A stretch of DNA of 64,000 nucleotides from an uncultured Clostridium sp. (GCA_945946655.1 CAMEWM010000001.1:130365-194364); one strand, 5' to 3'. Positions 1 through 64,000 are shown, numbered from the stretch's first letter. Notes: generated by a model from the letters alone, not told the origin. Numbers and translations are program-made.

Positions 1-306
1 ATATTTTTTTATAATTTTAGTAATTGAATTTTGACTTAAGTTACTATCTATCACAATTATTGTATTTCTTAACATTATATTCGCTAAATATGTTACAAAA
101 AATTCGTATCTACTTTCTGAGATAATAGCTATTCTTTTATTCTTTATTTTACTATTTATAGCTCTGGCTAATGAATATATATCAAACCTGTAATTAAAAT
201 AATTTATATCTTTAATATATCCTTTATCAATTGTAGCTGCATTTTTCGATTTATACTTATTATAAGCAAAATCTACTAATCCTTTAACAGTTAATATTTG
301 TTTCAT
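1..306 (-). CDS. AMP-binding (acyl-CoA synthetase-like) protein, N-terminal fragment
   Basis: This gene is cut by the left edge of the window; only its first 102 codons are visible. It starts at an ATG (304-306) preceded by a good AGAGGAAAG ribosome binding site. The visible part begins MKQILTVKGLVDFAY and contains NKRIAIISESRYEFFVTYLA followed by a hydrophobic strand with VIDSN. This pattern resembles the first Rossmann-like strand-helix unit of ANL-superfamily adenylating enzymes, which commonly read 'AIIGENRYEW...YLA...G...VPLD'. The family makes acyl-adenylates from ATP and a carboxylate. The AMP-binding P-loop and the rest lie outside the window, so substrate and subfamily cannot be stated. 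The family call is a similarity judgement from memory. Confidence 0.6.
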   Translation of the reverse strand, partial: MKQILTVKGLVDFAYNKYKSKNAATIDKGYIKDINYFNYRFDIYSLARAINSKIKNKRIAIISESRYEFFVTYLANIMLRNTIIVIDSNLSQNSITKIIKKY

Positions 307-423
307 TTAATCACTTTCCTCTCATTTCATTATTAACTGTTTTTAATTATAAGTTAGTCCCATTTTAAAGTCAATTCAATTCGTAAGACAAATTCTTTGC
401 ATTTTCTACATTTTATGTAAAAA

Positions 424-453
424 ACATCATACAAAAAATGTATGATGTTTTTT
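424..453 (-). terminator. Rho-independent terminator of the REC-GGDEF gene
   Basis: ACATCATAC (424-432) and GTATGATGT (440-448) form a perfect 9-bp stem with a 7-nt loop. Both flanks have A/T runs, so on the minus strand it directly follows the stop of the GGDEF gene. Confidence 0.75.
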
Positions 454-1376
454 TATTTTTTTCTTCTATCTATTACATATGTACTTCCTGGTATCGTTTT
501 TGATAAATGCTTTACTTGAGCTCCTGCTTCTCCTATCTCTAATGTATTATGAAATCTTCCAGGTTCAACTTCTACAGCCCCTACAGATATTGTAGTTAAT
601 GGAAATTCCTCTATAATGCCTTTTCTGTTTGGAACTTCTAAATAGCCCTTTGCCACATCATCTTCCGAAAAATATTTTTTTATATTTTTATCGAATTCTA
701 ATATTATATTTTGGCATATTTTTTCGTAATCTTGGTCCTCTATTATTGCTATAAAATCATCTCCACCAATATGTCCAACAAAATTATTATCCTCATCTTT
801 TGAATGCACATTTTTTATAATTGTTCTAGCTGTAAACTTAATTATTTCATCTCCATTAGAGAAGCCATAAACATCATTATAAGCCTTAAAATTATCTAAA
901 TCGAAATACAACATTACAAAAAATTCTTTTTTCATTAGTCTTCGTTTCATTTCTGCTTGTATTTGAACATTTCCTGGTAAATTAGTTAAAGGGCTTACTT
1001 TTCTGTTTATATATAGCAAATTGATAATATTCTGGATTGTATAATATAAGTATTCAAAGTCTATAGGATTTTTTATAAAATATGTTGCTGCTGCTTTTAA
1101 TATTTCTACTCTATGTTCCCTAGTAGTATTTGAAGTTATAACTATAACTGGCGTTATAGAATTATCATCATTATCTCTTATCTTATGACATATTTCTGTT
1201 GCATTTTCGGTAATTGTATCTTCGTTGATTATTATTAATGCTGGTATATCTTTCAATGCAATATCAATATTTTCTGTTTTTATCTGTTTAAATTTAAAAT
1301 TTTTGTCAGGTTTAAATATTTCGTTTAATTTTTTTCTTAAACTTTCATCATCATCAATTAGATAAACAGTATGCAT
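453..1376 (-). CDS. Response-regulator-like REC-GGDEF protein (putative diguanylate cyclase)
   Basis: This 307-residue protein has an N-terminal receiver fold (about 1-118) and a C-terminal GGDEF domain (about 125-300). The receiver keeps the acidic DDD cluster (8-10), the switch Thr/Ser (TS at 81-82) and the conserved Lys102, but the position that normally carries the phosphoryl-accepting Asp after strand beta3 is Asn51 (LIIIN-ED). The GGDEF domain has the nucleotide-binding stretch FDLDNFKAYND (158-168) and the signature GGDDF (204-208), a variant of GG(D/E)EF. No RxxD inhibitory site is seen five residues upstream. Family knowledge says GGDEF proteins make c-di-GMP from two GTP; whether this variant is active is open. 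A strong GAGGAGG site precedes the ATG. Its neighbour upstream is a membrane-anchored surface protein 68 bp away, so they may share a transcript. Confidence 0.85.
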   Translation of the reverse strand: MHTVYLIDDDESLRKKLNEIFKPDKNFKFKQIKTENIDIALKDIPALIIINEDTITENATEICHKIRDNDDNSITPVIVITSNTTREHRVEILKAAATYFIKNPIDFEYLYYTIQNIINLLYINRKVSPLTNLPGNVQIQAEMKRRLMKKEFFVMLYFDLDNFKAYNDVYGFSNGDEIIKFTARTIIKNVHSKDEDNNFVGHIGGDDFIAIIEDQDYEKICQNIILEFDKNIKKYFSEDDVAKGYLEVPNRKGIIEEFPLTTISVGAVEVEPGRFHNTLEIGEAGAQVKHLSKTIPGSTYVIDRRKK

Positions 1377-1444
1377 AAATTTTCCTCCTCTGTTACCAAA
1401 ACCACCTAGTTAGAAAAGAATATATTCATTATCTTACAACTATT

Positions 1445-2437
1445 CTAGTTTTGTATAGTCCACGTAAATTCTTCTACCTGTTCTTTTATGTTATAAACTC
1501 GTAACGTTATTTTGGTTTCTCCTTCATCTATTTTAAATCTATACTCAAAAGTATTTTGATTTAGCGAAATATTTGGGTCTGTTTTATATTCTTGGTCATT
1601 TACAAACCAATCAACCATTCTTATTCCATATTCATCTTGTACTTTTAGTACTGCATATGCTGAATCTTCTGGGTCTAGTGTTAATTGTGCAGTTGGCTTA
1701 CTATCTACGCTTACTCCTTTAACTTTTTGTTCTGCTGTTGCAACATTCTGTTCCTTATCAACAGCTTCTACTTTTAATAGTCTTTCCTCTGCAACAACAT
1801 TTATTGTAGCCTTTATAGTTGTTTGTCCTTCTGATGTTGCTCTAACTGTAACTTCATCATCATTACCATATTTGTATGTTACATAATCAATTTCTTTGTC
1901 ATCTGTTACAATAATCTGTAAAGTATTTGCATCATCTGGTTCAAATTCTATAGTAGGCTCCGTTACATCTTTTGTGTCTTGTTTTAAAGTTTTTACATAT
2001 CTTCTAGTTACTCCTTGAGAATCAATTACAGATATATTTAATTTGTTTTCTCCTGATGGAATTGAAATTGTTTGTTCTAGTATAGAATTGCCTCTTCCTT
2101 GTACAATTATATCTGTAGAGTCATTCCATGCATATGAAACAGTTCTTATTCCTGTTTCACATTTTATAGAAAGTTTTACCTTATTACCACTTTTCAATAC
2201 TTCCACAGTTGGAACTGTTGCATTCTTTGCAGTTTCTATATTCTGCATGATAGCATATGCCCCATCTCCAGATAAAGCAATTCCAAAAATTAGGATTAAA
2301 ACAGCAAAAACTTTTGCTATACCATTTACATCTCCTGAACTTTTTGGTGCTTTAGTTTTTACTTCTTTAACTTTTTTTTCTTTATTATTTTGATTTTTTC
2401 TAGGATTATTATTTTCTGTTATAAGAATTTGATTCAT
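1445..2437 (-). CDS. Membrane-anchored extracellular protein with Ig-like beta-domains
   Basis: I do not recognise a named family. The 330-residue protein has a lysine-rich cytoplasmic N-terminus (about 1-38), one transmembrane helix (about 40-65, IAKVFAVLILIFGIALSG) and an extracellular C-terminal part made of three beta-rich units of about 80 residues. The units share a pattern of the type 'P.V......NKLKLSIK...GI..V.Y.WND' and resemble bacterial Ig-like domains. The N-in topology follows the positive-inside rule. The ATG has an AAGGAAAAG ribosome binding site. It sits between a giant thioester adhesin gene (transcribed before it, with a terminator in between) and the GGDEF gene, so a cell-envelope role is an inference from context. 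No catalytic motif is visible. Confidence 0.6.
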   Translation of the reverse strand: MNQILITENNNPRKNQNNKEKKVKEVKTKAPKSSGDVNGIAKVFAVLILIFGIALSGDGAYAIMQNIETAKNATVPTVEVLKSGNKVKLSIKCETGIRTVSYAWNDSTDIIVQGRGNSILEQTISIPSGENKLNISVIDSQGVTRRYVKTLKQDTKDVTEPTIEFEPDDANTLQIIVTDDKEIDYVTYKYGNDDEVTVRATSEGQTTIKATINVVAEERLLKVEAVDKEQNVATAEQKVKGVSVDSKPTAQLTLDPEDSAYAVLKVQDEYGIRMVDWFVNDQEYKTDPNISLNQNTFEYRFKIDEGETKITLRVYNIKEQVEEFTWTIQN

Positions 2438-2529
2438 TCGCTTTTCCTTCCTTAGTATAAAGAGTTTTCTACAATTTGAATTATAACATACCGATTTTTT
2501 AATGTAAATATAATTTATGAATTTTAAAA

Positions 2530-2556
2530 ATGGTATTCTACTATATAGAATACCAT
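2530..2556 (-). terminator. Terminator after the large adhesin gene
   Basis: ATGGTATTCTA (2530-2540) and TAGAATACCAT (2546-2556) form an 11-bp perfect stem with a 5-nt loop, flanked by A and T runs. It lies 12 bp beyond the adhesin stop codon on the minus strand. Confidence 0.85.
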
Positions 2557-2568
2557 TTTTTATTCATA

Positions 2569-5500
2569 TTATAACACAAATTTCTTTATTAAAACTACGC
2601 CTGAAGTAAGTATTGCTAATACTGCCATTGTTATTGTTGTATATACTATAATCTGTCCTGTTTGTACTGATAATAATACTGGGGCATCATCAATATCGTC
2701 TTCTCCATGTTTGTTATTGTCTGGAGTTGAGTCTATGTCTGGACTATCAAAGTCATTATAGTCTTTACTTATTTCTGCCCAGTTATCCATTACTCCAAAG
2801 TTTTCACTATCATTTATCCATGTTAATATTACTTCTACTTCTGTTGTATCTCCTGATTGTAGCAATATATCTTTTGTCTGATCTGTCACTATTGTGCTCT
2901 CATCTATTTTAGTCCATAATGGGTTATCTTCTGCTACAAATTTTAATCCTTGTGGTATATAGTCTTTTACTTCTTTTGCATATCCTGCTATGTTTCCTTC
3001 ATTCTTTACTCTTATTTTGTATCTGAATTTTACTGTTACTTGATTTATTTTGCTCTTCTTTAGATCTACTTTTACTACATCCTCTGGATCATCCTCTGCT
3101 GTATGTCCTGTTTCTATTATTCTGTCTTCTCCATTTTCTGTTACTATTGCTTGTGTTACCCATTTTCTTAATGATAAATCAAAATATTGTACTTTTACCT
3201 TTTCTATGTCTTGGTCATCTTCTCCTTCATTCCATTCATCTGGGGTTGAATCTTGATCCTCTACATCATTTCCATCTTTATCAGCATCTTCAGATATCTG
3301 TGCTTTGTTTATTACTACTCTATCCGATGTATTTGGCTCTGTTACTTCAAATGCTACTTTTACATCTTTATATGATAATTCTTTTGTCTCTTTATCAAAT
3401 GCTTTGATTAAATTATCTCCTGCTGTCTTTTCTTGTTCTTTTGATAGATAATCTGTCACTATTGATACTGCTTCTTCTTCATTTTCTGTTTCTTCTCCAT
3501 TTTTATCTATCATTATCCATCTGTATTCTTTATTTGTATCATGCTCTTTTAAGAATTTCAATCCCTCTGGAATGTCATCTTTGACTTCTTGTGCATATCC
3601 ATCCATTTCCCCTTCATTGTATACTCTGATTGTATATGTTACCACATTTCCATTTGATACTAATACTGGGTCTTTTGGATGTGTATATGTTGCTGTTGTT
3701 GATGTTCCATCTACTAGTCCACTTACATCGACTTGTGGTTCTCTACTTGTTATTTTCGTACTATTTACTGCTGTAATAAACTTTCTTAAACTCAAGTCAA
3801 ATTTTACTATTGATACTTTTTCAAAGTCGTCATCATCTTCTTGACCTGGCACATATTCTTTATCCATCTCGTTATCTTTGTATCCTGGTAAGTCTTCTGG
3901 TATTTGTACATTATCTTTGTCAGAATCTCTATCTTTTACATCATTTCCTTCGCCATCAGTAAAATCAGATACATCAGCTATATTTGTTATCTTGGTTGGC
4001 ATTGGATCTGTTGATATTACTTTACATGCCACTATTACTTCTTTATATGATAATGTTGTTCCATCAAATGCAGCTATTTTATTAGCTCCAGCGGATGTTT
4101 CTTGTGCCTTTGACAAGTAATCAGTCTTTATTATCTTTGAATTTTCACTATCTAATACCCAACCATATTTTTTATTTGTATCATTATCTGATATAAATTC
4201 TAATTGGTCTGGTAAATGATCTGTTATCATTTCAGCATATCCATCGATTTGACCTTCATTATATACTCTTATTGTATATTCTACTACTGATCCAACAGAT
4301 ACTTTTACTGGTTCTTTTGAGTGATTGTATATTGCTGTTGTTCCCGTTCCATTTTTTAATGGTGTTATATCAACTTGTGGAATTCTACTTTTAATTTCTG
4401 TATCATTTACCTTTGTTATAAATTTTCTTAATGCTAAGTCAAATTCTTTTAATATTAATTTTTCAAAATCATCATCATCTTGTTGTCCTGGTACATATTC
4501 TTTACCTATTTCATTATCTTTGTATCCAGGTAAATCTTCTGGTATTTGTACATTGTTTTCTTGAGAGTCTCTATCTGTTACTGTATTTCCATTACCATCT
4601 GTGAATTTACTTATATCTGCTATGTTCGTTATCTTATTTGGCATTGGATCTGTTGACACTACTTTACATACTACTTTTACTTCTTTGTATGATAATGTTG
4701 TTCCATCAAATGCAGCTATTTTATTTGCTCCATCTGTTGACTCTTTTGCCTTTGATAAATAATCTGTTTTTATTATTTTTGAATTTCCACTATCTGCTGT
4801 CCAACCATATGTTTTATTTGTTTCATTATCTAATATAAATTCTAATTGATCTGGCAAGTGATCTGTTATCTCTTCTGCATAGCCATCAACTTCAGCTTCA
4901 TTGTATACTCTTATCGTATATTCTACTACATCCCCTATTGCTATTGATACTGGTGTTTTAGGATGCTTATATATCGCTGTTGTTTCTGTTCCGGCAGCTA
5001 ATTTGCTTATGTCTACAGTTGGTTCTCTATTTGTTATATCATCATCATTTACTTTTGTGATAAATTTCCTTAATGCTAAGTCAAATTCTTTAATCTTTAA
5101 TTTTTCAAAATCGTCATCATCTTGTTGTCCTGGTACATATTCTTTACCTATTTCATCATCTTTGTATCCAGGTAAATCTTCTGGTATTTGTACATTGTTT
5201 TCTTGAGAGTCTCTATCTGTTACTACATTTCCATTGCCATCAGTAAATTTACTTATATCTGCTATATTTGTTATCTTGGTTGGCATTGGATTTGTTGATA
5301 TTACTTTACATACTACTTTTACTTCTTTGTAATCTAAAGTTGTTCCATCAAATGCAACTATTTTATTTGCGCCGGCTGATGTCTCTTTCGCCTTTGATAA
5401 ATAATTTGTTTTTATTATTTTTGAATTTCCACTATCTACTGTCCAGCCATATGTTTTATTTGTTTCATTATCTGATATAAATTCTAATTGTTCTGGTAAG

Positions 5501-7578
5501 TGATCTGTTATCTCTTCTGCATATCCATCTATCTCAGCTTCATTATATACCCTTATTGTATATTCTACTGTATCTCCTATAGCTACAGACACTGGTATCT
5601 TAGGATGTTTATATGTTGCTGTTGTTCCATTATTATTCAATGGACTAACATCTACATTAGGTATTCTAGTTTTTATTTCTGCATCATTTACTTTTGTTAT
5701 AAACTTTCTTAGACTTAAATCAAATGATTTTAATGTTAATTTTTCAAAATCATCATCATCTTGTTGTCCTGGGATATATTCTTCTCCTCTATTTATTTCA
5801 GCATCTCTATAATTTTCTAAATCTGTACCAGTTGGTAAATTTACATTATTTGCTTGTGAATCTCTATCTACTACTTCATTTCCATTAGCGTCAGTAAATT
5901 TAGTTATATCAGCTATATTTGTTATCTTATTTGGCATTGGGTTCGTTGCAACGACTCTACATTTTATCTTAACATCTTTATATGCTAATGTATTTCCATT
6001 AAATGCTACTATCTTGTTAGATCCATCTGATGTTTCTTTTGATTTAGATAAATAAGATGTTTTTACTGTTTTTAAATCTGAACTACTTGCTAATTTCCAT
6101 CCATAATCAATATTTGTTTGATCATCAACTATAAATTCCAATTGTTCTGGTAAATGATCTGTTATTTCTTCAACATATCCATCTGCATCACCCTCATTAT
6201 ATACTCTTATTGTATATGTTACTGTATCTCCTATTGCTACTTTTACTGGCGTTTTAGGATGTTTATATATTGCTGTTGTTTCTTCTCCTGATGCTAATTT
6301 GCTTACATCTACTTTTGGTTCCCTATTTGTGATTGCTGTTCCATTAACTTCTGTTATAAATTTTCTTAAACTTAAGTCAAATGGTTTTGGCACTACTATT
6401 GATACTGTTTCTGAAAAATTATGTGGTGTTTCATCCACTATTACAACTGGTTGTTCTGTAGTTGGTGCATTTTCTACCGACCAATATTCAGCTGTTCTTG
6501 ATGTATATGATGAATTAATTGTCATTTTTATTCCAGATATATTCGAGCTTGTTGGCATCATCAAATAAAAATCTGTTCCAACTAACTCCTTTATTGTTTT
6601 ATTTGTTGATACTATGTTTCCATTTGAATCTTTTACTCCTAATGATGGAGTTATTGTTTTCCCGTCTGTATCTGTATATGTTGCTGTTAGTGTGTAGTCA
6701 ACATCTAATAATTGATTTATTTTATATGGTCCAGCTACATAGTTGCTTCCTATCTTTTGCATTGTAGCATTACTCTTTACAATTTCTATTGGAGTTGTTG
6801 TATTGTTTGGACTTACATAATTGCTATTAGCTTTAGCTTTTGTTATGTAATATTGAAATAATGCTTCAATTGCATCTTCTCTGTCCCAACCATTTGGTTC
6901 ATCATCTAATCCTTCATATTCAGGTAAATCTCCTATTGCTACATAATTGTCATCTACTTTTGGTATTGAATTTACTTTAAAATTAGTGTTTGAATAATGA
7001 TATTTATCACTAGAATCCGGATTAGTAAAATACCAAATCGCTAATTGTTGTACTACATCTATATCATCATCTGTTACTAATTCATATAAATAATCATCTG
7101 TAATCTTGCTCTTTAAGAAAGCTTCTCTGTTTGCCGTATTGTCAACACCGGCATTTGGCATTATATAAATATTATCTAATAGCCACATCAAAGAATTATA
7201 ATTACTCCCACTTGGTAATATATTTTTATATGTAGTTGGTATAGAAGATAAATCCTTCAAATTAAATTTTTGTGAATATCTACTTATCGCTGGTACTCCA
7301 CCAGTTGCCAAATCTGATGATCCAAATCCAGGTCCACCTTTTATACAATAAATTGTTTTATTTAAGTCTGCCGTCGTATCTGATGTACTATCATATTCAG
7401 CTATTTTCCACACTTTATACCCTGTTTGTTTATAACCATATCCAGAGTTACGAAGTGACACTATTCCCAAATACATTGGGCCTGCGCTTGCAGCACTTAC
7501 GCTACTTATGGTTCCAAGTGCTAATATTGTTACTATCATGATAAAAATACTTGATACTAATTTCTTTAACTTTTTCAT
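2569..7578 (-). CDS. Giant thioester-domain surface adhesin with six DUF11-like repeats
   Basis: This protein of about 1,669 residues is a surface adhesin. I chose the second ATG (7578) because AGAAGG lies 9 nt upstream of it, whereas it abuts the first ATG. A signal peptide covers about 1-31 and ends in VSAASA. The next ~250 residues carry the hallmarks of a Gram-positive thioester domain: Cys78 (TIYCIKGG) and Gln178 in VQQLAIWYF, which in known members form a Cys-Gln thioester that bonds covalently to host targets. From about residue 396 come six tandem units of about 212 residues, each opening with FDLxLRKFIT or a close variant and carrying a DUF11-type core (GDTVTYTIRVYNEG...DHLPEQLEF); the linker EYxPGQQDDDDFEKL recurs between most of them. 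The C-terminus has SVQTGQ, a hydrophobic helix and a KKFVL tail, which looks like a non-canonical sorting or anchoring signal rather than LPXTG. Confidence 0.85.
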   Translation of the reverse strand: MKKLKKLVSSIFIMIVTILALGTISSVSAASAGPMYLGIVSLRNSGYGYKQTGYKVWKIAEYDSTSDTTADLNKTIYCIKGGPGFGSSDLATGGVPAISRYSQKFNLKDLSSIPTTYKNILPSGSNYNSLMWLLDNIYIMPNAGVDNTANREAFLKSKITDDYLYELVTDDDIDVVQQLAIWYFTNPDSSDKYHYSNTNFKVNSIPKVDDNYVAIGDLPEYEGLDDEPNGWDREDAIEALFQYYITKAKANSNYVSPNNTTTPIEIVKSNATMQKIGSNYVAGPYKINQLLDVDYTLTATYTDTDGKTITPSLGVKDSNGNIVSTNKTIKELVGTDFYLMMPTSSNISGIKMTINSSYTSRTAEYWSVENAPTTEQPVVIVDETPHNFSETVSIVVPKPFDLSLRKFITEVNGTAITNREPKVDVSKLASGEETTAIYKHPKTPVKVAIGDTVTYTIRVYNEGDADGYVEEITDHLPEQLEFIVDDQTNIDYGWKLASSSDLKTVKTSYLSKSKETSDGSNKIVAFNGNTLAYKDVKIKCRVVATNPMPNKITNIADITKFTDANGNEVVDRDSQANNVNLPTGTDLENYRDAEINRGEEYIPGQQDDDDFEKLTLKSFDLSLRKFITKVNDAEIKTRIPNVDVSPLNNNGTTATYKHPKIPVSVAIGDTVEYTIRVYNEAEIDGYAEEITDHLPEQLEFISDNETNKTYGWTVDSGNSKIIKTNYLSKAKETSAGANKIVAFDGTTLDYKEVKVVCKVISTNPMPTKITNIADISKFTDGNGNVVTDRDSQENNVQIPEDLPGYKDDEIGKEYVPGQQDDDDFEKLKIKEFDLALRKFITKVNDDDITNREPTVDISKLAAGTETTAIYKHPKTPVSIAIGDVVEYTIRVYNEAEVDGYAEEITDHLPDQLEFILDNETNKTYGWTADSGNSKIIKTDYLSKAKESTDGANKIAAFDGTTLSYKEVKVVCKVVSTDPMPNKITNIADISKFTDGNGNTVTDRDSQENNVQIPEDLPGYKDNEIGKEYVPGQQDDDDFEKLILKEFDLALRKFITKVNDTEIKSRIPQVDITPLKNGTGTTAIYNHSKEPVKVSVGSVVEYTIRVYNEGQIDGYAEMITDHLPDQLEFISDNDTNKKYGWVLDSENSKIIKTDYLSKAQETSAGANKIAAFDGTTLSYKEVIVACKVISTDPMPTKITNIADVSDFTDGEGNDVKDRDSDKDNVQIPEDLPGYKDNEMDKEYVPGQEDDDDFEKVSIVKFDLSLRKFITAVNSTKITSREPQVDVSGLVDGTSTTATYTHPKDPVLVSNGNVVTYTIRVYNEGEMDGYAQEVKDDIPEGLKFLKEHDTNKEYRWIMIDKNGEETENEEEAVSIVTDYLSKEQEKTAGDNLIKAFDKETKELSYKDVKVAFEVTEPNTSDRVVINKAQISEDADKDGNDVEDQDSTPDEWNEGEDDQDIEKVKVQYFDLSLRKWVTQAIVTENGEDRIIETGHTAEDDPEDVVKVDLKKSKINQVTVKFRYKIRVKNEGNIAGYAKEVKDYIPQGLKFVAEDNPLWTKIDESTIVTDQTKDILLQSGDTTEVEVILTWINDSENFGVMDNWAEISKDYNDFDSPDIDSTPDNNKHGEDDIDDAPVLLSVQTGQIIVYTTITMAVLAILTSGVVLIKKFVL
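3187..6390 (-). repeat. Tandem ~640-bp repeats encoding DUF11-like units
   Basis: Unit starts, judged by the FDLxLRKFIT codons, fall near 6390, 5728, 5090, 4452, 3807 and 3187 on the minus strand, giving spacings of about 662, 638, 638, 645 and 620 bp. The third and fourth units (starting near 5090 and 4452) look the most alike at DNA level, so unequal crossover and assembly collapse are both possible. Five units share the LRKFIT opening; the last, LRKWVT, is the most diverged. Confidence 0.85.
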
Positions 7579-7701
7579 CTTTTCCATCCTTCTATTTACT
7601 ATAATTATAAATATTTTAATAAGATATTAAAAATAAGTCAATAGTATTTTTTCCTACATTAATAATATAGTAAAAATTGTTACATTTTAAATTCAATATT
7701 T

Positions 7702-7841
7702 TACTACGGAATATAGGAAATTCAGCTATTTTTACTTATATAATACTGTACATTTCAATTATATTACATTTTCTTTGTAAAATCAATAAATTATGTTAAT
7801 AAATTTGCAACTTTTCCTTGCTTTTTATTGCATCCGTAGTA
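7702..7841. promoter_or_regulatory. Inverted 9-mer pair TACTACGGA / TCCGTAGTA flanking the adhesin promoter
   Basis: TACTACGGA occurs at 7702-7710 and its exact reverse complement at 7833-7841, 122 bp apart. The pair brackets the minus-strand promoter of the adhesin gene. It could be a regulator's paired operator; no known factor is recognised. Confidence 0.35.
7758..7786 (-). promoter_or_regulatory. Sigma-A-type promoter for the adhesin gene
   Basis: On the minus strand TTGATT (7786-7781), a 17-nt spacer and TATAAT (7763-7758) form a good housekeeping promoter. It would give a leader of about 170 nt before the adhesin start. Confidence 0.6.
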
Positions 7842-7872
7842 CAAAACTTTCACATTATTTTATTACTTTTTA

Positions 7873-7901
7873 TTGATTTTTATAATTCATTAATATAAAA
7901 T
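7873..7901 (+). promoter_or_regulatory. Sigma-A-type promoter for the PBP gene
   Basis: TTGATT (7873-7878), a 17-nt spacer and TAAAAT (7896-7901) precede the PBP start at 7932 by about 30 bp. A housekeeping-like promoter would fit a vegetative role rather than mother-cell-only expression. Confidence 0.55.
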
Positions 7902-7931
7902 ATTTTTATCAAAAGAAAAGTTGGTGAAATT

Positions 7932-10154
7932 ATGAATTATAAGAAACAAAAAGAAGTAAAAATAGATAACAAAAGCACACATCTAAAATGGTTTGCTGTA
8001 ATATTCTTAATATTGATTTTATTGTTAGTATTCAGAATATTTTGGTTACAATTTATAGATGGAGATTCTTTAAAGGAACAAGCATATAAACAAATTACGG
8101 CAAATAGAGTTTTAAGTCCTAAAAGAGGAACTATTTATGATTCAACAGGTAAAGCACTTGCAGTAAGTTCAGAAGTTGATACTATAAGTATAAATCCTTC
8201 TCTTATTAGTGTAAAAAATGATACAGAAGGAACCAATGCTCTAAAAGAAAAGGTCGCAAGAGTTCTAGCAAATATTTTTGACTTAAATTATGATGAAGTT
8301 TTAGTTAAAGTAACTAGTACAAACTCTGTAGAAACAATAGCAAAAAAAGTAGACTCTGATAAAGTAGCCGAATTAGAACAATGGATGAAAGAGAACAAAT
8401 GCTATTCTGGTATAAACATAGATGCAGATACAAAAAGATCCTATCCTTATAATAATTTAGCATCAAATTTGATAGGCTTTTGTGGCAGTGACAATAATGG
8501 CCTCGCAGGTTTAGAATATTATTGGGATGATACTTTAACAGGTACCCCTGGAAGAGTAACAACTTCTATAGATGCAACTCAAGAATCAATACCAGATAAT
8601 GATGAAAAATATATAGATCCAGAAAACGGAAGTAACATCACATTATCAATTGATGCTAACATTCAGTCAATAGTAGAAAAATATTTAAAACAGGCAGTTG
8701 AAGAGAATGATTGTAAAAATGGTGGCTCTATGATTCTTATGGATCCTTCTACAGGTGATATTTTAGCAATGGCCACATATCCAGATTATAATTTGAATAC
8801 ACCTTTTGAACCAAATGAAACTTTACAGAAAACTTGGGATAGTTTGTCTAGTGAGGAAAAAAATAATAGCCTATATAAAATGTATAGTAACAAAGTAGTT
8901 AATGAAACATACGAGCCTGGTTCTGTATTTAAAACAATTATGGCATCTATTGGACTCGAAGAAAATGTTGTTGAAACAGATACTGTAGGAGATTTCTATT
9001 GTAGTGGCTATGAACACGTTGGCGATAGAGATATTCATTGTACAAATACATCAGGTCATGGTAGTCAAACATTAAGAAATGCATTAGAAAATTCTTGTAA
9101 CCCAGCATTAATTCAATTAGGTAGACGTATAGGGGCTAATACATTATATAAATATTTTAAAGCATTTGGTTTCTTTGACAAAACAGGTATTGCCACAGCG
9201 GGCGAATCATCAAGTCAATTTCATACTCTAGATAATGTCGGTCCTACCGAATTAGCGACAATGTCTTTTGGTCAAAGATTTACCATTACTCCATTACAGA
9301 TGATTACAGCAGCTTGTGCCATAGCAAATAATGGTAAATTAGTAAAGCCAAGAATTGTTACAAAAATAGAAAATCCAGATACTGGTGCAATAACCAATAT
9401 AGACGTTGAAGAAGTGAGACAAGTCATATCTTCTAAGACAGCATCTAAAGTTCGTGATATGATGCAATCTGTTGTAACAGATGGTGGAGGTCAATCTGGT
9501 GCTGTTAAAGGATATGCTATTGGTGGAAAAACCGGAACTTCAGAGCCTAATCCAAGTCATCCAGAAGATGGATATGTTGCATCCTTCCTAGCAATTGCAC
9601 CTGTTGAAAACACTAAAGTCGTTGCACTGTTATCTTTGTATGGTCCTCAAGGAAAGAATCATTACGGCGGTAAAATTGCTGCGCCTGTTGTCTCTCAAGT
9701 GTTAAGTGAAGTTCTACCTTATTTAGGTATTCCTTCAAATGATTCATCACAAGCAAGCTCAGATACCTCTTTAATAACCATTCCTGATTTAAAAAATAAA
9801 ACTATATCTGAATCGAAAAAACTTCTTAAAGATTTGGGATTAACATATATAACGTCTGCTTCTGATGATGAAATAGTTACATCTCAAAATCCTAAAGCTG
9901 GTGTATCAATTTCTAAAAACGGAATCGTAAAATTATATACTGATCAAAACAACTCGTCAGTTTCTGTAACAGTACCAGATTTAAAAGGAAAAAGCTTAAG
10001 CAATGCAACTTCTACTTTAAAAGCTAAAAACTTAAATATTCAAGCTACTGGCTCAGGTATTGTTGTTTCACAAGAACCTGCCGTTGGATCTTCTATTGAG
10101 GAGGGTAGTGTAATTAAAGTAACCTTACAAGAAGTGACAAGTGATTTACATTAA
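7932..10154 (+). CDS. Class B penicillin-binding protein (SpoVD/FtsI type) with two PASTA domains
   Basis: This 740-residue D,D-transpeptidase cross-links peptidoglycan at the outer face of the membrane. It has a short cytoplasmic start, one transmembrane helix (about 24-43), a PBP dimerisation region and a transpeptidase domain with all three motifs: Ser331-Val-Phe-Lys334 (SxxK, in EPGSVFKT), Ser388-Cys-Asn390 (SxN) and Lys533-Thr-Gly535 (KTGT). Two PASTA domains follow at about 615-675 and 680-738. That layout matches SpoVD, the spore cortex PBP of Bacillus and Clostridium, and PASTA-bearing division PBPs. The usual dcw neighbours (mraY, murE) are absent, so the context does not decide between septal and cortex roles. 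The ribosome binding site is GTTGGTGA. A strong bidirectional terminator follows the stop. Confidence 0.92.
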   Translation: MNYKKQKEVKIDNKSTHLKWFAVIFLILILLLVFRIFWLQFIDGDSLKEQAYKQITANRVLSPKRGTIYDSTGKALAVSSEVDTISINPSLISVKNDTEGTNALKEKVARVLANIFDLNYDEVLVKVTSTNSVETIAKKVDSDKVAELEQWMKENKCYSGINIDADTKRSYPYNNLASNLIGFCGSDNNGLAGLEYYWDDTLTGTPGRVTTSIDATQESIPDNDEKYIDPENGSNITLSIDANIQSIVEKYLKQAVEENDCKNGGSMILMDPSTGDILAMATYPDYNLNTPFEPNETLQKTWDSLSSEEKNNSLYKMYSNKVVNETYEPGSVFKTIMASIGLEENVVETDTVGDFYCSGYEHVGDRDIHCTNTSGHGSQTLRNALENSCNPALIQLGRRIGANTLYKYFKAFGFFDKTGIATAGESSSQFHTLDNVGPTELATMSFGQRFTITPLQMITAACAIANNGKLVKPRIVTKIENPDTGAITNIDVEEVRQVISSKTASKVRDMMQSVVTDGGGQSGAVKGYAIGGKTGTSEPNPSHPEDGYVASFLAIAPVENTKVVALLSLYGPQGKNHYGGKIAAPVVSQVLSEVLPYLGIPSNDSSQASSDTSLITIPDLKNKTISESKKLLKDLGLTYITSASDDEIVTSQNPKAGVSISKNGIVKLYTDQNNSSVSVTVPDLKGKSLSNATSTLKAKNLNIQATGSGIVVSQEPAVGSSIEEGSVIKVTLQEVTSDLH

Positions 10155-10158
10155 AAAA

Positions 10159-10194
10159 AAATCAACCAAAAGGAACATTCCTATTGGTTGATTT
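10159..10194. terminator. Bidirectional terminator between PBP and SDR genes
   Basis: AAATCAACCAA (10159-10169) pairs with TTGGTTGATTT (10184-10194); an inner AGGAA/TTCCT can extend the stem. It ends with a T-rich run on the plus strand and overlaps the last codons of the convergent SDR gene. Confidence 0.85.
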
Positions 10195-10954
10195 TTCTTT
10201 TTTGTGCATAATAGCAGAAGAAGGCTGATACCTGATCTGGTAATATTTTAGAAAATATTCGTCCTAACCATATAAAGAAACTTGGAAATATTAAAGTTCT
10301 GCCCTGCATCATTTTCTTGATTGCATAGCATGCAACTTGCTTACTATCCGCTTCTGCTATGTTAAATTTTACATCTGCAACCTTATTAAAGTTTGTTTTT
10401 ACTGGACCAGGGCATAAAGCACTTATTTTCACCTTTGATTTTTGCTTAAATAGTTCATGCCTTATGCTTTGTGTTAGTCTCACCACATAAGCTTTTGTCG
10501 AGTAATATGTTGCCATTAAAGGCCCAGGCATGAAACCAGCAATTGATGCCACATTTAATATATATCCTTTATTCACACTCACCATATCTTTTAAGAATAG
10601 TTTAGTTAATATATGCAAAGCAACAATATTAGTATCTATTATCCCTAATTCTTTTTCTAAATCTGTATCAGTAAATTTACCACAAGTTCCAAAGCCTGCA
10701 TCATTAACTAATATATCGATTACTCCATATTTTGCTTTTACGTCTTCGTGTAGTTTTCTGCATCCATCTCTATCTATTAAATCCATTGCTCTAATGTCGA
10801 CTTTAATTTGATATATTGCTTCTAATTCTTTTTTTAACTTTTTTAATTCTTCTTCATTTCTAGCAACTGCAATTATGTCATATTTTCTTTTTGCAAGTTC
10901 TCTTGCAATGTCTCTTCCTATTCCTGAAGACGCTCCTGTAACTAAAGCTATCAT
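10181..10954 (-). CDS. Short-chain dehydrogenase/reductase (SDR)
   Basis: This 257-residue NAD(P)-dependent oxidoreductase shows the classical SDR signatures: the cofactor motif TGASSGIG near the N-terminus, NDAG in place of NNAG, a Ser in NVASIAG and the catalytic YYSTK (YxxxK). An Arg in VARNEEE after the second strand favours NADP(H). The C-terminal tail is hydrophobic and basic (FFIWLGRIF, then CYYAQKRK), as in membrane-associated DltE/YqjQ-like SDRs. The substrate cannot be told. The ATG follows a GTGAGGAAA site. It lies 30 bp downstream of the dGTPase-like gene and is probably co-transcribed with it. Confidence 0.88.
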   Translation of the reverse strand: MIALVTGASSGIGRDIARELAKRKYDIIAVARNEEELKKLKKELEAIYQIKVDIRAMDLIDRDGCRKLHEDVKAKYGVIDILVNDAGFGTCGKFTDTDLEKELGIIDTNIVALHILTKLFLKDMVSVNKGYILNVASIAGFMPGPLMATYYSTKAYVVRLTQSIRHELFKQKSKVKISALCPGPVKTNFNKVADVKFNIAEADSKQVACYAIKKMMQGRTLIFPSFFIWLGRIFSKILPDQVSAFFCYYAQKRKINQ

Positions 10955-10983
10955 ACTATTTCCTCACTTTATTTATAATTATC

Positions 10984-12207
10984 TTAAAAACTAATTATTT
11001 TATTATATGTATCTATTGCTTTATTATCTGTCATTCCTGATATATATTCAATTATTGCTAAACAATAATCTTCTTTCTTATTGATATTATACATTTTGTT
11101 ATTCTTTAATTTCATCTCTAAATCTTGTTCATCAACACAATAATTTTTTAGCCAATTAACAAACTCATATATCAGTTCAGGATACATTTTATTATTTTCT
11201 ATGATATTATCTATTTTGTTACTGTATGCAGATTTTAATACATCATAAATTGTATAGATAATAACATTGAAATACTCATTTGATTTTAATAATTTGTCAT
11301 TTCTATATATTCTTTCATAATTAAATTTTTTCAATTTATTTATTAAGTTTAATCCACTATCCGAAAATGTAAGACCTTTTTCTATTGAGGTGTTCTTTAA
11401 TAAGTCAACAGTCAAATAATTTATTATATTTGTATTATTTAATGTATCATATCCAGTACTCTGAAAATTTAACATTGTTTCTAGTTCTTGAATATCATCA
11501 TTATTTAAAATATTAAATCTCAATGCGTCCTCTATATCTCTTCCTAGATACGATATTTTATCTGCTATTTTTATTACACATCCTTCCCATGTATAAGGCG
11601 CGTATTCATTTGGTCTTGTATAGTTATTTAAATCTATTGCCTCTTGTCTAGGTCTTAAGCTATTTTCGTCTATTTCTCCGCAGTGAGATACTATTCCATC
11701 TCTTACAGCATATGTTAAATTTAAGTTTTCTTTGTATCCTTCTCTATTTTCTAATAATTCTATGTTATCGACACAGTTTAAACCGTTCCTCTCATGCCAG
11801 AATCTTTTATTTGTATCTCTCATTGAAATTTCATTTAACACTTTTTCTCCAGCATGTCCAAAGGGACTATGTCCCAAATCATGAGCAACAGCTATCGTCT
11901 TTGTTAATTCTGTGTTCAAACCTAATGCTTTTGCCAGTACGTAACTTATAGACTCAACATGGTTTACATGCTCTATCCTCGTACATATATGGTCATTAGC
12001 TGGTGAGAAAAACACTTGCGTTTTATGCTTTAATCTTTTATATGCGTTAGAATATATAATTCTAGTATAATCTCTTTCAAACTCAGTTCTTAAATCTATA
12101 TTTGCACTGTATAATTTTTTCTCTCTTAATGTCATTTGACTCCATTTAGGATTATTTTCATTAGCCGCTTCAATTGCTAATTTATTTAATTTCATATTGC
12201 CGTCCAT
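10984..12207 (-). CDS. dgt: Deoxyguanosinetriphosphate triphosphohydrolase-like protein
   Basis: This 407-residue HD-superfamily enzyme resembles dNTP triphosphohydrolases, which split dGTP into deoxyguanosine and triphosphate and help set dNTP pools. Seen directly: an N-terminal region with YSANIDLRTEFERDYTRII and FKHKTQVF-like KRLKHKTQVF, the metal-binding His in TRIEHVNHV, the HD pair in VAHDLGHSPFGHAGE and a later Asp in KIADKISYLGRDIEDA. Length suits the Dgt type rather than short YfbR-like enzymes. The ATG has GGAGG 7 nt upstream. It lies after the clpC terminator and before the SDR gene. Substrate range within the family varies and is not proven here. Confidence 0.88.
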   Translation of the reverse strand: MDGNMKLNKLAIEAANENNPKWSQMTLREKKLYSANIDLRTEFERDYTRIIYSNAYKRLKHKTQVFFSPANDHICTRIEHVNHVESISYVLAKALGLNTELTKTIAVAHDLGHSPFGHAGEKVLNEISMRDTNKRFWHERNGLNCVDNIELLENREGYKENLNLTYAVRDGIVSHCGEIDENSLRPRQEAIDLNNYTRPNEYAPYTWEGCVIKIADKISYLGRDIEDALRFNILNNDDIQELETMLNFQSTGYDTLNNTNIINYLTVDLLKNTSIEKGLTFSDSGLNLINKLKKFNYERIYRNDKLLKSNEYFNVIIYTIYDVLKSAYSNKIDNIIENNKMYPELIYEFVNWLKNYCVDEQDLEMKLKNNKMYNINKKEDYCLAIIEYISGMTDNKAIDTYNKIISF

Positions 12208-12277
12208 GCTGATACCTCCAAAATTATGCTTAGATTATATATTTTAGATTATTAAAAGTCAAACGTAAAACAAGAAA

Positions 12278-12303
12278 AAGCCAAAAGGTTTCCCTCTTGG
12301 CTT
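12278..12303 (-). terminator. Terminator of the ctsR-clpC operon
   Basis: AAGCCAA (12278-12284) pairs with TTGGCTT (12297-12303), with a short inner GG/CC pairing. On the minus strand it is followed by a T-rich run, 6 bp after the clpC stop. Confidence 0.8.
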
Positions 12304-12308
12304 CTTAC

Positions 12309-14756
12309 TTATTTTATTACAATTTCATCATTTTCAACTATTGCTTTCGCCCTTTTACCTGTTTTCACGACTCCATCTAATATTGCTTCTGCTATTTTAT
12401 CTTCTAGCATATTTTGTATAGCTCTTCTTAGAGGTCGTGCACCATAATTGTTGTCAACGCCTTTTTTAGCAATTAGTTCTTTTACTGAATTATCTATTTC
12501 TATTTTTATTTCTTGTTTTTCTAATCTTTTTGTGACTTGTGCAAGCATTATCTCAATAATCTTTTTAACATCTTCATTCTCTAATTTGTGGAATACGATA
12601 ATGTCATCTATACGATTAATAAGTTCTGGTCTAAATTGTTTCTTTAGTTCTCCCATTACTTCTTTTTTAATGTTTTCATATTCTTGCTTTTTATTTTCTT
12701 CTTCGTTTCCACCAGAGAATCCAAGTTTATTTTTATCAGTAATAAGTTTAGCGCCAACATTCGATGTCATAATTATAACTGTATTTTTAAAGTTTACTGT
12801 TCTTCCTTGTGAATCTGTCAATCTTCCATCCTCTAATATTTGTAATAACATATTCATTACATCTGGATGTGCTTTTTCAACCTCATCAAATAATATTACA
12901 GAATATGGTCTCCTTCTTACCTTTTCCGTTAGTTGTCCTCCCTCATCATATCCTACATATCCTGGAGGAGAACCAATTAATTTTGCAACCGAATGAGATT
13001 CCATAAATTCTGACATATCTACTCTTATCATGCTATCTTCGTTTCCAAACATTGCTTCTGCTAATGCCTTTGCTAGCTCAGTTTTACCAACCCCCGTAGG
13101 TCCTAAGAATAAGAATGATCCTGTTGGACGGTTTGGGTCTGTTAACCCTACTCTTCCTCTTCTTATAGCTTTGCTTACAGCTGATACAGCTTCATCTTGT
13201 CCAATAACTCTCTTATGTAAGTTTTCTTCTAGATGTTTTAATTTTTCGTTTTCTGTTTCTGTTATCTTGTTAACAGGAATACCTGTCCAGCTAGCAATTA
13301 CATGTGCAATATCTTCTTTAGATAAAACCATAACTTTTTTAGTATTATCTTCTTTCCATTTTGCCTGCTCTTCTTCTAATTTTTGTTTTTTAGCTTTTTC
13401 GTTATCTCTTAACTTAGCTGCTTTTTCAAAATTTTGAGTTGCTATAGCTTCTTCTTTTTCTTTACAAGTCTTCTCTATTTCATCTTCTAGGTTTCTCATA
13501 GAATCCGGTTTTGTATATGTTTGCATCTTTACTCTTGATGCTGCTTCATCTATTAAATCTATTGCTTTATCTGGTAAGTATCTATCATTTACATATCTTG
13601 TAGATAGTTCTACTGCAGCCTTTATTGATTCATCTGTAATCTTTACATTATGATGCGCTTCATACTTATCTCTTAACCCTTCAAGAATTTTAATTGTATC
13701 TTCTTCTGTTGGTTCATTTACTGTTACTGGGCTAAACCTTCTTTCAAGAGCAGCATCTTTTTCAATATATTTTCTATATTCAGTGGTTGTTGTTGCACCA
13801 ACTACTTGCACTTCTCCTCTTGCCAAAAGTGGCTTTAAGATATTTGCTGCATCAACAGCGCCTTCTGCAGAACCTGCGCCAACTATTGTATGTATTTCGT
13901 CTATAAATAGTATTACGTCTCCAGCTTTTTTTACCTCTTCAAGAGATTTCTTTATTCTTTCCTCAAAATCTCCCCTGTATTTTGCACCTGCTACCATTCC
14001 AGATATATCAATACTTACAACTCTTTTATTTTTTAGAGTTTCTGGTACATCCCCTGCAACAATTTTTTCCGCAAGACCCTCTGCAATTGCTGTTTTACCA
14101 ACACCAGGCTCACCAATTAAGCAAGGATTGTTTTTGGTTCTCCTAGATAAAATTTGAATAACTCTATCTATTTCTGTTCTTCTTCCTATCACTGGATCAA
14201 GCTTGCCCTCTCTTGCCTTTTTCGTTAAATCACTTCCATACTGATTTAATGTAGGGGTAGAATTATAACTTCCATTATTCACAGATTTTTTTGAACCTGG
14301 TTCTTTGCTTTCGGCTTCATTTATAGCATTTACAATTTCATTATATAATTTTTTAGGATTTACATTTAAGTCCATCATTATTCTTACTGCAACACTATCG
14401 CCTTCACGCATAATTCCACAAAGAATATGTTCTGTTCCTATATATTGACTATTTAATCTACGAGCTTCAATAAATGAGTTCTCTATTACTCTTTTACTTC
14501 TAGGAGTAAAACCTATACTATCAATATCTTCTATAGGTCCATTTTCACTTACTCCTATAAGTTCCTCTATATCTCTTAATACTGCTTCACTTGTAACCCC
14601 TTGATTTGACAACACTTTACTTGCAACACCATTACCTTCTTCTACTAATCCATATAAAATATGTTCAGTACCTATGTAATTATGTCCAAGTTTTGCTGCT
14701 AGATCATTTGCTATCTCTAGAGCCTGCTCAGCACTATTAGTGAATTTATATTCCAT
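12309..14756 (-). CDS. clpC: ClpC, AAA+ unfoldase subunit of the Clp protease
   Basis: This 815-residue Hsp100 protein unfolds substrates and feeds them to ClpP. The double Clp N-domain covers about 1-145 (EHILYG and EHILCG repeats). AAA domain 1 has Walker A GEPGVGKTA and Walker B ILFIDEIHT; the middle region holds a UVR-like coiled coil (FEKAAKLRDNEKAKK); AAA domain 2 has Walker A GPTGVGKTE and Walker B ILFDEVEKA. The full set and length are typical. It is the last gene of the ctsR-mcsA-mcsB-clpC operon, 63 bp after mcsB. Known biology: McsB-marked proteins (phosphoarginine) are recognised by the ClpC N-domain. Regulation by CtsR is supported by the operator upstream of ctsR. Confidence 0.97.
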   Translation of the reverse strand: MEYKFTNSAEQALEIANDLAAKLGHNYIGTEHILYGLVEEGNGVASKVLSNQGVTSEAVLRDIEELIGVSENGPIEDIDSIGFTPRSKRVIENSFIEARRLNSQYIGTEHILCGIMREGDSVAVRIMMDLNVNPKKLYNEIVNAINEAESKEPGSKKSVNNGSYNSTPTLNQYGSDLTKKAREGKLDPVIGRRTEIDRVIQILSRRTKNNPCLIGEPGVGKTAIAEGLAEKIVAGDVPETLKNKRVVSIDISGMVAGAKYRGDFEERIKKSLEEVKKAGDVILFIDEIHTIVGAGSAEGAVDAANILKPLLARGEVQVVGATTTTEYRKYIEKDAALERRFSPVTVNEPTEEDTIKILEGLRDKYEAHHNVKITDESIKAAVELSTRYVNDRYLPDKAIDLIDEAASRVKMQTYTKPDSMRNLEDEIEKTCKEKEEAIATQNFEKAAKLRDNEKAKKQKLEEEQAKWKEDNTKKVMVLSKEDIAHVIASWTGIPVNKITETENEKLKHLEENLHKRVIGQDEAVSAVSKAIRRGRVGLTDPNRPTGSFLFLGPTGVGKTELAKALAEAMFGNEDSMIRVDMSEFMESHSVAKLIGSPPGYVGYDEGGQLTEKVRRRPYSVILFDEVEKAHPDVMNMLLQILEDGRLTDSQGRTVNFKNTVIIMTSNVGAKLITDKNKLGFSGGNEEENKKQEYENIKKEVMGELKKQFRPELINRIDDIIVFHKLENEDVKKIIEIMLAQVTKRLEKQEIKIEIDNSVKELIAKKGVDNNYGARPLRRAIQNMLEDKIAEAILDGVVKTGKRAKAIVENDEIVIK

Positions 14757-14819
14757 AATAATCCCTTCTTTCTTTATAAAATTTTACCAATCACTTCATA
14801 AGATATGACAAATAACTTT

Positions 14820-15836
14820 CTATTCTTTTATAATTTGTCTTATTATTTCTGTCCTTTTCATGTCTCTCTCATTTTCATTCATAATCTTTCCACAATATTT
14901 TTGAAGATTTGCAGGTTTAGTATATAAGAATAGTTTTTTCACCTTTGTATCATCAAGTTCGCTAATGACTCCCATATCAGTACCTAGCTTTACATCCGAC
15001 AATAAGTCGATGCACTCATTACTTGATAAAAGCCTAGCATTTTCTAATATACCAAATGCCCTATAAACTTTATCCTCAAAGCGTACTTGTTCTTTTCCCA
15101 GATATTTTCTGGCAACCTTTTCTTGTTCTATAATTTTTTCTGTAATTATTTTCATGTTTTTTACTATTTCTTGCTCACTAATTCCTAAGGTTTGATTATT
15201 AGAAATCTGATAAATATTTCCCATACTTTGGCTTCCTTCTCCATATACTCCTCTAACATTCATTCCAAAGTTATTAACTATATGAAGGACCTTATTCAAA
15301 TTACCTGTTTCTGCAAGGCCAGGAAGATGTACCATTACTGATATTCTTGCTCCTGTTCCAACATTTGTTGGACATGCTGTTAAATATCCATATTTTTCAC
15401 TATATTCATAATCTAATAAACTTTCTAGTTTTTGGTCGATTTCTATAGCAAGATTCATTAATTCTTCTATTGCCATTCCTTCTGCAAAAACTTGCAAACG
15501 TAAATGATCTTCTTCATTTATCATTATACATATATTTTCTTCATTATTTATCAAAATAGCTCTATTTTCATCTACACTATTAGCAAATTCTGGGCTAATA
15601 ATATGTTTTTCAACTAGTGATAATTTCGTTAAATTATCCATATCTTTCAATTTTAATAATTGAAGATTGTATCCTAGTGCAGGTACAATTCCTTCTATTT
15701 TTGATAATATTTGCTTTTTATCTTCATTTTTACATTTATTTTCAAAATTGAAACCTTTTATATTACGTGCAAGCCTTACTCTTGTACTTATTACAACATC
15801 AGAATTTTTTCCGTTTTGTAAATACCAATTAGACAT
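14820..15836 (-). CDS. mcsB: Protein-arginine kinase McsB
   Basis: This 338-residue kinase phosphorylates arginines on proteins and so tags them for ClpCP. It is a member of the phosphagen (guanido) kinase family. Diagnostic features are the N-terminal STRVRLARN, the NEEN loop followed by INEEDHLR, and CPTNVGTG around the catalytic Cys, all as in McsB. The C-terminal domain that reads phosphoarginine is present (LGISEQEI region onward). It sits 21 bp after mcsA, whose product activates it, and 63 bp before clpC. The start has an AAGGAAG site. Confidence 0.96.
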   Translation of the reverse strand: MSNWYLQNGKNSDVVISTRVRLARNIKGFNFENKCKNEDKKQILSKIEGIVPALGYNLQLLKLKDMDNLTKLSLVEKHIISPEFANSVDENRAILINNEENICIMINEEDHLRLQVFAEGMAIEELMNLAIEIDQKLESLLDYEYSEKYGYLTACPTNVGTGARISVMVHLPGLAETGNLNKVLHIVNNFGMNVRGVYGEGSQSMGNIYQISNNQTLGISEQEIVKNMKIITEKIIEQEKVARKYLGKEQVRFEDKVYRAFGILENARLLSSNECIDLLSDVKLGTDMGVISELDDTKVKKLFLYTKPANLQKYCGKIMNENERDMKRTEIIRQIIKE

Positions 15837-15857
15837 AAATTATACTTCCTTTCATTT

Positions 15858-16412
15858 CTATTTCTTATCATTAATTTGTTTTATTTTATCTCTTATAGTA
15901 GCAGCATCTTCATATCTTTCTTCTTCTATTGCTTTATTTAAATCTTTTTTTAACTGCTCTAACTCATTATTTTCAACTTTCTTTTCTTCTCTGTTCATTT
16001 TTTTAGTATTATTTTCTCCAGTATTTTGCATTTTTTCAGAAATATTTAAAGGTTTTCTTCCTACATGTTTTACATTTCCTTGAATGTTTTTAAGTACAGA
16101 GTCTAGCCTATCTTCGAACATATCATAACATTCTGCACAACCTAACAATCCTGTTTTTATAAAATCATTATATAATTCTCCACAAGTATCACATTGGTTG
16201 CTCTTTTCTTTTATAAAACTTGGTAATAATTGTTCATCATTAAAGAAATCATCTAAAAAGTTTGAAAAGTGTATTGGCATATTTATTTTAAAATTTTTTA
16301 TTCCCATTTTTTCAGCACACTCTTCACATAATATCATTTCTTTCTTTACACCATTCACTATTTGAGTATATCTTACATTTGCCTCATTTTTTCCACAATT
16401 CTGACATAACAT
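15858..16412 (-). CDS. mcsA: McsA, zinc-binding activator of McsB
   Basis: McsA binds zinc, activates the arginine kinase McsB and modulates CtsR. This 184-residue protein begins MLCQNCGKNEANVRY with a CxxC pair, then CEEC, then a second zinc site (CDTCG ... CAEC), and ends with a UVR motif (LKKDLNKAIEEERYEDAATIRDKI) that in this family contacts ClpC. I start it at the ATG at 16412: AGGAGG lies 9 nt upstream, while the in-frame TTG three codons earlier is too close. It follows ctsR by 17 bp. Confidence 0.93.
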   Translation of the reverse strand: MLCQNCGKNEANVRYTQIVNGVKKEMILCEECAEKMGIKNFKINMPIHFSNFLDDFFNDEQLLPSFIKEKSNQCDTCGELYNDFIKTGLLGCAECYDMFEDRLDSVLKNIQGNVKHVGRKPLNISEKMQNTGENNTKKMNREEKKVENNELEQLKKDLNKAIEEERYEDAATIRDKIKQINDKK

Positions 16413-16429
16413 AATAATCAACCTCCTAA

Positions 16430-16879
16430 TTAATCTTCAACAAGATTTAATAACATATTTTTAAAAATATTTGCTCTTAATTTATCTTTTTCTTTTTGTT
16501 CTACAGTGAGAACATTGTCACTAGTCGCCACTTTTAGAAGCTTTGCTTCATTTTTAGTAATCATGTCATACGATAAGAAATTACTTATAAATATGCTAAC
16601 TTCTTGTGCAGTTATTGCATCTCCCACACTAGATATTATATGCATTAAGTAATTACTTTTTGTGATGTTTATCTTAGTAATAGTTATATGTCCACCACCA
16701 CCACGCTTACTCTCTACATAATATCCTTGTGCTGGCTTAAACCTAGTTGATATAACATAATTTATCTGTGAAGGTACACAATTAAATTTTTCCGCCAGAT
16801 CATTTCTTTGTATTTCTATGCTATTTTCTTCATCAAATAAATCTTTTATAAAATCTTCTATCATATCTGATATTCTCAC
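16430..16879 (-). CDS. ctsR: Transcriptional repressor CtsR
   Basis: CtsR represses class III heat-shock genes (clp and its own operon). This 149-residue protein has the winged helix-turn-helix (LAEKFNCVPSQINYVISTRF) and the glycine-rich wing with the heat-sensing run RGGGG, which is the signature of the family. The start is a GTG at 16879, supported by AGAGGCGAG upstream. It is the first gene of the operon, and its own promoter region carries a matching CtsR box, so autoregulation is expected. Confidence 0.96.
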   Translation of the reverse strand: MRISDMIEDFIKDLFDEENSIEIQRNDLAEKFNCVPSQINYVISTRFKPAQGYYVESKRGGGGHITITKINITKSNYLMHIISSVGDAITAQEVSIFISNFLSYDMITKNEAKLLKVATSDNVLTVEQKEKDKLRANIFKNMLLNLVED

Positions 16880-16936
16880 TTTTACTCGCCTCTTTTCATC
16901 TTTAAGTTTAATATTTTCTTAGTAGCATTTCATATT

Positions 16937-16997
16937 TTTTGACTTTGACTTTCTTTGACCTACATCTATATTATAGCACCTTTATTTTTAAAGTCAA
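16937..16997 (-). promoter_or_regulatory. ctsR operon promoter with CtsR operator
   Basis: On the minus strand TTGACT (16997-16992), a 16-nt spacer and TATAAT (16975-16970) form the promoter. Just downstream lies GGTCAAAGAAAGTCAAA (16960-16944), an exact fit to the known CtsR box (RGTCAAANANRGTCAAA), directly followed by a third half-site GTCAAAA (16943-16937). A repressor there would block the start region. Confidence 0.92.
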
Positions 16998-17007
16998 TAG
17001 TTTTTTA

Positions 17008-17280
17008 CTATTTTTTTCTTTTAGTCATCTCATTAAGTTCCATTGCTCTAGTCTTCTGTCTGTTTAACCCTGTCCATGCAAAGTATGAGGAAATAAATTC
17101 TCCATACATAGTTGTTCCTTCTCCTTTTACAAGCTCATCTAAATGCTCTAGCTCCTTATTTTCTTTATCATTAGCAGCGATAATTCCCTTATAATTATTA
17201 AGATTATTAATAGCTTCATTCTTATTATTTTCTTTTTCTCTTATAGCTTTATCTTGATAAATATCTATATCTTTATTCAT
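17008..17280 (-). CDS. Small charged hypothetical protein
   Basis: I do not recognise this protein. It has about 90 residues from the ATG at 17280, which has GAGGTG about 8 nt upstream; an in-frame GTG four codons earlier overlaps that site and is unlikely. The first half is rich in Asn, Lys and Glu and looks helical; the second half has a short aromatic core (YGEFISSYFAWTG) and ends MTKRKK. It has no signal peptide or membrane segment. It lies between the HAD phosphatase gene (stop 53 bp away, same strand) and the ctsR promoter, so it may be the second gene of a HAD-led unit. Confidence 0.55.
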   Translation of the reverse strand: MNKDIDIYQDKAIREKENNKNEAINNLNNYKGIIAANDKENKELEHLDELVKGEGTTMYGEFISSYFAWTGLNRQKTRAMELNEMTKRKK

Positions 17281-17332
17281 AAAAAAATGCACCTCATAAA
17301 TTTTTTATTTATTCTGTGCATTATATTTTCTT

Positions 17333-18211
17333 TTATTCTTTTATTATATATTTTTCTAATGCTTCAGCAACACCATCATTGTTATTATCGCACACAACTA
17401 CATCTGCAAATTGTTTCATATATGGAGCACTGTTTTGCATTATTATTCCTAATCCTGCATTTTCAATCATTGCTTTGTCGTTCATATTATCTCCAATAGC
17501 AATTATCTCACTTGGGTCTATTTTCAAATTATCAGCTAGTTTCTTTATTGCTCCCCATTTATCGACACCTTTACTTGTTATCTCAGTATAATAATATTCT
17601 ACTTTTCTTTCCTCTGTTCCGCATTTTATATATTTTTTTGCCATATGTTCTACATCTAATACGTCGACATTTTTTACTTCTCTAAGTTTCCTTATTATTC
17701 CGTCAAAAATTATTTTACTCTCATCACATACAGTAATCTTTAAAATTTGTATATCTGAATTTTCTTCTACATATTTATAAATATTATCTACTATTTTTAT
17801 ATTTGTTTTTTTATCATCCGGGACTTTTTTGTTTTCATTATTGTAAAAAGATATATTATAATTCATGGATTTAGAGATTGCTAAATTTTCTGTGTAAATG
17901 CTGAAAAATATGCTATTATCTTCACATATCTTTATTATTTGCAAGGCTTTTTGTCTTTCAATAAATCTATCATATATTATTTCATCATTCTTCACATCAT
18001 ATAGTATAGATCCATTTCCACATACCATATAATTATTGGCTCCAGATTCATTTGCATAGCTCTTAGCAGAGGTAATTGGTCTTCCAGAAGCAATTATTAC
18101 TTGTATTCCTCTCTCCATTGATTTTTTTATAGCATTTTTATTTCTTTGAGATATCTCTCCATATGAATTTAATAATGTGCCATCTAAGTCTATCGCTACT
18201 AGTTTATACAT
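17333..18211 (-). CDS. Cof-type HAD-IIB phosphatase
   Basis: This 292-residue protein belongs to the Cof/YbhA group of HAD hydrolases, which dephosphorylate sugar phosphates and similar metabolites. Visible motifs in order: motif I DLDGTLLNS (DxDGT near residue 8), motif II Ser in ASGRP, motif III Lys in the KWGAIKKLA stretch, and motif IV GDNMNDKAMIENA. The type IIB cap lies between about 85 and 195. Substrate cannot be predicted. The ATG at 18211 has no ribosome binding site directly upstream; instead a short leader ORF and hairpin precede it (see the adjacent regulatory entry), suggesting translational coupling. Confidence 0.9.
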   Translation of the reverse strand: MYKLVAIDLDGTLLNSYGEISQRNKNAIKKSMERGIQVIIASGRPITSAKSYANESGANNYMVCGNGSILYDVKNDEIIYDRFIERQKALQIIKICEDNSIFFSIYTENLAISKSMNYNISFYNNENKKVPDDKKTNIKIVDNIYKYVEENSDIQILKITVCDESKIIFDGIIRKLREVKNVDVLDVEHMAKKYIKCGTEERKVEYYYTEITSKGVDKWGAIKKLADNLKIDPSEIIAIGDNMNDKAMIENAGLGIIMQNSAPYMKQFADVVVCDNNNDGVAEALEKYIIKE

Positions 18212-18249
18212 ATTTCATTAAATGATAATTAAAATTTATCATTTTCTCC
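18204..18249 (-). promoter_or_regulatory. Leader ORF and hairpin before the HAD gene
   Basis: On the minus strand AGGAGA is followed by a 12-codon ORF (18242-18204, MINFNYHLMKYV) whose stop overlaps the HAD start in an ATGTATAA arrangement. A 9-bp perfect stem, TTATCATTT (18236-18244) with AAATGATAA (18220-18228), spans this leader. If folded, the stem would bring the ribosome binding site close to the HAD ATG. Confidence 0.45.
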
Positions 18250-18376
18250 TTCCTTTATTTTAACAGAAACATTATACCATATTATTATGTTTTTAAAACA
18301 TTTTTTTATTAATTTTGTAAATTATAATCATTACAAAAAATTACCAGTTTATTTTAATTTTTTTAGAGCAAGCTAT

Positions 18377-18407
18377 ATATTGAAAAAGCAGATAGTTTTT
18401 TCAATAT
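18377..18407 (+). promoter_or_regulatory. Perfect hairpin in the SASP leader
   Basis: ATATTGAAAAA (18377-18387) and TTTTTCAATAT (18397-18407) form an 11-bp perfect stem with a 9-nt loop, 12 bp upstream of AGGAGG. It could stabilise the spore mRNA; I could not identify a convincing sigma-G promoter. Confidence 0.45.
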
Positions 18408-18432
18408 ATTCACATTCTAGGAGGTGAAAATT

Positions 18433-18639
18433 ATGGCACATTCATCAAGCAATAGCAATTATAAAGTAGTTCCAGAAGCTGCTGATGCATTAAACAAATT
18501 TAAATATGAAGTAGCTAGCGAAGTTGGTGTAAATCTTAAAGATGGATACAATGGAGATATCTCTGCAAGAGATGCTGGTAGAGTTGGTGGAAACATGGTT
18601 AAGAAATTAATACAACAAGCTGAAAGCCAAATGAAATAG
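18433..18639 (+). CDS. Small acid-soluble spore protein, alpha/beta type
   Basis: This 68-residue protein coats and protects spore DNA. It shows the family pattern: VVPEAADALNKFKYEVASEVGV, with the Glu-Val stretch where the germination protease GPR cuts, and the C-terminal GYNGDISARDAGRVGGNMVKKLI block that matches the conserved DNA-binding segment. The ATG at 18433 follows AGGAGG at a good distance; an in-frame GTG at 18424 overlaps that site. It is monocistronic, with a perfect terminator about 115 bp downstream. Presence of the gene is direct support for an endospore former. Expression is expected late in the forespore under sigma-G. Confidence 0.95.
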   Translation: MAHSSSNSNYKVVPEAADALNKFKYEVASEVGVNLKDGYNGDISARDAGRVGGNMVKKLIQQAESQMK

Positions 18640-18755
18640 TTTTAGTTTTATAATTGACTTAATTATAAACTATTATTATTAGACAGGATTTTAAGTTTTG
18701 TCTTATATATTTTATTGTTTATATAGTATTATATTATTTAAATTGTAGAATACAT

Positions 18756-18787
18756 AAGGCAGGATTTAATATCCTGCCTTTTTTATT
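18756..18787. terminator. Terminator downstream of SASP gene
   Basis: AAGGCAGGAT (18756-18765), a TTAAT loop and ATCCTGCCTT (18771-18780) form a perfect 10-bp stem followed by a T run on the plus strand. It overlaps the 3' end of the convergent gene's region. Confidence 0.88.
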
Positions 18788-19325
18788 ATGAAACCTTTAC
18801 TATTCTATATTCGAAATTTTCATATTTTTCTATTGATCTTTTTAATAAATTTTGATAATCTTTTGAATTTTCCTTAAATCTAGTTTTGCAAAAAGCTTGA
18901 ATTAAACTGGTTTCAATTATTTTTTTACTATATTTTGCTATATCTGGATTTATTGTTATGGTTCTGTTTCTATTATTTTTTATAAAAGATTCTTTCATCC
19001 TTTTCAATTCATAATCCTCTGGTGCAAATCCTAACATCACTCTTATTTTTTCCATACTATTTGCTATTTCTATATCGGCTATCTCATCATACATTTTTTT
19101 AATAGCTTCACTAACTATATCAACTGTTCCAGCTTCTTTATATCTCATTGGTAGAAATAAATTAACCTCATTATCATTCATATCTAATTCTGGAACTTTT
19201 ATTTTTTTATAATTGATATTTAGATTCAAACTTTTTCCTAAAACGCTAACTGTCAAATATGTTTTGATTTCTACTGGTTTCCTTAAGTCTATTATCTTAT
19301 TATTTTTTTGTTTTAGAATACTCAT
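18786..19325 (-). CDS. Possible inactive YgjP/DUF45-like metallopeptidase relative
   Basis: This 179-residue protein has no close family I can name with certainty. Its C-terminal third (RTITINPDIAKYSKKIIETS, then an FCKTRF and ENSKDY stretch) lines up by eye with the end of YgjP/DUF45 proteins, where that place reads 'NWRLI..P...IDYVVVHELCHL...NHSKDFW'. In that alignment the zinc ligands and catalytic Glu are replaced: Thr139 and Ser140 for His-Glu, Gln143 for the second His and Asn153 for the third. It would thus be a pseudo-enzyme or a diverged binding protein. The N-terminal half is beta-rich (KTYLTVSVLGKSLNLNINY). It has a strong promoter with a dyad over the start region, a GGAGGAG site and convergent transcription with the SASP gene. 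Confidence 0.4.
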   Translation of the reverse strand: MSILKQKNNKIIDLRKPVEIKTYLTVSVLGKSLNLNINYKKIKVPELDMNDNEVNLFLPMRYKEAGTVDIVSEAIKKMYDEIADIEIANSMEKIRVMLGFAPEDYELKRMKESFIKNNRNRTITINPDIAKYSKKIIETSLIQAFCKTRFKENSKDYQNLLKRSIEKYENFEYRIVKVS

Positions 19326-19356
19326 TATTCTCTCCTCCTATCAATCATATTTTTAC

Positions 19357-19411
19357 TAAACCTCTGTTCGGTTTACGAGTATATTTTATATTCTTTTATA
19401 TATTTTGTCAA
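19357..19411 (-). promoter_or_regulatory. Strong promoter with TAAACC-N7-GGTTTA dyad
   Basis: On the minus strand TTGACA (19411-19406), a 17-nt spacer and TAAAAT (19388-19383) form a near-consensus promoter. A dyad TAAACC (19375-19370) / GGTTTA (19362-19357) lies at about +3 to +22, a repressor-like position. Confidence 0.6.
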
Positions 19412-19462
19412 TAGTTTTTTCAAACATTTTTTCGCTTATTAGTTATCCCTAGAAAACATTGA

Positions 19463-19484
19463 AAAGACAGGAGTACCTGTCTTT
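19463..19484 (-). terminator. Terminator after small coiled-coil gene
   Basis: AAAGACAGG (19463-19471) pairs with CCTGTCTTT (19476-19484) around a 4-nt loop. It lies 29 bp after the stop at 19513 on the minus strand. Confidence 0.75.
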
Positions 19485-19512
19485 AAATTTATTTGCTCAT
19501 TACTATTTTCTT

Positions 19513-19890
19513 TTATGTTTTTTGCAATCTTTTCTTCTTATCTTCTATTCTCTTTTTACACTCTTCTATCTGTACTTTTATCTTTTCAATCTGTTCATCA
19601 TATAATTTACCAAGCTTATCTATATCTTCGTCAGACAAATCACCTTGAGTAATTTTTCCTTCTCTAAACTCTTCTTGTAGCTTTAGTAAACGTTCCATTT
19701 CTTGATTATTTTCAATTTTCACTTCATCAACAAAATTATTTGCTCTCTCTATATTAACTTTACTATCATTTTTTACTTTTTCTTCACTATCGTTAATATT
19801 ATCTTTATTCAATATTTTCCTTATAAATTTTTTTATCTTAGTAAAAAGGCTTTCCTTTTTTTCAACTATTTGATTATTTTGATCCATCAT
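19513..19890 (-). CDS. Small coiled-coil hypothetical protein
   Basis: I do not recognise this protein. From the ATG at 19890 it has about 125 residues, beginning MMDQNNQIVEKKESLFTKIKKFIRKIL. An AGGAG site lies about 10 nt upstream, which argues against the earlier in-frame ATG at 19914. An amphipathic basic helix near the N-terminus (about 14-28) could touch the membrane. The C-terminal two thirds are highly charged and probably coiled coil (YDEQIEKIKVQIEECKKRIE). It follows a 43-codon small gene on the same strand by 39 bp and ends at a clean terminator, so the pair is likely one operon. Confidence 0.55.
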   Translation of the reverse strand: MMDQNNQIVEKKESLFTKIKKFIRKILNKDNINDSEEKVKNDSKVNIERANNFVDEVKIENNQEMERLLKLQEEFREGKITQGDLSDEDIDKLGKLYDEQIEKIKVQIEECKKRIEDKKKRLQKT

Positions 19891-19929
19891 TTGTGTTAAT
19901 CTCCTATATAACATTTTACTATATTCTTA

Positions 19930-20061
19930 TTATTTGGATATTTCTTCTCTATTATCCAATTGTTTAGCATATATTTTTTCTTCTCTTAATAGTTCACTTA
20001 AAGTATTTTCATAATTTTGTTTTTCTTGTTCTTTAGAACTCAAATCATATCTTTCGCTCAT
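19930..20061 (-). CDS. 43-residue hypothetical protein
   Basis: This small ORF begins MSERYDLSSKEQEKQNY and ends NREEISK. It has an ATG at 20061 with AAAGGTGG upstream and sits just before the coiled-coil gene on the same strand. The protein is very charged, likely a single helix. No family is recognised; it is called on the ribosome binding site, start codon and operon-like spacing only. Confidence 0.45.
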   Translation of the reverse strand: MSERYDLSSKEQEKQNYENTLSELLREEKIYAKQLDNREEISK

Positions 20062-20182
20062 TAGAATTTCCACCTTTCGTTCTTTTAATAATTTATCTAT
20101 CAATTATAATATATCATACTAATTTTATATTTTCCACATTAAAATAAAAAATTTTTTATGTTTTAAATGGTAAAACTGATAC

Positions 20183-20216
20183 AAAAAAGATACCTAGTTA
20201 ATTAGGTATCTTTTTT
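20183..20216 (-). terminator. Terminator of the NifU-GGGtGRT operon
   Basis: AAAAAAGATACCTA (20183-20196) pairs with TAGGTATCTTTTTT (20203-20216), a 14-bp stem including the A/T runs, about 18 bp beyond the stop at 20234. Confidence 0.88.
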
Positions 20217-20233
20217 ATATTATTAGTTCCGTA

Positions 20234-21235
20234 CTATTTCATAGCCTCTTCTACAGCAACTGCTACTGCTACTGAAGCTCCAACCATTGGGTTGTTACCC
20301 ATTCCTATCAATCCCATCATTTCAACATGAGCTGGTACTGAAGAGCTTCCTGCGAATTGTGCATCTGAATGCATTCTTCCCATTGTATCAGTCATACCAT
20401 ATGAAGCTGGTCCTGCAGCCATATTGTCTGGGTGTAGTGTTCTTCCTGTTCCTCCGCCAGATGCAACTGAGAAGTATTTTTTACCTGCTTCTATTCTTTC
20501 TTTTTTGTACGTTCCTGCGACTGGGTGTTGGAATCTTGTTGGGTTTGTTGAGTTTCCTGTTATAGAAACATCTACATCTTCTAACCACATTATTGCAACA
20601 CCTTCTCTAACGTCATTTGCACCATAACATCTTACTTTACTTCTCTCTCCATCTGAATATGGTATTTCTTCTACTACTTTTACCTTTCCAGTAAAGAAGT
20701 CGAAGTCTGTTTTAACATATGTAAATCCATTTATTCTTGATATTACTTGTGCTGCATCTTTTCCTAAACCATTTAATATAACTCTTAATGGCTCTTTTCT
20801 AACTTTGTTTGCAGATTTTGCAATTCCTATTGCGCCTTCTGCTGCTGCAAAGCTTTCGTGTCCTGCTAAGAATGCAAAACATTTTGTATCTTCTGATAAT
20901 AGCATTGATGCTAAGTTTCCATGTCCTAAGCCAACTTTTCTATCATCTGCAACTGATCCAGGAATGCAGAATGCTTGTAATCCTTCACCTATTGCTTTTG
21001 CTGCATCAGCTGCTTTTTTGCATCCTTTTTTAATCGCTATTGCTGCTCCTAAAGTATACGCCCAGCATGCATTTTCGAAACAAATTGGTTGTACTCCTTT
21101 TACTATTTCATATGGATTAAATCCTTTATCTGTACATGTCTTTAATGCATCTTCGAAATCTTTTATGCCGTATTTTTCCATTACTGGTTTTATTTGGTCT
21201 ATTCTTCTTTCATAACCTTCAAATGTAACTGCCAT
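20234..21235 (-). CDS. GGGtGRT protein (conserved, function unknown)
   Basis: This 333-residue protein belongs to the family named for its motif, seen here as GGGTGRT in SVASGGGTGRTLHPD. Other conserved-looking stretches are GLGHGNLASML, FLAGHESFAAAEG and a Gly/Met-rich C-terminus (MMGLIGMGNNPMVG). It has no signal peptide. The protein family has no established biochemical role that I know of. It lies 18 bp after a NifU-like Fe-S scaffold gene on the same strand, behind one promoter and before one terminator, so the two form a tight two-gene operon. The recurring partnership in Firmicutes and other anaerobes, as I recall it, suggests a link to Fe-S clusters or sulfur handling; that is inference. 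Confidence 0.85.
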   Translation of the reverse strand: MAVTFEGYERRIDQIKPVMEKYGIKDFEDALKTCTDKGFNPYEIVKGVQPICFENACWAYTLGAAIAIKKGCKKAADAAKAIGEGLQAFCIPGSVADDRKVGLGHGNLASMLLSEDTKCFAFLAGHESFAAAEGAIGIAKSANKVRKEPLRVILNGLGKDAAQVISRINGFTYVKTDFDFFTGKVKVVEEIPYSDGERSKVRCYGANDVREGVAIMWLEDVDVSITGNSTNPTRFQHPVAGTYKKERIEAGKKYFSVASGGGTGRTLHPDNMAAGPASYGMTDTMGRMHSDAQFAGSSSVPAHVEMMGLIGMGNNPMVGASVAVAVAVEEAMK

Positions 21236-21253
21236 CTTTTATTCCTCCTCATA

Positions 21254-21946
21254 TTATTGTTTTCTAGGGTCAATCTTTTTAACTGCTTCGTCAAATCTTC
21301 CATAAGTTCCTGAAGCTTTTTCGATTGCTTCCATTGGATCAATTCCAGCTTTGATGTTATCCATCATTTTTCCTAAATGAACGTATTTATATCCTATTAT
21401 TTGATCATCTTTATCTAATCCTAGCTCTACTATATATCCTTCTGTTAAGTTTAGATATCTTGGTCCTTTTAATGTACTAGAATAAATTGTTCCAACTTGA
21501 CTTGTATGTCCTTTTCCTAAATCCTCAAGTCCTGCTCCAACTGGAAGTCCTCCTTCTGAGAATGCAGATTGGCTTCTACCATATACTATTTGTAAGAATA
21601 ATTCTCTCATAGCTGTATTTATAGCATCACAAACTAAGTCTGTGTTTAATGCTTCCAATATTGTTTTTCCAACTAAGATTTCTCCTGCCATAGCTGCTGA
21701 ATGTGTCATTCCTGAGCATCCTATTGTTTCAACTAATGCTTCTTGTATAATTCCTTCTTTAATGTTTAATGTTAATTTACATGCTCCTTGTTGTGGTGCA
21801 CACCATCCTATACCATGTGTTAAACCCGATATATCTTTTATTTCTTTTGCCTTAACCCATTTTCCTTCTTCTGGAATTGGTGCTGGTCCATGGTCAACTC
21901 CCTTTGCAACATGGCACATATTTTCTAATTCTTTTGAATAAATCAT
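21254..21946 (-). CDS. Iron-sulfur cluster assembly scaffold protein, NifU-like
   Basis: This 230-residue protein resembles the NifU/IscU N-terminal scaffold on which Fe-S clusters are built. Candidate ligands are Cys in HGIGWCAPQQGAC and in VETIGCSGMTHSAAM, the latter matching the conserved 'GC..s.AS.S.m' region of IscU. The protein is longer than IscU, with an extra C-terminal part of about 90 residues (LTEGYIVELGLDKDDQIIG onward) that is typical of the version paired with GGGtGRT proteins. A strong promoter lies at 22004-22032 and an AAAGGAGC site precedes the ATG. No cysteine desulfurase gene is adjacent. Confidence 0.82.
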   Translation of the reverse strand: MIYSKELENMCHVAKGVDHGPAPIPEEGKWVKAKEIKDISGLTHGIGWCAPQQGACKLTLNIKEGIIQEALVETIGCSGMTHSAAMAGEILVGKTILEALNTDLVCDAINTAMRELFLQIVYGRSQSAFSEGGLPVGAGLEDLGKGHTSQVGTIYSSTLKGPRYLNLTEGYIVELGLDKDDQIIGYKYVHLGKMMDNIKAGIDPMEAIEKASGTYGRFDEAVKKIDPRKQ

Positions 21947-22003
21947 CTTATAATTGCTCCTTTCGAACTGATAATATTACTGTTACTCTCACATAACATT
22001 TAC

Positions 22004-22032
22004 ATTATATTACATCTTTCTATATTTTTCAA
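22004..22032 (-). promoter_or_regulatory. Sigma-A-type promoter of the NifU-GGGtGRT operon
   Basis: On the minus strand TTGAAA (22032-22027), a 17-nt spacer and TATAAT (22009-22004) form a near-consensus promoter about 55 bp before the start codon. Confidence 0.75.
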
Positions 22033-22075
22033 TTTTTTTAGCAAATTTTATTAAATATACCACTCTTGCATTATT

Positions 22076-24154
22076 TTAAAATCCTGTTCTGGGTAATTTT
22101 TTCTTTTCCACTATATTATATACAATAGATGAAGCAGTATCTTCGTCGCAAACTTTATATTCTTTGTCATAGCCTTCTAAAATTGTATTATTTTCTATAA
22201 GTGTATTATCTTGTAAATCATCATTTGCTTTCATAAATATATGAGGCTTTTCTAAGTTTTCAAATCCTACCTTTACATTTCCAAAACTCACTTTTATTTC
22301 TGTTATTTTTTCATTTTCTTCTAGATGTATATTAGATAAATCTATGTATTTATTCTCTGTACTACTTAAATCTTTTTTTACTACCATATATTCATTCTTT
22401 TGATTTGTTCTGTAATAAATACTATAGGTTATGTCTTGATTATATGTTCCTGTAGATATTTTAGTAATCTTGGCATAATCACTGGGCAATATATCATACC
22501 ATGTAAATTCTTTTAAGTCTGTATTTCCATTATTCTTTATTTTAAATTCATAGTCTATTTCTTCATTAGCTTTTATAATACTTTTACATTTTTTTACTAT
22601 ATCTACATTTGGATTCTCTGATTTATTGGTTACATTCAATTCTATCGTTTGATCATTTTCTGATATTTCTACGTTATATTTTTTGTTATCTAGTATGTAC
22701 CATTTTCCGCTCTCAACCTCTTGTATAGTATATTTTCCTTTCTTTAATTTACTACTTATTGCTATTCCGTTTTTATCTGTTATAACTTGCTCTACTAATT
22801 TATTATTTTCATCATATATATTAAATTTTGCTCCATCGATTGGGCTTCCTTTTTCTTCATTCAAAATATTATTTCTATCTTCACTTGTTTTTACTATCTT
22901 TATATTGCCTTTTTTATATTCATTATATATTTGTATTTTTTGTTCCTGACTATATTCTAACTCTATATTTATTGGCGTACTGTCTAATTCATACTCTTCT
23001 AATGTTGATTTTTCTATTAATATTATTTTTCCCTGTCTTAATCTAGGTATATCTATCTCACCATTTTCATCAGTTACAAATTCACCTATAAGTTCATTGT
23101 TATCTGCATATTTAGCCTCAAACGAAACTCCATGTATTGGTAGGTCTTTTTCTTTATCTAGTTTTGTCAGCTTTATACTAGATTTGTATGCATCTATATC
23201 TAATGTAATCGTAGTATTAGCACTTTCTACAGAATCAGCATATGTTATATAATCTTGATAATCATCTATGTAAGCTTCTGCATAAAATACTGGATACGTT
23301 TTTACTTTTGCATCTGTTATATTTATTTTACCTATTACATTGCTTTTTATTTCTTTACTAGGTATCGCAATTTTGAATTCTGAATTGTTCATTTTACTAG
23401 TTTCTATATTTAAATTATTTAATATCTTAGTGCCTTCTGGAAAATCACTAGCAGATACATTATAGCTGTCTACTCCTCTATTGCCTGTTACGTTATATGA
23501 TTGTATCAAGTATTCTATACCATCTATTTTTTCCAATACATTGCCTCCACTTTTATTAGCTTCAACTGTAGGTTTCGAATAATCTTCTTTACCATTTACT
23601 CCGTAGTCATAAAGTTGTTGAGATACTTCTAATACTTTGCCTCCTCTCCTTTGAACATCTTCTAATGATATATTCTCTCCTCTTCCAACTCTATGAGGTA
23701 TTTCATACTTGGCTTTTGGTGTGATTCCATCTACTAAACAGTGTATTGCTGTTTTCGTAGCATAATACAAATCATCATCATATTCTAACCCCCATGATGT
23801 ATATTGGCTTCCCATATATCCTTTATATAGTACTCTCCATAGACGTTCATCATGCAATAATTTTAAAGTAACATCATAGTTTTCTCCAGCACCGGTTCCT
23901 ATGCCTTCTTTATTAGGTTCTACGCAAAATGCCGGTTGTTTCTCTCCTGTTGTAGGGTCTATGTATACAACATACTCTACCATTTTTAGCATGTCTTTTC
24001 CTTGCACTTTTAGTAAAGAAAAACACTCATGGTCTTTTTGTAAATTTATTATCTGATTATCATTAAAACTAATAGCTAATACTGGAACTATGTTTGTTAT
24101 CAAAGTTACTAAAATTATAAAAAATATTATTGTTTTTTCTAATTTGTATTTCAT
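22076..24154 (-). CDS. Adhesin with TED-like and Cna-B/SpaA-like domains, ending in LPRTGF
   Basis: This 692-residue secreted protein has a signal peptide (about 1-28) and a thioester-domain-like region (about 30-190) with Cys77 in PAFCVEP. The place of the partner Gln (TQxA) is Lys134 in YATKTAIH, so a thioester may not form. Two Cna-B/SpaA-type prealbumin-like domains follow (about 330-415 and 416-515), each with the opening KLTKLDK or KIVKTSE that can supply the isopeptide Lys and a later Glu. A DUF11-like domain comes next (about 520-650). The chain stops right after KKKLPRTGF: the sortase motif is there, but the usual hydrophobic helix and basic tail are not. A sortase gene lies 63 bp upstream in the same operon. 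Confidence 0.85.
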   Translation of the reverse strand: MKYKLEKTIIFFIILVTLITNIVPVLAISFNDNQIINLQKDHECFSLLKVQGKDMLKMVEYVVYIDPTTGEKQPAFCVEPNKEGIGTGAGENYDVTLKLLHDERLWRVLYKGYMGSQYTSWGLEYDDDLYYATKTAIHCLVDGITPKAKYEIPHRVGRGENISLEDVQRRGGKVLEVSQQLYDYGVNGKEDYSKPTVEANKSGGNVLEKIDGIEYLIQSYNVTGNRGVDSYNVSASDFPEGTKILNNLNIETSKMNNSEFKIAIPSKEIKSNVIGKINITDAKVKTYPVFYAEAYIDDYQDYITYADSVESANTTITLDIDAYKSSIKLTKLDKEKDLPIHGVSFEAKYADNNELIGEFVTDENGEIDIPRLRQGKIILIEKSTLEEYELDSTPINIELEYSQEQKIQIYNEYKKGNIKIVKTSEDRNNILNEEKGSPIDGAKFNIYDENNKLVEQVITDKNGIAISSKLKKGKYTIQEVESGKWYILDNKKYNVEISENDQTIELNVTNKSENPNVDIVKKCKSIIKANEEIDYEFKIKNNGNTDLKEFTWYDILPSDYAKITKISTGTYNQDITYSIYYRTNQKNEYMVVKKDLSSTENKYIDLSNIHLEENEKITEIKVSFGNVKVGFENLEKPHIFMKANDDLQDNTLIENNTILEGYDKEYKVCDEDTASSIVYNIVEKKKLPRTGF

Positions 24155-24217
24155 AAATTTTAATCAACAATATATTAGAAATTTAATATATTGTAATCTC
24201 CTTTCCTTATTTTTTAT

Positions 24218-24763
24218 TTAAATTTCTTGTTGTACCGCTTGTACACATAATCTTTGGTTTACCTTATTTTTTATACATGTTATTAATGTTAGCCTATTGT
24301 CTTTTGTTTGTTTTAACATACTCCAGTCTGTTTCTAAAATTTCTTTTTTATCTTGAACAATATATTTTCTTTGTCCATATTTAGATTCATATATTATCTC
24401 ATCTCCTATTTCTAATTCATTAATTCTAGAAAAATAAGAATGTGTATTACCTCTATTATGTGCTGCTAAGCCGACATTACCATCATATTTTGAAGTTTCT
24501 TCAATATGTCCAATGTATCCTTTTAAAATTTCACTTGAACTCCCTTCTTTTATTGGGCCATTAAGATTTATCTTCTCTATTTTTAATGTTCCTAGTACAA
24601 CATCTTCTTCACTGCTATTAATGTCTTCTGTTACATTTTTATTATTTTCTATTGCTTCATTATTTTCTTCTTTTTCTAATACTTGCTTATCATATAAAAC
24701 TAATGATATCAAAGAAATAACCAAAATGAGTACAACAAATAAAACAAATAACTTTTTATTCAT
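24218..24763 (-). CDS. Sortase (class D/E-like)
   Basis: This 181-residue membrane-anchored transpeptidase has an N-terminal signal anchor (about 5-24) and a compact sortase fold. The catalytic triad is visible: His102 in LAAHNRG, Cys163 in LTLITCIKN and Arg171 in NQRLCVQ. The TLxTC motif and short length suit class D or E housekeeping-type enzymes of Clostridia. Its presumed substrate is the LPRTG-ending adhesin encoded 63 bp downstream in the same transcript. A promoter lies at 24876-24903, with a long leader. A serine/threonine-rich or pilin cluster is not present beyond this pair. Confidence 0.9.
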   Translation of the reverse strand: MNKKLFVLFVVLILVISLISLVLYDKQVLEKEENNEAIENNKNVTEDINSSEEDVVLGTLKIEKINLNGPIKEGSSSEILKGYIGHIEETSKYDGNVGLAAHNRGNTHSYFSRINELEIGDEIIYESKYGQRKYIVQDKKEILETDWSMLKQTKDNRLTLITCIKNKVNQRLCVQAVQQEI

Positions 24764-24848
24764 ATTTGTCTCTCCTTTAATTTTAATTATCTAATTGGGT
24801 TTTATTTAAGAATTAAATTTTTCTGAAAAAATCATTGGTAAAAATAAA

Positions 24849-24903
24849 TTGATATATCAAAATATAACTATCTTTATTATACTCATTTACTTCATATCGT
24901 CAA
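24849..24903 (-). promoter_or_regulatory. Sortase-adhesin promoter with palindrome
   Basis: On the minus strand TTGACG (24903-24898), a 16-nt spacer and TATAAT (24881-24876) form the promoter. The perfect palindrome TTGATATATCAA (24849-24860) lies about 15 bp past the -10 box and may be an operator. Confidence 0.55.
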
Positions 24904-24957
24904 TACTATTTTCTCATTTTATGCCATAATCGTATTGTATAATTCGACATTATATAA

Positions 24958-24991
24958 GAAACCACTCCATTAATTTTAATGAAGTGGTTTC
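24958..24991 (-). terminator. Terminator of the yifB-dprA-yraN-hpf region
   Basis: GAAACCACT (24958-24966) pairs with AGTGGTTTC (24983-24991); CATTAA/TTAATG extends the stem inside after one mismatch. It lies just beyond the hpf stop on the minus strand. Confidence 0.8.
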
Positions 24992-24997
24992 ATTGGA

Positions 24998-25531
24998 TTA
25001 CTCTTCTGGTTCTATTAAACCATAATTTTTATTATCTTTTAATTTATATATTACATTTACTTTCCCTGTTTCAATATTTACAAATGTTAAAAATCTATTT
25101 TGTGGTTGGTCACTCAATAATAGTTTAGCATCTTCAGCTCCCATTGGTTTTATGCTATAGTACATTGTTTTTACTATTTCGTCTTCTATTTCATGTTCTT
25201 CTTCTCTATTTGTTTCTTTAAGTCTAATAGATTCTGTCATATTTTGTTTGTCTTTTTTGGTCTTCATCTTTCTTATTTGGCCTTCTAATATATCTATGTC
25301 TTTATCTATAGAAGCATATAAATCTTGGCTTGCTGTTACTGCTCTAAAAGATTCTCCATTTACAGATACTTGCATTTCTGCTACTTGATCTTCGCCTTCT
25401 TTTTTTATAGTTACAAATAAATCTATATCTTCTGTATCAAAATATTTTTGTAATCTTTCAGCTTTAGTGCCAATGTAGTTTTTTATTGCTTCTGTTGCCT
25501 TTAGTTCCCTTCCTGTTATTTTTATGTTCAT
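24998..25531 (-). CDS. hpf: Ribosome hibernation promoting factor, long form
   Basis: This protein of about 177 residues binds the 30S decoding centre and pairs ribosomes into inactive 100S dimers in stationary phase. The N-terminal HPF/RaiA domain (about 1-100) opens MNIKITGRELKATEAIKNYI; the C-terminal dimerisation domain (about 122-177) contains YYSIKPMGAEDAKLLL and FVNIETGKVNVIYK. I start it at the ATG at 25531, which has GGAGCG upstream; the ORF extends six codons further without a better site. It is the long form typical of Firmicutes. It is separated from yraN by about 100 bp. Confidence 0.94.
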   Translation of the reverse strand: MNIKITGRELKATEAIKNYIGTKAERLQKYFDTEDIDLFVTIKKEGEDQVAEMQVSVNGESFRAVTASQDLYASIDKDIDILEGQIRKMKTKKDKQNMTESIRLKETNREEEHEIEDEIVKTMYYSIKPMGAEDAKLLLSDQPQNRFLTFVNIETGKVNVIYKLKDNKNYGLIEPEE

Positions 25532-25631
25532 AAAAATCGCTCCTTTCAATTTATCGAAATGTAGTTTTGTTTTGCTAGTTCATTATATATGTTTTCGATG
25601 CTTTTTTCAAGTAGTTTTTATGTATTTATTG

Positions 25632-25985
25632 TCATCTTACTTGTTTAATATGCTTTATCGTATATTTATCTTTGTAAATGTAAATCTCTATGATATCAAA
25701 TCTTACATATTCATTTTCTAAGTGGTTCTTATAAATGTAATATTTTGCTACTTTTTCTATATGTTTTTGTTTTGTGTTTGTCACTGCTTCTGCTGGTCTT
25801 CCATAGCACAAACTCCTTCTTGTTTTTACTTCTACAAATACTAGTTCTTTCTTAGTATGAGCTATTATGTCAATTTCTCCCTGTTTACATGCAAAATTCC
25901 TATCTATTATTTCATATTTTAACTTTTCTAGATATCTTGTAGCTAATTCTTCTCCTATCTTTCCTACATCTTGATTATTATACAT
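25632..25985 (-). CDS. yraN: YraN family protein (UPF0102, nuclease-like fold)
   Basis: This 117-residue protein has the restriction-endonuclease-like core of the YraN family: GEELATRYLEK, then ACKQGEIDIIA, then LVFVEVKTRR, i.e. the E-(x)-D-(x)-ExK nuclease motif. Its biological role is not well established. Its ATG overlaps the 3' end of dprA by 8 bp, a coupling often seen in the yifB-dprA neighbourhood. A GAAGGAAAA site precedes it. Confidence 0.9.
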   Translation of the reverse strand: MYNNQDVGKIGEELATRYLEKLKYEIIDRNFACKQGEIDIIAHTKKELVFVEVKTRRSLCYGRPAEAVTNTKQKHIEKVAKYYIYKNHLENEYVRFDIIEIYIYKDKYTIKHIKQVR

Positions 25986-26850
25986 TTTTTTCCTTCCTTC
26001 TAAATGTGTTGCCTGATATGTTCTCTATATAGCCATCTATTTCCATCATGGTTATCATAGAATTAATATCTCTGATATCTTTATTAAGGTGTACCGCAAT
26101 CTCCTCTACTGACATTGATTCATCTAAAACTTCATATATTTTTTTATATACATCTGGTATATCTTTTATTTCGTTGAGATGAATTTGGTTCTCGTCTTTC
26201 TCTTTATTATATAAGTCTGACATTAATTGATTTGGAGTCGTTACTATTTTAGCACCATTTCTCAATAATTCATTTATTCCAGAACTATTTTTTTGATCTA
26301 GATTAACAGGAATACAATAAATATTTTTATCTTGCATTTTTGCATATTTTGCAGTTATTCTGCTTCCGCTCCTATATGACGCTTCTATTACTAGCACTGC
26401 ATCTGCTATTCCACTAATTAATCGATTCCTTTTAGGAAAATTGGATTTTTTAGTTTCTTCTTGTTCTTCATATTCAGTTATGATACATCCTTGTTCATTT
26501 AATATTTTATTATATAACCACAAATTTTCTTTAGGATAAACGTCTTTTAATCCTCCACCTAAGACAGCTATAGTTTTTCCAGCTTCACACATTGAGCCAC
26601 AATGTGCAGCCGTATCTATTCCTAATGCTAAGCCACTGATTATTGTTATATTATGTTTTGCTAATGTTTTTGCAAATAACTGAGCATATTTTCTTCCATA
26701 ATCTGTACAATCTCTTGATCCAACAATTGCAATTATTTTATTATGATTCAATAAACTAATGTCTCCTTTGCAATATAATTGTTTTGGATACTCTTTTATT
26801 TTTAATAATCTTTTAGGATATTCTTCATCATAACATGTTATACTATCTAT
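25978..26850 (-). CDS. dprA: DNA processing protein DprA (Smf), non-AUG start likely
   Basis: DprA loads RecA on incoming single-stranded DNA. The Rossmann-like core shows IAIVGSRDCTDYGR, SGLALGIDTAAH and AVLGGGLKDVYP, and the C-terminal winged helix (about 225-285) follows. The first canonical start in frame is a TTG at 26751, but codons upstream of it still match DprA (DEEYPKRL, then EYPKQLYCKGDISLL). That frame is open back to the yifB stop without any ATG, GTG or TTG. AGGAGG overlaps the yifB stop, 4 nt before an ATT (26853) and 7 nt before an ATA (26850). I therefore place the start at ATA/ATT; a small sequence error is the alternative. The length is then about 290 residues, short for the family. 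Confidence 0.82.
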   Translation of the reverse strand: MDSITCYDEEYPKRLLKIKEYPKQLYCKGDISLLNHNKIIAIVGSRDCTDYGRKYAQLFAKTLAKHNITIISGLALGIDTAAHCGSMCEAGKTIAVLGGGLKDVYPKENLWLYNKILNEQGCIITEYEEQEETKKSNFPKRNRLISGIADAVLVIEASYRSGSRITAKYAKMQDKNIYCIPVNLDQKNSSGINELLRNGAKIVTTPNQLMSDLYNKEKDENQIHLNEIKDIPDVYKKIYEVLDESMSVEEIAVHLNKDIRDINSMITMMEIDGYIENISGNTFRRKEKNV

Positions 26851-26861
26851 AATTTTACCTC

Positions 26862-28394
26862 CTAATTATTCCAATATTTTCTGTCTAGGCTTCTGTACTG
26901 TATAGCTTCTGCAATATGTTTGCTTTCTATATTATTAGAATTATCCAAATCTGCTATTGTCCTAGCTACTTTTAATACTCTCGTGTAAGCCCTAGCACTT
27001 AATCCCAGCCTTTCAAAAGCCATTTGTAATAATTTTTCAGATTCGTCATTTAACTTGCAGAATTTTGGTATTAAATTTTGGCTCAACTCTGCATTAGAAA
27101 ATATTTTAAATTCTTTATATCTTTCTCTCTGAATACTTCTAGCTTTATTTACTCTTTCTTTTATTTTTTCTGAATTTTCTTCTTTATTATTAGCTCTTAA
27201 TTTATTATATTGTACTTTGCTAACTTCTACTTGTATATCTATTCTATCTAATAATGGTCCACTTACTTTATTTATGTATTTCAGTCTTGATTTAGAATTA
27301 CAAGTACATTCTTTTTCCTTTGAGCCATAGTATCCACATGGACAGGGATTCATCGATGCAATAAGCATAAATTTACAAGGGTATACAATACTGCCATTCA
27401 TTCTATTTATGGATATCTCTCCATCTTCCAAAGGCCCTCTCAGCAACTCCAATGTTGTTTTATTAAATTGCGGTAACTCGTCTAAAAAAAGTACTCCATA
27501 ATGGGCTAAACTCACTTCTCCTGGCTTTGGTATTTTACCTCCTCCAACCAGTGATATTGGTGTAATTGTGTAATGAGGAGCTCTATACTGTCTACATGTA
27601 ATGATTGGATATTCTTTTGAAAGCTTTCCAGCAACACTGTATATCTTATTAATCTCCAGAGTTTCTTCAAAACTTAAATCTGGTAATATAGATGCAAACC
27701 TTTTAGCCATCATTGTTTTTCCTGACCCAGGACTGCCTATAAGTAAACAATTATGTCCTCCTGCAGCAGATACCTCTAAGGCTCTTTTCGCATTTTCTTG
27801 TCCTTTTACATCAGAAAAATCTAAATCTAGTTTAGTTGTATAATTATTAAAGTTTTTACTCTCCTTGTTTTCTACTTTTATATTTATTTTTCCGTTTAAA
27901 TATCCAACAACCTCTTTTATATTTTTTACAGCAATTATCTCCATTCCTTCAACAAAAGCCCCTTCTTCTCTATTTTCCTTTGGCAAAACAATTTTTTTAA
28001 TTCCCAACTTTTTTGCTTCTATACAAATCGGTAAAATTCCATTCACTTTATTTATGCCACCATCTAAAGATAGCTCTCCTACAAAAGCAATTTCATTACT
28101 GACATTGCTTATATATCCCATATTTAACAATATTCCTATAGCAATTGGTAAATCAAAATACGTTCCCTCTTTTCTTAAATCTGCTGGGGCTAAATTCACT
28201 ACAATCTTTCTGCTTTTAAATTCAAAATTAGAATTTTTAATAGCTGCTCTTACTCTTTCTTTAGCTTCTCTAACACTAATATCTGGAAGTCCTACGATTT
28301 CCCAGCAGGGTATTCCACTTGATATATCAACTTGTACCTCAACTAAATATCCATCTAAACCTCTTAGTGCTATACTATTTACTTTTGATAACAT
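26862..28394 (-). CDS. YifB/ComM-type Mg-chelatase-like AAA ATPase
   Basis: This 510-residue protein resembles ComM, a hexameric helicase that promotes branch migration in natural transformation. It begins MLSKVNSIALRGLDGYLVEV, with an N-terminal Lon-S5-like domain (about 1-165), then the AAA core with Walker A GSPGSGKTMMAKR and Walker B VLFLDELPQF, a zinc-like Cys cluster (MNPCPCGYYGSKEKECTC) and the C-terminal ComM region (LSARAYTRVLKVARTIADL). These are all family hallmarks. Its stop overlaps the ribosome binding site of dprA. The AAGGAGG site lies rather far (about 15 nt) from the ATG, but the N-terminal match supports this start. Confidence 0.93.
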   Translation of the reverse strand: MLSKVNSIALRGLDGYLVEVQVDISSGIPCWEIVGLPDISVREAKERVRAAIKNSNFEFKSRKIVVNLAPADLRKEGTYFDLPIAIGILLNMGYISNVSNEIAFVGELSLDGGINKVNGILPICIEAKKLGIKKIVLPKENREEGAFVEGMEIIAVKNIKEVVGYLNGKINIKVENKESKNFNNYTTKLDLDFSDVKGQENAKRALEVSAAGGHNCLLIGSPGSGKTMMAKRFASILPDLSFEETLEINKIYSVAGKLSKEYPIITCRQYRAPHYTITPISLVGGGKIPKPGEVSLAHYGVLFLDELPQFNKTTLELLRGPLEDGEISINRMNGSIVYPCKFMLIASMNPCPCGYYGSKEKECTCNSKSRLKYINKVSGPLLDRIDIQVEVSKVQYNKLRANNKEENSEKIKERVNKARSIQRERYKEFKIFSNAELSQNLIPKFCKLNDESEKLLQMAFERLGLSARAYTRVLKVARTIADLDNSNNIESKHIAEAIQYRSLDRKYWNN

Positions 28395-28595
28395 ATGTTC
28401 TTTAGATTTCCTCCTTGTAAAAAATTCATTATTACTAATCTACCTTGGATTTTGTTTTTAGAATTAAATATTATTAGAAAAAAATGTATTCACATTAAAA
28501 TAATTTGATCAGAGATATATGTCATATTATATTTCCAGTATGTTTATATATCAAGTAAAATTCATCGTCAAATTACTATTCATTTAGACAAAAAA

Positions 28596-28618
28596 ATTAA
28601 TGGTTTTCGACCATTAAT
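28596..28618 (-). terminator. Terminator at the nadD 3' end
   Basis: ATTAATGG (28596-28603) pairs with CCATTAAT (28611-28618) around a 7-nt loop and is followed by a T run on the minus strand. The nadD stop codon lies within the stem. Confidence 0.82.
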
Positions 28619-29222
28619 ATAATTTATTCATCTTAATATATTCAATTATTTCAGGTTTTGTAAACTCCCTACATTTTTCATAATCATTATTTTTTATTAA
28701 AGTTCTAATATTTCCTGAACTTATTTGAGAATAATCCTCTAATTTTAAAATATGAAAATTAAATTTATTTTTATTCAATAATTCATTCTCTTCAATTTGA
28801 CTTCGTAGATTAGAATTATTCCTTTCAAATATTATATACTGATATTTCGTTATTAACTCTTTTGCATTTTTCCAATTAGGTAATTTTATAAAATTATCAG
28901 CTCCCATTACAAAAAATATTGCTATATCATTATCTTTCTTATACTTATTTTCAATCATTTCAAAGACTTCTATGGCTGATAGATTTCTAGACTTTTTTAG
29001 TTCTATATCTTCTACGAATATATTATTTTCATTTTTACAAGCTATTTTCAACATATCATATCTATACACTTCATCTATTAAATCGGGCTTATTATATAAA
29101 TTTCCTACTGGAACAAAGAAAAATTTATCTAGTCCCAATTTTTCAATAGATGCTTTTGCTATATTTATATGTGCATATGTCGGAGGATTAAAGCTGCCTC
29201 CAAAAAATCCCATCCTCTTCAT
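28614..29222 (-). CDS. nadD: Nicotinate-nucleotide adenylyltransferase
   Basis: NadD joins ATP and nicotinate mononucleotide to make deamido-NAD. The protein (about 202 residues from the ATG at 29222) has the nucleotidyltransferase opening MGFFGGSFNPPTYAH (GxFxPxxxxH), the middle FFVMGADNFIKLPNWK, and the C-terminal SSGNIRTLI in place of the usual S/T-T-x-I-R. I chose the second ATG because AAGGGA lies about 8 nt upstream of it. It is divergent from rpsT. The HD-domain hydrolase and rsfS genes that often follow nadD are absent here. Confidence 0.93.
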   Translation of the reverse strand: MKRMGFFGGSFNPPTYAHINIAKASIEKLGLDKFFFVPVGNLYNKPDLIDEVYRYDMLKIACKNENNIFVEDIELKKSRNLSAIEVFEMIENKYKKDNDIAIFFVMGADNFIKLPNWKNAKELITKYQYIIFERNNSNLRSQIEENELLNKNKFNFHILKLEDYSQISSGNIRTLIKNNDYEKCREFTKPEIIEYIKMNKLY

Positions 29223-29301
29223 CTTCTCTTCCCTTTTCATATAAATTTATAATAAATTATATGTTTTTTTATATTTTTTGTAAAGTTTTTTCTTCTACTC
29301 C

Positions 29302-29330
29302 TTGCAAAATTGCTAATTTCATGGTAGAAT
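29302..29330 (+). promoter_or_regulatory. rpsT promoter
   Basis: TTGCAA (29302-29307), a 17-nt spacer and TAGAAT (29325-29330) lie about 45 bp before the rpsT start. Confidence 0.7.
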
Positions 29331-29374
29331 AATAGGCGTTACAATAACAAACTCAAAGGGAGGTGCAAATAGAC

Positions 29375-29641
29375 ATGCCAAATATCAAATCTGCAATTAA
29401 ACGTGTAAACGTGATTGAGAAAAAAACTGCTAGAAATAATATGATTAAATCTGGATATAAATCAGCTGTTAAGAAATTTGAACAAGCTGTTGAAGCTGGA
29501 AATGTTGAAGAAGCAAAAACTTTATTAGCTGAAGCTACAAAGAAAATAGATCAAGCTTGTACAAAAGGTGTTATCGTTAAAAACACAGCTTCTAGAAAGA
29601 AATCTTTATTAGCAAAAAAATTAAATGCTATGAATGCATAG
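29375..29641 (+). CDS. rpsT: 30S ribosomal protein S20
   Basis: S20 binds 16S rRNA in the 30S body. This 88-residue protein begins [21 protein letters not shown] and is Lys/Ala-rich with three helices; the stretch [27 protein letters not shown] is the conserved C-terminal signature. The ATG at 29375 has GGGAGGTG upstream. It is followed by a perfect terminator, so it appears monocistronic. The germination protease gene that follows rpsT in many clostridia is not here. Confidence 0.97.
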
Positions 29642-29684
29642 AATAAAAAATTGTGCACAGTTTTTTATTTTTAATAATACGTTA

Positions 29685-29710
29685 AAATCACTCATATGAG
29701 TGATTTTTTT
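29685..29710 (+). terminator. rpsT terminator
   Basis: AAATCACTCAT (29685-29695) is directly followed by ATGAGTGATTT (29696-29706), a perfect palindrome, and then a T run. Confidence 0.88.
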
Positions 29711-29808
29711 ATTATATAAAATATATAGAGGTACATATTTCCAGTATCTTTTTTATTTATCTCATGTTAATATAGAATTATAAATATTTAGAATAGGAGT
29801 GTTTTATA

Positions 29809-30072
29809 ATGTTTAATAAGATTATTAATAAGTTTCTCTTTCTTTTAGATTTTAGTCCCAAAGTAAAAGCCATTATGAATACTGGTATTAAAATCTGTTT
29901 TGTGCTTACATTAGTCTCAGTTCTTATAATGTCTTTATACATAACAACAAATCATTCTTACATATTGTATAATTTAGGAATTGGACTATTTAAGACTTCA
30001 ACTATGTTTATTGTCATATTTTTAATATTTGGAATTACATTTAACCAAATTTTAGGGACAAGTTCTCATTGA
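29809..30072 (+). CDS. Small membrane protein, two transmembrane helices
   Basis: This 87-residue protein is not assigned to a named family. After a short amphipathic N-terminus (FNKIINKFLFLLDF) it has two hydrophobic helices (about 26-47 and 62-82) separated by a loop with HSYILYNLGIGLFK. The ATG has AGGAGTG upstream. It is transcribed behind rpsT but after a terminator, and its 3' end overlaps a terminator shared with convergent gatB. Small proteins of this shape occur near spore genes in clostridia, but I cannot assign a role. Confidence 0.6.
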   Translation: MFNKIINKFLFLLDFSPKVKAIMNTGIKICFVLTLVSVLIMSLYITTNHSYILYNLGIGLFKTSTMFIVIFLIFGITFNQILGTSSH

Positions 30073-30089
30073 TTGAACCGTCCCTAAAA
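30050..30089. terminator. Bidirectional terminator between small membrane protein and gatB
   Basis: TTTTAGGGAC (30050-30059) pairs with GTCCCTAAAA (30080-30089), with an inner GTTC/GAAC pairing. It serves two convergent genes. Confidence 0.78.
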
Positions 30090-30093
30090 AGCA

Positions 30094-31545
30094 TTATTTT
30101 TTTAATTCCTCTATAAACATTTGATTAAGCATCTGTGGATTTGCCTTTCCTTTTGTAGCTTTCATAGCTTGACCTACTAAGAAACCTAAAGCTCTATCTT
30201 TGCCTGCTTTATAGTCTGCTATAGATTGTGGATTCGCTTCTAATACCTGCATTACCACTTCTCTAATAGCTCCTTCATCAGATATTTGAATCCATCCTTT
30301 TTCTTTTATTATTTCTTCTGGATCTTTCATATTATCTTTTTCACATGCAAATAGTTCCTCTAATACTTTTTTACCTATACTTGAACTTATTGTACCTTTA
30401 TCTATTAATTCAACTAGTTTTGCAAGTTCTTTGCCTGTAAAAGGAATATTTTCTGGCTCCATCTCTTCCTCATTTAATATACGAGAAATATCAGATAAAA
30501 TCCAATTTGCAACTGCTTTCGCATTACCACAAATCTTTTCTGCAGCTTCAAATAAATTAGATAGATATTTAGAAGCTGTTAATAACCTAGCATCCTTTTC
30601 TGATAACTTATATTCAGACATATATCTTGCTTTTCTACTTTCTGGTAGTTCTGGCAAAGTCTTTCTTATATTTTCAACATAGTCATCAGACAATTTGATA
30701 GCCACCAAATCTGGCTCCGGAAAGTATCTATAGTCTTGAGCATCCTCTTTATCTCTCATAGAAAATGTTCTACCAGATACATCATCCCATCTTAAAGTTT
30801 CTTGTTCTATAGTTCCGCCTTCTTCTAAAACTTCTATTTGCCTTTGTACTTCGTATTCAATTGCTCTAGAAATAGATTTAAAAGAATTCATGTTTTTCAT
30901 TTCACAACGTGTTCCAAATGGCGTTCCTGGTTTATGAACAGAAACATTGACATCAGCCCTAAATGACCCCTCTTGCATTTTACAATCAGATACTTCTATA
31001 TATTCAAGTGTTGATTTCAATTTTCTTAAATACTGGTCTGCCTCTTTAGCAGATCTTATATCTGGTTCAGATACTATCTCTATTAATGGTACACCTGCCC
31101 TATTTAGATCCACTAGACTTCCTCCACCAAATTCGTTGTGATTTAATTTTCCAGCATCTTCTTCTATATGGATTCTTAGTATTCTAACTTGCTTTTTATT
31201 TCCTTCATCATCTTCAATTTCTATATATCCATTGTTACAAAGGGGTTTATCAAACTGTGATATTTGATATGACTTTGGTAGATCTGGATAGAAATAATTT
31301 TTTCTATCATTTTTGCTATCTTTTGATATTGAACAATTTGTTGCTAATCCTGCCTTTACTGCATACTCTACAACTTTTTCATTTAAAACAGGAAGCGTTC
31401 CTGGCATTGCCATACAAATTGGACATGTATGTGCATTTGGCTCTGCCCCAAATTCTGTTGAACAGTTACAGAATATTTTCGTCTTTGTTGAAAGCTCTGC
31501 ATGCACTTCAAGGCCTATGACAACTTCATAATCTTCTTTTGACAT
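30094..31545 (-). CDS. gatB: Asp/Glu-tRNA(Asn/Gln) amidotransferase subunit B
   Basis: GatB binds the misacylated tRNA and activates its Asp or Glu side chain for amidation. The protein (about 483 residues from the ATG at 31545, which has GGAGG upstream) opens MSKEDYEVVIGLEVHAEL, with zinc-site cysteines in IFCNCSTEFG and HTCPICMAMPG, the signature LNRAGVPLIEIVSEPDI and the C-terminal YqeY-like tail domain. The ORF also opens six codons earlier, overlapping the gatA stop. It is the last gene of the aspS-gatC-tmk-gatA-gatB unit and is followed by a terminator. Confidence 0.97.
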   Translation of the reverse strand: MSKEDYEVVIGLEVHAELSTKTKIFCNCSTEFGAEPNAHTCPICMAMPGTLPVLNEKVVEYAVKAGLATNCSISKDSKNDRKNYFYPDLPKSYQISQFDKPLCNNGYIEIEDDEGNKKQVRILRIHIEEDAGKLNHNEFGGGSLVDLNRAGVPLIEIVSEPDIRSAKEADQYLRKLKSTLEYIEVSDCKMQEGSFRADVNVSVHKPGTPFGTRCEMKNMNSFKSISRAIEYEVQRQIEVLEEGGTIEQETLRWDDVSGRTFSMRDKEDAQDYRYFPEPDLVAIKLSDDYVENIRKTLPELPESRKARYMSEYKLSEKDARLLTASKYLSNLFEAAEKICGNAKAVANWILSDISRILNEEEMEPENIPFTGKELAKLVELIDKGTISSSIGKKVLEELFACEKDNMKDPEEIIKEKGWIQISDEGAIREVVMQVLEANPQSIADYKAGKDRALGFLVGQAMKATKGKANPQMLNQMFIEELKK

Positions 31546-31562
31546 TTTATTTCCTCCAATCA

Positions 31563-33032
31563 TTAATTTTTCTTAAACTCTGGCTTATAATGCTCTCTGA
31601 ATTTTATTTGTTGTTCAAATGCATATGCAGCATTTAATATTGTTTCTTCTGAGAATTTATTTCCTATTAATTGCATTCCTATTGGCATTCCAGCTTTATC
31701 AACTCCACATGGGATTGAAATTGCAGGAACTCCAGCAATGTTTATTGAAACTGTGCATATATCTGCTAGATACATTTCCAATGGATTATTTGATTTAGAA
31801 CCTATATCAAATGCAGTAGTTGGTGCTACTGGAGTTAATAAAACATCATATTTTTCAAAGTTCTTATCAAATTCTTTCTTTACAAAAGTACGAACTTGTT
31901 GAGCTTTCTTGTAATATGCATCATAATATCCTGATGACAATACATATGTTCCTAATATTATTCTTCTCTTAACCTCTGGTCCAAAAGCTTCACTTCTTGA
32001 ATTTTTGAACAATTCTTTAAGGTTTGTATAATTTTTAGTTCTATATCCATAACGAATTCCGTCAAACCTCCCTAAGTTTGAACTAGCCTCTGCACAAGCA
32101 ATTATATAATACGTTGCTAACGCATATTCAGCAACATCTAATGAGCACTCCTCAACTACAGCTCCCATTTCTTTGTACTTTTCAATAGCTTCTTCAAGTT
32201 TTGCTTTTACTTCTGGATTTATTCCTTCTCCAAAGAACTCTTTTGGCACACCAATTTTTAAGCCCTTTACATCACCCTTTAAAGCTTTTATATAATCTAC
32301 TTTCTCTTTATTATATGATGTTGAGTCTTTCTCGTCATGACCTGCAATTATATTTAGCAATGTTGCACAATCTCTAACATCCTTTGTAATTGGTCCTATT
32401 TGATCAAGAGATGATGCAAACGCAACCAATCCGTATCTTGATACTAAACCATAAGTAGGTTTTAATCCAACAACACCACAAAATGATGCTGGTTCACGTA
32501 TTGATCCACCTGTATCAGAACCTAAAGCCCAAGGTACCATATCTGCTGCAACGGCAGCTGCTGATCCCCCTGAAGATCCTCCAGGAACTTTACTTAAATT
32601 CCATGGATTATGCGTTACTTTCATTGCAGAATTTTCTGTTGAACTGCCCATTGCAAATTCGTCCATGTTTAATTTTCCCAAACTGATAATTTTCTCTTCA
32701 TTTAGTTTCTCTATAACAGTTGCATCATATGGTGATACAAAGTTTTCTAACATCTTTGAGGCACATGTTGTCTTAACTCCTTTTGTGCAAAGGTTATCTT
32801 TTATTCCTATAGGAATACCCGCTAATTTGTTAGCTTCTTCACCCTTCGCTCCATCAATTCTTTTTGCTTCCTCTAAAGCCTCATCTAGTGTTGTTGTAAT
32901 AAAAGCTTGTACATCTTGTTCTTTATCTTCAATTCTATCTTTGTAGGCTTTAACAATCTCTTCTGAGGTTAATTCTCTTTTATCTAACTTCTCTGCAAGT
33001 TCATGAACTGTAAGTCTTGTAATATTATCCAT
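31563..33032 (-). CDS. gatA: Asp/Glu-tRNA(Asn/Gln) amidotransferase subunit A
   Basis: GatA is the glutaminase/amidase that releases ammonia for the amidation. This 489-residue protein has the amidase signature with the Ser-cisSer-Lys triad: Lys in GIPIGIKDN, then [13 protein letters not shown] and the [15 protein letters not shown] block. It matches full-length GatA. It ends where gatB begins and follows the tmk gene by 53 bp. The ATG follows a GGAGGAG site. Confidence 0.97.
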
Positions 33033-33085
33033 TATTCTCCTCCTTGTCTTCTTATAAGCTTGTTACCATGCTCTAAATATCCGTT

Positions 33086-33757
33086 CTATACATGTTTTTT
33101 TACTTCTTTAAATATTTCATCATTTATATCTTGAATCGTTCTAATAGTTCCTTCTCTTACGCACTTTATTTCATACCAGCCATATTGAGCTGATAGTTCG
33201 CAAGCAGCCTCATATGCTGCTTTTATATGTTCAGGATCTTTTTCATGAATGTCTTTTTTTGCCTCATGCGTTATTTTATTTTGTCTATCTTTCATTAATT
33301 TATTTGAATATTCTGGTGGCATATTTAAGAAAAATACTTCTGTTGGTACAGGAAGTCCATATAAATTAAATTCAAAATCCCATAGCCAATCTAGAAATTT
33401 TTTTCTTTCATCTTTGTCTGATATCTTTCCTGCCTGATGTACCATATTAGCTGTTGTGTATCTATCTGCTAATATAATACCTCCATTATTGTAATATTCT
33501 TCATAGCCTTTCTTAAATGTAGCATATCTATCTGCTGCATAAAAAGTTGATGCTATATATGGACTAATTTTTTTAGCATCTGTTCCAAATTCTCCTCCTA
33601 AATACATTTTTACTAATGATGAGGATGGACTATCATAGTTTGGAAAGCTAACTGTTCTATAATCAATTTTTTCTTCATTCATTCTTCTTTTTAAATTTTC
33701 TAATTGCGTTTGTTTTCCGCTTCCATCAGTTCCATCTATTACAAATAATTTTCCCAT
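33086..33757 (-). CDS. tmk: Thymidylate kinase-like protein
   Basis: This 223-residue P-loop kinase resembles dTMP kinase, which makes dTDP for DNA synthesis. It begins MGKLFVIDGTDGSGKQTQ (Walker A GTDGSGKQT), has the base-binding and catalytic DRY in ILADRYTTAN, a PFP-like spot FPNYDSPSS, and a lid region with KDRQNKITHEAKKDIHEKD. The lid lacks an obvious Arg-rich type II pattern, and the enzyme is slightly longer than typical Tmk, so another deoxynucleotide kinase is possible. It lies between gatC and gatA, an unusual place. AGGAG precedes the ATG. Confidence 0.82.
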   Translation of the reverse strand: MGKLFVIDGTDGSGKQTQLENLKRRMNEEKIDYRTVSFPNYDSPSSSLVKMYLGGEFGTDAKKISPYIASTFYAADRYATFKKGYEEYYNNGGIILADRYTTANMVHQAGKISDKDERKKFLDWLWDFEFNLYGLPVPTEVFFLNMPPEYSNKLMKDRQNKITHEAKKDIHEKDPEHIKAAYEAACELSAQYGWYEIKCVREGTIRTIQDINDEIFKEVKKHV

Positions 33758-33774
33758 AACTATTCTCCTATATT

Positions 33775-34062
33775 TTATTGAATTACTTTTGGTATTTTAA
33801 ACATTCCTCTCTCTTGCTCTGGCGCATTTTCTAAGAGCGCATCATGATTTTCAAATACTTTTACTTCATCTTTTCTAAAAACATTACAATTTTCGTTAGC
33901 ACCTATAGTTTCTTCTAATCCTTTCGATGGTGCTTTATTAACAACTTCTGCAAAATTTAATATATTTTGTAGATTTGCTAAATAGTTATCAACTTCGTCT
34001 TCTTGCAGATTTAAATCTGCAAGATTTGCTATATGCAATAGTTCTTCTTTACTAACCTTCAT
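33775..34062 (-). CDS. gatC: Asp/Glu-tRNA(Asn/Gln) amidotransferase subunit C
   Basis: GatC is the small chaperone-like subunit that holds GatA and GatB together. The 95-residue protein begins MKVSKEELLHIANLADLNL, close to the family's 'VSKEEVEHVAKLARL', and ends with the GMFKIPKVIQ variant of 'fkVPKVI'. It has a GAAAGGAG site. It follows aspS by 125 bp and precedes tmk by 17 bp. All three Gat subunits are therefore present in one unit. Confidence 0.95.
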   Translation of the reverse strand: MKVSKEELLHIANLADLNLQEDEVDNYLANLQNILNFAEVVNKAPSKGLEETIGANENCNVFRKDEVKVFENHDALLENAPEQERGMFKIPKVIQ

Positions 34063-34186
34063 ATAAAATCTCCTTTCTAACTTTACATATTATATAATTT
34101 ATTTTTTAGATAAACAAGTAATCACTAATAAATTTTAACGTTTAATTATCATATTCTTTATTTTATAAAAGCCTGAACTGATTCCA

Positions 34187-35944
34187 TCATTTCATGTCTA
34201 TTTTTATATGAACATCTTGTAACTGTTCTTTCGTAACATTTCCTGGCGCTCCCATCATTAAATCTTGCGCTTTACTATTCATTGGAAATGCTATTACATC
34301 TCTTATTGTATCTGTCCCAGCTAAAAGCATTAGCATTCTATCCACACCTGGTGCTATACCTGCATGAGGAGGAGCTCCATATTGAAAAGCATTAAATAAT
34401 GCTGGAAATTTTTCTTCTATATGTTCCTTTGAATATCCCGCTATCTCAAAAGCTTTTACCATGATATTTGTATCATGATTTCTTACAGCTCCTGAAGATA
34501 ATTCTATTCCATTACATACAATATCATATTGATATGCAACTATGTCTAGCGGATCTTTTGTACTTAAAGCTTCTAAACCTCCTTGTGGCATAGAAAATGG
34601 ATTATGATTAAACGCTATTTTTCCACGCTCATCTAATTCGTACATTGGGAAATCAACAATCCAGCAGAAAGAAAATACATTTTCATCTATTAGATTCAAT
34701 CTCTTTCCTAATTCTTTTCTTACTTCTCCAGCTAGTTCATCGACTAGTCCAGGAACTTCTGCTACAAAGAATATGCAATCTCCTGGTTTCAAATTTGTTC
34801 TTTTGATCATCTCCATTCGAGAATCATCACTTATAAATTTAGCAATAGGACCTTGGAATGAAGAATCTTCCATTACTCTAAGCCATGCTAAGCCTTTTGC
34901 TTTTAATTCTGATATTGCATAATCTGTCATTCCCTCAAAGAAACTTCTTGGTTGATTTCCAACATCATAAGTAGCTATTATTCTTACTTGTAACCCTTTA
35001 AATGCTTTTAAGCTTCCATCTTCAAATAAGTCTGTTACGTCTGTAATTACCAATGGATTTCTCAAATCTGGCTTGTCGCTTCCATATTTCATCATAGCTT
35101 CTTTATATGGAATTCTTGGAAATGGATATTCACAAATCTTTTTCGTAGAGAACTTTTTAAATGTATTATATATAACTGGTTCCATTACATTAAAAACATC
35201 CTCTTGAGTAGCATATGCCATTTCCATATCTAATTGATAAAACTCGCCTGGCGCTCTATCTGCTCTCGCATCTTCATCTCTAAAGCATGGTGCTATTTGA
35301 AAATATTTATCAATTCCAGACACCATCAATAATTGTTTAAATTGTTGTGGAGCTTGAGGAAGTGCATAAAACTTCCCTGGATGTACTCTACTCGGTACTA
35401 AATAATCTCTTGCACCTTCTGGTGATGAGCTAGTAAGTATTGGCGTTTGCACTTCTAAAAAGCCTTGTTCAATCATTTGACTACGTAGATATTGTATTAC
35501 TTGTGCTCTTAGAATTAAATTTTGTTGTAGTTTTTTATTTCTTAAATCTAAAAATCTATATTGTAATCTTAAGTCTTCTCTTACATCTTGATCCGTATTC
35601 ACTTCAAAAGGCAAATTTTTAGTACGTTTTCCTAAAATTTCAATATTTTCTATTTTTACTTCAACCTCACCAGTTTCTATATTGGGATTGTATGTTTCTG
35701 GATCTCTTTTCTTTACGATTCCTGTCACACACACAGATGACTCTATTGGAATATGTGATGCAAAATCTACATCTTTATCCTCTGCAGAAGTAACCACTTG
35801 TGTTATTCCATACATATCTCTGATATCTAAGAAAACTAAACCCCCTAAATCTCTAATTGTCTCTACAAAACCAGCTATCTTTACTTGTTTTCCAACATCT
35901 GATAGTCTTAGTTCATTGCAGTTATGAGTTCTGTATTTACTCAT
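34187..35944 (-). CDS. aspS: Aspartyl-tRNA synthetase
   Basis: AspRS charges tRNA-Asp; if non-discriminating it also puts Asp on tRNA-Asn for the GatCAB route. This 585-residue class II enzyme has the N-terminal OB anticodon domain (about 1-105), motif 2 FRDEDARADRAPGEFYQLD, a bacterial GAD insertion, and motif 3 GIAPGVDRMLML. I place the start at the second ATG (35944): AGGAGG lies 7 nt upstream, while it abuts the first. It is preceded by a T-box leader and followed by gatC, tmk, gatA and gatB, a setting that fits tRNA-dependent amidation. Discrimination cannot be read from the sequence by eye. Confidence 0.96.
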   Translation of the reverse strand: MSKYRTHNCNELRLSDVGKQVKIAGFVETIRDLGGLVFLDIRDMYGITQVVTSAEDKDVDFASHIPIESSVCVTGIVKKRDPETYNPNIETGEVEVKIENIEILGKRTKNLPFEVNTDQDVREDLRLQYRFLDLRNKKLQQNLILRAQVIQYLRSQMIEQGFLEVQTPILTSSSPEGARDYLVPSRVHPGKFYALPQAPQQFKQLLMVSGIDKYFQIAPCFRDEDARADRAPGEFYQLDMEMAYATQEDVFNVMEPVIYNTFKKFSTKKICEYPFPRIPYKEAMMKYGSDKPDLRNPLVITDVTDLFEDGSLKAFKGLQVRIIATYDVGNQPRSFFEGMTDYAISELKAKGLAWLRVMEDSSFQGPIAKFISDDSRMEMIKRTNLKPGDCIFFVAEVPGLVDELAGEVRKELGKRLNLIDENVFSFCWIVDFPMYELDERGKIAFNHNPFSMPQGGLEALSTKDPLDIVAYQYDIVCNGIELSSGAVRNHDTNIMVKAFEIAGYSKEHIEEKFPALFNAFQYGAPPHAGIAPGVDRMLMLLAGTDTIRDVIAFPMNSKAQDLMMGAPGNVTKEQLQDVHIKIDMK

Positions 35945-35984
35945 TTTCATACCTCCTATATATAATGTTATTACGTTATATATA

Positions 35985-36222
35985 TCAAAAATCGTCCTGA
36001 TATATACATACGTATATACTAGGACGAAATAAATTCCGCGGTACCACCCAGTTTGAAAATATAATTATCCAATTTTATTTTCCACTTTATATTCACTTAT
36101 TATACATTGCTCAAATGTGTTATTCAGTTATGTTCTTCTAAAAAGGCTCTCAGCGTATCCACCTTTACTCTCTGTTAGTAACTTTTAACCGCTCGTCATT
36201 CTCATCGCAAAAATATAACTGA
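35985..36222 (-). promoter_or_regulatory. T-box leader of the aspS-gat operon, probable AAC (Asn) specifier
   Basis: The T-box consensus is present on the minus strand at 36053-36031 (AACTGGGTGGTACCGCGGAA and so on). It is followed by a terminator stem CGTCCT (35993-35998) / AGGACG (36021-36026) with a T run. Stem I closes by CAGTTAT (36221-36215) with ATAACTG (36131-36125). The triplet just before the closing strand is AAC (36134-36132), the usual specifier place, followed by a purine. GATGAG and AGAGAG boxes are also seen. AAC would read tRNA-Asn rather than tRNA-Asp. T-boxes sense uncharged tRNA and then allow readthrough. Confidence 0.9.
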
Positions 36223-36227
36223 TATTT

Positions 36228-36256
36228 ATTTTAATCTATTTTCTTTATTTTGTCAA
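36228..36256 (-). promoter_or_regulatory. Promoter of the aspS T-box leader
   Basis: On the minus strand TTGACA (36256-36251), a 17-nt spacer and TAAAAT (36233-36228) lie just before stem I of the T-box. Confidence 0.8.
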
Positions 36257-36369
36257 GATAAAGCATCTCTATTCTAGAATACAATATTTTTTAATTGCTA
36301 TAATAACCTTTTTTGTCATCTATTGTATGTTTTTCTTTCATTGTTTTAAATTCGTTATATCTTCAAAAC

Positions 36370-36398
36370 TTGATTTTTTTTTAAGTTTATGCTATAAT
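36370..36398 (+). promoter_or_regulatory. Promoter of the OLE RNA
   Basis: TTGATT (36370-36375), a 17-nt spacer and TATAAT (36393-36398) predict transcription from about 36405. This is a sigma-A type promoter. The 113 bp between it and the divergent T-box promoter hold nothing else that I can identify. Confidence 0.75.
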
Positions 36399-36404
36399 CA
36401 TAAT

Positions 36405-36932
36405 TGATGGTGCATTATTCTAGTAATGCTTTCTATTATGAGGGTGGGGCTAAAAATCCACTAAAGGGCACATCGTTGAAGTTCCTTGTTTATGCGCGAA
36501 ATGCCAGTTTTGTGTGTTCTCAGGGAGTAAGATTCTAGGGAAATATGTAATGGCATACATATCAACACCCTATTATCGCGGAGGCTTAAATAGATTTACA
36601 TTTTAAGTATAACCTGTGTATTTAGAATTATTTTTGGATACATAGTGTAGCCTGTCTTGAGTGGTAGTATTGGGATTATATTTATCTTATATATGAAATT
36701 TCTACTGCAAAAGGGACTAATCTTAGAAAAGTATTTCAAGGAAAACTTCTAGAATGTTTGTTTCATTAAAGAAGCATAGAATTATAAGGATTAAGGTACG
36801 GATTTAAGTGGCAATCTGGCATTCCTTACGAGGAATATCTGCTTTAAAAGGAAACTGCTTAATAGTAATGTTAAGTGGCAGATAGAGAAATTAGGCTAGA
36901 CCTCAAACCGTAAAATTTACTTATAATTTTAC
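36405..36932 (+). ncRNA. OLE RNA (ornate, large, extremophilic RNA)
   Basis: This ~530-nt stretch has its own promoter, no ORF, an unusually high share of G for this genome and many helices. Visible ones include GGTGG/CCACT near the 5' end around GGGGCTAAAAAT, the ATTCCT-TACG-AGGAAT hairpin (36821-36836), the ATCTGC (36837-36842) / GCAGAT (36878-36883) closing pair and the terminal GTAAAATT (36910-36917) / AATTTTAC (36925-36932) stem followed by a T-rich stretch. It lies directly upstream of a gene for an OapA-like membrane protein, the known partner of OLE RNA; size and arrangement fit that class. OLE-OapA complexes sit at the membrane and have been linked to cold, alcohol and Mg2+ stress. 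The class call rests mainly on size, structure and OapA adjacency; a covariance search would settle it. Confidence 0.82.
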
Positions 36933-36960
36933 CATCTTAACTTTTTATTAAAAATTTACA

Positions 36961-36986
36961 TCGATAGTGTTCTTAGGCACTATCGA
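36961..36986 (+). promoter_or_regulatory. Hairpin between OLE RNA and oapA
   Basis: TCGATAGTG (36961-36969) pairs perfectly with CACTATCGA (36978-36986) around an 8-nt loop, 12 bp before the oapA ribosome binding site. It lacks a strong T run, so it may be an mRNA-end or processing signal rather than a terminator. Confidence 0.55.
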
Positions 36987-37016
36987 AATATTTGATTTAA
37001 GGAGCTTTTATAAAAA

Positions 37017-37643
37017 ATGAGTAACTTTGAAGAATCCTCTAATGAGAATTTGAAAAATAAAAAAGATGAGCAAACTCTTACAAATAGTAAAAATATTAAT
37101 ACTAAAAATAAAAAAAATAATGGTTCTAATATTAAATGGTTCATTACAGTTTTTGTTATTACCTTTATATTGTCAATTATATTTTCTTTTATATCAACGA
37201 ATTCTATTAGTAATTTGGCAATATTTCCAGCTATTTTAATTTTATTACTAGTTATATTGATTGGGGTATTCTTTGATATAATAGGAGTCGCAGTAACAGT
37301 TGCAAATGAGGATGAATTTCATGCCAAAGCGTCAAAAAGAATTGCTGGTTCGAAAACATCAGTAAAATTAATAAGAAATTCTGCTAAAGTAGCTAATTTT
37401 TGTGCTGATATTATTGGAGATATTTGTGGTGTCTTGAGTGGTGCCATCAGTGCTCTTATTTCTATAAAAATCACTAATGCAATTAATATATCATTTAATT
37501 TACAGTTTTTAATAAGCGCCTTGGTTGCAGCATTAACAGTAAGTGGTAAAGCTATTGGTAAAAATATAGCTCAAAAAAATTCAACAAAAATTGTTCATGC
37601 AGTAGCTGTTATTCTTAATAAATTACATTTAAACGTTGATTAA
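37017..37643 (+). CDS. oapA: OapA, OLE RNA-associated membrane protein
   Basis: This 208-residue protein matches OapA, the membrane protein that binds OLE RNA. After a hydrophilic, Asn/Lys-rich N-terminus (1-38) it has four likely transmembrane helices (about 40-61, 68-95, 127-152 and 160-180). Typical features are FFDIIGVAVT near residue 85, the basic loop FHAKASKRIAGSKTSVKLIR (101-120) that could contact RNA, and NFCADIIGDICG, which contains the DxxxD motif Asp131-Asp135 reported for OapA. The fold is a distant relative of the CorB/CNNM membrane domain. It lies 85 bp after the end of the RNA. AAGGAG precedes the ATG by 12 nt. The N-terminal tail is longer than I recall for other members. 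Confidence 0.85.
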   Translation: MSNFEESSNENLKNKKDEQTLTNSKNINTKNKKNNGSNIKWFITVFVITFILSIIFSFISTNSISNLAIFPAILILLLVILIGVFFDIIGVAVTVANEDEFHAKASKRIAGSKTSVKLIRNSAKVANFCADIIGDICGVLSGAISALISIKITNAINISFNLQFLISALVAALTVSGKAIGKNIAQKNSTKIVHAVAVILNKLHLNVD

Positions 37644-37668
37644 AAGTTTTATTATAATAAAAAAAATG

Positions 37669-37695
37669 AATGCGTTTTCATAAATTAAACGCATT
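37669..37695. terminator. Bidirectional terminator after oapA
   Basis: AATGCGTTT (37669-37677) pairs with AAACGCATT (37687-37695). A run of T follows on the plus strand and A-rich sequence precedes, serving the convergent deacetylase gene too. Confidence 0.82.
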
Positions 37696-37701
37696 TATTT
37701 T

Positions 37702-38544
37702 TTATCTATATTTTATTGCTCTATATTGTATTTTTAATATTATTTCGAATACAGAATCATTTAATGGATATGATCTGTGCAATCCAGATAAATCCAGTGT
37801 ATTGCTAGTATTTATCCTATTATCTGTCAAATTCTGAATATATCCAGCTTCTTTTAATGTTTCTCTTTCTTCTCTTGTTGATAATCCATATGGGTATGTA
37901 AATACTTTTAGTACATCTTCATCTCCAAGTTCTTTTTGTAAATTCTCATATGCTATATTCGTTTCAGAAAGTAATTCTTCTGCACTTTTTTGATCATATT
38001 TAGTATGTGTATAGCCATGTAAGTAAATTGACATTAATCCACTATCGTGCATTTCTTTTGCCTGTTCCCAAGTATAATATCCTTGACTTCCAATTTTATC
38101 ATTTATTTCAAATGATGTCATCGGTATATTATACTTTTTGGCTATTTCATATGCATATTTATATACACCTGAATATCCATCATCAAATGTTATTAAAAAG
38201 CTACGTTTAGGTATTGCTATTTCTCCATCTCTATAAGCCAATAAATCCTCATAACTTATTGGCTTATATCCTAATTTCATTAGTCCTGTAATTTGCTTTT
38301 CAAATATATCGACTGATGTTTGCATATAATCATAGTCTATTTTTGACTCATCCTCAACTATATCATGATATACAAATATAGGAATTTGTAAATTTTTCTC
38401 TTCGATATAATAAGTATCATTCGCTGTCGCCATTTCATAAATTATGAAAATAATGATTGCTATTATAAAAATAAGCAACAAATATAGTAGAACTTTTTTA
38501 GATCTACCCTTGCTTTCTATATTTATCTCTTTGTCTTTTATCAT
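37702..38544 (-). CDS. Membrane-anchored polysaccharide deacetylase
   Basis: This 280-residue protein has a cytoplasmic basic start, one transmembrane helix (about 18-41) and an extracellular NodB-type domain. The catalytic motif TFDDGY carries the base and metal Asp, and a metal-binding pair is in YLHGYTHTKY (HxxxH). FTYPYG is the motif 3 region, and VYHDIVEDE near the start is typical of the PgaB/IcaB-like group. Such enzymes remove N-acetyl groups from wall or capsule glycans. It stands alone, convergent with oapA. The exact glycan is not predictable. Confidence 0.9.
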   Translation of the reverse strand: MIKDKEINIESKGRSKKVLLYLLLIFIIAIIIFIIYEMATANDTYYIEEKNLQIPIFVYHDIVEDESKIDYDYMQTSVDIFEKQITGLMKLGYKPISYEDLLAYRDGEIAIPKRSFLITFDDGYSGVYKYAYEIAKKYNIPMTSFEINDKIGSQGYYTWEQAKEMHDSGLMSIYLHGYTHTKYDQKSAEELLSETNIAYENLQKELGDEDVLKVFTYPYGLSTREERETLKEAGYIQNLTDNRINTSNTLDLSGLHRSYPLNDSVFEIILKIQYRAIKYR

Positions 38545-38637
38545 TTTTTCGCCTTTCTAGATATAAAGTATTTTACTACAATATAATTAGTTTTTCAATA
38601 TATAAGTTACAATTCACAAATAAAGTGCATCTAATAA

Positions 38638-38678
38638 AAAACACTTCATAATGTTATTTTTCCATCTGAAGTGTTTTT
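38638..38678 (-). terminator. Terminator after the DUF4190-like gene
   Basis: AAAACACTTCA (38638-38648) pairs with TGAAGTGTTTT (38667-38677) around a loop of about 18 nt, 11 bp past the stop at 38689. Confidence 0.72.
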
Positions 38679-38688
38679 ATTATATATT

Positions 38689-38964
38689 TTAGTAATATAA
38701 TCCAATTAAAGTTATAAGAATTATGCTTATATATATAAATACACACATCGCAACTCCTATAATTCCTGTTATTAAACCAGCTTTTCCAATCTTGCTTCCT
38801 AATCTTCTAGTAGTTTTTGCTCCAAAAATTATTGCTAATATTCCTGTTGGTAGGCTCAAATACCAAAACAAATTAGTAATTATAGATATTATTCCTAATG
38901 GTAAACTTGCAATAGCCATTGCACTTTTATTTTTATCTTTTACTTCTACTTTCTCTTCACCCAT
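38689..38964 (-). CDS. DUF4190-like small membrane protein
   Basis: This 91-residue protein has a charged start (GEEKVEVKDKNK) and two transmembrane helices (about 22-45 and 60-88) with the intervening FGAKTTRRLGSKIGKAGLITGIIG. The pattern 'SMAIASLVLGIISI ... GILAIIFG ... AKAGLILGIIGL' is that of DUF4190, of unknown function. It directly abuts the beta-propeller gene upstream (no intergenic base), so translation is probably coupled and the two proteins may act at the same membrane site. Confidence 0.78.
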   Translation of the reverse strand: MGEEKVEVKDKNKSAMAIASLPLGIISIITNLFWYLSLPTGILAIIFGAKTTRRLGSKIGKAGLITGIIGVAMCVFIYISIILITLIGLYY

Positions 38965-40986
38965 TTATTTTCCCTCCTTAATTTTCAATTCAGATATTTG
39001 TGTTAAATCATCTAATTTATTAACCTTTATCATATCTTCAGATACTGTATATAAATTATCTTCAATCCACATTCCTCTTAATAGTTTGCTTGAATAATAG
39101 CTACTATAATATTTTTTAGATGATGTTTTTTCATGATTAATTACACCTTTTAGTTTAAATCCATCCGTTAAATTAATATTATATACAAAATATCCTTCAG
39201 AAGTGTAGCTTGTATTATATGTCGTATATGAATTTACCATAGATGAGATATTTGAACTACTTGTTTCTATTTCAAAATTGTTAGGATATGTGTTTACAGG
39301 AATCGCAATTATTCCCTTTTCTGCAGAGAATAATAATGCTTTATGATTTGTAAGTATTGCTGATGTAGTTCTGCTATCTCCAATTATCGTCTGAGATATT
39401 TGAATAGGATTATTTACATCTGATACATCAAACAATGCCATTTTCATACCTGTTATTACAGTTCTTGTACTAGTTATTTTGCCACTAGAGTTTCTATATA
39501 CCTTTTCCTCTGTTTGCATTCCAATACCTATCAAATGATTCTCATCATATGGATGCAAATAGGTACTATAGCCAGGTATTTTTAGTTTTCCTAAAACAGT
39601 AGGATCTGATGGATTGCTTAAATCTATTACATACAAAGGATCAGTGTTTTTATATGTTACCATATATGCTTTATTTCCTATGAATCTTGTAGAATACATT
39701 TTCTCACCTTTTGAAAGATATGGTGTTTCTCCTATTTGATTTAATTCTTTATCAAATACTACTATTCTTGATCCATCATAAGTATAAAGGCCAACTCTTA
39801 AACTATCATTATATTCATCTAAAGAGAATTGATTTATTGTTGTTCCTTTCACCTTAGTCTTATTAGTAAATTCTATACTTCCATCATCACATATTTTAAA
39901 TTTATATATGTTCGTATATTGATTATAGTCGTATTCATAATCATATATTGCATTACCATAACCTATTACTCCGCCAAAACCAAATAACGATTTTAAACAT
40001 TGCCATAAAGAACTTGTGTCATCATTTTTATACTCTTCATTAAGTAAGTACATATTATGCTCTGATATATAGGCATTTTCCACATTAAATAAGTATGAGT
40101 TTACTTTTACTTCTTCATTTGTATTTAAATTTAAACTTGCTATTATTGTTTGAACATTAGATTCTAAACCTTTTATGTATTTGATGTTTGATAAACCTAT
40201 ATCTTTTTGTTCATTATTTTCATCATAATAAGTTACTATTTTTTCATCTTCTTCTCTTAGTCTACCTGATGCAATGACATATAGTTTTCCATCTATGCAC
40301 CTTGAAGTATAATATCCTTCATATAATGTATATTCTTCTATTAATCTAGGCCTTGATTTTGTGGTTATATCATAAACATTTACAAATGTATTAGAGTTGT
40401 TGTATGAAATATATTGTGTAGATATTACAACAAGTTTGTCTTTATATAAAATCAGTTCCTCTGGAAAATATTCATCTCTCGGTTTTATTTTTGCCTCTAT
40501 TTTGATATTTTCCGGATCTATTACATTGGTAATAATTACATTGTCTTCTGATATGGAATAAATATAATTCCCATCAGTCTTTGTAATATCGGCTTCATCT
40601 ACGTTTTCAACTTGGATATTTGTTGTAGAATGTTCTTTTTCTGGCAAGCTAATAATACTCGATGATTTTTCATTGCTAGTTGCTGATTCCACGCTATTTA
40701 GAATACCACCTAAAGTAGAGCTGTCGGTTGTCATTGCAGCATCAGTAATAATTTCACTAGATAAAGTTGTTGGAATCCCCATTAATAAAGAAAATGGCAT
40801 TGTTGTTAAGCCTAAAATAACATCATTATTCTCCCTTTCTCCTTCATATATTGACATCAACTCTTTTTCTGATTTTACTGATACCAACTTCGTTTCTTCA
40901 CTTTTTAGTCCTATGATTGCTCCACATAAAATTGCTATAATTATTATAACAACTAAGAGCAATGCAATAATTTTCTTTTTTTTCAA
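38965..40986 (-). CDS. Membrane-anchored beta-propeller protein
   Basis: This ~673-residue protein has an N-terminal membrane anchor (KKKKIIALLLVVIIIIAILCG) and a large extracellular domain with the repeated blade-like pattern 'Y.Y.IS..N.I.I..V.DP..I....I' typical of secreted beta-propellers distantly related to WD40 (COG4880-like). Phrases such as ADITKTDGNYIYSI, LYVIDLSNPSDPTVLGKLKIPGYSTYLHPYDENHLIGIG are diagnostic of this group. Function in the family is unknown. I start it at the TTG at 40986, since AGGAGGGG lies just upstream; the ORF extends 11 codons further without a site. The next gene downstream, a small membrane protein, abuts it. Confidence 0.82.
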   Translation of the reverse strand: MKKKKIIALLLVVIIIIAILCGAIIGLKSEETKLVSVKSEKELMSIYEGERENNDVILGLTTMPFSLLMGIPTTLSSEIITDAAMTTDSSTLGGILNSVESATSNEKSSSIISLPEKEHSTTNIQVENVDEADITKTDGNYIYSISEDNVIITNVIDPENIKIEAKIKPRDEYFPEELILYKDKLVVISTQYISYNNSNTFVNVYDITTKSRPRLIEEYTLYEGYYTSRCIDGKLYVIASGRLREEDEKIVTYYDENNEQKDIGLSNIKYIKGLESNVQTIIASLNLNTNEEVKVNSYLFNVENAYISEHNMYLLNEEYKNDDTSSLWQCLKSLFGFGGVIGYGNAIYDYEYDYNQYTNIYKFKICDDGSIEFTNKTKVKGTTINQFSLDEYNDSLRVGLYTYDGSRIVVFDKELNQIGETPYLSKGEKMYSTRFIGNKAYMVTYKNTDPLYVIDLSNPSDPTVLGKLKIPGYSTYLHPYDENHLIGIGMQTEEKVYRNSSGKITSTRTVITGMKMALFDVSDVNNPIQISQTIIGDSRTTSAILTNHKALLFSAEKGIIAIPVNTYPNNFEIETSSSNISSMVNSYTTYNTSYTSEGYFVYNINLTDGFKLKGVINHEKTSSKKYYSSYYSSKLLRGMWIEDNLYTVSEDMIKVNKLDDLTQISELKIKEGK

Positions 40987-41038
40987 AATAAATCCCCTCC
41001 TTGCAAAGAATAATATCATATTAAATTTATATTTTCAA

Positions 41039-41983
41039 TTACAAATCTTTATCTGGTTTACTATCTTCTTGTTCTATAGTTTTACTTTTTTCTTTCAGCC
41101 CTGGAATTTTGCTCATTCCCCACATCTTTAATCCGTTTTGCATTAATTCTAAAATTTTTTCATCTTCTATCGGCAAAAATCCACCTGTATTTTCTGAATA
41201 TATTGTTCTATAAAAATTCCCATCTTTTTTTTGAACGGATATGCAACAAGTATATTTTCTCTTTTCATTTTGATCAACATACATTTCACTTTTATATATT
41301 TTATTTCTTTCTCTTTTGGTTAAAATTCTGTCTATTATGCTATCATAATATGCCATCTTTTCAATATATCCCATTTGTGCTATGTCTTGATATTCATCTA
41401 AAGATTCTAATATAATCTTCACTTTCTCTTCTAGCTCCTCAACTGATTTAGTTTTACTCTCAATCTCCTCTATTAAGTTTTTTAAATCTTCTTCACCTTC
41501 ATAAAGATATCCTATTTTTTCATCTATTCTTCTTAATACCTCTGAATTTATTGACGGTTCTTTTGAAAAATAAACTGTTTTATCGAAAAATACTGTTTTT
41601 CTTCTTGCTTGTATATATTTTAGATCTCTTTGCAAATCAGCTTTATAATTTACTCCATCTATACTTATAATACTATATACATGTGGATCTTCCTCGTCAT
41701 CCCTTTGTTGTCTTGCATCTATTCCAATACTTCTCATTAAACTATTATATAGATTCGAAAGAGATACACATATTATTTTATTATCATTTAAATCCTTAAA
41801 GTCTCTTACTTTTTGAGATGACGTATATATTCTCTTTTTGATTTCCCTATTTCCAAACCAATACTCTTCGTCAAAAGAAACCATTTTTCCCAATTCAATA
41901 TACACAAATCTAGCCTGTTCTAATTTAGATAGTCCTTTTGGCATTTTTCTCAATATTTGTTCTGCAATATTGTTTATATTCAC
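41039..41983 (-). CDS. Transglutaminase-like cysteine hydrolase candidate
   Basis: I do not recognise a named family, but the N-terminal ~125 residues have the layout of a transglutaminase-like core. LEQARFVYIELGKMVSFD resembles 'eKarAiydWi..nirYD'. A possible triad is Cys72 (KIICVSLSNLYNSLMRSIGIDAR), His101 (DPHVYSIISIDG) and Asp116 (YKADLQRDL). The remainder is charged and helical, with a coiled-coil stretch at about 165-200 (EIESKTKSVEELEEKVKII) and a C-terminal region with KYTCCISVQKKDG. No signal peptide is seen, so it is probably cytosolic. It is separated by only 52 bp from the downstream propeller gene and lies divergent from leuS. Confidence 0.5.
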   Translation of the reverse strand: MNINNIAEQILRKMPKGLSKLEQARFVYIELGKMVSFDEEYWFGNREIKKRIYTSSQKVRDFKDLNDNKIICVSLSNLYNSLMRSIGIDARQQRDDEEDPHVYSIISIDGVNYKADLQRDLKYIQARRKTVFFDKTVYFSKEPSINSEVLRRIDEKIGYLYEGEEDLKNLIEEIESKTKSVEELEEKVKIILESLDEYQDIAQMGYIEKMAYYDSIIDRILTKRERNKIYKSEMYVDQNEKRKYTCCISVQKKDGNFYRTIYSENTGGFLPIEDEKILELMQNGLKMWGMSKIPGLKEKSKTIEQEDSKPDKDL

Positions 41984-42059
41984 TTTTTTTACATTCCTTT
42001 TTCATTATATCTATTATTTGAACAATTATAGCATATACTTTATTTTTATTCAATTTATA

Positions 42060-42088
42060 TTTATTTTTCACCTTATTTGTGTTATAAT
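42060..42088 (+). promoter_or_regulatory. Candidate leuS promoter
   Basis: TATAAT (42083-42088) lies 41 bp before the leuS start with a weak -35 (TTTATT, 42060-42065) at 17-nt spacing. There is no room for a T-box leader. Confidence 0.4.
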
Positions 42089-42129
42089 ATTGACATATTT
42101 TTTAACACGAAAAGAAAGGAAGATGTTAC

Positions 42130-44532
42130 ATGGCATACAATTATAAAGAGATAGAAAAAAAATGGCAAACAAAATGGGAAAAAGAAGGTACTTTCAATGC
42201 AGAAAATAATTCTTCTAAGAAAAAATGGTATGGATTAATTGAATTTCCATATCCTTCTGGCCAAGGATTACATGTTGGTCACCCAAGATCATATACCGCA
42301 ATGGATATTGTTGCAAGAAAAAGAAGAATGCAAGGTTATAATGTATTATTTCCAATAGGATTTGATGCTTTTGGCTTACCTGCTGAAAACTATGCAATTA
42401 AAAATCACGTTCATCCAAAAATAGTAACAGCTAAAAATATAGATAACTTTACCAGGCAGTTAAAATCAATAGGTTTTTCTTTTGATTGGTCCAGAGTTAT
42501 AAATACTACTGATCCAGAATATTATAAATGGACTCAATGGATTTTTATTCAACTATATAAACATGGATTAGCCTATAAAGCTACAATGCCAATTAACTTC
42601 TGCACAGGATGTAAAGTTGGACTTTCTAACGAAGAAGTTGTAAATGGTGTTTGCGAAAGGTGCGGTAGTCCTGTTGTTCAAAAAGAAAAAAGCCAATGGA
42701 TGTTAAAAATTACTGATTATGCACAAAGATTAATTGACGATTTGGATGATGTTGATTTCTTAGAGAAAATCAAACTTCAACAAAAGAATTGGATTGGTAG
42801 AAGCGAGGGTGCTGAACTAGACTTTGATATCGCAGGTTCTAATGAAAAGTTAAGAGTTTATACAACAAGGCCTGATACATTATTTGGAGCTACATATATG
42901 GTAGTTGCTCCAGAACATCCAATAATTGAAAAATTGAAAGATAGAATAACAAATCTAGACGAAATTTCAAATTATCAAACGGCAGCCAGCTTGAAATCAG
43001 ATTTTGAACGTTCAGAGCTAAATAAAGAAAAAACTGGTGTTGAAATAAAAGGTATTAAGGCAATTAATCCAGTAAATGGAAAAGAAATCCCTATCTGGGT
43101 TTCAGATTATGTATTAATTACTTATGGTACAGGTGCAATTATGGCTGTTCCTGCACATGATGAAAGAGATTATGCTTTCGCATCTAAATTTGGAATTGAT
43201 ATTATTCCTGTTATTGAAGGAGGAAATATTTCTGAAGGTCCTTATACAGGGGACGGAATTCATATTAATTCTGACTTTTTAAATGGTTTAACCAAACAAG
43301 AAGCCATAGACAAAATGATTGCATGGTTAGAAGGCAAAAAAATTGGTACTAAAAAAGTAAATTATAAATTACGTGATTGGGTATTTTCTCGTCAACGTTA
43401 TTGGGGAGAGCCAATTCCAATGGTTCATTGTGATAAATGTGGCTGGGTGCCTGTTCCAGAAGATCAATTACCTCTTGTTTTGCCAGATGTAGAAGATTAC
43501 GAGCCAGGAGAAAATGGAGAATCTCCTCTTGCAAAACACACTGAATGGACTCATACAACTTGTCCTCATTGTGGTGGTCCAGCTATACGAGAAACTGATA
43601 CAATGCCTCAATGGGCAGGATCATCTTGGTATTATCTAAGATACATGGATCCTCATAATGATAAAGAATTAGCTTCTAAAGAAGCCTTAGAATATTGGTC
43701 ACCGGTTGATTGGTATAATGGAGGAATGGAACATACAACATTACATTTACTATATTCTAGATTCTGGCATAAATTCTTATATGATATAGGAATTGTTCCT
43801 ACTAAGGAACCATATGCCAAACGTACTTCTCATGGAATGATTTTAGGTTCAAATGGTGAAAAAATGAGTAAATCAAAAGGAAACGTAGTAAATCCTGATG
43901 ATGTTGTAAATGAATATGGTGCAGATACATTGCGTGTCTATGAAATGTTTATGGGACCATTTGATCAAACAGCTCCATGGTCAGTTGATAGTATACGTGG
44001 ATGTAGTAAATTCTTAGATAGAGTTTGGAATATGCAAGAACTTTTAGTTGATGATGGAACGGATTGCTACTCAAAAGAATTTGAAAAAATGATGCACAAA
44101 GCAATAAAGAAAGTTTCAAACGATATTGAAGAAATGAAATTCAATACATGTATTTCGACTTTTATGACAATGGTTAATGAATTTTATAAAGCTAAGAAAA
44201 TAAATAAAGCTGAATTCAGAACCTTTTTAGAGTTATTAAATCCATTTGCTCCTCACATTACAGAGGAATTAAATGAAAAATTAGGATTTAAAGAAACTTT
44301 AGCTCAGAGTTCTTGGCCTACTTATGACGAAGAAAAAACTAAAGAAGATATAATTAATTTACCTATTCAAATAAACGGAAAATTAAGAGCTAACATTGAC
44401 ATAGAAATTGATTCAGATGAAGAAGTTGTTAAAAATGCCGTTCATGAGGCTATAAAAGATAGGTTAGAAGGAAATACTATAGTAAAAGAAATATATGTAA
44501 AGAATAAAATTTATAATGTAGTTATAAAATAA
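42130..44532 (+). CDS. leuS: Leucyl-tRNA synthetase
   Basis: LeuRS charges tRNA-Leu. This 800-residue class I enzyme has the HIGH-type motif in [16 protein letters not shown], a zinc-finger-like pair ([15 protein letters not shown]), the CP1 editing domain with [12 protein letters not shown] and the Asp in HDERDYAF, a second zinc region (CDKCGW ... CPHCGGP), the KMSKS loop in [11 protein letters not shown], and the C-terminal tRNA-binding domain. Length and order are typical. An AAAGGAAG site precedes the ATG. Divergent from the transglutaminase-like gene and followed by a hairpin. Confidence 0.98.
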
Positions 44533-44538
44533 CTTTAT

Positions 44539-44571
44539 AATAGCAAATTAGAGAATTTCTAATTTGCTATT
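44539..44571 (+). terminator. Hairpin after leuS
   Basis: AATAGCAAATTAGA (44539-44552) pairs with TCTAATTTGCTATT (44558-44571), a perfect 14-bp stem. The following T run is interrupted, so termination may be partial. Confidence 0.7.
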
Positions 44572-44669
44572 ATTGTAATAAATTTGTAATATTTTTTTAA
44601 CTATTTTGTTACACATTATAAATCTTTATGTAGTATAATATATTTACTTATACTAAGGAGAAACATTGC

Positions 44670-45770
44670 ATGAGTATAGATTCAGATTTAAAAAAAGACG
44701 GAATAAAAGTTATTGAATCTCTTGATACATATAGCATCAATACATTAGCCAAAAATGTTAGTGAAAAAATTGTTTCAACATTTCCTAATTTTGGCTTTAG
44801 TTTTGATGCTCTTTATAATAGATTTTCTAATCTACCTATGTATATAGCAGATATTCCGGAAGGAATGTCTGAAGCAAGTTATTTTTATAAAAATTCTGCT
44901 ATTTACTTTAGAGATGGTATGGGACTTGGTGATTTAGAAAAATTTGCAGTTCATGAACTTATTCATAACTTACAAGAAAAAAAAGATGCAAAAGGAAATC
45001 TTATTAGATTAGGTTTATGTACTTTTAAAGGATCAAAGATTTCTGGAATGGCTCTTAATGAAGCTGCTGTTCAACTGCTAGCATCTAATATACTTGGATA
45101 TACTTTTGAAAATGTTACATATTATGATATAACATTTTCTACTATTAGTCCTAATTGTTATCCACTATTATGCAACTTAATATATCAGATGGCTTATGTA
45201 ACAGGTGAAGAAGTCCTATTCGATAGTACTTTTAATAGTAACGATCACTTCAAAAATAAATTTGTAGCATTATGCGGAGAAAGTGTATACTCTCAACTTT
45301 CTGATTTATTTGATAAGATTCTAGTTTCTGAAGAAAAGATTATATCTTTTAATAATAAATTACAAAATACTGATTTATCTGTTTCAAAAACTAAATCATT
45401 ATATAACAAAATTAATGATTTAAAGAGCCAATTAAAGGATGCTTATTTTTCAGCTCAAGAATTAATTATAAAATCATATTTCTCTACAGTTTTTAAAACA
45501 TTAATAACATCGGTGGATTTAGACAGATTTAGAAAAAAATTATATAGCTTTCAGGAATTAATTGGAACTACAGCAAATTATTCTTTCTTTAATGATTATT
45601 ATATAAGTATGATGGAAAGCTTAGATAATAGATATGACATATTATCTGCTGTAACTGATTCATATAATACATATTTGATTCCAAAAAATGAAAGTAAATT
45701 TACAAAATTCATAAATTATATAAAAAAATTAATATGGAAAAAGGAATCAATACATATTAATAGCAATTAA
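44670..45770 (+). CDS. Putative zinc metallopeptidase (HExxH) of unknown family
   Basis: I do not recognise a named family. This 366-residue protein contains HELIH (His95, Glu96, His99) in KFAVHELIHNLQ, and Glu131 in GMALNEAAVQLLAS lies 32 residues after the second His, where gluzincins have a third zinc ligand. Both are seen directly. Upstream comes YIADIPEGMSEASYFYKNSAIYF, a possible substrate-edge strand. The C-terminal half is helical and charged, with a coiled-coil-like stretch (LYNKINDLKSQLKDAYF) and a basic end. No signal peptide or membrane helix is evident, so the protein may act in the cytosol. AAGGAG precedes the ATG, and a strong shared terminator follows. Confidence 0.6.
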   Translation: MSIDSDLKKDGIKVIESLDTYSINTLAKNVSEKIVSTFPNFGFSFDALYNRFSNLPMYIADIPEGMSEASYFYKNSAIYFRDGMGLGDLEKFAVHELIHNLQEKKDAKGNLIRLGLCTFKGSKISGMALNEAAVQLLASNILGYTFENVTYYDITFSTISPNCYPLLCNLIYQMAYVTGEEVLFDSTFNSNDHFKNKFVALCGESVYSQLSDLFDKILVSEEKIISFNNKLQNTDLSVSKTKSLYNKINDLKSQLKDAYFSAQELIIKSYFSTVFKTLITSVDLDRFRKKLYSFQELIGTTANYSFFNDYYISMMESLDNRYDILSAVTDSYNTYLIPKNESKFTKFINYIKKLIWKKESIHINSN

Positions 45771-45775
45771 ACTAT

Positions 45776-45806
45776 AAAAAAATAATGGCGTAAATCCATT
45801 ATTTTT
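45776..45806. terminator. Bidirectional terminator
   Basis: AAAAATAATGG (45776-45786 region to 45788) pairs with CCATTATTTTT (45796-45806) around a 7-nt loop. It lies between the convergent metallopeptidase and GltD-like genes. Confidence 0.83.
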
Positions 45807-47040
45807 TTTGTAAAAATTTTATTATATTGTTGGCAGCTTCTCTTCCCGATTTTGCGGCCCAAGCTACAGTCGATTTCTCTCCTGATACATCTCCTCCTGC
45901 AAAAACTTTTGGTATAGATGTTTTCATTTTTTCATCTATATTAATATACCCCCATTTATTTTTCTCAAAATTTCTTATCACATTTTCCTCAGGTTTAGAG
46001 CCAGTAGCCATCACTACATAATCAATGTTCATATTATAATTACTATTTGCTATATTTACTGGTACTAATCTCTTTTCTCCTTCTTTTTGTACTAGTTCTG
46101 TTTTTATACATTCTATTTTTTCAACTTTTTCTGTTCCAATTATTTTAAGTATATTCGTCTGGAAGATAAACTCTATTCCTTCGCATCTTGCATCTTCTAT
46201 TTCTTTTTTCTCTGCTGGCATCTGTTCTTCTGCCCTTCTATAAATAATTACGACTTTATCGGCCCCTAATCTTTTTATTGTTCTAGCAGAATCCATCGCA
46301 ACATTTCCCCCTCCAATGACAGCAACCTTTTTTCCTATATATGAAGGATGTTTATTATATTCTAGTAAATCATTGCCCCCATAAACTCCTTCTAAATTTT
46401 CTCCCTCTATATTCATTCTAGCTGGAATATTTGCTCCTACAGATACAAAAACAGCATCATTTTTACTTTTCAATTCTTCTAGGTCTAGATTTTTTCCTAA
46501 TTCTTTATTAAATTCAACTTCAACTCCCATTTCTAATATTTTATTTATTGTTGCTTTAACAATGTTTTTTTCCAACCTAAATTCCGGAATTCCATGTGAA
46601 AGTAATCCTCCTAATTCATCATGCTTTTCGTATATTGTTACATTTACTCCTTTCTTAGCGAGAAAAGCTGCACAGGTTAAACCTGCAGGTCCTCCTCCAA
46701 CTATTGCAACTTTTTTGCTTAACAAATCGTTATCTATAATTTTTGGAATCTTATAGCTGTCTTTTATGCTTATATCTCCAATAAACGCTTCCATTTTTCC
46801 TATTGAAACAGGTTCACCTTTTATGCCTCTTATGCAACTTCCTTGACACTGTTTTTCATGTGGGCATATTCTACCACATACTGCTGGTAAAACAGTTGTT
46901 TTGCACAATATCTCATATGCCTTTTGGTAGTCTTCTTCATGTATGAATTCTTGTATATTATTTTCTAAAGGACATCCATTATTAGTACATGGCTTGTTCT
47001 TACAGCTCAAACAATATCTTCTTATTTCTTCTTCATTCAT
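45799..47040 (-). CDS. GltD-like NAD(P)-dependent FAD/Fe-S oxidoreductase
   Basis: This 413-residue protein resembles the small subunit of glutamate synthase and related NfnB-type electron-transfer modules. The N-terminus has a ferredoxin-like cysteine set for two Fe-S clusters (CLSCKNKPC, CPL, then CGRICPHEKQCQGSC). FAD binding is by VAIVGGGPAGLTCAAF, NAD(P)H binding by VAVIGGGNVAMDSAR, and the C-terminal FAD contact by VFAGGDVSGE. No large glutamate synthase subunit or NfnA gene is next to it, so the electron acceptor is unknown. It is slightly shorter than GltD. AGGAAGGAT precedes the ATG. Confidence 0.9.
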   Translation of the reverse strand: MNEEEIRRYCLSCKNKPCTNNGCPLENNIQEFIHEEDYQKAYEILCKTTVLPAVCGRICPHEKQCQGSCIRGIKGEPVSIGKMEAFIGDISIKDSYKIPKIIDNDLLSKKVAIVGGGPAGLTCAAFLAKKGVNVTIYEKHDELGGLLSHGIPEFRLEKNIVKATINKILEMGVEVEFNKELGKNLDLEELKSKNDAVFVSVGANIPARMNIEGENLEGVYGGNDLLEYNKHPSYIGKKVAVIGGGNVAMDSARTIKRLGADKVVIIYRRAEEQMPAEKKEIEDARCEGIEFIFQTNILKIIGTEKVEKIECIKTELVQKEGEKRLVPVNIANSNYNMNIDYVVMATGSKPEENVIRNFEKNKWGYINIDEKMKTSIPKVFAGGDVSGEKSTVAWAAKSGREAANNIIKFLQKK

Positions 47041-47149
47041 TATTATTTATATCCTTCCTGAAAGTATAAATTTTATAGTATAGAAGCAGTTTATATTTTA
47101 TTATTACAAATGTCAACACTTGAACTAATTGTTCAGTTGGTTATTATCA

Positions 47150-47716
47150 CTATATGTGCAACTTTAATTCTTCTGCTTTTTGTTTTACTTCCTTAAGGTC
47201 TTTCCAGAAATCAATCTTTTTTGTCTCATCTCTAAGAAGTGCTGCAGGATGCCAAGTCGGCATGTATAAAATTTCTTTTTTTTCTACCCACTTTCCTCTA
47301 GCAGATGTTATTCCATATTCACTACCTAAAATATTTTTTAGAGCCGTACTTCCTAACACCACTATTATTCTCGGTTTCACAAGAATAACTTGATTCCTAA
47401 GATAGTTCAAACAAGCTTGTGCCTCATCCTCTTCAGGTACTCTATTTTGTGGAGGTCTACATTTTACTATATTAGCTATATAAATTTCTTGTCTATCTAT
47501 ATTTAAAGCCTGAAATGCTTTATTCATAAGTTGTCCAGCTTTTCCGACAAAAGGCTCACCTTGCCTATCTTCATCTGCACCTGGTCCTTCACCTATAAGC
47601 ATTACATCTGCTTCTTTATTGCCTACCCCAAATACAATATTGGTTCTGTTCATACAAAGCCTACATTTTTTACATCCCTTAATTGCTTCCTCTAATTCTT
47701 CCCAATTATTATACAT
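47150..47716 (-). CDS. Family 4 uracil-DNA glycosylase
   Basis: This 188-residue Fe-S glycosylase removes uracil from DNA. Cluster ligands are Cys15 and Cys18 (GCKKCRLC) with two later cysteines in [10 protein letters not shown] and EAQACLNYL. Motif A is [20 protein letters not shown], and motif B is WHPAALLRD. These match the archaeal/bacterial family 4 (UDG-a) enzymes found in anaerobes. The ribosome binding site before the ATG is weak (GTGAAAAG). It may be in one transcript with the S66 peptidase and PgeF genes 40 bp upstream. Confidence 0.92.
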
Positions 47717-47756
47717 TTCTTTTCACCAATTCATTAAAATTTATAATCTCAGCAAT

Positions 47757-48674
47757 CTAGTCAACACATGGTTCCACTAGCTCTATCTTTATTTTATCTT
47801 CTGTATCAATCTTAGCTTTCGTTCCTATTGGTATTACTATTTTCTTATCTATATGACCAAAATTATCAGATTTTATTATTGGAAACTTGATATCTCGATC
47901 TATAGCATTTTGTATTATCTCTTCTATTGTTATATTAGATGGATGCTCATAATTGCCTATCCATAATCCTGAAATTTTATCAAAAATCCCATTTTGCTTT
48001 AGATAATATATATTACTATTTACCATCTCTGGAGATGATTCAAAGCCAAGCTCCTCCAAGAATAATATCTTATTTGTTACATCAACTGCATATTTACCAC
48101 AAACTAATTTTGTAAATAGAGATAAATTTCCTCCTATTAATTCACCTTCAGCTTGTCCAGAATGAATAGCTGTATATTCGTCATCATGCCCTCCTAATTC
48201 TTTATTTCCATTAACCAAAGTTTTAATAAATTGTTCATATGCATATCCTGTATCCCATGAAGTTAAAGATTTAAAAGTAGGACCATGAAAAGTCACCAAT
48301 CCAGTCTTACTATGTATTACATTTAATATACTAGTATTATCACTGAAACCACATATTATCTTAGGATTGTTTCTAATCATATTAAAGTCAATATAATCAA
48401 AAGTAGTATTTGAATCTTCTCCACCTTTTACACACATTATAGCTTTAACTTCTTTATCAGCAAACATATTATTTATATCTTCTGCCCTTTTTTGTGGTGA
48501 AGTACCATATTTCAAGGTATTTTCAAATACATGCCTTCCAAACTTCACTCTAAATCCTGATGCCTCCATAAGAGCTATTGAAGCATTAATATATTCCAAA
48601 TCATCTTCTTTTATAAAATTTGATGGAGCAATAACTCCTATAACATCACCTTTTTTTAACTTATTTGGTGTCAT
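47757..48674 (-). CDS. S66 family L,D-carboxypeptidase
   Basis: This 305-residue protein resembles S66 serine peptidases (LdcA/MccF), which trim the terminal D-Ala from murein tetrapeptides during recycling or inactivate microcin C-like compounds. It opens [14 protein letters not shown], has the nucleophile Ser88 in [24 protein letters not shown], and the second catalytic region [10 protein letters not shown] (Glu) and NFGHID (His). No signal peptide, so it is cytosolic like LdcA. Its ATG overlaps the pgeF stop by 4 bp, tying it to a peptidoglycan-linked pair. GGAGG precedes the start. Confidence 0.9.
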
Positions 48675-49489
48675 ATTTCCTCCTTCATTCCTAAAAGTGT
48701 AATATTTCTTCCTGATTTTTCTTTTTGAGCTCTATATGAGTGCATATACTCAGAATTGCATACAGTGCAAATTCCACTTTCCACAATATTATTTTTATCA
48801 AGTCCACATTCTTCCAGCATTAATCGATTTATTAATGTAGTATTTATATGATACTTTTGTTTTCCCTTTACGAGATTACTTTGTTTTTCTATTATATCAC
48901 AATTTCTACCAAAATAATTGAATGTCTGTTCAAAAATATCTTTTACATCTTCATCCACTTCAAAATGGCACTTACCAATACATGGACCAATACACGCAAT
49001 AATATTTTCTGGTTTTGAGCCATAGTCTTTTATCATTTTTTTCACTGCTTTCTGCCCTATCTTTTGAACAGTTCCTCTCCAGCCAGAATGTATATTTCCT
49101 ATTGCTTTGTTAATCGGATCATATAATAAAATCGGAGTACAATCAGCAAAACTTAGCATTAAATTAATGTTAACTTTATTCGTTAATAATCCATCTACAT
49201 TATTATAATTGTCTACATTTTGCCATTTGTCCGTACTATTTTCCACATTTTTTATACAATCTGTGTGTTTTTGTATTGGTCTTACTATATTTTCTCTATT
49301 TATATTTAGAGCTCTAGAAATTTTATTAATACTTGCATCAAAGTTAGCTGAATAACTTTTGAAATTCACATTATTTTCACTTAATGTATAGCAGTGTACT
49401 AAATTATCAAATTCTAATAATCTTTTAAATTGTAGATATTCAATTTTATCATTTTTTATATGAATCATGTTTTCATTAGATAAATCCAT
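48671..49489 (-). CDS. pgeF: Peptidoglycan editing factor PgeF (YlmD/YfiH family)
   Basis: PgeF family enzymes remove L-Ser wrongly built into peptidoglycan precursors; older names include polyphenol oxidase and laccase-domain protein. This 272-residue protein has the conserved block SFADCTPILLYDP, GNIHSGWRGTVQKIGQKAVKKM and ACIGPCIGKCHFEVDEDV, which supplies the Cys/His zinc site. It ends YRAQKEKSGRNITLLGM, as is usual. It is coupled by a 4-bp overlap to the S66 carboxypeptidase gene. AAGGAG precedes the ATG. Confidence 0.93.
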   Translation of the reverse strand: MDLSNENMIHIKNDKIEYLQFKRLLEFDNLVHCYTLSENNVNFKSYSANFDASINKISRALNINRENIVRPIQKHTDCIKNVENSTDKWQNVDNYNNVDGLLTNKVNINLMLSFADCTPILLYDPINKAIGNIHSGWRGTVQKIGQKAVKKMIKDYGSKPENIIACIGPCIGKCHFEVDEDVKDIFEQTFNYFGRNCDIIEKQSNLVKGKQKYHINTTLINRLMLEECGLDKNNIVESGICTVCNSEYMHSYRAQKEKSGRNITLLGMKEEI

Positions 49490-49532
49490 AAATTCTCCTT
49501 CATCAATTATTTTTTATATTACTTTGACATAT

Positions 49533-50375
49533 CTATTTCTTATATTTTTTCCTCTTGAATCTTGAAATTATTGAATAGTATAGCATTGCTATCGATAGTC
49601 TAACTCCTATCTTATCTAACTTAGCAAGCTTTAATGCTATACTTTTAATTTTCTCTTCATCAATTTTATAATAATTTTCACAAATATAATAAATTGCATT
49701 TGCATTTACTATACTATCAATTTTAAAATCAATTCCCCATTCAATATCTACTAAATCTGCTCCTTGCCCAACTACGCCAATATGTTGAACGTAACTCTTT
49801 TTTGTGCAAAACATATCATAGTTTAAAGAATTTAGAATATTACAATAATAACAGTCTATTCCTTCTATTTCTTCATTATACCTTAGAGGAACATTTTCTA
49901 TAAACAATTTTATTATGTCTTTTCCCATTACTGTCCCAGCACATCCAAGAAATTTCTTTTTGCAAAGTTCTGGATCAAATTCTTCAAATGTTGTATGATG
50001 TTTTTCACTAAAAACAGAAAATATAACTGGTTTATTTGCTCTTTTTAGTTTATATATAATATTTTCTATTACTCTTAAAACATTCTTAGTATAAATCAAA
50101 TCAGAATCTGCACAAAATAAATAATCACAATCGCTTTCTAAAAAGTCCATGAACATTTTCTTTGCATTAGCATCTGCACCTAAATTTTCCTTGTTACAAA
50201 TAACCTTATTAGTCTTATATATCTTTTTTAAAAATTTCATATTATATTCATTACTGCAATCATCAAATACATGTATTTCACAGTTTTCGATTTTATCTAC
50301 TTGTAATAATGATTTTGCATTATATTGTACGATATCTTTTCTATTATATGTAGTTACTCCAATATATAATTTCAT
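49533..50375 (-). CDS. Family 2-like glycosyltransferase
   Basis: This protein of about 280 residues begins MKLYIGVTTYNRKDIV, the first strand of a GT-A fold, followed by CEIHVFDDCSNEY and, later, the DxD-like metal site CADSDLIYTKN. A conserved-looking acidic spot YNEEIEGIDCYYCNIL could be the catalytic region. No membrane helix is clear, but the C-terminus is basic (SRFKRKKYKK) and may touch the membrane. Donor and acceptor are unknown. I use the ATG at 50375, because GGAG lies about 11 nt upstream and nothing supports the earlier in-frame ATG. Neighbours are pgeF (44 bp downstream of its stop) and addB. Confidence 0.78.
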   Translation of the reverse strand: MKLYIGVTTYNRKDIVQYNAKSLLQVDKIENCEIHVFDDCSNEYNMKFLKKIYKTNKVICNKENLGADANAKKMFMDFLESDCDYLFCADSDLIYTKNVLRVIENIIYKLKRANKPVIFSVFSEKHHTTFEEFDPELCKKKFLGCAGTVMGKDIIKLFIENVPLRYNEEIEGIDCYYCNILNSLNYDMFCTKKSYVQHIGVVGQGADLVDIEWGIDFKIDSIVNANAIYYICENYYKIDEEKIKSIALKLAKLDKIGVRLSIAMLYYSIISRFKRKKYKK

Positions 50376-50539
50376 TATTATATGTCTCCACTTTTCCATA
50401 TTTTTTGATCTTTTTTGTGACTTTTCTCAACTTATCCGTTCCGTTTCAGTTTATGTAGCTATGCTTTATTCTAAGTTCTTCTATTATTTTGTCAAATATT
50501 GCTGACATATATATTACTTATAATTATTTGGTATGTCTG

Positions 50540-53500
50540 CTAAAATTTTTTCTCTTGTATATCTTCCTTTATCAACTCCATTATTGCTTCTTTGTTTAAA
50601 TTGGTTAAATAATTATATCTATTACCTTTACTATTTTCATCAAATCTACAAATTGATTTATATTTGCAGTATTCACAAGGAGTTTTTTTATTACCAGTGT
50701 TATAATAAGGTTTTACTTCAATATTTCCTCCAAGAATTCCTTCTGAAATCTGTGTTATTATTTTCTCCATATACCTTTGTAAATACTCAAATTGTTCTCT
50801 CGTTACGGCACTTGTCCCTTTACTACTTAACTCGCCATCTTTTTTTATAGTAGCAGGTATTATTTTGCTCACACCTTTAGGTTCATTCTCTATATTTGTA
50901 TCCATCTTTTTTACTATATTTACATCTGCTAATATTAGACCCTTCATTTTAAATTCTTGTTTGATTTTTTCTTCTATTTCTTCATCAGACATATTTTTAT
51001 CTGTTCCTATTGTTGGATTTGATAAGTTAAAGTATAGTACTCCAGCTGGTATAAAATCTTCTACTTTGCAAGTTTCATTTAGGTATGTTAAAAGTTGCAA
51101 CTGTAATCCAGACATTACTTGATTTAAATCTATATTTTTTATAGATGATTTATAATCTATTATCCTTACATATGTTCCATCTGGATTTCTTAATATATCA
51201 ACTCTATCTATTTTTCCAATTATTTCAACTTTTTTTCCTTCTGCTGTTGTAATTGTTATTGGCTTATACTGACCTTTTCCTCCAAATTCAACTTCATGTC
51301 CAAAAACTTCAAATTCACTCTGTTTAATAGTTTGTACAATATATTTAATTGACATAGTGACAACTTTTTTTAATCTTTGTGCTAATACTTTATATTTAGC
51401 TGTTGTTGTAAAAATATAATTTCTATTTAGTTTTAGCTTATCCTCTACAATTTCTGATACTATTTGTTCTAGTTCTTCTTCTGTTAATCGCTTTAAAATT
51501 ATATTTCTTTCTTTGATTATTCCAAAGAAATTATCTATTATATCATGCATAAAAGAGCCTGTATCAACCGATTCTACTTTAAATGTTTCTTTATCATTTA
51601 ACTTTAATCCGTATTTTAAAAAATAAGAGAAAGGACACCCACTATATTGTTCTAATCTTGACACACTTGTTCTTAAAGTGTTTCCGTATATTTTATCAAT
51701 ATTTTCTTTTGTAATCTTTTCTGGAACATTTGAATAATTTAGTCCTCTTACAGCAGAAGCTAGCTTATCATGCCATTCTTCGTTTTCGTTGTATATGTTA
51801 TATATGTTAAACCATATTTCTGGTATTTCTTTGCCATCTCTAAACTCTCTTAAATTAACCAATAGTTCTTCAAATGTACTTTCTACGGTAGAAATCTCTG
51901 ACTTTCTATTTACTATATCGCTTTCTTCCTCTATTTTTTCAAAAATCTTTTTTATTCTAGAAATTAGCACCGATGGTCTTAGTGATTTTCCCTCCATATC
52001 AGAAGAAGAATATGATAAATAAATTTTTTCTTCTGCAGTTGTAAATGCTTTATAAATGTTGAAATTATCTTCATATATTCTGTCTATTGTGCCTTTTGCA
52101 AGTTCTACCCCATTCTGCTTAATTTTTTCTCTATCATCATCATTTAAGAATCCTTCTGCTTTATTTACTGATGGAAACATTCCGTCATTTAAACCTATAA
52201 TAAAAGTTACCTTTATTTTATGGCTTCTCGACCTATCTACATCGCCAACTGTTACTTCATCTTGAGCCATTGGTATAGTTCCTAATTTACTTTCTCCAAG
52301 ACCTGTTTTTAATATTTGCATATAGTTTTCAAATGTTATATTTTCTTCTCCAAATACAAGAACTATTTCATCTAATACTTGCATTACTACCTTCCAACTG
52401 GTCTCATATTCAGCAGCAATATTAACTTTTCCTATTCCATTTAATTTTTTTACTTTCTCTTCTAATATTTTGTCTATTCCATTTTCTATAAAGAAATTGT
52501 ATAGGTTCTCTGATATTTGTTTTGCCGTTTTATTACCTGACAAATTATTTTTTAATTTTACCAAAGGGTTAACCACTTTTTTTCTTATTTCATTTATATT
52601 ATTTATTGCATCTTTGCCAATCTCTTCTTCATCGTGAAAATTCCAATCTTCTTTATACCATTTACTCCCCTTTACTTCCCACTTTAAAGCATAGTTTTCC
52701 AACAGATAAATTTCGTCTGGAGTCAAGTCTAAAAATCCACATTTTATATAGTTAAACACACTATCATATGCCCAATTTTTTGAGAATACATCCAATATCG
52801 AAATTAGATATTTTACCAATATATTCTGGCTTAAATCTCTTTTTTCATCTATATACACTGGAATATCATATTTTTTAAAAATGGCTTTGCATAAATTTGA
52901 ATATACATCTATATTTTTAGTAATAACAGCAATGTCTCTATATCTATATTTTCCGCTTCTTATTAGCTCTACTATTCTTCGTGCCACCTCTTCAATTTCC
53001 GAATATTGATTATTCGCTAGAAACAGTCTAATACTTTCAGTCTTTCCGTTATACTTTCTGTACGGAAAATTATATAAATTTCGTTCTATATGTTTTAATT
53101 CTTCTGATTTAAATCTTAATATTTTATCTAAAAATATTGGCTCTTCTATCTTAACTTTTAAACTTTTTGCTAATTTTAATAACTTTTCTATAGTTTCCTT
53201 GTTGCTATAAAAAATATCGTTACTCGCTTCCTTATCTTTGTACATTCCATCACTAGAAACTGTTATTACAACACTCCTGGCAACTTGTAGCAATTTTTCT
53301 ATTATATCGTATTCCTGCTTTGTAAAGCCCACAAATTCATCAATGTATATTTCTGTATTTTTAAACATATCAGTCGCACTTAATTGCTGTGCCAGTATTG
53401 TTAATGAATCATTTTCATCGATATAATTATCAGTTATTCTTTCCTGAAATTTGCTATATACTGTATATATATCATTTAGTTTTGTCTCTAAATATGTATC

Positions 53501-53938
53501 TGTGTTGCCTACTTCTTCCACCAAATCTTTTAAGTTTTCCAAGGTTACTCCATGTTTTTTTAACTCTGTAATCTGCGTCATAATCATATCAATATTGCTA
53601 TCTGATTTTCCTAAAAATTTCAAATTATTTTTCTTATTTGCCAATATGCTATATATAAGCATAGATTTGCCACAATTTGAAAGAACCGTTTTGTTGCTTC
53701 CTCCAACTTCACCAGACACTCTATGTGCCATTCTTGCAAAGGTTAAAACTTCTGCATTAATTACTGCAGAGCCTTGAGCCTCTAAGCTTTTTAAAAGCTC
53801 TTTTTCAGCAGAAAAAGAAAATTGTTCTGGAGTTATAATATATTTTTTCCTTCCATTATTTATATTTCTACTTATCTCCTGAAATATATAGTTAGTTTTC
53901 CCCGTACCACTTCTACCATAAACAATCTGTAAACTCAT
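50540..53938 (-). CDS. addB: Helicase-nuclease AddAB subunit AddB
   Basis: AddB is one of two subunits of the Gram-positive RecBCD analogue that resects double-strand breaks. This 1,132-residue protein begins MSLQIVYGRSGTGKTNYIF with Walker A GRSGTGKT, has UvrD-like inactive helicase regions, and a C-terminal RecB nuclease domain with RIIDYKSSIKNIDL. The Fe-S cluster cysteines are one in YSGCPFSYFLKYG and three in TPCEYCKYKSICRFD, all expected of AddB. The ribosome binding site is weak (AAAGTGAT). The usual neighbour addA does not follow; a glycosyltransferase gene does. Confidence 0.96.
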   Translation of the reverse strand: MSLQIVYGRSGTGKTNYIFQEISRNINNGRKKYIITPEQFSFSAEKELLKSLEAQGSAVINAEVLTFARMAHRVSGEVGGSNKTVLSNCGKSMLIYSILANKKNNLKFLGKSDSNIDMIMTQITELKKHGVTLENLKDLVEEVGNTDTYLETKLNDIYTVYSKFQERITDNYIDENDSLTILAQQLSATDMFKNTEIYIDEFVGFTKQEYDIIEKLLQVARSVVITVSSDGMYKDKEASNDIFYSNKETIEKLLKLAKSLKVKIEEPIFLDKILRFKSEELKHIERNLYNFPYRKYNGKTESIRLFLANNQYSEIEEVARRIVELIRSGKYRYRDIAVITKNIDVYSNLCKAIFKKYDIPVYIDEKRDLSQNILVKYLISILDVFSKNWAYDSVFNYIKCGFLDLTPDEIYLLENYALKWEVKGSKWYKEDWNFHDEEEIGKDAINNINEIRKKVVNPLVKLKNNLSGNKTAKQISENLYNFFIENGIDKILEEKVKKLNGIGKVNIAAEYETSWKVVMQVLDEIVLVFGEENITFENYMQILKTGLGESKLGTIPMAQDEVTVGDVDRSRSHKIKVTFIIGLNDGMFPSVNKAEGFLNDDDREKIKQNGVELAKGTIDRIYEDNFNIYKAFTTAEEKIYLSYSSSDMEGKSLRPSVLISRIKKIFEKIEEESDIVNRKSEISTVESTFEELLVNLREFRDGKEIPEIWFNIYNIYNENEEWHDKLASAVRGLNYSNVPEKITKENIDKIYGNTLRTSVSRLEQYSGCPFSYFLKYGLKLNDKETFKVESVDTGSFMHDIIDNFFGIIKERNIILKRLTEEELEQIVSEIVEDKLKLNRNYIFTTTAKYKVLAQRLKKVVTMSIKYIVQTIKQSEFEVFGHEVEFGGKGQYKPITITTAEGKKVEIIGKIDRVDILRNPDGTYVRIIDYKSSIKNIDLNQVMSGLQLQLLTYLNETCKVEDFIPAGVLYFNLSNPTIGTDKNMSDEEIEEKIKQEFKMKGLILADVNIVKKMDTNIENEPKGVSKIIPATIKKDGELSSKGTSAVTREQFEYLQRYMEKIITQISEGILGGNIEVKPYYNTGNKKTPCEYCKYKSICRFDENSKGNRYNYLTNLNKEAIMELIKEDIQEKKF

Positions 53939-53985
53939 AACTTATCACTTTCTTTTTACATTTTTACTAAACCTATTAAAATATT

Positions 53986-54864
53986 TTAAGTGTTTTCTCG
54001 TTTCCAATAAAATAAATATTGTTGAGCAATTCCTTCTAATTTTCCAAATTTTGCTCTTGCCAATTGTTCAATCTCTTTTTTGTTTACTTTTCCTTCATCC
54101 GGATTATGTATATACAAATCATTCATTACTCTTCTCACCCAAACGTCTATTGGAAAAACGTCAAATCTTTTTAATGTTGAAAATAATAGTATACAATCTG
54201 CAACTTTAGGGCCAACCCCTGATAGAGTTAATAATTGATTTCTAATCTTTGTTGTATCTGACTCATTCTTCATTTCTTCTAGATTTACGTCGCCATTTTT
54301 TATTTTCTTAGTAGTTTCATATATGTATTTATCTCTAAATCCTAATCCTAAAGTTCGTAAATCTTCTATACTAGCTGTTGATAATGCCTCTATTGTTGGA
54401 AAAGTATAATATGCTTTCCCTCTAAATTCTATTTTATCTCCATACTTTTGAGACATCCTATCTATTATTCCTTTAATCCTAGGAATATTGTTATTTGCAG
54501 ATACTATAAATGAAATAATCATTTCCCATAAATCTTGATTAAGAATACGAATACCTTCGCCATATTTAATACTCTCAGCTAGGTATTCGTCTATATTAGA
54601 CAGCTTTTCTTTTATTTCTTCATAATTTCTATCTAAGTCGAAATAATATCTAGTAATATCTTCAATATTACCATCACATATTCCTGAAATTATTATTTTA
54701 TAACCATCAACATCTTGCTCTTGTTTAACATTTAAAACATTATTCCCAAATATTCCAGTATAGCTTTCATCATCTTGCTCATTCCATCTAAAACATTGAC
54801 CACAATCAAATACATCTTTTACTTTAAATGATTTACAATTATTTATTATATATCTTTGTTCCAT
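53986..54864 (-). CDS. ogg: 8-oxoguanine DNA glycosylase (OGG1-like)
   Basis: This 292-residue bifunctional glycosylase/AP lyase removes 8-oxoguanine. It has the N-terminal TBP-like domain with DCGQCFRWNE, the helix-hairpin-helix LLTLSGVGPKVADCILLFS, the catalytic Lys in LGFRDKYI and the catalytic Asp in VFPIDVWVRRVM. These match the OGG1/AlkA branch. AAGGAG precedes the ATG. It lies 47 bp upstream of addB, and 16 bp after the L,D-transpeptidase gene, so DNA repair genes sit together. Confidence 0.93.
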   Translation of the reverse strand: MEQRYIINNCKSFKVKDVFDCGQCFRWNEQDDESYTGIFGNNVLNVKQEQDVDGYKIIISGICDGNIEDITRYYFDLDRNYEEIKEKLSNIDEYLAESIKYGEGIRILNQDLWEMIISFIVSANNNIPRIKGIIDRMSQKYGDKIEFRGKAYYTFPTIEALSTASIEDLRTLGLGFRDKYIYETTKKIKNGDVNLEEMKNESDTTKIRNQLLTLSGVGPKVADCILLFSTLKRFDVFPIDVWVRRVMNDLYIHNPDEGKVNKKEIEQLARAKFGKLEGIAQQYLFYWKRENT

Positions 54865-54880
54865 TATTTGCTCCTTACTA

Positions 54881-55420
54881 TTATTCTATTCTTATTAAAA
54901 CATTTTCTCCTATACTTTTCAATAGTTCTAACATTTTTTCTTTTGGTATCGCTATACATCCAGCAGTTGGTCTCCCCATACTACAATGCAGAAATATCGC
55001 ACTACCTTGACCTGGTAAATTATTAGGGTTCGTTTTTATCTCTATTGCATATTCATACTGTTTTGGATATTCTATAAGATGCTCTGCACTATTCCAATCT
55101 TTATTTACTTTACTTATATCTACAAGTTTATTATAATACTTTGATTTAACATCATCCACCCAGTATAAATCATTGTTTATTTGTATGTATCCCACTCTTA
55201 GATCCTTCAAAGGTTTATGCATACCAAATGCTATTCCTAGATTATATATTCCTAACGGAGTTTTACAATCACCTTCTTTTTTATTTACAGTACAGCCATT
55301 TTTTCCTATAAAAGCATTTGTTTCAAATACTTTATGTTTTCCTTTATATAATTCTAAAATTGCTTTACTATTATCTTTCGTTTTAACAATTATAATTTGG
55401 TTCATATCATTATCTTTCAT
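54881..55420 (-). CDS. L,D-transpeptidase (YkuD family, COG3786-like)
   Basis: This protein of about 179 residues has the active-site motif FLHCSMGRPTAGCIAIP, with the catalytic Cys after a Gly and the upstream His, as in the L,D-transpeptidase subgroup with RPTAGC. Other matches are KTPLGIYNLGIAFG and YWVDDVKSKYYN. Such enzymes make 3-3 cross-links or attach molecules to peptidoglycan. The start is uncertain: candidates are 55459, 55420 and 55405; none has a strong ribosome binding site, and the region overlaps the end of the yitT gene. No signal peptide is visible at any of them, which is odd for an extracytoplasmic enzyme. Confidence 0.82.
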   Translation of the reverse strand: MKDNDMNQIIIVKTKDNSKAILELYKGKHKVFETNAFIGKNGCTVNKKEGDCKTPLGIYNLGIAFGMHKPLKDLRVGYIQINNDLYWVDDVKSKYYNKLVDISKVNKDWNSAEHLIEYPKQYEYAIEIKTNPNNLPGQGSAIFLHCSMGRPTAGCIAIPKEKMLELLKSIGENVLIRIE

Positions 55421-55424
55421 TTCT

Positions 55425-56334
55425 TTATTTAAAACCTTTCCCCAGTACCTCTCTTGCATTTAAAATAATTATAAACGAAGTTCTATCCACTTTCTTTGCT
55501 ATACTTTCCATTACATAAGATTCTGTTCGTGATCCAACACATAACAGTGTCATTTTTTCTTCATTGGTGTACATTCCCTTTGAATATAACCCTGTACTTC
55601 CTCTGTTTACTTCATTTCCAATTTTTTCTGCAATTTCTTTATACATTGGAGATATTATAAGAACTACCTTTGTGAAATTTATACCCTCAAATATTAGATC
55701 TATCATTTTCCCCATGAGAAATATAGCTATTGCAGAATATAGTCCTACCTCAACGGTTCTAAAGAAAAATACATTTGTAGTTATAATAATCACATCAGTT
55801 ATTAGAATCAAATTGCTCGTTCTATATTGTGGTTTGTATGCTCTTATTACGTATGATAATAAATCTGATCCTCCTGTAGAAGCTCTATACTTTAATACTA
55901 TCGCAGTTCCTATTCCCATCATAATCCCGACCATAAATACATCCAAGGAACTTATCGTGAGTTAATGGCTCCATCTTATCAAAAAAGTCCACTAATACAG
56001 AAAATATAATCGTGCCATATATTGACCTAAAAAATAACTGCTTGCCTATTTTAAAATATGCAACTAATAATAAAGGTATGTTTAATATTAACATAGTACT
56101 TCCTAAAGGGAATTTAAATAAATAATATAATATCGTTGCAATACCAGAAAATCCTCCTGTAGATAGTTCGTTTGGAAGTAAAAATAATGACACCCCAACG
56201 GCCATTACTATGCATCCTATAGTTATCAGTACATATTCTTTAAATATATTTTTTATAGTCTGTTTTCTTATTTCACAAATTTTCTCAATGTCTTTTCTTA
56301 TCTTTTTTTGCTTCTTATTTTTTGCATTTTCCAT
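55425..56334 (-). pseudogene. YitT family membrane protein, interrupted by a frameshift
   Basis: This gene matches YitT-type proteins (five N-terminal transmembrane helices plus a C-terminal DUF2179 domain) but is split over two frames. The upstream part (56334 to about 55950) ends ...PLTHDKF, and the family match continues in the next frame with LDVFMVGIMMGIG and ASTGGSDLL. Removing one of the two G bases at 55947-55948 (plus strand) restores a single ORF of about 302 residues. The C-terminal domain has YKEIAEKIGNEVNRGST and SRTESYVMESIAKKVD. It is therefore either a recent pseudogene or a base error. Transport substrate is unknown for the family. Confidence 0.88.
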
Positions 56335-56386
56335 AAAAAATCACCTATATCACCATTATTGGCAAATATAGGTAATTTTATACATT

Positions 56387-57424
56387 TTATGCAATTTCTA
56401 ACACATTTATTTTGAACTTTCCAGGCTTGAAATTTTCATTACTTTTTACTGTAATAATTACTGCATATGTGTCTTTTAATTTTTTTATATTTTCTTTTTT
56501 ATGTCCAATTATGTTATTTATATTCTTGGGGTTAGCTTCTATTTCAACTTTAATTACTTTCGCATTAATATTTTTTATCTTTTCTACAATTTTATCATAC
56601 CATATACTATCTTCTACTAATTGTCCAAATGCAGGATGATATGGACCTGCAATGACCTCACTTTCCTTTTTTGAAACATCAGTTATTGTATCTGTATTTT
56701 GTAATCCTACTCTTATTATTTGTATATGTTTTTGATTAAATAGTTTTACAATTTCTTTACTTCTCTCAACCGCTTGAGATACAGTTAATGGAATAAAATC
56801 ACCTTTTTCATATTCTTCCTCTAATTCTGTGCCTTTAATTACCAAAACAGGATATATTCTTACCATTTTCGGTCTTAATTTTATACTGTCTTTAGCAGTT
56901 TGAATATCATCTTTTTCATTGCTGTCTGGGAGACCTACCATAATTTGATGTCCTAGATTAAATCCATATAATCTGATCAATTTAGATGCTTTAATTACAT
57001 CTTCAAAACTATGTCCTCTCTTACATCTGGCTAATATATAGTTATTTGAAGATTGTACTCCTAGTTCAATTGTTTTCACATGATATTTCTTAAGCATTTT
57101 TAATATAGATTTATCTATTGCATCTGGTCTAGTAGACAAACGTATGCTATCAACTTTCTTATTCTTTATATATGGCTGAACTGCTGTAAGCAATTCTTCC
57201 TGTTTTTCTCTTTCTATCGCTGTAAAACTTCCTCCAAAAAATGCCACTTCAACATATTTATGTTCGTCTTTAAAGTTCTTCAAATAATATTCAATTGTTT
57301 TAGTTACATCTTCCGCTGTTACTTGTTTCTTTTCTCCACTAATGGTTCTTTGGTTACAAAAAGTACAACATTTTTTACATCCTAAATGTGGTACAAATAT
57401 TGGAATAATATATTCTTTTTTCAA
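56387..57424 (-). CDS. Radical SAM protein, Elp3-like N-terminal type
   Basis: This 345-residue protein has the [4Fe-4S]/SAM cluster motif CKKCCTFCNQRTISG, in which the C-x3-C-x2-C cysteines are seen, followed by AFFGGSFTAI (SAM binding GGSF), RLSTRPDAI and ELGVQSSNNYIL. That pattern belongs to the Elp3/YhcC-like radical SAM group. It lacks the GNAT acetyltransferase domain of Elp3. The start is a TTG at 57424 with GGAGG 8 nt upstream. It lies 32 bp after rnc, a conserved order in many Clostridia, but its substrate is not known to me. Confidence 0.88.
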   Translation of the reverse strand: MKKEYIIPIFVPHLGCKKCCTFCNQRTISGEKKQVTAEDVTKTIEYYLKNFKDEHKYVEVAFFGGSFTAIEREKQEELLTAVQPYIKNKKVDSIRLSTRPDAIDKSILKMLKKYHVKTIELGVQSSNNYILARCKRGHSFEDVIKASKLIRLYGFNLGHQIMVGLPDSNEKDDIQTAKDSIKLRPKMVRIYPVLVIKGTELEEEYEKGDFIPLTVSQAVERSKEIVKLFNQKHIQIIRVGLQNTDTITDVSKKESEVIAGPYHPAFGQLVEDSIWYDKIVEKIKNINAKVIKVEIEANPKNINNIIGHKKENIKKLKDTYAVIITVKSNENFKPGKFKINVLEIA

Positions 57425-57455
57425 TATTATTACCTCCTACCCCATAACCTATAAA

Positions 57456-58139
57456 TTATAATGTTTTTAATGCTTTATCTGCTGCATCCATCTCTGCCTG
57501 TTTTTTAGTCTTTCCTTCTCCTTGAGCTAGCACCTTACCATTTAACTTTACTTCAGCAGTAAAAGTTTTATCATGGTCTGGTCCTGATTCTTTTATGATT
57601 TCATATTTAATATCAACATTACCATTCACTTGCAATTTTTCTTGCAAAATAGTTTTGTGATCTTTTATTCCTACATGTTGACTTGCAATTCTTATTTCCT
57701 CTTTTAAATTATCTATTATAAACTTTTCAGAAATTTCAAGTCCAGAGTCAAAGTACATTGCTGCAATAACAGCCTCTACACTGTCCGCCATTATAGCAAC
57801 CTTTCTATTTCCTTGGTGCATCATCTCACTTTTTCCAACATACAAGAAATCACTAAAATTATGCTTGTCAGCAATTTTATATAAGCTCTCTTCGCATACC
57901 ACGGTAGCTCTAACTTTAGTCATTTCTCCTTCTTTTAAATTTGGATAATTCTGATATATAAACTTACTAGACAAAAATTCTAATATACTGTCCCCAAGAA
58001 ATTCTAATTTTTCATTACTTTCAATCTTATGTTCATATGCATATGATGTATGTGTTAAAGCTTTTTTTAATAAGTTTATGTTTTTAAATTTGTAACCTAT
58101 ACTTTCTTCTAATACAGACAAGCTTTTTCGTTCTGTCAT
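57456..58139 (-). CDS. rnc: Ribonuclease III
   Basis: RNase III cuts double-stranded RNA in rRNA and mRNA processing. From the ATG at 58139 (AGAGGTG 6 nt upstream; a GTG three codons earlier overlaps that site) the protein has about 227 residues. The nuclease signature NEKLEFLGDSILEFL carries the catalytic Glu and Asp, and MADSVEAVIAAMYFDSG the second acidic pair. A double-stranded RNA-binding domain covers about 155-225 (KTILQEKLQ ... GEGKTKKQAEMDAADKAL). It is downstream of acpP, with a hairpin between them. Confidence 0.97.
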   Translation of the reverse strand: MTERKSLSVLEESIGYKFKNINLLKKALTHTSYAYEHKIESNEKLEFLGDSILEFLSSKFIYQNYPNLKEGEMTKVRATVVCEESLYKIADKHNFSDFLYVGKSEMMHQGNRKVAIMADSVEAVIAAMYFDSGLEISEKFIIDNLKEEIRIASQHVGIKDHKTILQEKLQVNGNVDIKYEIIKESGPDHDKTFTAEVKLNGKVLAQGEGKTKKQAEMDAADKALKTL

Positions 58140-58207
58140 TCCGTTCACCTCTTATATAATATCTATATAATACCTCATTTTACGCGATTTGTAAATAGTG
58201 CGTAAAT

Positions 58208-58235
58208 CAAAAAAAAGAAAGGCAATTAACCTTTC
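58208..58235 (-). terminator. Terminator between acpP and rnc
   Basis: GAAAGG (58217-58222) pairs with CCTTTC (58230-58235), followed on the minus strand by a run of T (58216-58208). The short stem suggests partial termination. Confidence 0.6.
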
Positions 58236-58249
58236 AAATTTATTTTTTC

Positions 58250-58492
58250 TTAAGCTACATGATCCTTTATATAATCAACAACGTCACCAACTGTTACTAT
58301 CTTTTCAGCATCAGCATCAGGGATTTCTGTATCAAACTCTTCTTCTAGTGCCATTATTAATTCAACTATATCTAATGAATCAGCTCCTAAATCATCTATA
58401 AAAGAAGCCTCCATTGTAACTGATGTGTCTGCCACACCTAATTGCTCTACTATTATTGATTTTACTTTATCAAATATTTCTTCTGAACTCAT
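58250..58492 (-). CDS. acpP: Acyl carrier protein
   Basis: ACP carries fatty acid intermediates on a phosphopantetheine arm. The 80-residue protein has the attachment Ser in [18 protein letters not shown] (the DSL motif) and the acidic helix II. It begins [19 protein letters not shown]. The promoter is near consensus and a GAGGGGGTG site precedes the ATG. The order acpP-rnc is common in bacteria. Confidence 0.97.
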
Positions 58493-58535
58493 CTTACAAG
58501 TTCACCCCCTCTCAAATTACTATATGCTTATACAT

Positions 58536-58564
58536 AAGATAATACAAGTTCCATTAATTGTCAA
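58536..58564 (-). promoter_or_regulatory. acpP promoter
   Basis: On the minus strand TTGACA (58564-58559), a 17-nt spacer and TATCTT (58541-58536) lie about 45 bp before acpP. Confidence 0.65.
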
Positions 58565-58677
58565 GCAAAATAAAAAAACTTTTTAGCTTTTACTTATTAT
58601 TAGATAAAAAACCTTCTATTTCTAGCCTTTTGCAGTTTTCGAACGCTCATTCAATTTTATATTCAACTTATAATCTA

Positions 58678-58706
58678 TTGCCTTTTTTCTTTTTAAGTGT
58701 TATTAT
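58678..58706 (+). promoter_or_regulatory. HD-GYP gene promoter
   Basis: TTGCCT (58678-58683), a 17-nt spacer and TATTAT (58701-58706) precede the start at 58735. Confidence 0.5.
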
Positions 58707-58734
58707 TTTTATAGTATTTACGAAGGAGAAAAAT

Positions 58735-59679
58735 ATGTATAAAGAAAAATTTGATTTTTATGATTCAACCTCCATAAAAATATATAATCTTGATAGTAAG
58801 ATACGCTATGAATTGTCAATATTAGATAGATTAGATGCACTAACTAAACAACATTCAGAAAATGTTGGTAATCTATGTGGAAGAATTTGCCAATATCTAA
58901 AATTAAATAAGAAATTTACTGTGCATGCTATTATCTGTGGATATCTTCATGATATAGGAAAATCTAGAATTCCATATGAAATTTTATCTAAACCAGCCGA
59001 ACTAACTGATGAAGAATATGAAATTATGAAAACACACACAACTTTAGGATATAAAATGTGTATGGATGACTTGAAATTAAGGCCTTATGCAGAAGGAGCC
59101 TTATACCATCACGAAGCATTAAATGGTTCGGGATATCCAAGTGGTTTAACTAAAGAAAAAATTCCATTTGTAGCACGAATTATTCGTGTTGCAGATGAAT
59201 ATGATGCACTGGTAACCAAAAGACATTATACAACTCACGTTCACATTTCTGATACGTTAAAAGATATGATTAGGGATGCTCATCCCGAGAATTATGAGAA
59301 AGTTGTTGCTTTAGGCCAACTTTCAGAAAATTCTAAAGTAGGGAAGATTAGTCCTAAACTTTTAAAAGTACTTTTTAAAGTTGTTATTGATGATACAAAA
59401 TATGAAATTAGTTGTGTTGTTGACTACATAGACTATCTAAAAGATAACATTAAAAGGCTTGAACTTATTGATTCTTATAATTTTAAGATGCAAAAGACTA
59501 GTAATCAGAGCAAACGTGATTATTATAAAGAAGGAATGCAAATGCTTTTTCAAGCAGGTGAAAATTTTCAAAATTATCATCAAGTATTACAAGAATATAG
59601 AGATGCTTTGATTGTAAGAGAAACTAGAATAAATGATTTATATAATGAAATAAAAATAATAAAAAAGCTAAAAGTTTAA
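58735..59679 (+). CDS. HD-GYP domain protein (putative c-di-GMP phosphodiesterase)
   Basis: HD-GYP enzymes break down c-di-GMP. From the ATG at 58735 (GAAGGAG upstream) this protein has about 314 residues. It shows HSENVGNLCGRI, the HD pair in YLHDIGKSRIP, KTHTTLGYKM, YHHEALNGSGYPSG (HHExxxGxGYP) and RVADEYDALV, so all metal and GYP residues appear present. There is no receiver or sensor domain; the C-terminal ~100 residues are charged and helical. It stands alone between acpP (divergent) and the mazF gene (convergent). Together with the GGDEF protein at the other end of the window it suggests c-di-GMP turnover. Confidence 0.9.
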   Translation: MYKEKFDFYDSTSIKIYNLDSKIRYELSILDRLDALTKQHSENVGNLCGRICQYLKLNKKFTVHAIICGYLHDIGKSRIPYEILSKPAELTDEEYEIMKTHTTLGYKMCMDDLKLRPYAEGALYHHEALNGSGYPSGLTKEKIPFVARIIRVADEYDALVTKRHYTTHVHISDTLKDMIRDAHPENYEKVVALGQLSENSKVGKISPKLLKVLFKVVIDDTKYEISCVVDYIDYLKDNIKRLELIDSYNFKMQKTSNQSKRDYYKEGMQMLFQAGENFQNYHQVLQEYRDALIVRETRINDLYNEIKIIKKLKV

Positions 59680-59692
59680 ACTTTTAGCTTTT
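59663..59692. terminator. Bidirectional terminator after the HD-GYP gene
   Basis: AAAAGCTAAAAGTTT (59663-59677) is directly followed by its complement AAACTTTTAGCTTTT (59678-59692), a perfect palindrome overlapping the HD-GYP stop. Confidence 0.82.
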
Positions 59693-59722
59693 CCTTTAAA
59701 TTATAACATCGCATAACATTTA

Positions 59723-60074
59723 CTACTCATCCAATCCAAAGCTTACACCTAAAGCATTATTTATTTGATTCATAATATTAGCATCATCTATATGCCCTAT
59801 TTTCTCTTTTAATCTACTTTTATCAATAGTTCTAATTTGCTCTGTAAGAACTATTGACTCTGTTTTTAACTTTGTGTTTTCTGGACCTATTTCTATATGC
59901 GTTGGTAATTTGCTTTTTCCCATTTGAGAAGTTATTGCTGCTGCTATAACTGTTGGACTGTGCTTATTTCCCATATCGTTTTGAATTATTACGACAGGTC
60001 TTATTCCTCCGTTGCTCAGAACCAACTACAGGACTTAAATCAGCATAAAACATATCTCCTCTTTTTACAACCAT
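59723..60074 (-). pseudogene. MazF/EndoA-type endoribonuclease toxin, interrupted by a frameshift
   Basis: The EndoA family cuts mRNA at short motifs. The gene has a good start at 60074 (AGGAGTG upstream) and codes MVVKRGDMFYADLSPVVGSEQ, then shifts frame; the match resumes as GGIRPVVIIQNDMGNKHSPTVI, with TEQIRTIDK further on. Removing the extra G at 60011 (plus strand) gives GSEQGGIRPV, the family's exact pattern, in one ORF of about 116 residues. So a single surplus base breaks an otherwise intact toxin. No antitoxin (MazE/EndoAI-like) ORF is seen beside it. It lies downstream of the GerS-like gene. Confidence 0.88.
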
Positions 60075-60154
60075 ATTATTCACTCCTAATATTTCTATAA
60101 CTAAGATTTGTTTTTTGATATATTTTAAACACTAGTCTAAGATAAAATACTATA

Positions 60155-60799
60155 TTAATAGTTTAATTCTATCTCATTGTATAATATGTATATTATTGCC
60201 TTTTTGTTATTGTCCTGAAGTAATAACTTTGTTGGTTTTAGTGTTTTTTTGTCTAAATATAGCTCTTTATATTTTATTTTAGAATCCATACTTACTTCAA
60301 TTAATATTATAATATTTTCATCTTCATTAAATATCTTTTTATTTTTTGAAATTTTATATTCTTCAATAAATGAATTGAGCCATAAATTGTTGCTTTCTAT
60401 ATATGGATAATTGTTATAAACTTTCTGCAAATCTAACATCGTATTTTTGATAGTTAACGTGTTATCTTTATATAATAGTTTCATTCCTTTTATGTTTTCC
60501 GGCGATATAATTTCTTGTACATCTTCATCTTTATTATGAACTTGAGTTAATATATATTTATTAGTATTTTTATTGCTGTTTATTGTTACTTCTAACTTAG
60601 CTTTATATGAGCTAATATTTAAAATATATTCTTCAACATCATCTAAAGTTTTGTTAGAAATATTATTTCCAATATTTATATTTTTATAATCTTTTCTAGT
60701 AAAATTGATAATAAATATAATTAATAAAAATCCAATTAACACACCAATAAAAAGTAAGATTCTTCTGTTTTTATTTAATATATCTGCTATTTTTAGCAT
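60155..60799 (-). CDS. GerS-like germination protein (LolA-like fold)
   Basis: This 214-residue protein has a signal anchor (about 14-33) and an extracellular domain of the LolA/LppX type, seen as YILNISSYKAKLEVTINSNKNTNKY, EIISPENIKGMKLLY, NTLTIKNTMLDLQKVYNNYPYIESNNLWLNSF. This resembles clostridial GerS proteins, which assist spore cortex hydrolysis during germination. In clostridia, GerS genes lie next to alr and an endoA-type toxin; here the mazF gene follows by 80 bp, which supports the call, though alr is missing. There is no lipobox Cys, unlike the C. difficile lipoprotein. AAGGAG precedes the ATG. Confidence 0.68.
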   Translation of the reverse strand: MLKIADILNKNRRILLFIGVLIGFLLIIFIINFTRKDYKNINIGNNISNKTLDDVEEYILNISSYKAKLEVTINSNKNTNKYILTQVHNKDEDVQEIISPENIKGMKLLYKDNTLTIKNTMLDLQKVYNNYPYIESNNLWLNSFIEEYKISKNKKIFNEDENIIILIEVSMDSKIKYKELYLDKKTLKPTKLLLQDNNKKAIIYILYNEIELNY

Positions 60800-60915
60800 A
60801 CAAAGCTCCTTATAAAAGTATTTATATAATTATATTTTTTTATTTTTAAATTATTCATTGTCAATTTGCAGTTCATTTTCAATATACCATATATTAGGAT
60901 ATCGATAAAAAAAAA

Positions 60916-60942
60916 TTTATACTATTAAATAAATAGTATAAA
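60916..60942 (-). terminator. Terminator after the pilin-like gene
   Basis: TTTATACTATT (60916-60926) pairs with AATAGTATAAA (60932-60942) around a 5-nt loop, with A/T runs on both sides, 13 bp past the stop. Confidence 0.78.
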
Positions 60943-60954
60943 ATTTTTATTTTA

Positions 60955-62142
60955 TTATACCGGCTCTTCTAATTTAAACGTCCCTATATAGTAATTTCCA
61001 TCCTTTAATAATATAAAAGTTTCTGCTCTCCTATAAAAATCCGAAAAACTAGAGGTTTTTCCTATATCTTCAAGATAATAAGCAACGTTCTCACAAAAGA
61101 TATAATTATAACTATCTACTGCACTAATTGTATCTGATATATTTACTTTTTCTCCATTGTAAATAATAAAAGCTTGAGAAAAAGTTACCGATTCTTCTGT
61201 TTCACTATTCTTTAATTTAATACTAGCACCTTCAAGTCCAACATAGTATTGTTGTAAAGTTGAATCAATATTGGTTACTTCTACTGATTTAGTATATGTT
61301 TTTCCAGTTAATATGTCTTTTACTAAAAATGTATATGTCCCATTTAATGTTGCTAAATATGTATCTGATAATGCATTGTCTGGATTTATTACTTGATACA
61401 TAATTAATAATCCTGTTTGATCATTATAAAATAATTCCAACATAACATAACATATATTTTCATCTGGTATATCATTCATTTTCTCCCAATATGCTTCCTC
61501 AGTCGCATCTGTTATATATCCTTTTGTATAATAGTATTCTAGCAGTTCTTCAAACGTTGTAATATTGGTTCCATTAAATTTGTTATGAGCCATTATATCT
61601 AAATTTTTTATTAGATCTTTTTTACTTTCCTCGTCCATTCTTTCTATTTGCTCTACAAAAGAGTTAAACTCTTCTTCAGATTTTATACTTATATTGGTCA
61701 ATCCTTCTACTGAAGTAACCTGCAAGACAACTGCTCCTGATTTTTCTGTCTCTGGAGTTTTACTTATGTTTATTATAACCCCAGAATAGTTTATCTCTTT
61801 TACTATTGTTCCATCTTTTTTCTTTATTGTTATTATTTCATTGTCTCTATCTATTTCTTCTTCGTATACTAAGTTTTTATCTTTTAATCCTTGTAACATT
61901 GTTTCTTTATCTACTGTAGCCTGATTAGATGTTCTTGCAATGTAATTATCGCTTTTCCATAATTCTACTTCGTCTTCAGCACTACCTGCTCTTGTCATTA
62001 ATTTTGCATCTTGTGCTTTTGTTATTATTCCATTGTTGCCTAATACTAGATTTAAACTAACTCCTGCTAGTATTAAAAGTACAACTATGGTTACAACCAA
62101 TGCAATTAATGTAATACCTTCATTATTGCTATCTTTTCTCAT
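60955..62142 (-). CDS. Pilin-like protein with prepilin-type N-terminus
   Basis: This 395-residue protein has a short charged leader (MRKDSNNEG) then ITLIALVVTIVVLLILAGV, the shape of a type IV prepilin signal with cleavage expected after Gly9. The usual Glu at position 5 of the mature chain is Ala14, and the first residue is Ile instead of Phe/Met. The LGNNGIITKAQDAK after the helix is a widespread motif in clostridial pilin-like proteins. The rest is a large, acidic extracellular region without a recognised domain. No other pilus genes lie nearby. AAGGAGG precedes the ATG, and the promoter is near consensus. Confidence 0.78.
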   Translation of the reverse strand: MRKDSNNEGITLIALVVTIVVLLILAGVSLNLVLGNNGIITKAQDAKLMTRAGSAEDEVELWKSDNYIARTSNQATVDKETMLQGLKDKNLVYEEEIDRDNEIITIKKKDGTIVKEINYSGVIINISKTPETEKSGAVVLQVTSVEGLTNISIKSEEEFNSFVEQIERMDEESKKDLIKNLDIMAHNKFNGTNITTFEELLEYYYTKGYITDATEEAYWEKMNDIPDENICYVMLELFYNDQTGLLIMYQVINPDNALSDTYLATLNGTYTFLVKDILTGKTYTKSVEVTNIDSTLQQYYVGLEGASIKLKNSETEESVTFSQAFIIYNGEKVNISDTISAVDSYNYIFCENVAYYLEDIGKTSSFSDFYRRAETFILLKDGNYYIGTFKLEEPV

Positions 62143-62223
62143 GTTATCCTCCTTATTCTTATGTTTATTTTAGTCTTTTTATTTATCCTATGATAATATT
62201 CGGATATTACCGACTATACTTAT

Positions 62224-62252
62224 ATTTTACTATTTACATTTTTTGTTGTCAA
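62224..62252 (-). promoter_or_regulatory. Promoter of the pilin-like gene
   Basis: On the minus strand TTGACA (62252-62247), a 17-nt spacer and TAAAAT (62229-62224). The leader of about 75 nt contains an 8-bp hairpin (GGTAATAT/ATATTATC, 4-nt loop). Confidence 0.72.
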
Positions 62253-62301
62253 TAATTCAAGTTTATTGTCTAGATATTTCCAGCTATCATTTGATAAAAT
62301 A

Positions 62302-63261
62302 TTAAATGCTTTCAAAATAATCTTTTAAGCATTCAACTACTTTTGACTTAGTGTCTAGTGTATTTATTTTACTTCTAAAGCTACTAGAGTCTTTTAAGCT
62401 CTTTGTATATGCTGAAATGTATTTTCTCATTTCCTTTATAGCAACATCTTCTCCCTTTTCTTCCACCTCCATATTCAAATGATTTAATATTGTTTCTAAT
62501 TTTTCCTTATTGCTAGGTCTAGAAATACATTGACCATTTTTTAAATACTCAATTATTTCTCTAAATATCCACGGATTTCCAAAAGCAGCTCTTCCAATCA
62601 TTATTGCATCTACATTGCTATATTCTAAAGCAATTTTTGCATCTTGACCACTTTGTATATCTCCATTTCCTATTACCGGAATTTTTACACTTTCTTTTAC
62701 TTTTTTTATTATATTCCAATCGGCTTCTCCAGAATAAAATTGACTTCTAGTTCTTCCATGAACTGTTATTGCACTAGCACCAGCTTGTTCTATTATTTTT
62801 GCTGCCTCTACAGCCACTATATGCTCTGAATCCCATCCAGTTCTCATTTTTACTGTAACAGGTACCTTTGAATTATTAACAGCTGTCTCAACAATTTGTT
62901 TTATTAAATCTAAATCTAATAAAAGTTTGCTACCATCTCCATTTTTTACAACTTTAGGAGCTGGACATCCCATATTGATATCTACTATATCAGCAAATTC
63001 GCTTACATATTTGCTAGCATATGCTATTGCTTCTAGGTCACTACCAAATATTTGTACTGCTAGCGGTTTTTCTTTATCACACGTTTTTAATAATAATTTC
63101 GTTTTTTCATCATTATATAACAGTGCCTTAGCACTTACCATTTCTGTATAAACTAGACCTGCTCCATTTTCTTTACATATTAATCTAAATGGCAGGTCTG
63201 TAATACCTGCCATTGGTGCCAAAAATATATTATTTTCTAGATTCACATTTTCAATTTTCAA
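62302..63261 (-). CDS. tRNA-dihydrouridine synthase (DusB-like)
   Basis: This 319-residue flavoenzyme reduces uridines in tRNA D-loops. It begins NIFLAPMAGITDLPFR, has the catalytic Cys in VDINMGCPAPKVVKNGDGS, KMRTGWDSEH, AITVHGRTRSQFYSG with the FMN-phosphate contacts and GNGDIQSGQDA, and MIGRAAFGNPWIF. Those match the DusB family of Firmicutes. The start is TTG at 63261 with AAGAGGTA upstream. It lies 13 bp after rodA, so the two are probably co-transcribed. Confidence 0.94.
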   Translation of the reverse strand: MKIENVNLENNIFLAPMAGITDLPFRLICKENGAGLVYTEMVSAKALLYNDEKTKLLLKTCDKEKPLAVQIFGSDLEAIAYASKYVSEFADIVDINMGCPAPKVVKNGDGSKLLLDLDLIKQIVETAVNNSKVPVTVKMRTGWDSEHIVAVEAAKIIEQAGASAITVHGRTRSQFYSGEADWNIIKKVKESVKIPVIGNGDIQSGQDAKIALEYSNVDAIMIGRAAFGNPWIFREIIEYLKNGQCISRPSNKEKLETILNHLNMEVEEKGEDVAIKEMRKYISAYTKSLKDSSSFRSKINTLDTKSKVVECLKDYFESI

Positions 63262-63274
63262 AATATACCTCTTT

Positions 63275-64000
63275 CTAGTCTACAAATATTGCTTTCTGTC
63301 TTCTTCCACTTATATTTAGTAATAATCCTATCATCATTAAATTTGTAAGTAACGAGCTTCCTCCATAACTAACGAATGGTAATGGAACACCTGTTATTGG
63401 TAGTAGTCCCATAGTCATTCCTATATTTTCAGTCATATGAAACAGTAATATTCCCGCTATTCCAATAGCTATATAGGATCCTAAATTATCCTTAGCTGTT
63501 TTTGCTATAAATATTGCTCTTGTTATAAGAACAACATATGTTATTATTACAGTCGCTGCTACAACAAATCCCATTTCTTCTCCGATTACAGCAAATATAA
63601 AGTCTGTAGTTTTTGGATATAAAAAGCCTAATTGAGTTTGATTTCCTTTAAATAAGCCCATACCCCAAAATTCACCTGCTCCTATAGCCAATTTTGATTG
63701 AATAACATTGTATCCAGCTCCTCTTGGATCTAAGTCAGGATTTAAAAACACGTCAATTCTTGTCTTTGCATGTTCCGGCAATACAAAGAAATATAATGTA
63801 GGTAACAATATTGCTACTAGCAGTATACCTATAAATATATATCTCTTTTTTATCCCTGATGCAAATAATATAAAAATCGTTGCTACTATAAATGTTAGAG
63901 CAGTTCCATAATCAGGCTGTTTAATAATTAATAATACTGGAACCGCAACTATAATTAAAGCAAGTAATAGTCTAGTAGGCCTACTAATTTGGTCTTTTCC
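63275..64000 (-). CDS. rodA: RodA-type SEDS peptidoglycan polymerase, partial
   Basis: The gene runs off the right edge; the last 242 codons are visible in one open frame. SEDS proteins polymerise glycan strands in the membrane, with RodA acting in cell elongation. Visible are IIKQPDYGTALTF (conserved QPDxGTA), GAGEFWGMGLFKGNQTQLGFLYPKTTDFIFAVIGEEMGF with the SEDS signature DFIFAVIGEE, and the C-terminal GMTMGLLPITGVPLPFVSYGGSS. The balance of motifs favours RodA over FtsW, though the distinction is not certain. The N-terminal half is outside the window. Confidence 0.9.
   Translation of the reverse strand, partial: GKDQISRPTRLLLALIIVAVPVLLIIKQPDYGTALTFIVATIFILFASGIKKRYIFIGILLVAILLPTLYFFVLPEHAKTRIDVFLNPDLDPRGAGYNVIQSKLAIGAGEFWGMGLFKGNQTQLGFLYPKTTDFIFAVIGEEMGFVVAATVIITYVVLITRAIFIAKTAKDNLGSYIAIGIAGILLFHMTENIGMTMGLLPITGVPLPFVSYGGSSLLTNLMMIGLLLNISGRRQKAIFVD

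Follow-up and report, generated by a model that had tools for sequence, protein, structure and literature searches.

An adhesin of an uncultured Clostridium sp., encoded directly downstream of a sortase gene, stops one residue after its LPxTG motif, and comparison with its homologues confirmed this tail-less end as a real feature, far beyond chance and no one-off truncation. The textbook sorting signal comprises, besides the motif, a hydrophobic helix and a basic tail that hold the protein at the membrane for the sortase. From the sequences analyzed here, we propose that, in a group of uncultured Clostridia of the gut type, a dedicated sortase probably captures the free C-terminus of the exported, tail-less adhesin, cleaves it between the Thr and the Gly of the motif, and couples the adhesin to the cell envelope.

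The adhesin–sortase locus and its host genome

The pair is located in a 64,000-nucleotide stretch of DNA (hereafter the window; GCA_945946655.1, CAMEWM010000001.1:130365-194364), in a genome of 1.33 Mb (38 contigs, 97% complete). In the minus-strand direction, the sortase gene (24763..24218) comes first, and a gap of 63 bases separates it from the adhesin gene (24154..22076). The features, counted from the first letter of the window, are the following:

22076-24763, minus strand, both genes: adhesin–sortase pair of the uncultured Clostridium sp. window
24218..24763, minus strand: sortase, 181 aa (PF04203, TIGR01076, AlphaFold, fold matches)
22076..24154, minus strand: adhesin, 692 aa, tail-less TIE-type (thioester and isopeptide-domain) surface protein (6fwv by sequence and fold)
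24074..24154, minus strand: signal peptide, residues 1-27, Sec/SPase-I-like, ending ...PVLA before ISF (sequence)
23195..24067, minus strand: class II-like thioester domain (TED), approximately residues 30-320 (PF08341 over cut-off, 6fwv matches)
23924..23926, minus strand: Cys77 (AFCVE), predicted thioester Cys (motif and family alignment)
23753..23755, minus strand: Lys134 (ATKTAIH), at the Gln position of TQxxPhiW, which is not the bond-forming Gln (alignment, PMC6194298)
23255..23257, minus strand: Gln300 (YQDYI), predicted bond-forming thioester Gln (family alignment)
22622..23182, minus strand: two SpaA/CnaB prealbumin-like stalk domains, approximately residues 325-423 and 432-511 (PF17802, 99.8 bits)
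22175..22615, minus strand: DUF11-like domain, approximately residues 514-660, then a flexible linker, approximately residues 661-687, of low pLDDT (profile, model)
22079..22102, minus strand: C-terminal sorting signal KKLPRTGF-COOH, residues 685-692 (sequence and family comparison)

The adhesin ends in VEKKKLPRTGF followed by TAA, which places LPRTG at residues 687-691 of 692. Neither a hydrophobic helix nor a positively charged tail is present, as a single residue follows the motif here and likewise in 103 homologues. Reading on beyond the stop for approximately 70 codons gave no hydrophobic segment in any frame (best 15-residue Kyte-Doolittle mean 0.76), so that the LPRTGF-stop end, its place downstream of a sortase gene, and the lack of a hydrophobic segment in the other frames, all described in the first-pass annotation, were confirmed. 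The closest solved structure is the B. anthracis TIE protein 6fwv (sequence E 3.7e-58, fold E 3.5e-26), and together with the PF17802 match it identifies a class II TED fold and CnaB domains in the adhesin.

By sequence search, four sortases were found in the window's genome and up to 11 in the genomes of its relatives. When the whole genome was scanned blind for LPxTGx-TAR (TAA and TAG stops), the adhesin end was the single match, and the reversed control gave 0. Another sortase of this genome has a canonical LPKTGVTDGYVVAILV...KKIRDYNIK protein (LPKTGVTDGYVVAILVTVCAISAIYAYKKIRDYNIK) as its neighbor. A tailed contrast also exists within the window: a large protein with DUF11 repeats, which matches TED weakly (2569-7587, minus strand), has a normal-looking tail, made of SVQTG, a hydrophobic stretch, and KK.

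Recurrence of the tail-less end

The terms order, family, and genus are used here for the groups assigned by the genome search database. When 56 related genomes were searched with the adhesin, tail-less ends were found in the majority of homologues from the genus, family, and order (LPRTGF, LPRTGY, LPKTGI, LPKTGV, LPRTGC, LPKTGW, LPKAGM, and similar). In order to remove bias, a sortase-only search of 84,980 species genomes was also carried out, which resulted in 238 relatives, and the best 80 of these were used (MAGs of uncultured Firmicutes, almost all under the label Clostridia or Clostridium). Among these best 80 of 238 loci, 69 contained a complete tail-less TED adhesin, in one (L145) the TED gene was split by a frameshift and still ended in LPKTGF, one adhesin was cut at a contig end, and nine loci were without a TED gene. 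All visible adhesin ends in this set (70/70) consist of LPxTG plus exactly one residue, and the loci mostly have one adhesin gene and no second substrate.

Normal-tailed homologues next to a lone truncated copy had been named beforehand as the outcome that would speak against the first reading of the window, and a collection of homologues had been proposed as the check; in that collection LPxTG-x-stop ends recurred across genus, family, and order, and the tail-less end proved common to the homologues. A truncation, a pseudogene, or an assembly error, which a single-gene view of one MAG contig could suggest, was rejected by this recurrence, as the end is shared by about 100 diverged proteins that stem from numerous independent assemblies, and its probability is negligible.

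The 103 distinct tail-less proteins were used to characterize the end itself. The distance from the Gly to the stop was always one residue, with a filter that permitted 0 to 6, and the last residue was M (41), F (23), Y (20), or C (10) in 94/103 proteins, compared with 6% in 1,119 background proteins from the same loci (binomial p about 1e-102 without correction for relatedness; kinship inflates the counts). Of the 103 proteins, 78 have a Lys at position -7 and 66 have one at -8, following a variable linker. The consensus end is K-K-L-P-[K/V/R]-T-G-X-COOH, with X usually M, F, Y, or C; the L, P, and G were partly demanded by the filter, and the independent evidence is the length, the last residue, and the lysines only. 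At the other end of these proteins, a hydrophobic stretch was detected in 98/103 and an A-x-A-like site after it in 85/103 (crude test).

These data also bear on whether the adhesin could be merely secreted, with the LPxTG end as a remnant or serving another purpose and the sortase acting elsewhere. The missing membrane tail would fit such a fate, as would the S. parasanguinis AbpA, which has a similar end and is partly found in supernatants (PMC4974636), and the occurrence of TasA-like genes in place of the adhesin next to some sortases of the same clade. However, across the 103 proteins no part of the variable linker is as constrained as the last eight residues (L, P, and G partly filter-required, the stop distance not), and the end is kept in 70/70 sortase-first loci with an intact adhesin end (best 80 of 238), which makes mere secretion quite improbable.

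A hidden tail, added by programmed frameshifting or stop-codon read-through, was considered as well, given that a hydrophobic segment lies within 50 codons, in some frame, in 45/106 loci. In the loci that were read closely, however, these downstream segments turned out to be where the next gene begins (MISQL..LAILI..NAYFAATEIAFISLND), their frames and distances vary, and all three stop codons occur (TAA 90, TAG 15, TGA 1). As there is no segment in any frame in the window and the segments in the loci read closely belong to the next gene's start, this explanation was rejected, and we regard it as very improbable.

Two adhesins depart from the common end: the one in locus L054 (4279-8310) has the non-standard end VLPKTRCLVN, and in the one in L043 (3783-6086) LPKTGN is followed by 30 residues of weakly hydrophobic tail (LPKTGNENGTYEVICNLIVVSSYNLCMLIKKILVK). 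Both ends are possibly decayed or transitional. Adhesin relatives with canonical tails occur in L056 and L057, and no sortase was flagged in those stretches. In some loci (L249, 5711-6418, and similar), an accessory protein of approximately 235 aa that ends in YARDYYNNGQLICTQCYII is encoded between the sortase and the adhesin, for which a family search gave no match above the cut-off.

Taxonomic distribution

A blind DNA pattern (K-L-P-x-T-G-x-TAR), with the reversed pattern as control, was used to follow the end across genomes. It matched 137/287 genomes of the order, whereas the reversed control matched about 7. Among 20 fetched loci from the order, 19 had a tail-less adhesin, and the clade sortase was present in the same stretch in 17/19. 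These loci include ends in K, R, and S, meaning that the last residue is broader than in the first set. In the genomes of one other family of the order (f5/g38, e.g., L285-L292), the last residue is mostly K or R (LPVTGR, LPVTGK, LPKTGK), in contrast to the M/F/Y/C found elsewhere.

Beyond the order, the pattern was present in 63/398 genomes of a phylum-wide sample, which is near the control (approximately 48 genomes among the matches listed), and none of the 29 fetched pattern loci from outside the order lay in an open frame longer than 99 codons. When a profile was searched across the class (391 genomes), the nearest sortases were enzymes that adjoin other genes and are without tail-less partners. 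For these samples, a system extending beyond the order was thus rejected, since the nearest sortases of the class are without tail-less partners and the phylum-wide pattern matches are noise. In other Clostridia (L233-L236, L238), sortases of approximately 270-290 aa that have a signal peptide but lack an evident membrane anchor were observed next to a protein that ends in KELLVPGSTK (transglutaminase-like in L234), and a very large surface protein is also present in most of these loci.

The sortase, its class, and its clade

In the sortase, a single N-terminal membrane helix (model residues 3-30) is joined by a disordered linker to a barrel at approximately residues 55-180; no C-terminal membrane helix was found in the sequence or in the model. 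Its catalytic residues, His102, Cys163, and Arg171, are invariant. Family membership is indicated by PF04203 (78 bits, cut-off 26.6) and TIGR01076 (69.1 bits, cut-off 39.35), and the barrel with its catalytic residues was recovered in a fold search (Z up to 21.9, best 3re9) with an AlphaFold model of mean pLDDT 86, built on a 27-sequence alignment.

The class of the enzyme is less clear-cut. The nearest PDB sequence is the C. perfringens SrtD (4d70, E 2.8e-11), but sortases of classes C, A, E, F, and D were matched by fold at similar scores, with no clear winner. The NCBIfam models were far under their cut-offs for class D (NF033746, 50.8 of 165 bits; NF058671, 62 of 140 bits), class E (NF033747, 48.4 of 160 bits), and class C (NF033745, 69.9 of 160 bits). 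An assignment to class D or E was rejected on these missed cut-offs and on fold matches tied among classes. The first-pass annotation had envisaged tail-less substrates served by a class D/E-like enzyme as dedicated partner, and of these elements the dedicated enzyme and the tail-less substrates are supported by the homologues that share the end, while the class label is not supported, the fold lying among C, A, E, and D.

A class C-like activity could have another consequence, namely that the sortase mainly polymerizes the adhesin, or joins it to another pilin, via a lysine rather than anchoring it to peptidoglycan. Stalk domains of the SpaA/CnaB kind are a typical pilin feature, the top fold matches and the top NCBIfam match of the sortase are class C, and AbpA gives a ladder together with its SrtB (PMC4974636). 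The class C model nevertheless reached 69.9 bits against a cut-off of 160, the single membrane helix is N-terminal with no C-terminal one, most loci have one adhesin gene without a second substrate, and the window's own genome has a single LPxTGx-TAR end (TAA and TAG stops). We consider polymerization unlikely, although it is the most probable of the alternatives weighed here, and anchoring to the envelope by a dedicated sortase is the reading that we retain.

Many other sortases in the same genomes adjoin proteins with ordinary tails (e.g., LPKTGITKYAYIITVIAILGSGYLALQNRKKQE), and these other sortases fall on other branches of a tree of 141 sortases, on which as few as 2 label changes account for the 80 sortases with a tail-less partner and the 25 with a tailed one. 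Several residues are private to the clade, occurring in 0% of 45 other sortases of these genomes: N156 and Y125 (100% in the clade), as well as H86, C173, G105, W147, and R104 (90-99%). R104 is a candidate carboxylate binder, replaced by Ser, Ala, Asn, or Gly in some members. As the tailed substrates often share LPKTG, the pentapeptide cannot separate the two routes, and the free C-terminus would be the obvious candidate for keeping them apart.

In at least five clade-sortase loci, TasA/SipW-like genes seemingly stand in place of the TED adhesin (judged by eye). In L143 (4237-6060), L148, L149, L093, and L094, the clade sortase is followed by a TasA-like protein (GGYTYSKY...IAPGT), with a SipW-like signal peptidase in another frame in L143; a Pfam search with the TasA-like protein of L143 gave no match. 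The clade sortase may have other roles besides the tail-less adhesin.

Thioester motifs of the adhesin

The TED of the window had initially been read as having Lys134 where the thioester Gln should be. In class II TEDs, the bond-forming residues lie within the motifs [YFL]C-Phi and Phi-Q-zeta-Phi-Phi, the Gln of TQxxPhiW is dispensable for the thioester bond, and TQxxPhiW was recorded in all TEDs predicted at that time (Miller et al.; PMC6194298). The lysine is present, but it occupies the Gln position of TQxxPhiW and not that of the bond-forming Gln, so this reading had to be revised. Both class II motifs exist in the window adhesin, with Cys77 in FCV and Gln300 in YQDYI, and TQxxPhiW is not present, as the sequence reads T-K-T-A-I-H. 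Gln occupies the column of residue 300 in all aligned Cys-bearing sequences (92/92 tail-less), whereas Glu replaces it in 8/10 tail-less members that have an aligned non-Cys residue at the Cys column. A loss of the thioester Gln is thus not supported; Cys77 and Gln300 are co-conserved across the family and are the likely thioester pair, intact in the window adhesin. A pairing of the Cys with Lys134 (Fisher p 3e-5) was dropped, because the Gln of TQxxPhiW is not bond-forming (PMC6194298) and Gln300 was found.

The Gln-to-Lys change at TQxxPhiW is shared by most of the window's family, and the Gln is retained in outgroup members and in the tail-less adhesins from other families of the order. The tail-less end hence also occurs with an ordinary TQ motif and is independent of Lys134. 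In most tail-less adhesins of the window's family, TKxxPhi[H/Y] replaces TQxxPhiW while the predicted Cys-Gln thioester is intact; a lysine beside a predicted thioester is unexpected. Second, tandem tail-less adhesins were also observed (L081, 8195-9202; L098, 5644-7125), in which the TED Cys is replaced (N, A) and the bond Gln is changed to Glu.

Proposed mechanism of anchoring

The adhesin would be exported by Sec, with its C-terminus emerging last on the flexible linker, and the membrane-anchored neighboring sortase would take the free end directly, with no motif held by a transmembrane segment. Cleavage is expected between T690 and G691, releasing a Gly-X dipeptide and leaving, as usual for sortases, an acyl-enzyme on Cys163. 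The adhesin would then be passed to an envelope amino group, most likely that of the peptide of lipid II or peptidoglycan. Before cleavage, the substrate could possibly be held by the paired lysines in front of the motif, or by delayed cleavage of the signal peptide.

What the enzyme recognizes may be the C-terminal carboxylate together with the last residue, which would separate this substrate from those with LPKTG and a transmembrane segment. The last residue is not strictly hydrophobic, since K, R, S, and N were also found and K/R is repeated in one other family, so that a specific P2' pocket would be putative. A more far-reaching version, on which we are evenly divided, is that this sortase lineage reads LPxTG-X-COOH in the manner of C-end peptide readers and anchors released, soluble proteins, with the carboxylate rather than the pentapeptide separating the routes. 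The general feasibility of using a soluble substrate is illustrated by the sortase A of S. aureus, by which LPETG-amide peptides in solution are built into the wall, with low efficiency if not concentrated or targeted (PMC4723074), and apparently not via lipid II (PMC9026250).

Comparison with known systems and implications

The pair shares with canonical class A/C/D/E systems the LPxTG motif, a His/Cys/Arg sortase with one N-terminal membrane helix, and a Sec signal peptide, but unlike the canonical signal it has one residue after the motif with no transmembrane helix or basic tail, and the sortase falls short of the NCBIfam class models. As in the B. anthracis BaTIE (6fwv; PMC6194298), a signal peptide, class II-like TED Cys/Gln motifs, CnaB stalks, and an LPxTG near the C-terminus are present, whereas the membrane tail is missing and TQxxPhiW is TKxxPhi[H/Y] in most members. 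TIE-pLS20 from the B. subtilis plasmid pLS20 is also a class II TED adhesin with no canonical membrane tail, but it has no LPxTG and needs no sortase (PMC8092201), unlike the LPxTG end and neighboring sortase described here.

The closest parallel is AbpA-SrtB of oral streptococci, where the LPKTSAVK end and the adjacent SrtB are needed for wall anchoring, as documented with GFP swaps, and a fraction of AbpA escapes into the medium (Liang et al. 2016, Sci Rep 6:30966; PMC4974636). Both systems combine an LPxT adhesin with a very short end, lacking a hydrophobic helix or charged tail, and an adjacent dedicated sortase. AbpA, however, is a small alpha/beta amylase binder of oral streptococci only and ends in LPKTS-AVK, with three residues after the Ser, whereas the adhesin described here is of the thioester/isopeptide type, ends in LPxTG plus exactly one residue, occurs across a clostridial order, and is paired with a sortase of another clade. 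Neither the KAGKALPKTSAVK end nor the streptococcal AbpA fold was found in the window adhesin, which has the KKLPRTGF end and TED, CnaB, and DUF11 domains. Among the open-access papers searched for tail-less sortase substrates, only AbpA-SrtB was comparable. The tail-less principle therefore has one experimental precedent, and what is new here is a different end, enzyme clade, and adhesin type, as well as the wide spread.

As far as is known, common pipelines for the prediction of sortase substrates demand a tail, and tail-less adhesins would consequently be missed by them. About half of the sampled genomes of this clostridial order have a tail-less substrate beside its own sortase and keep tailed substrates elsewhere, which offers a natural test of whether tail retention is needed, of what a sortase reads beyond LPxTG, and of how two LPKTG routes stay apart. 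Protein ligation, too, could profit from a sortase with a preference for short, free C-terminal tags.
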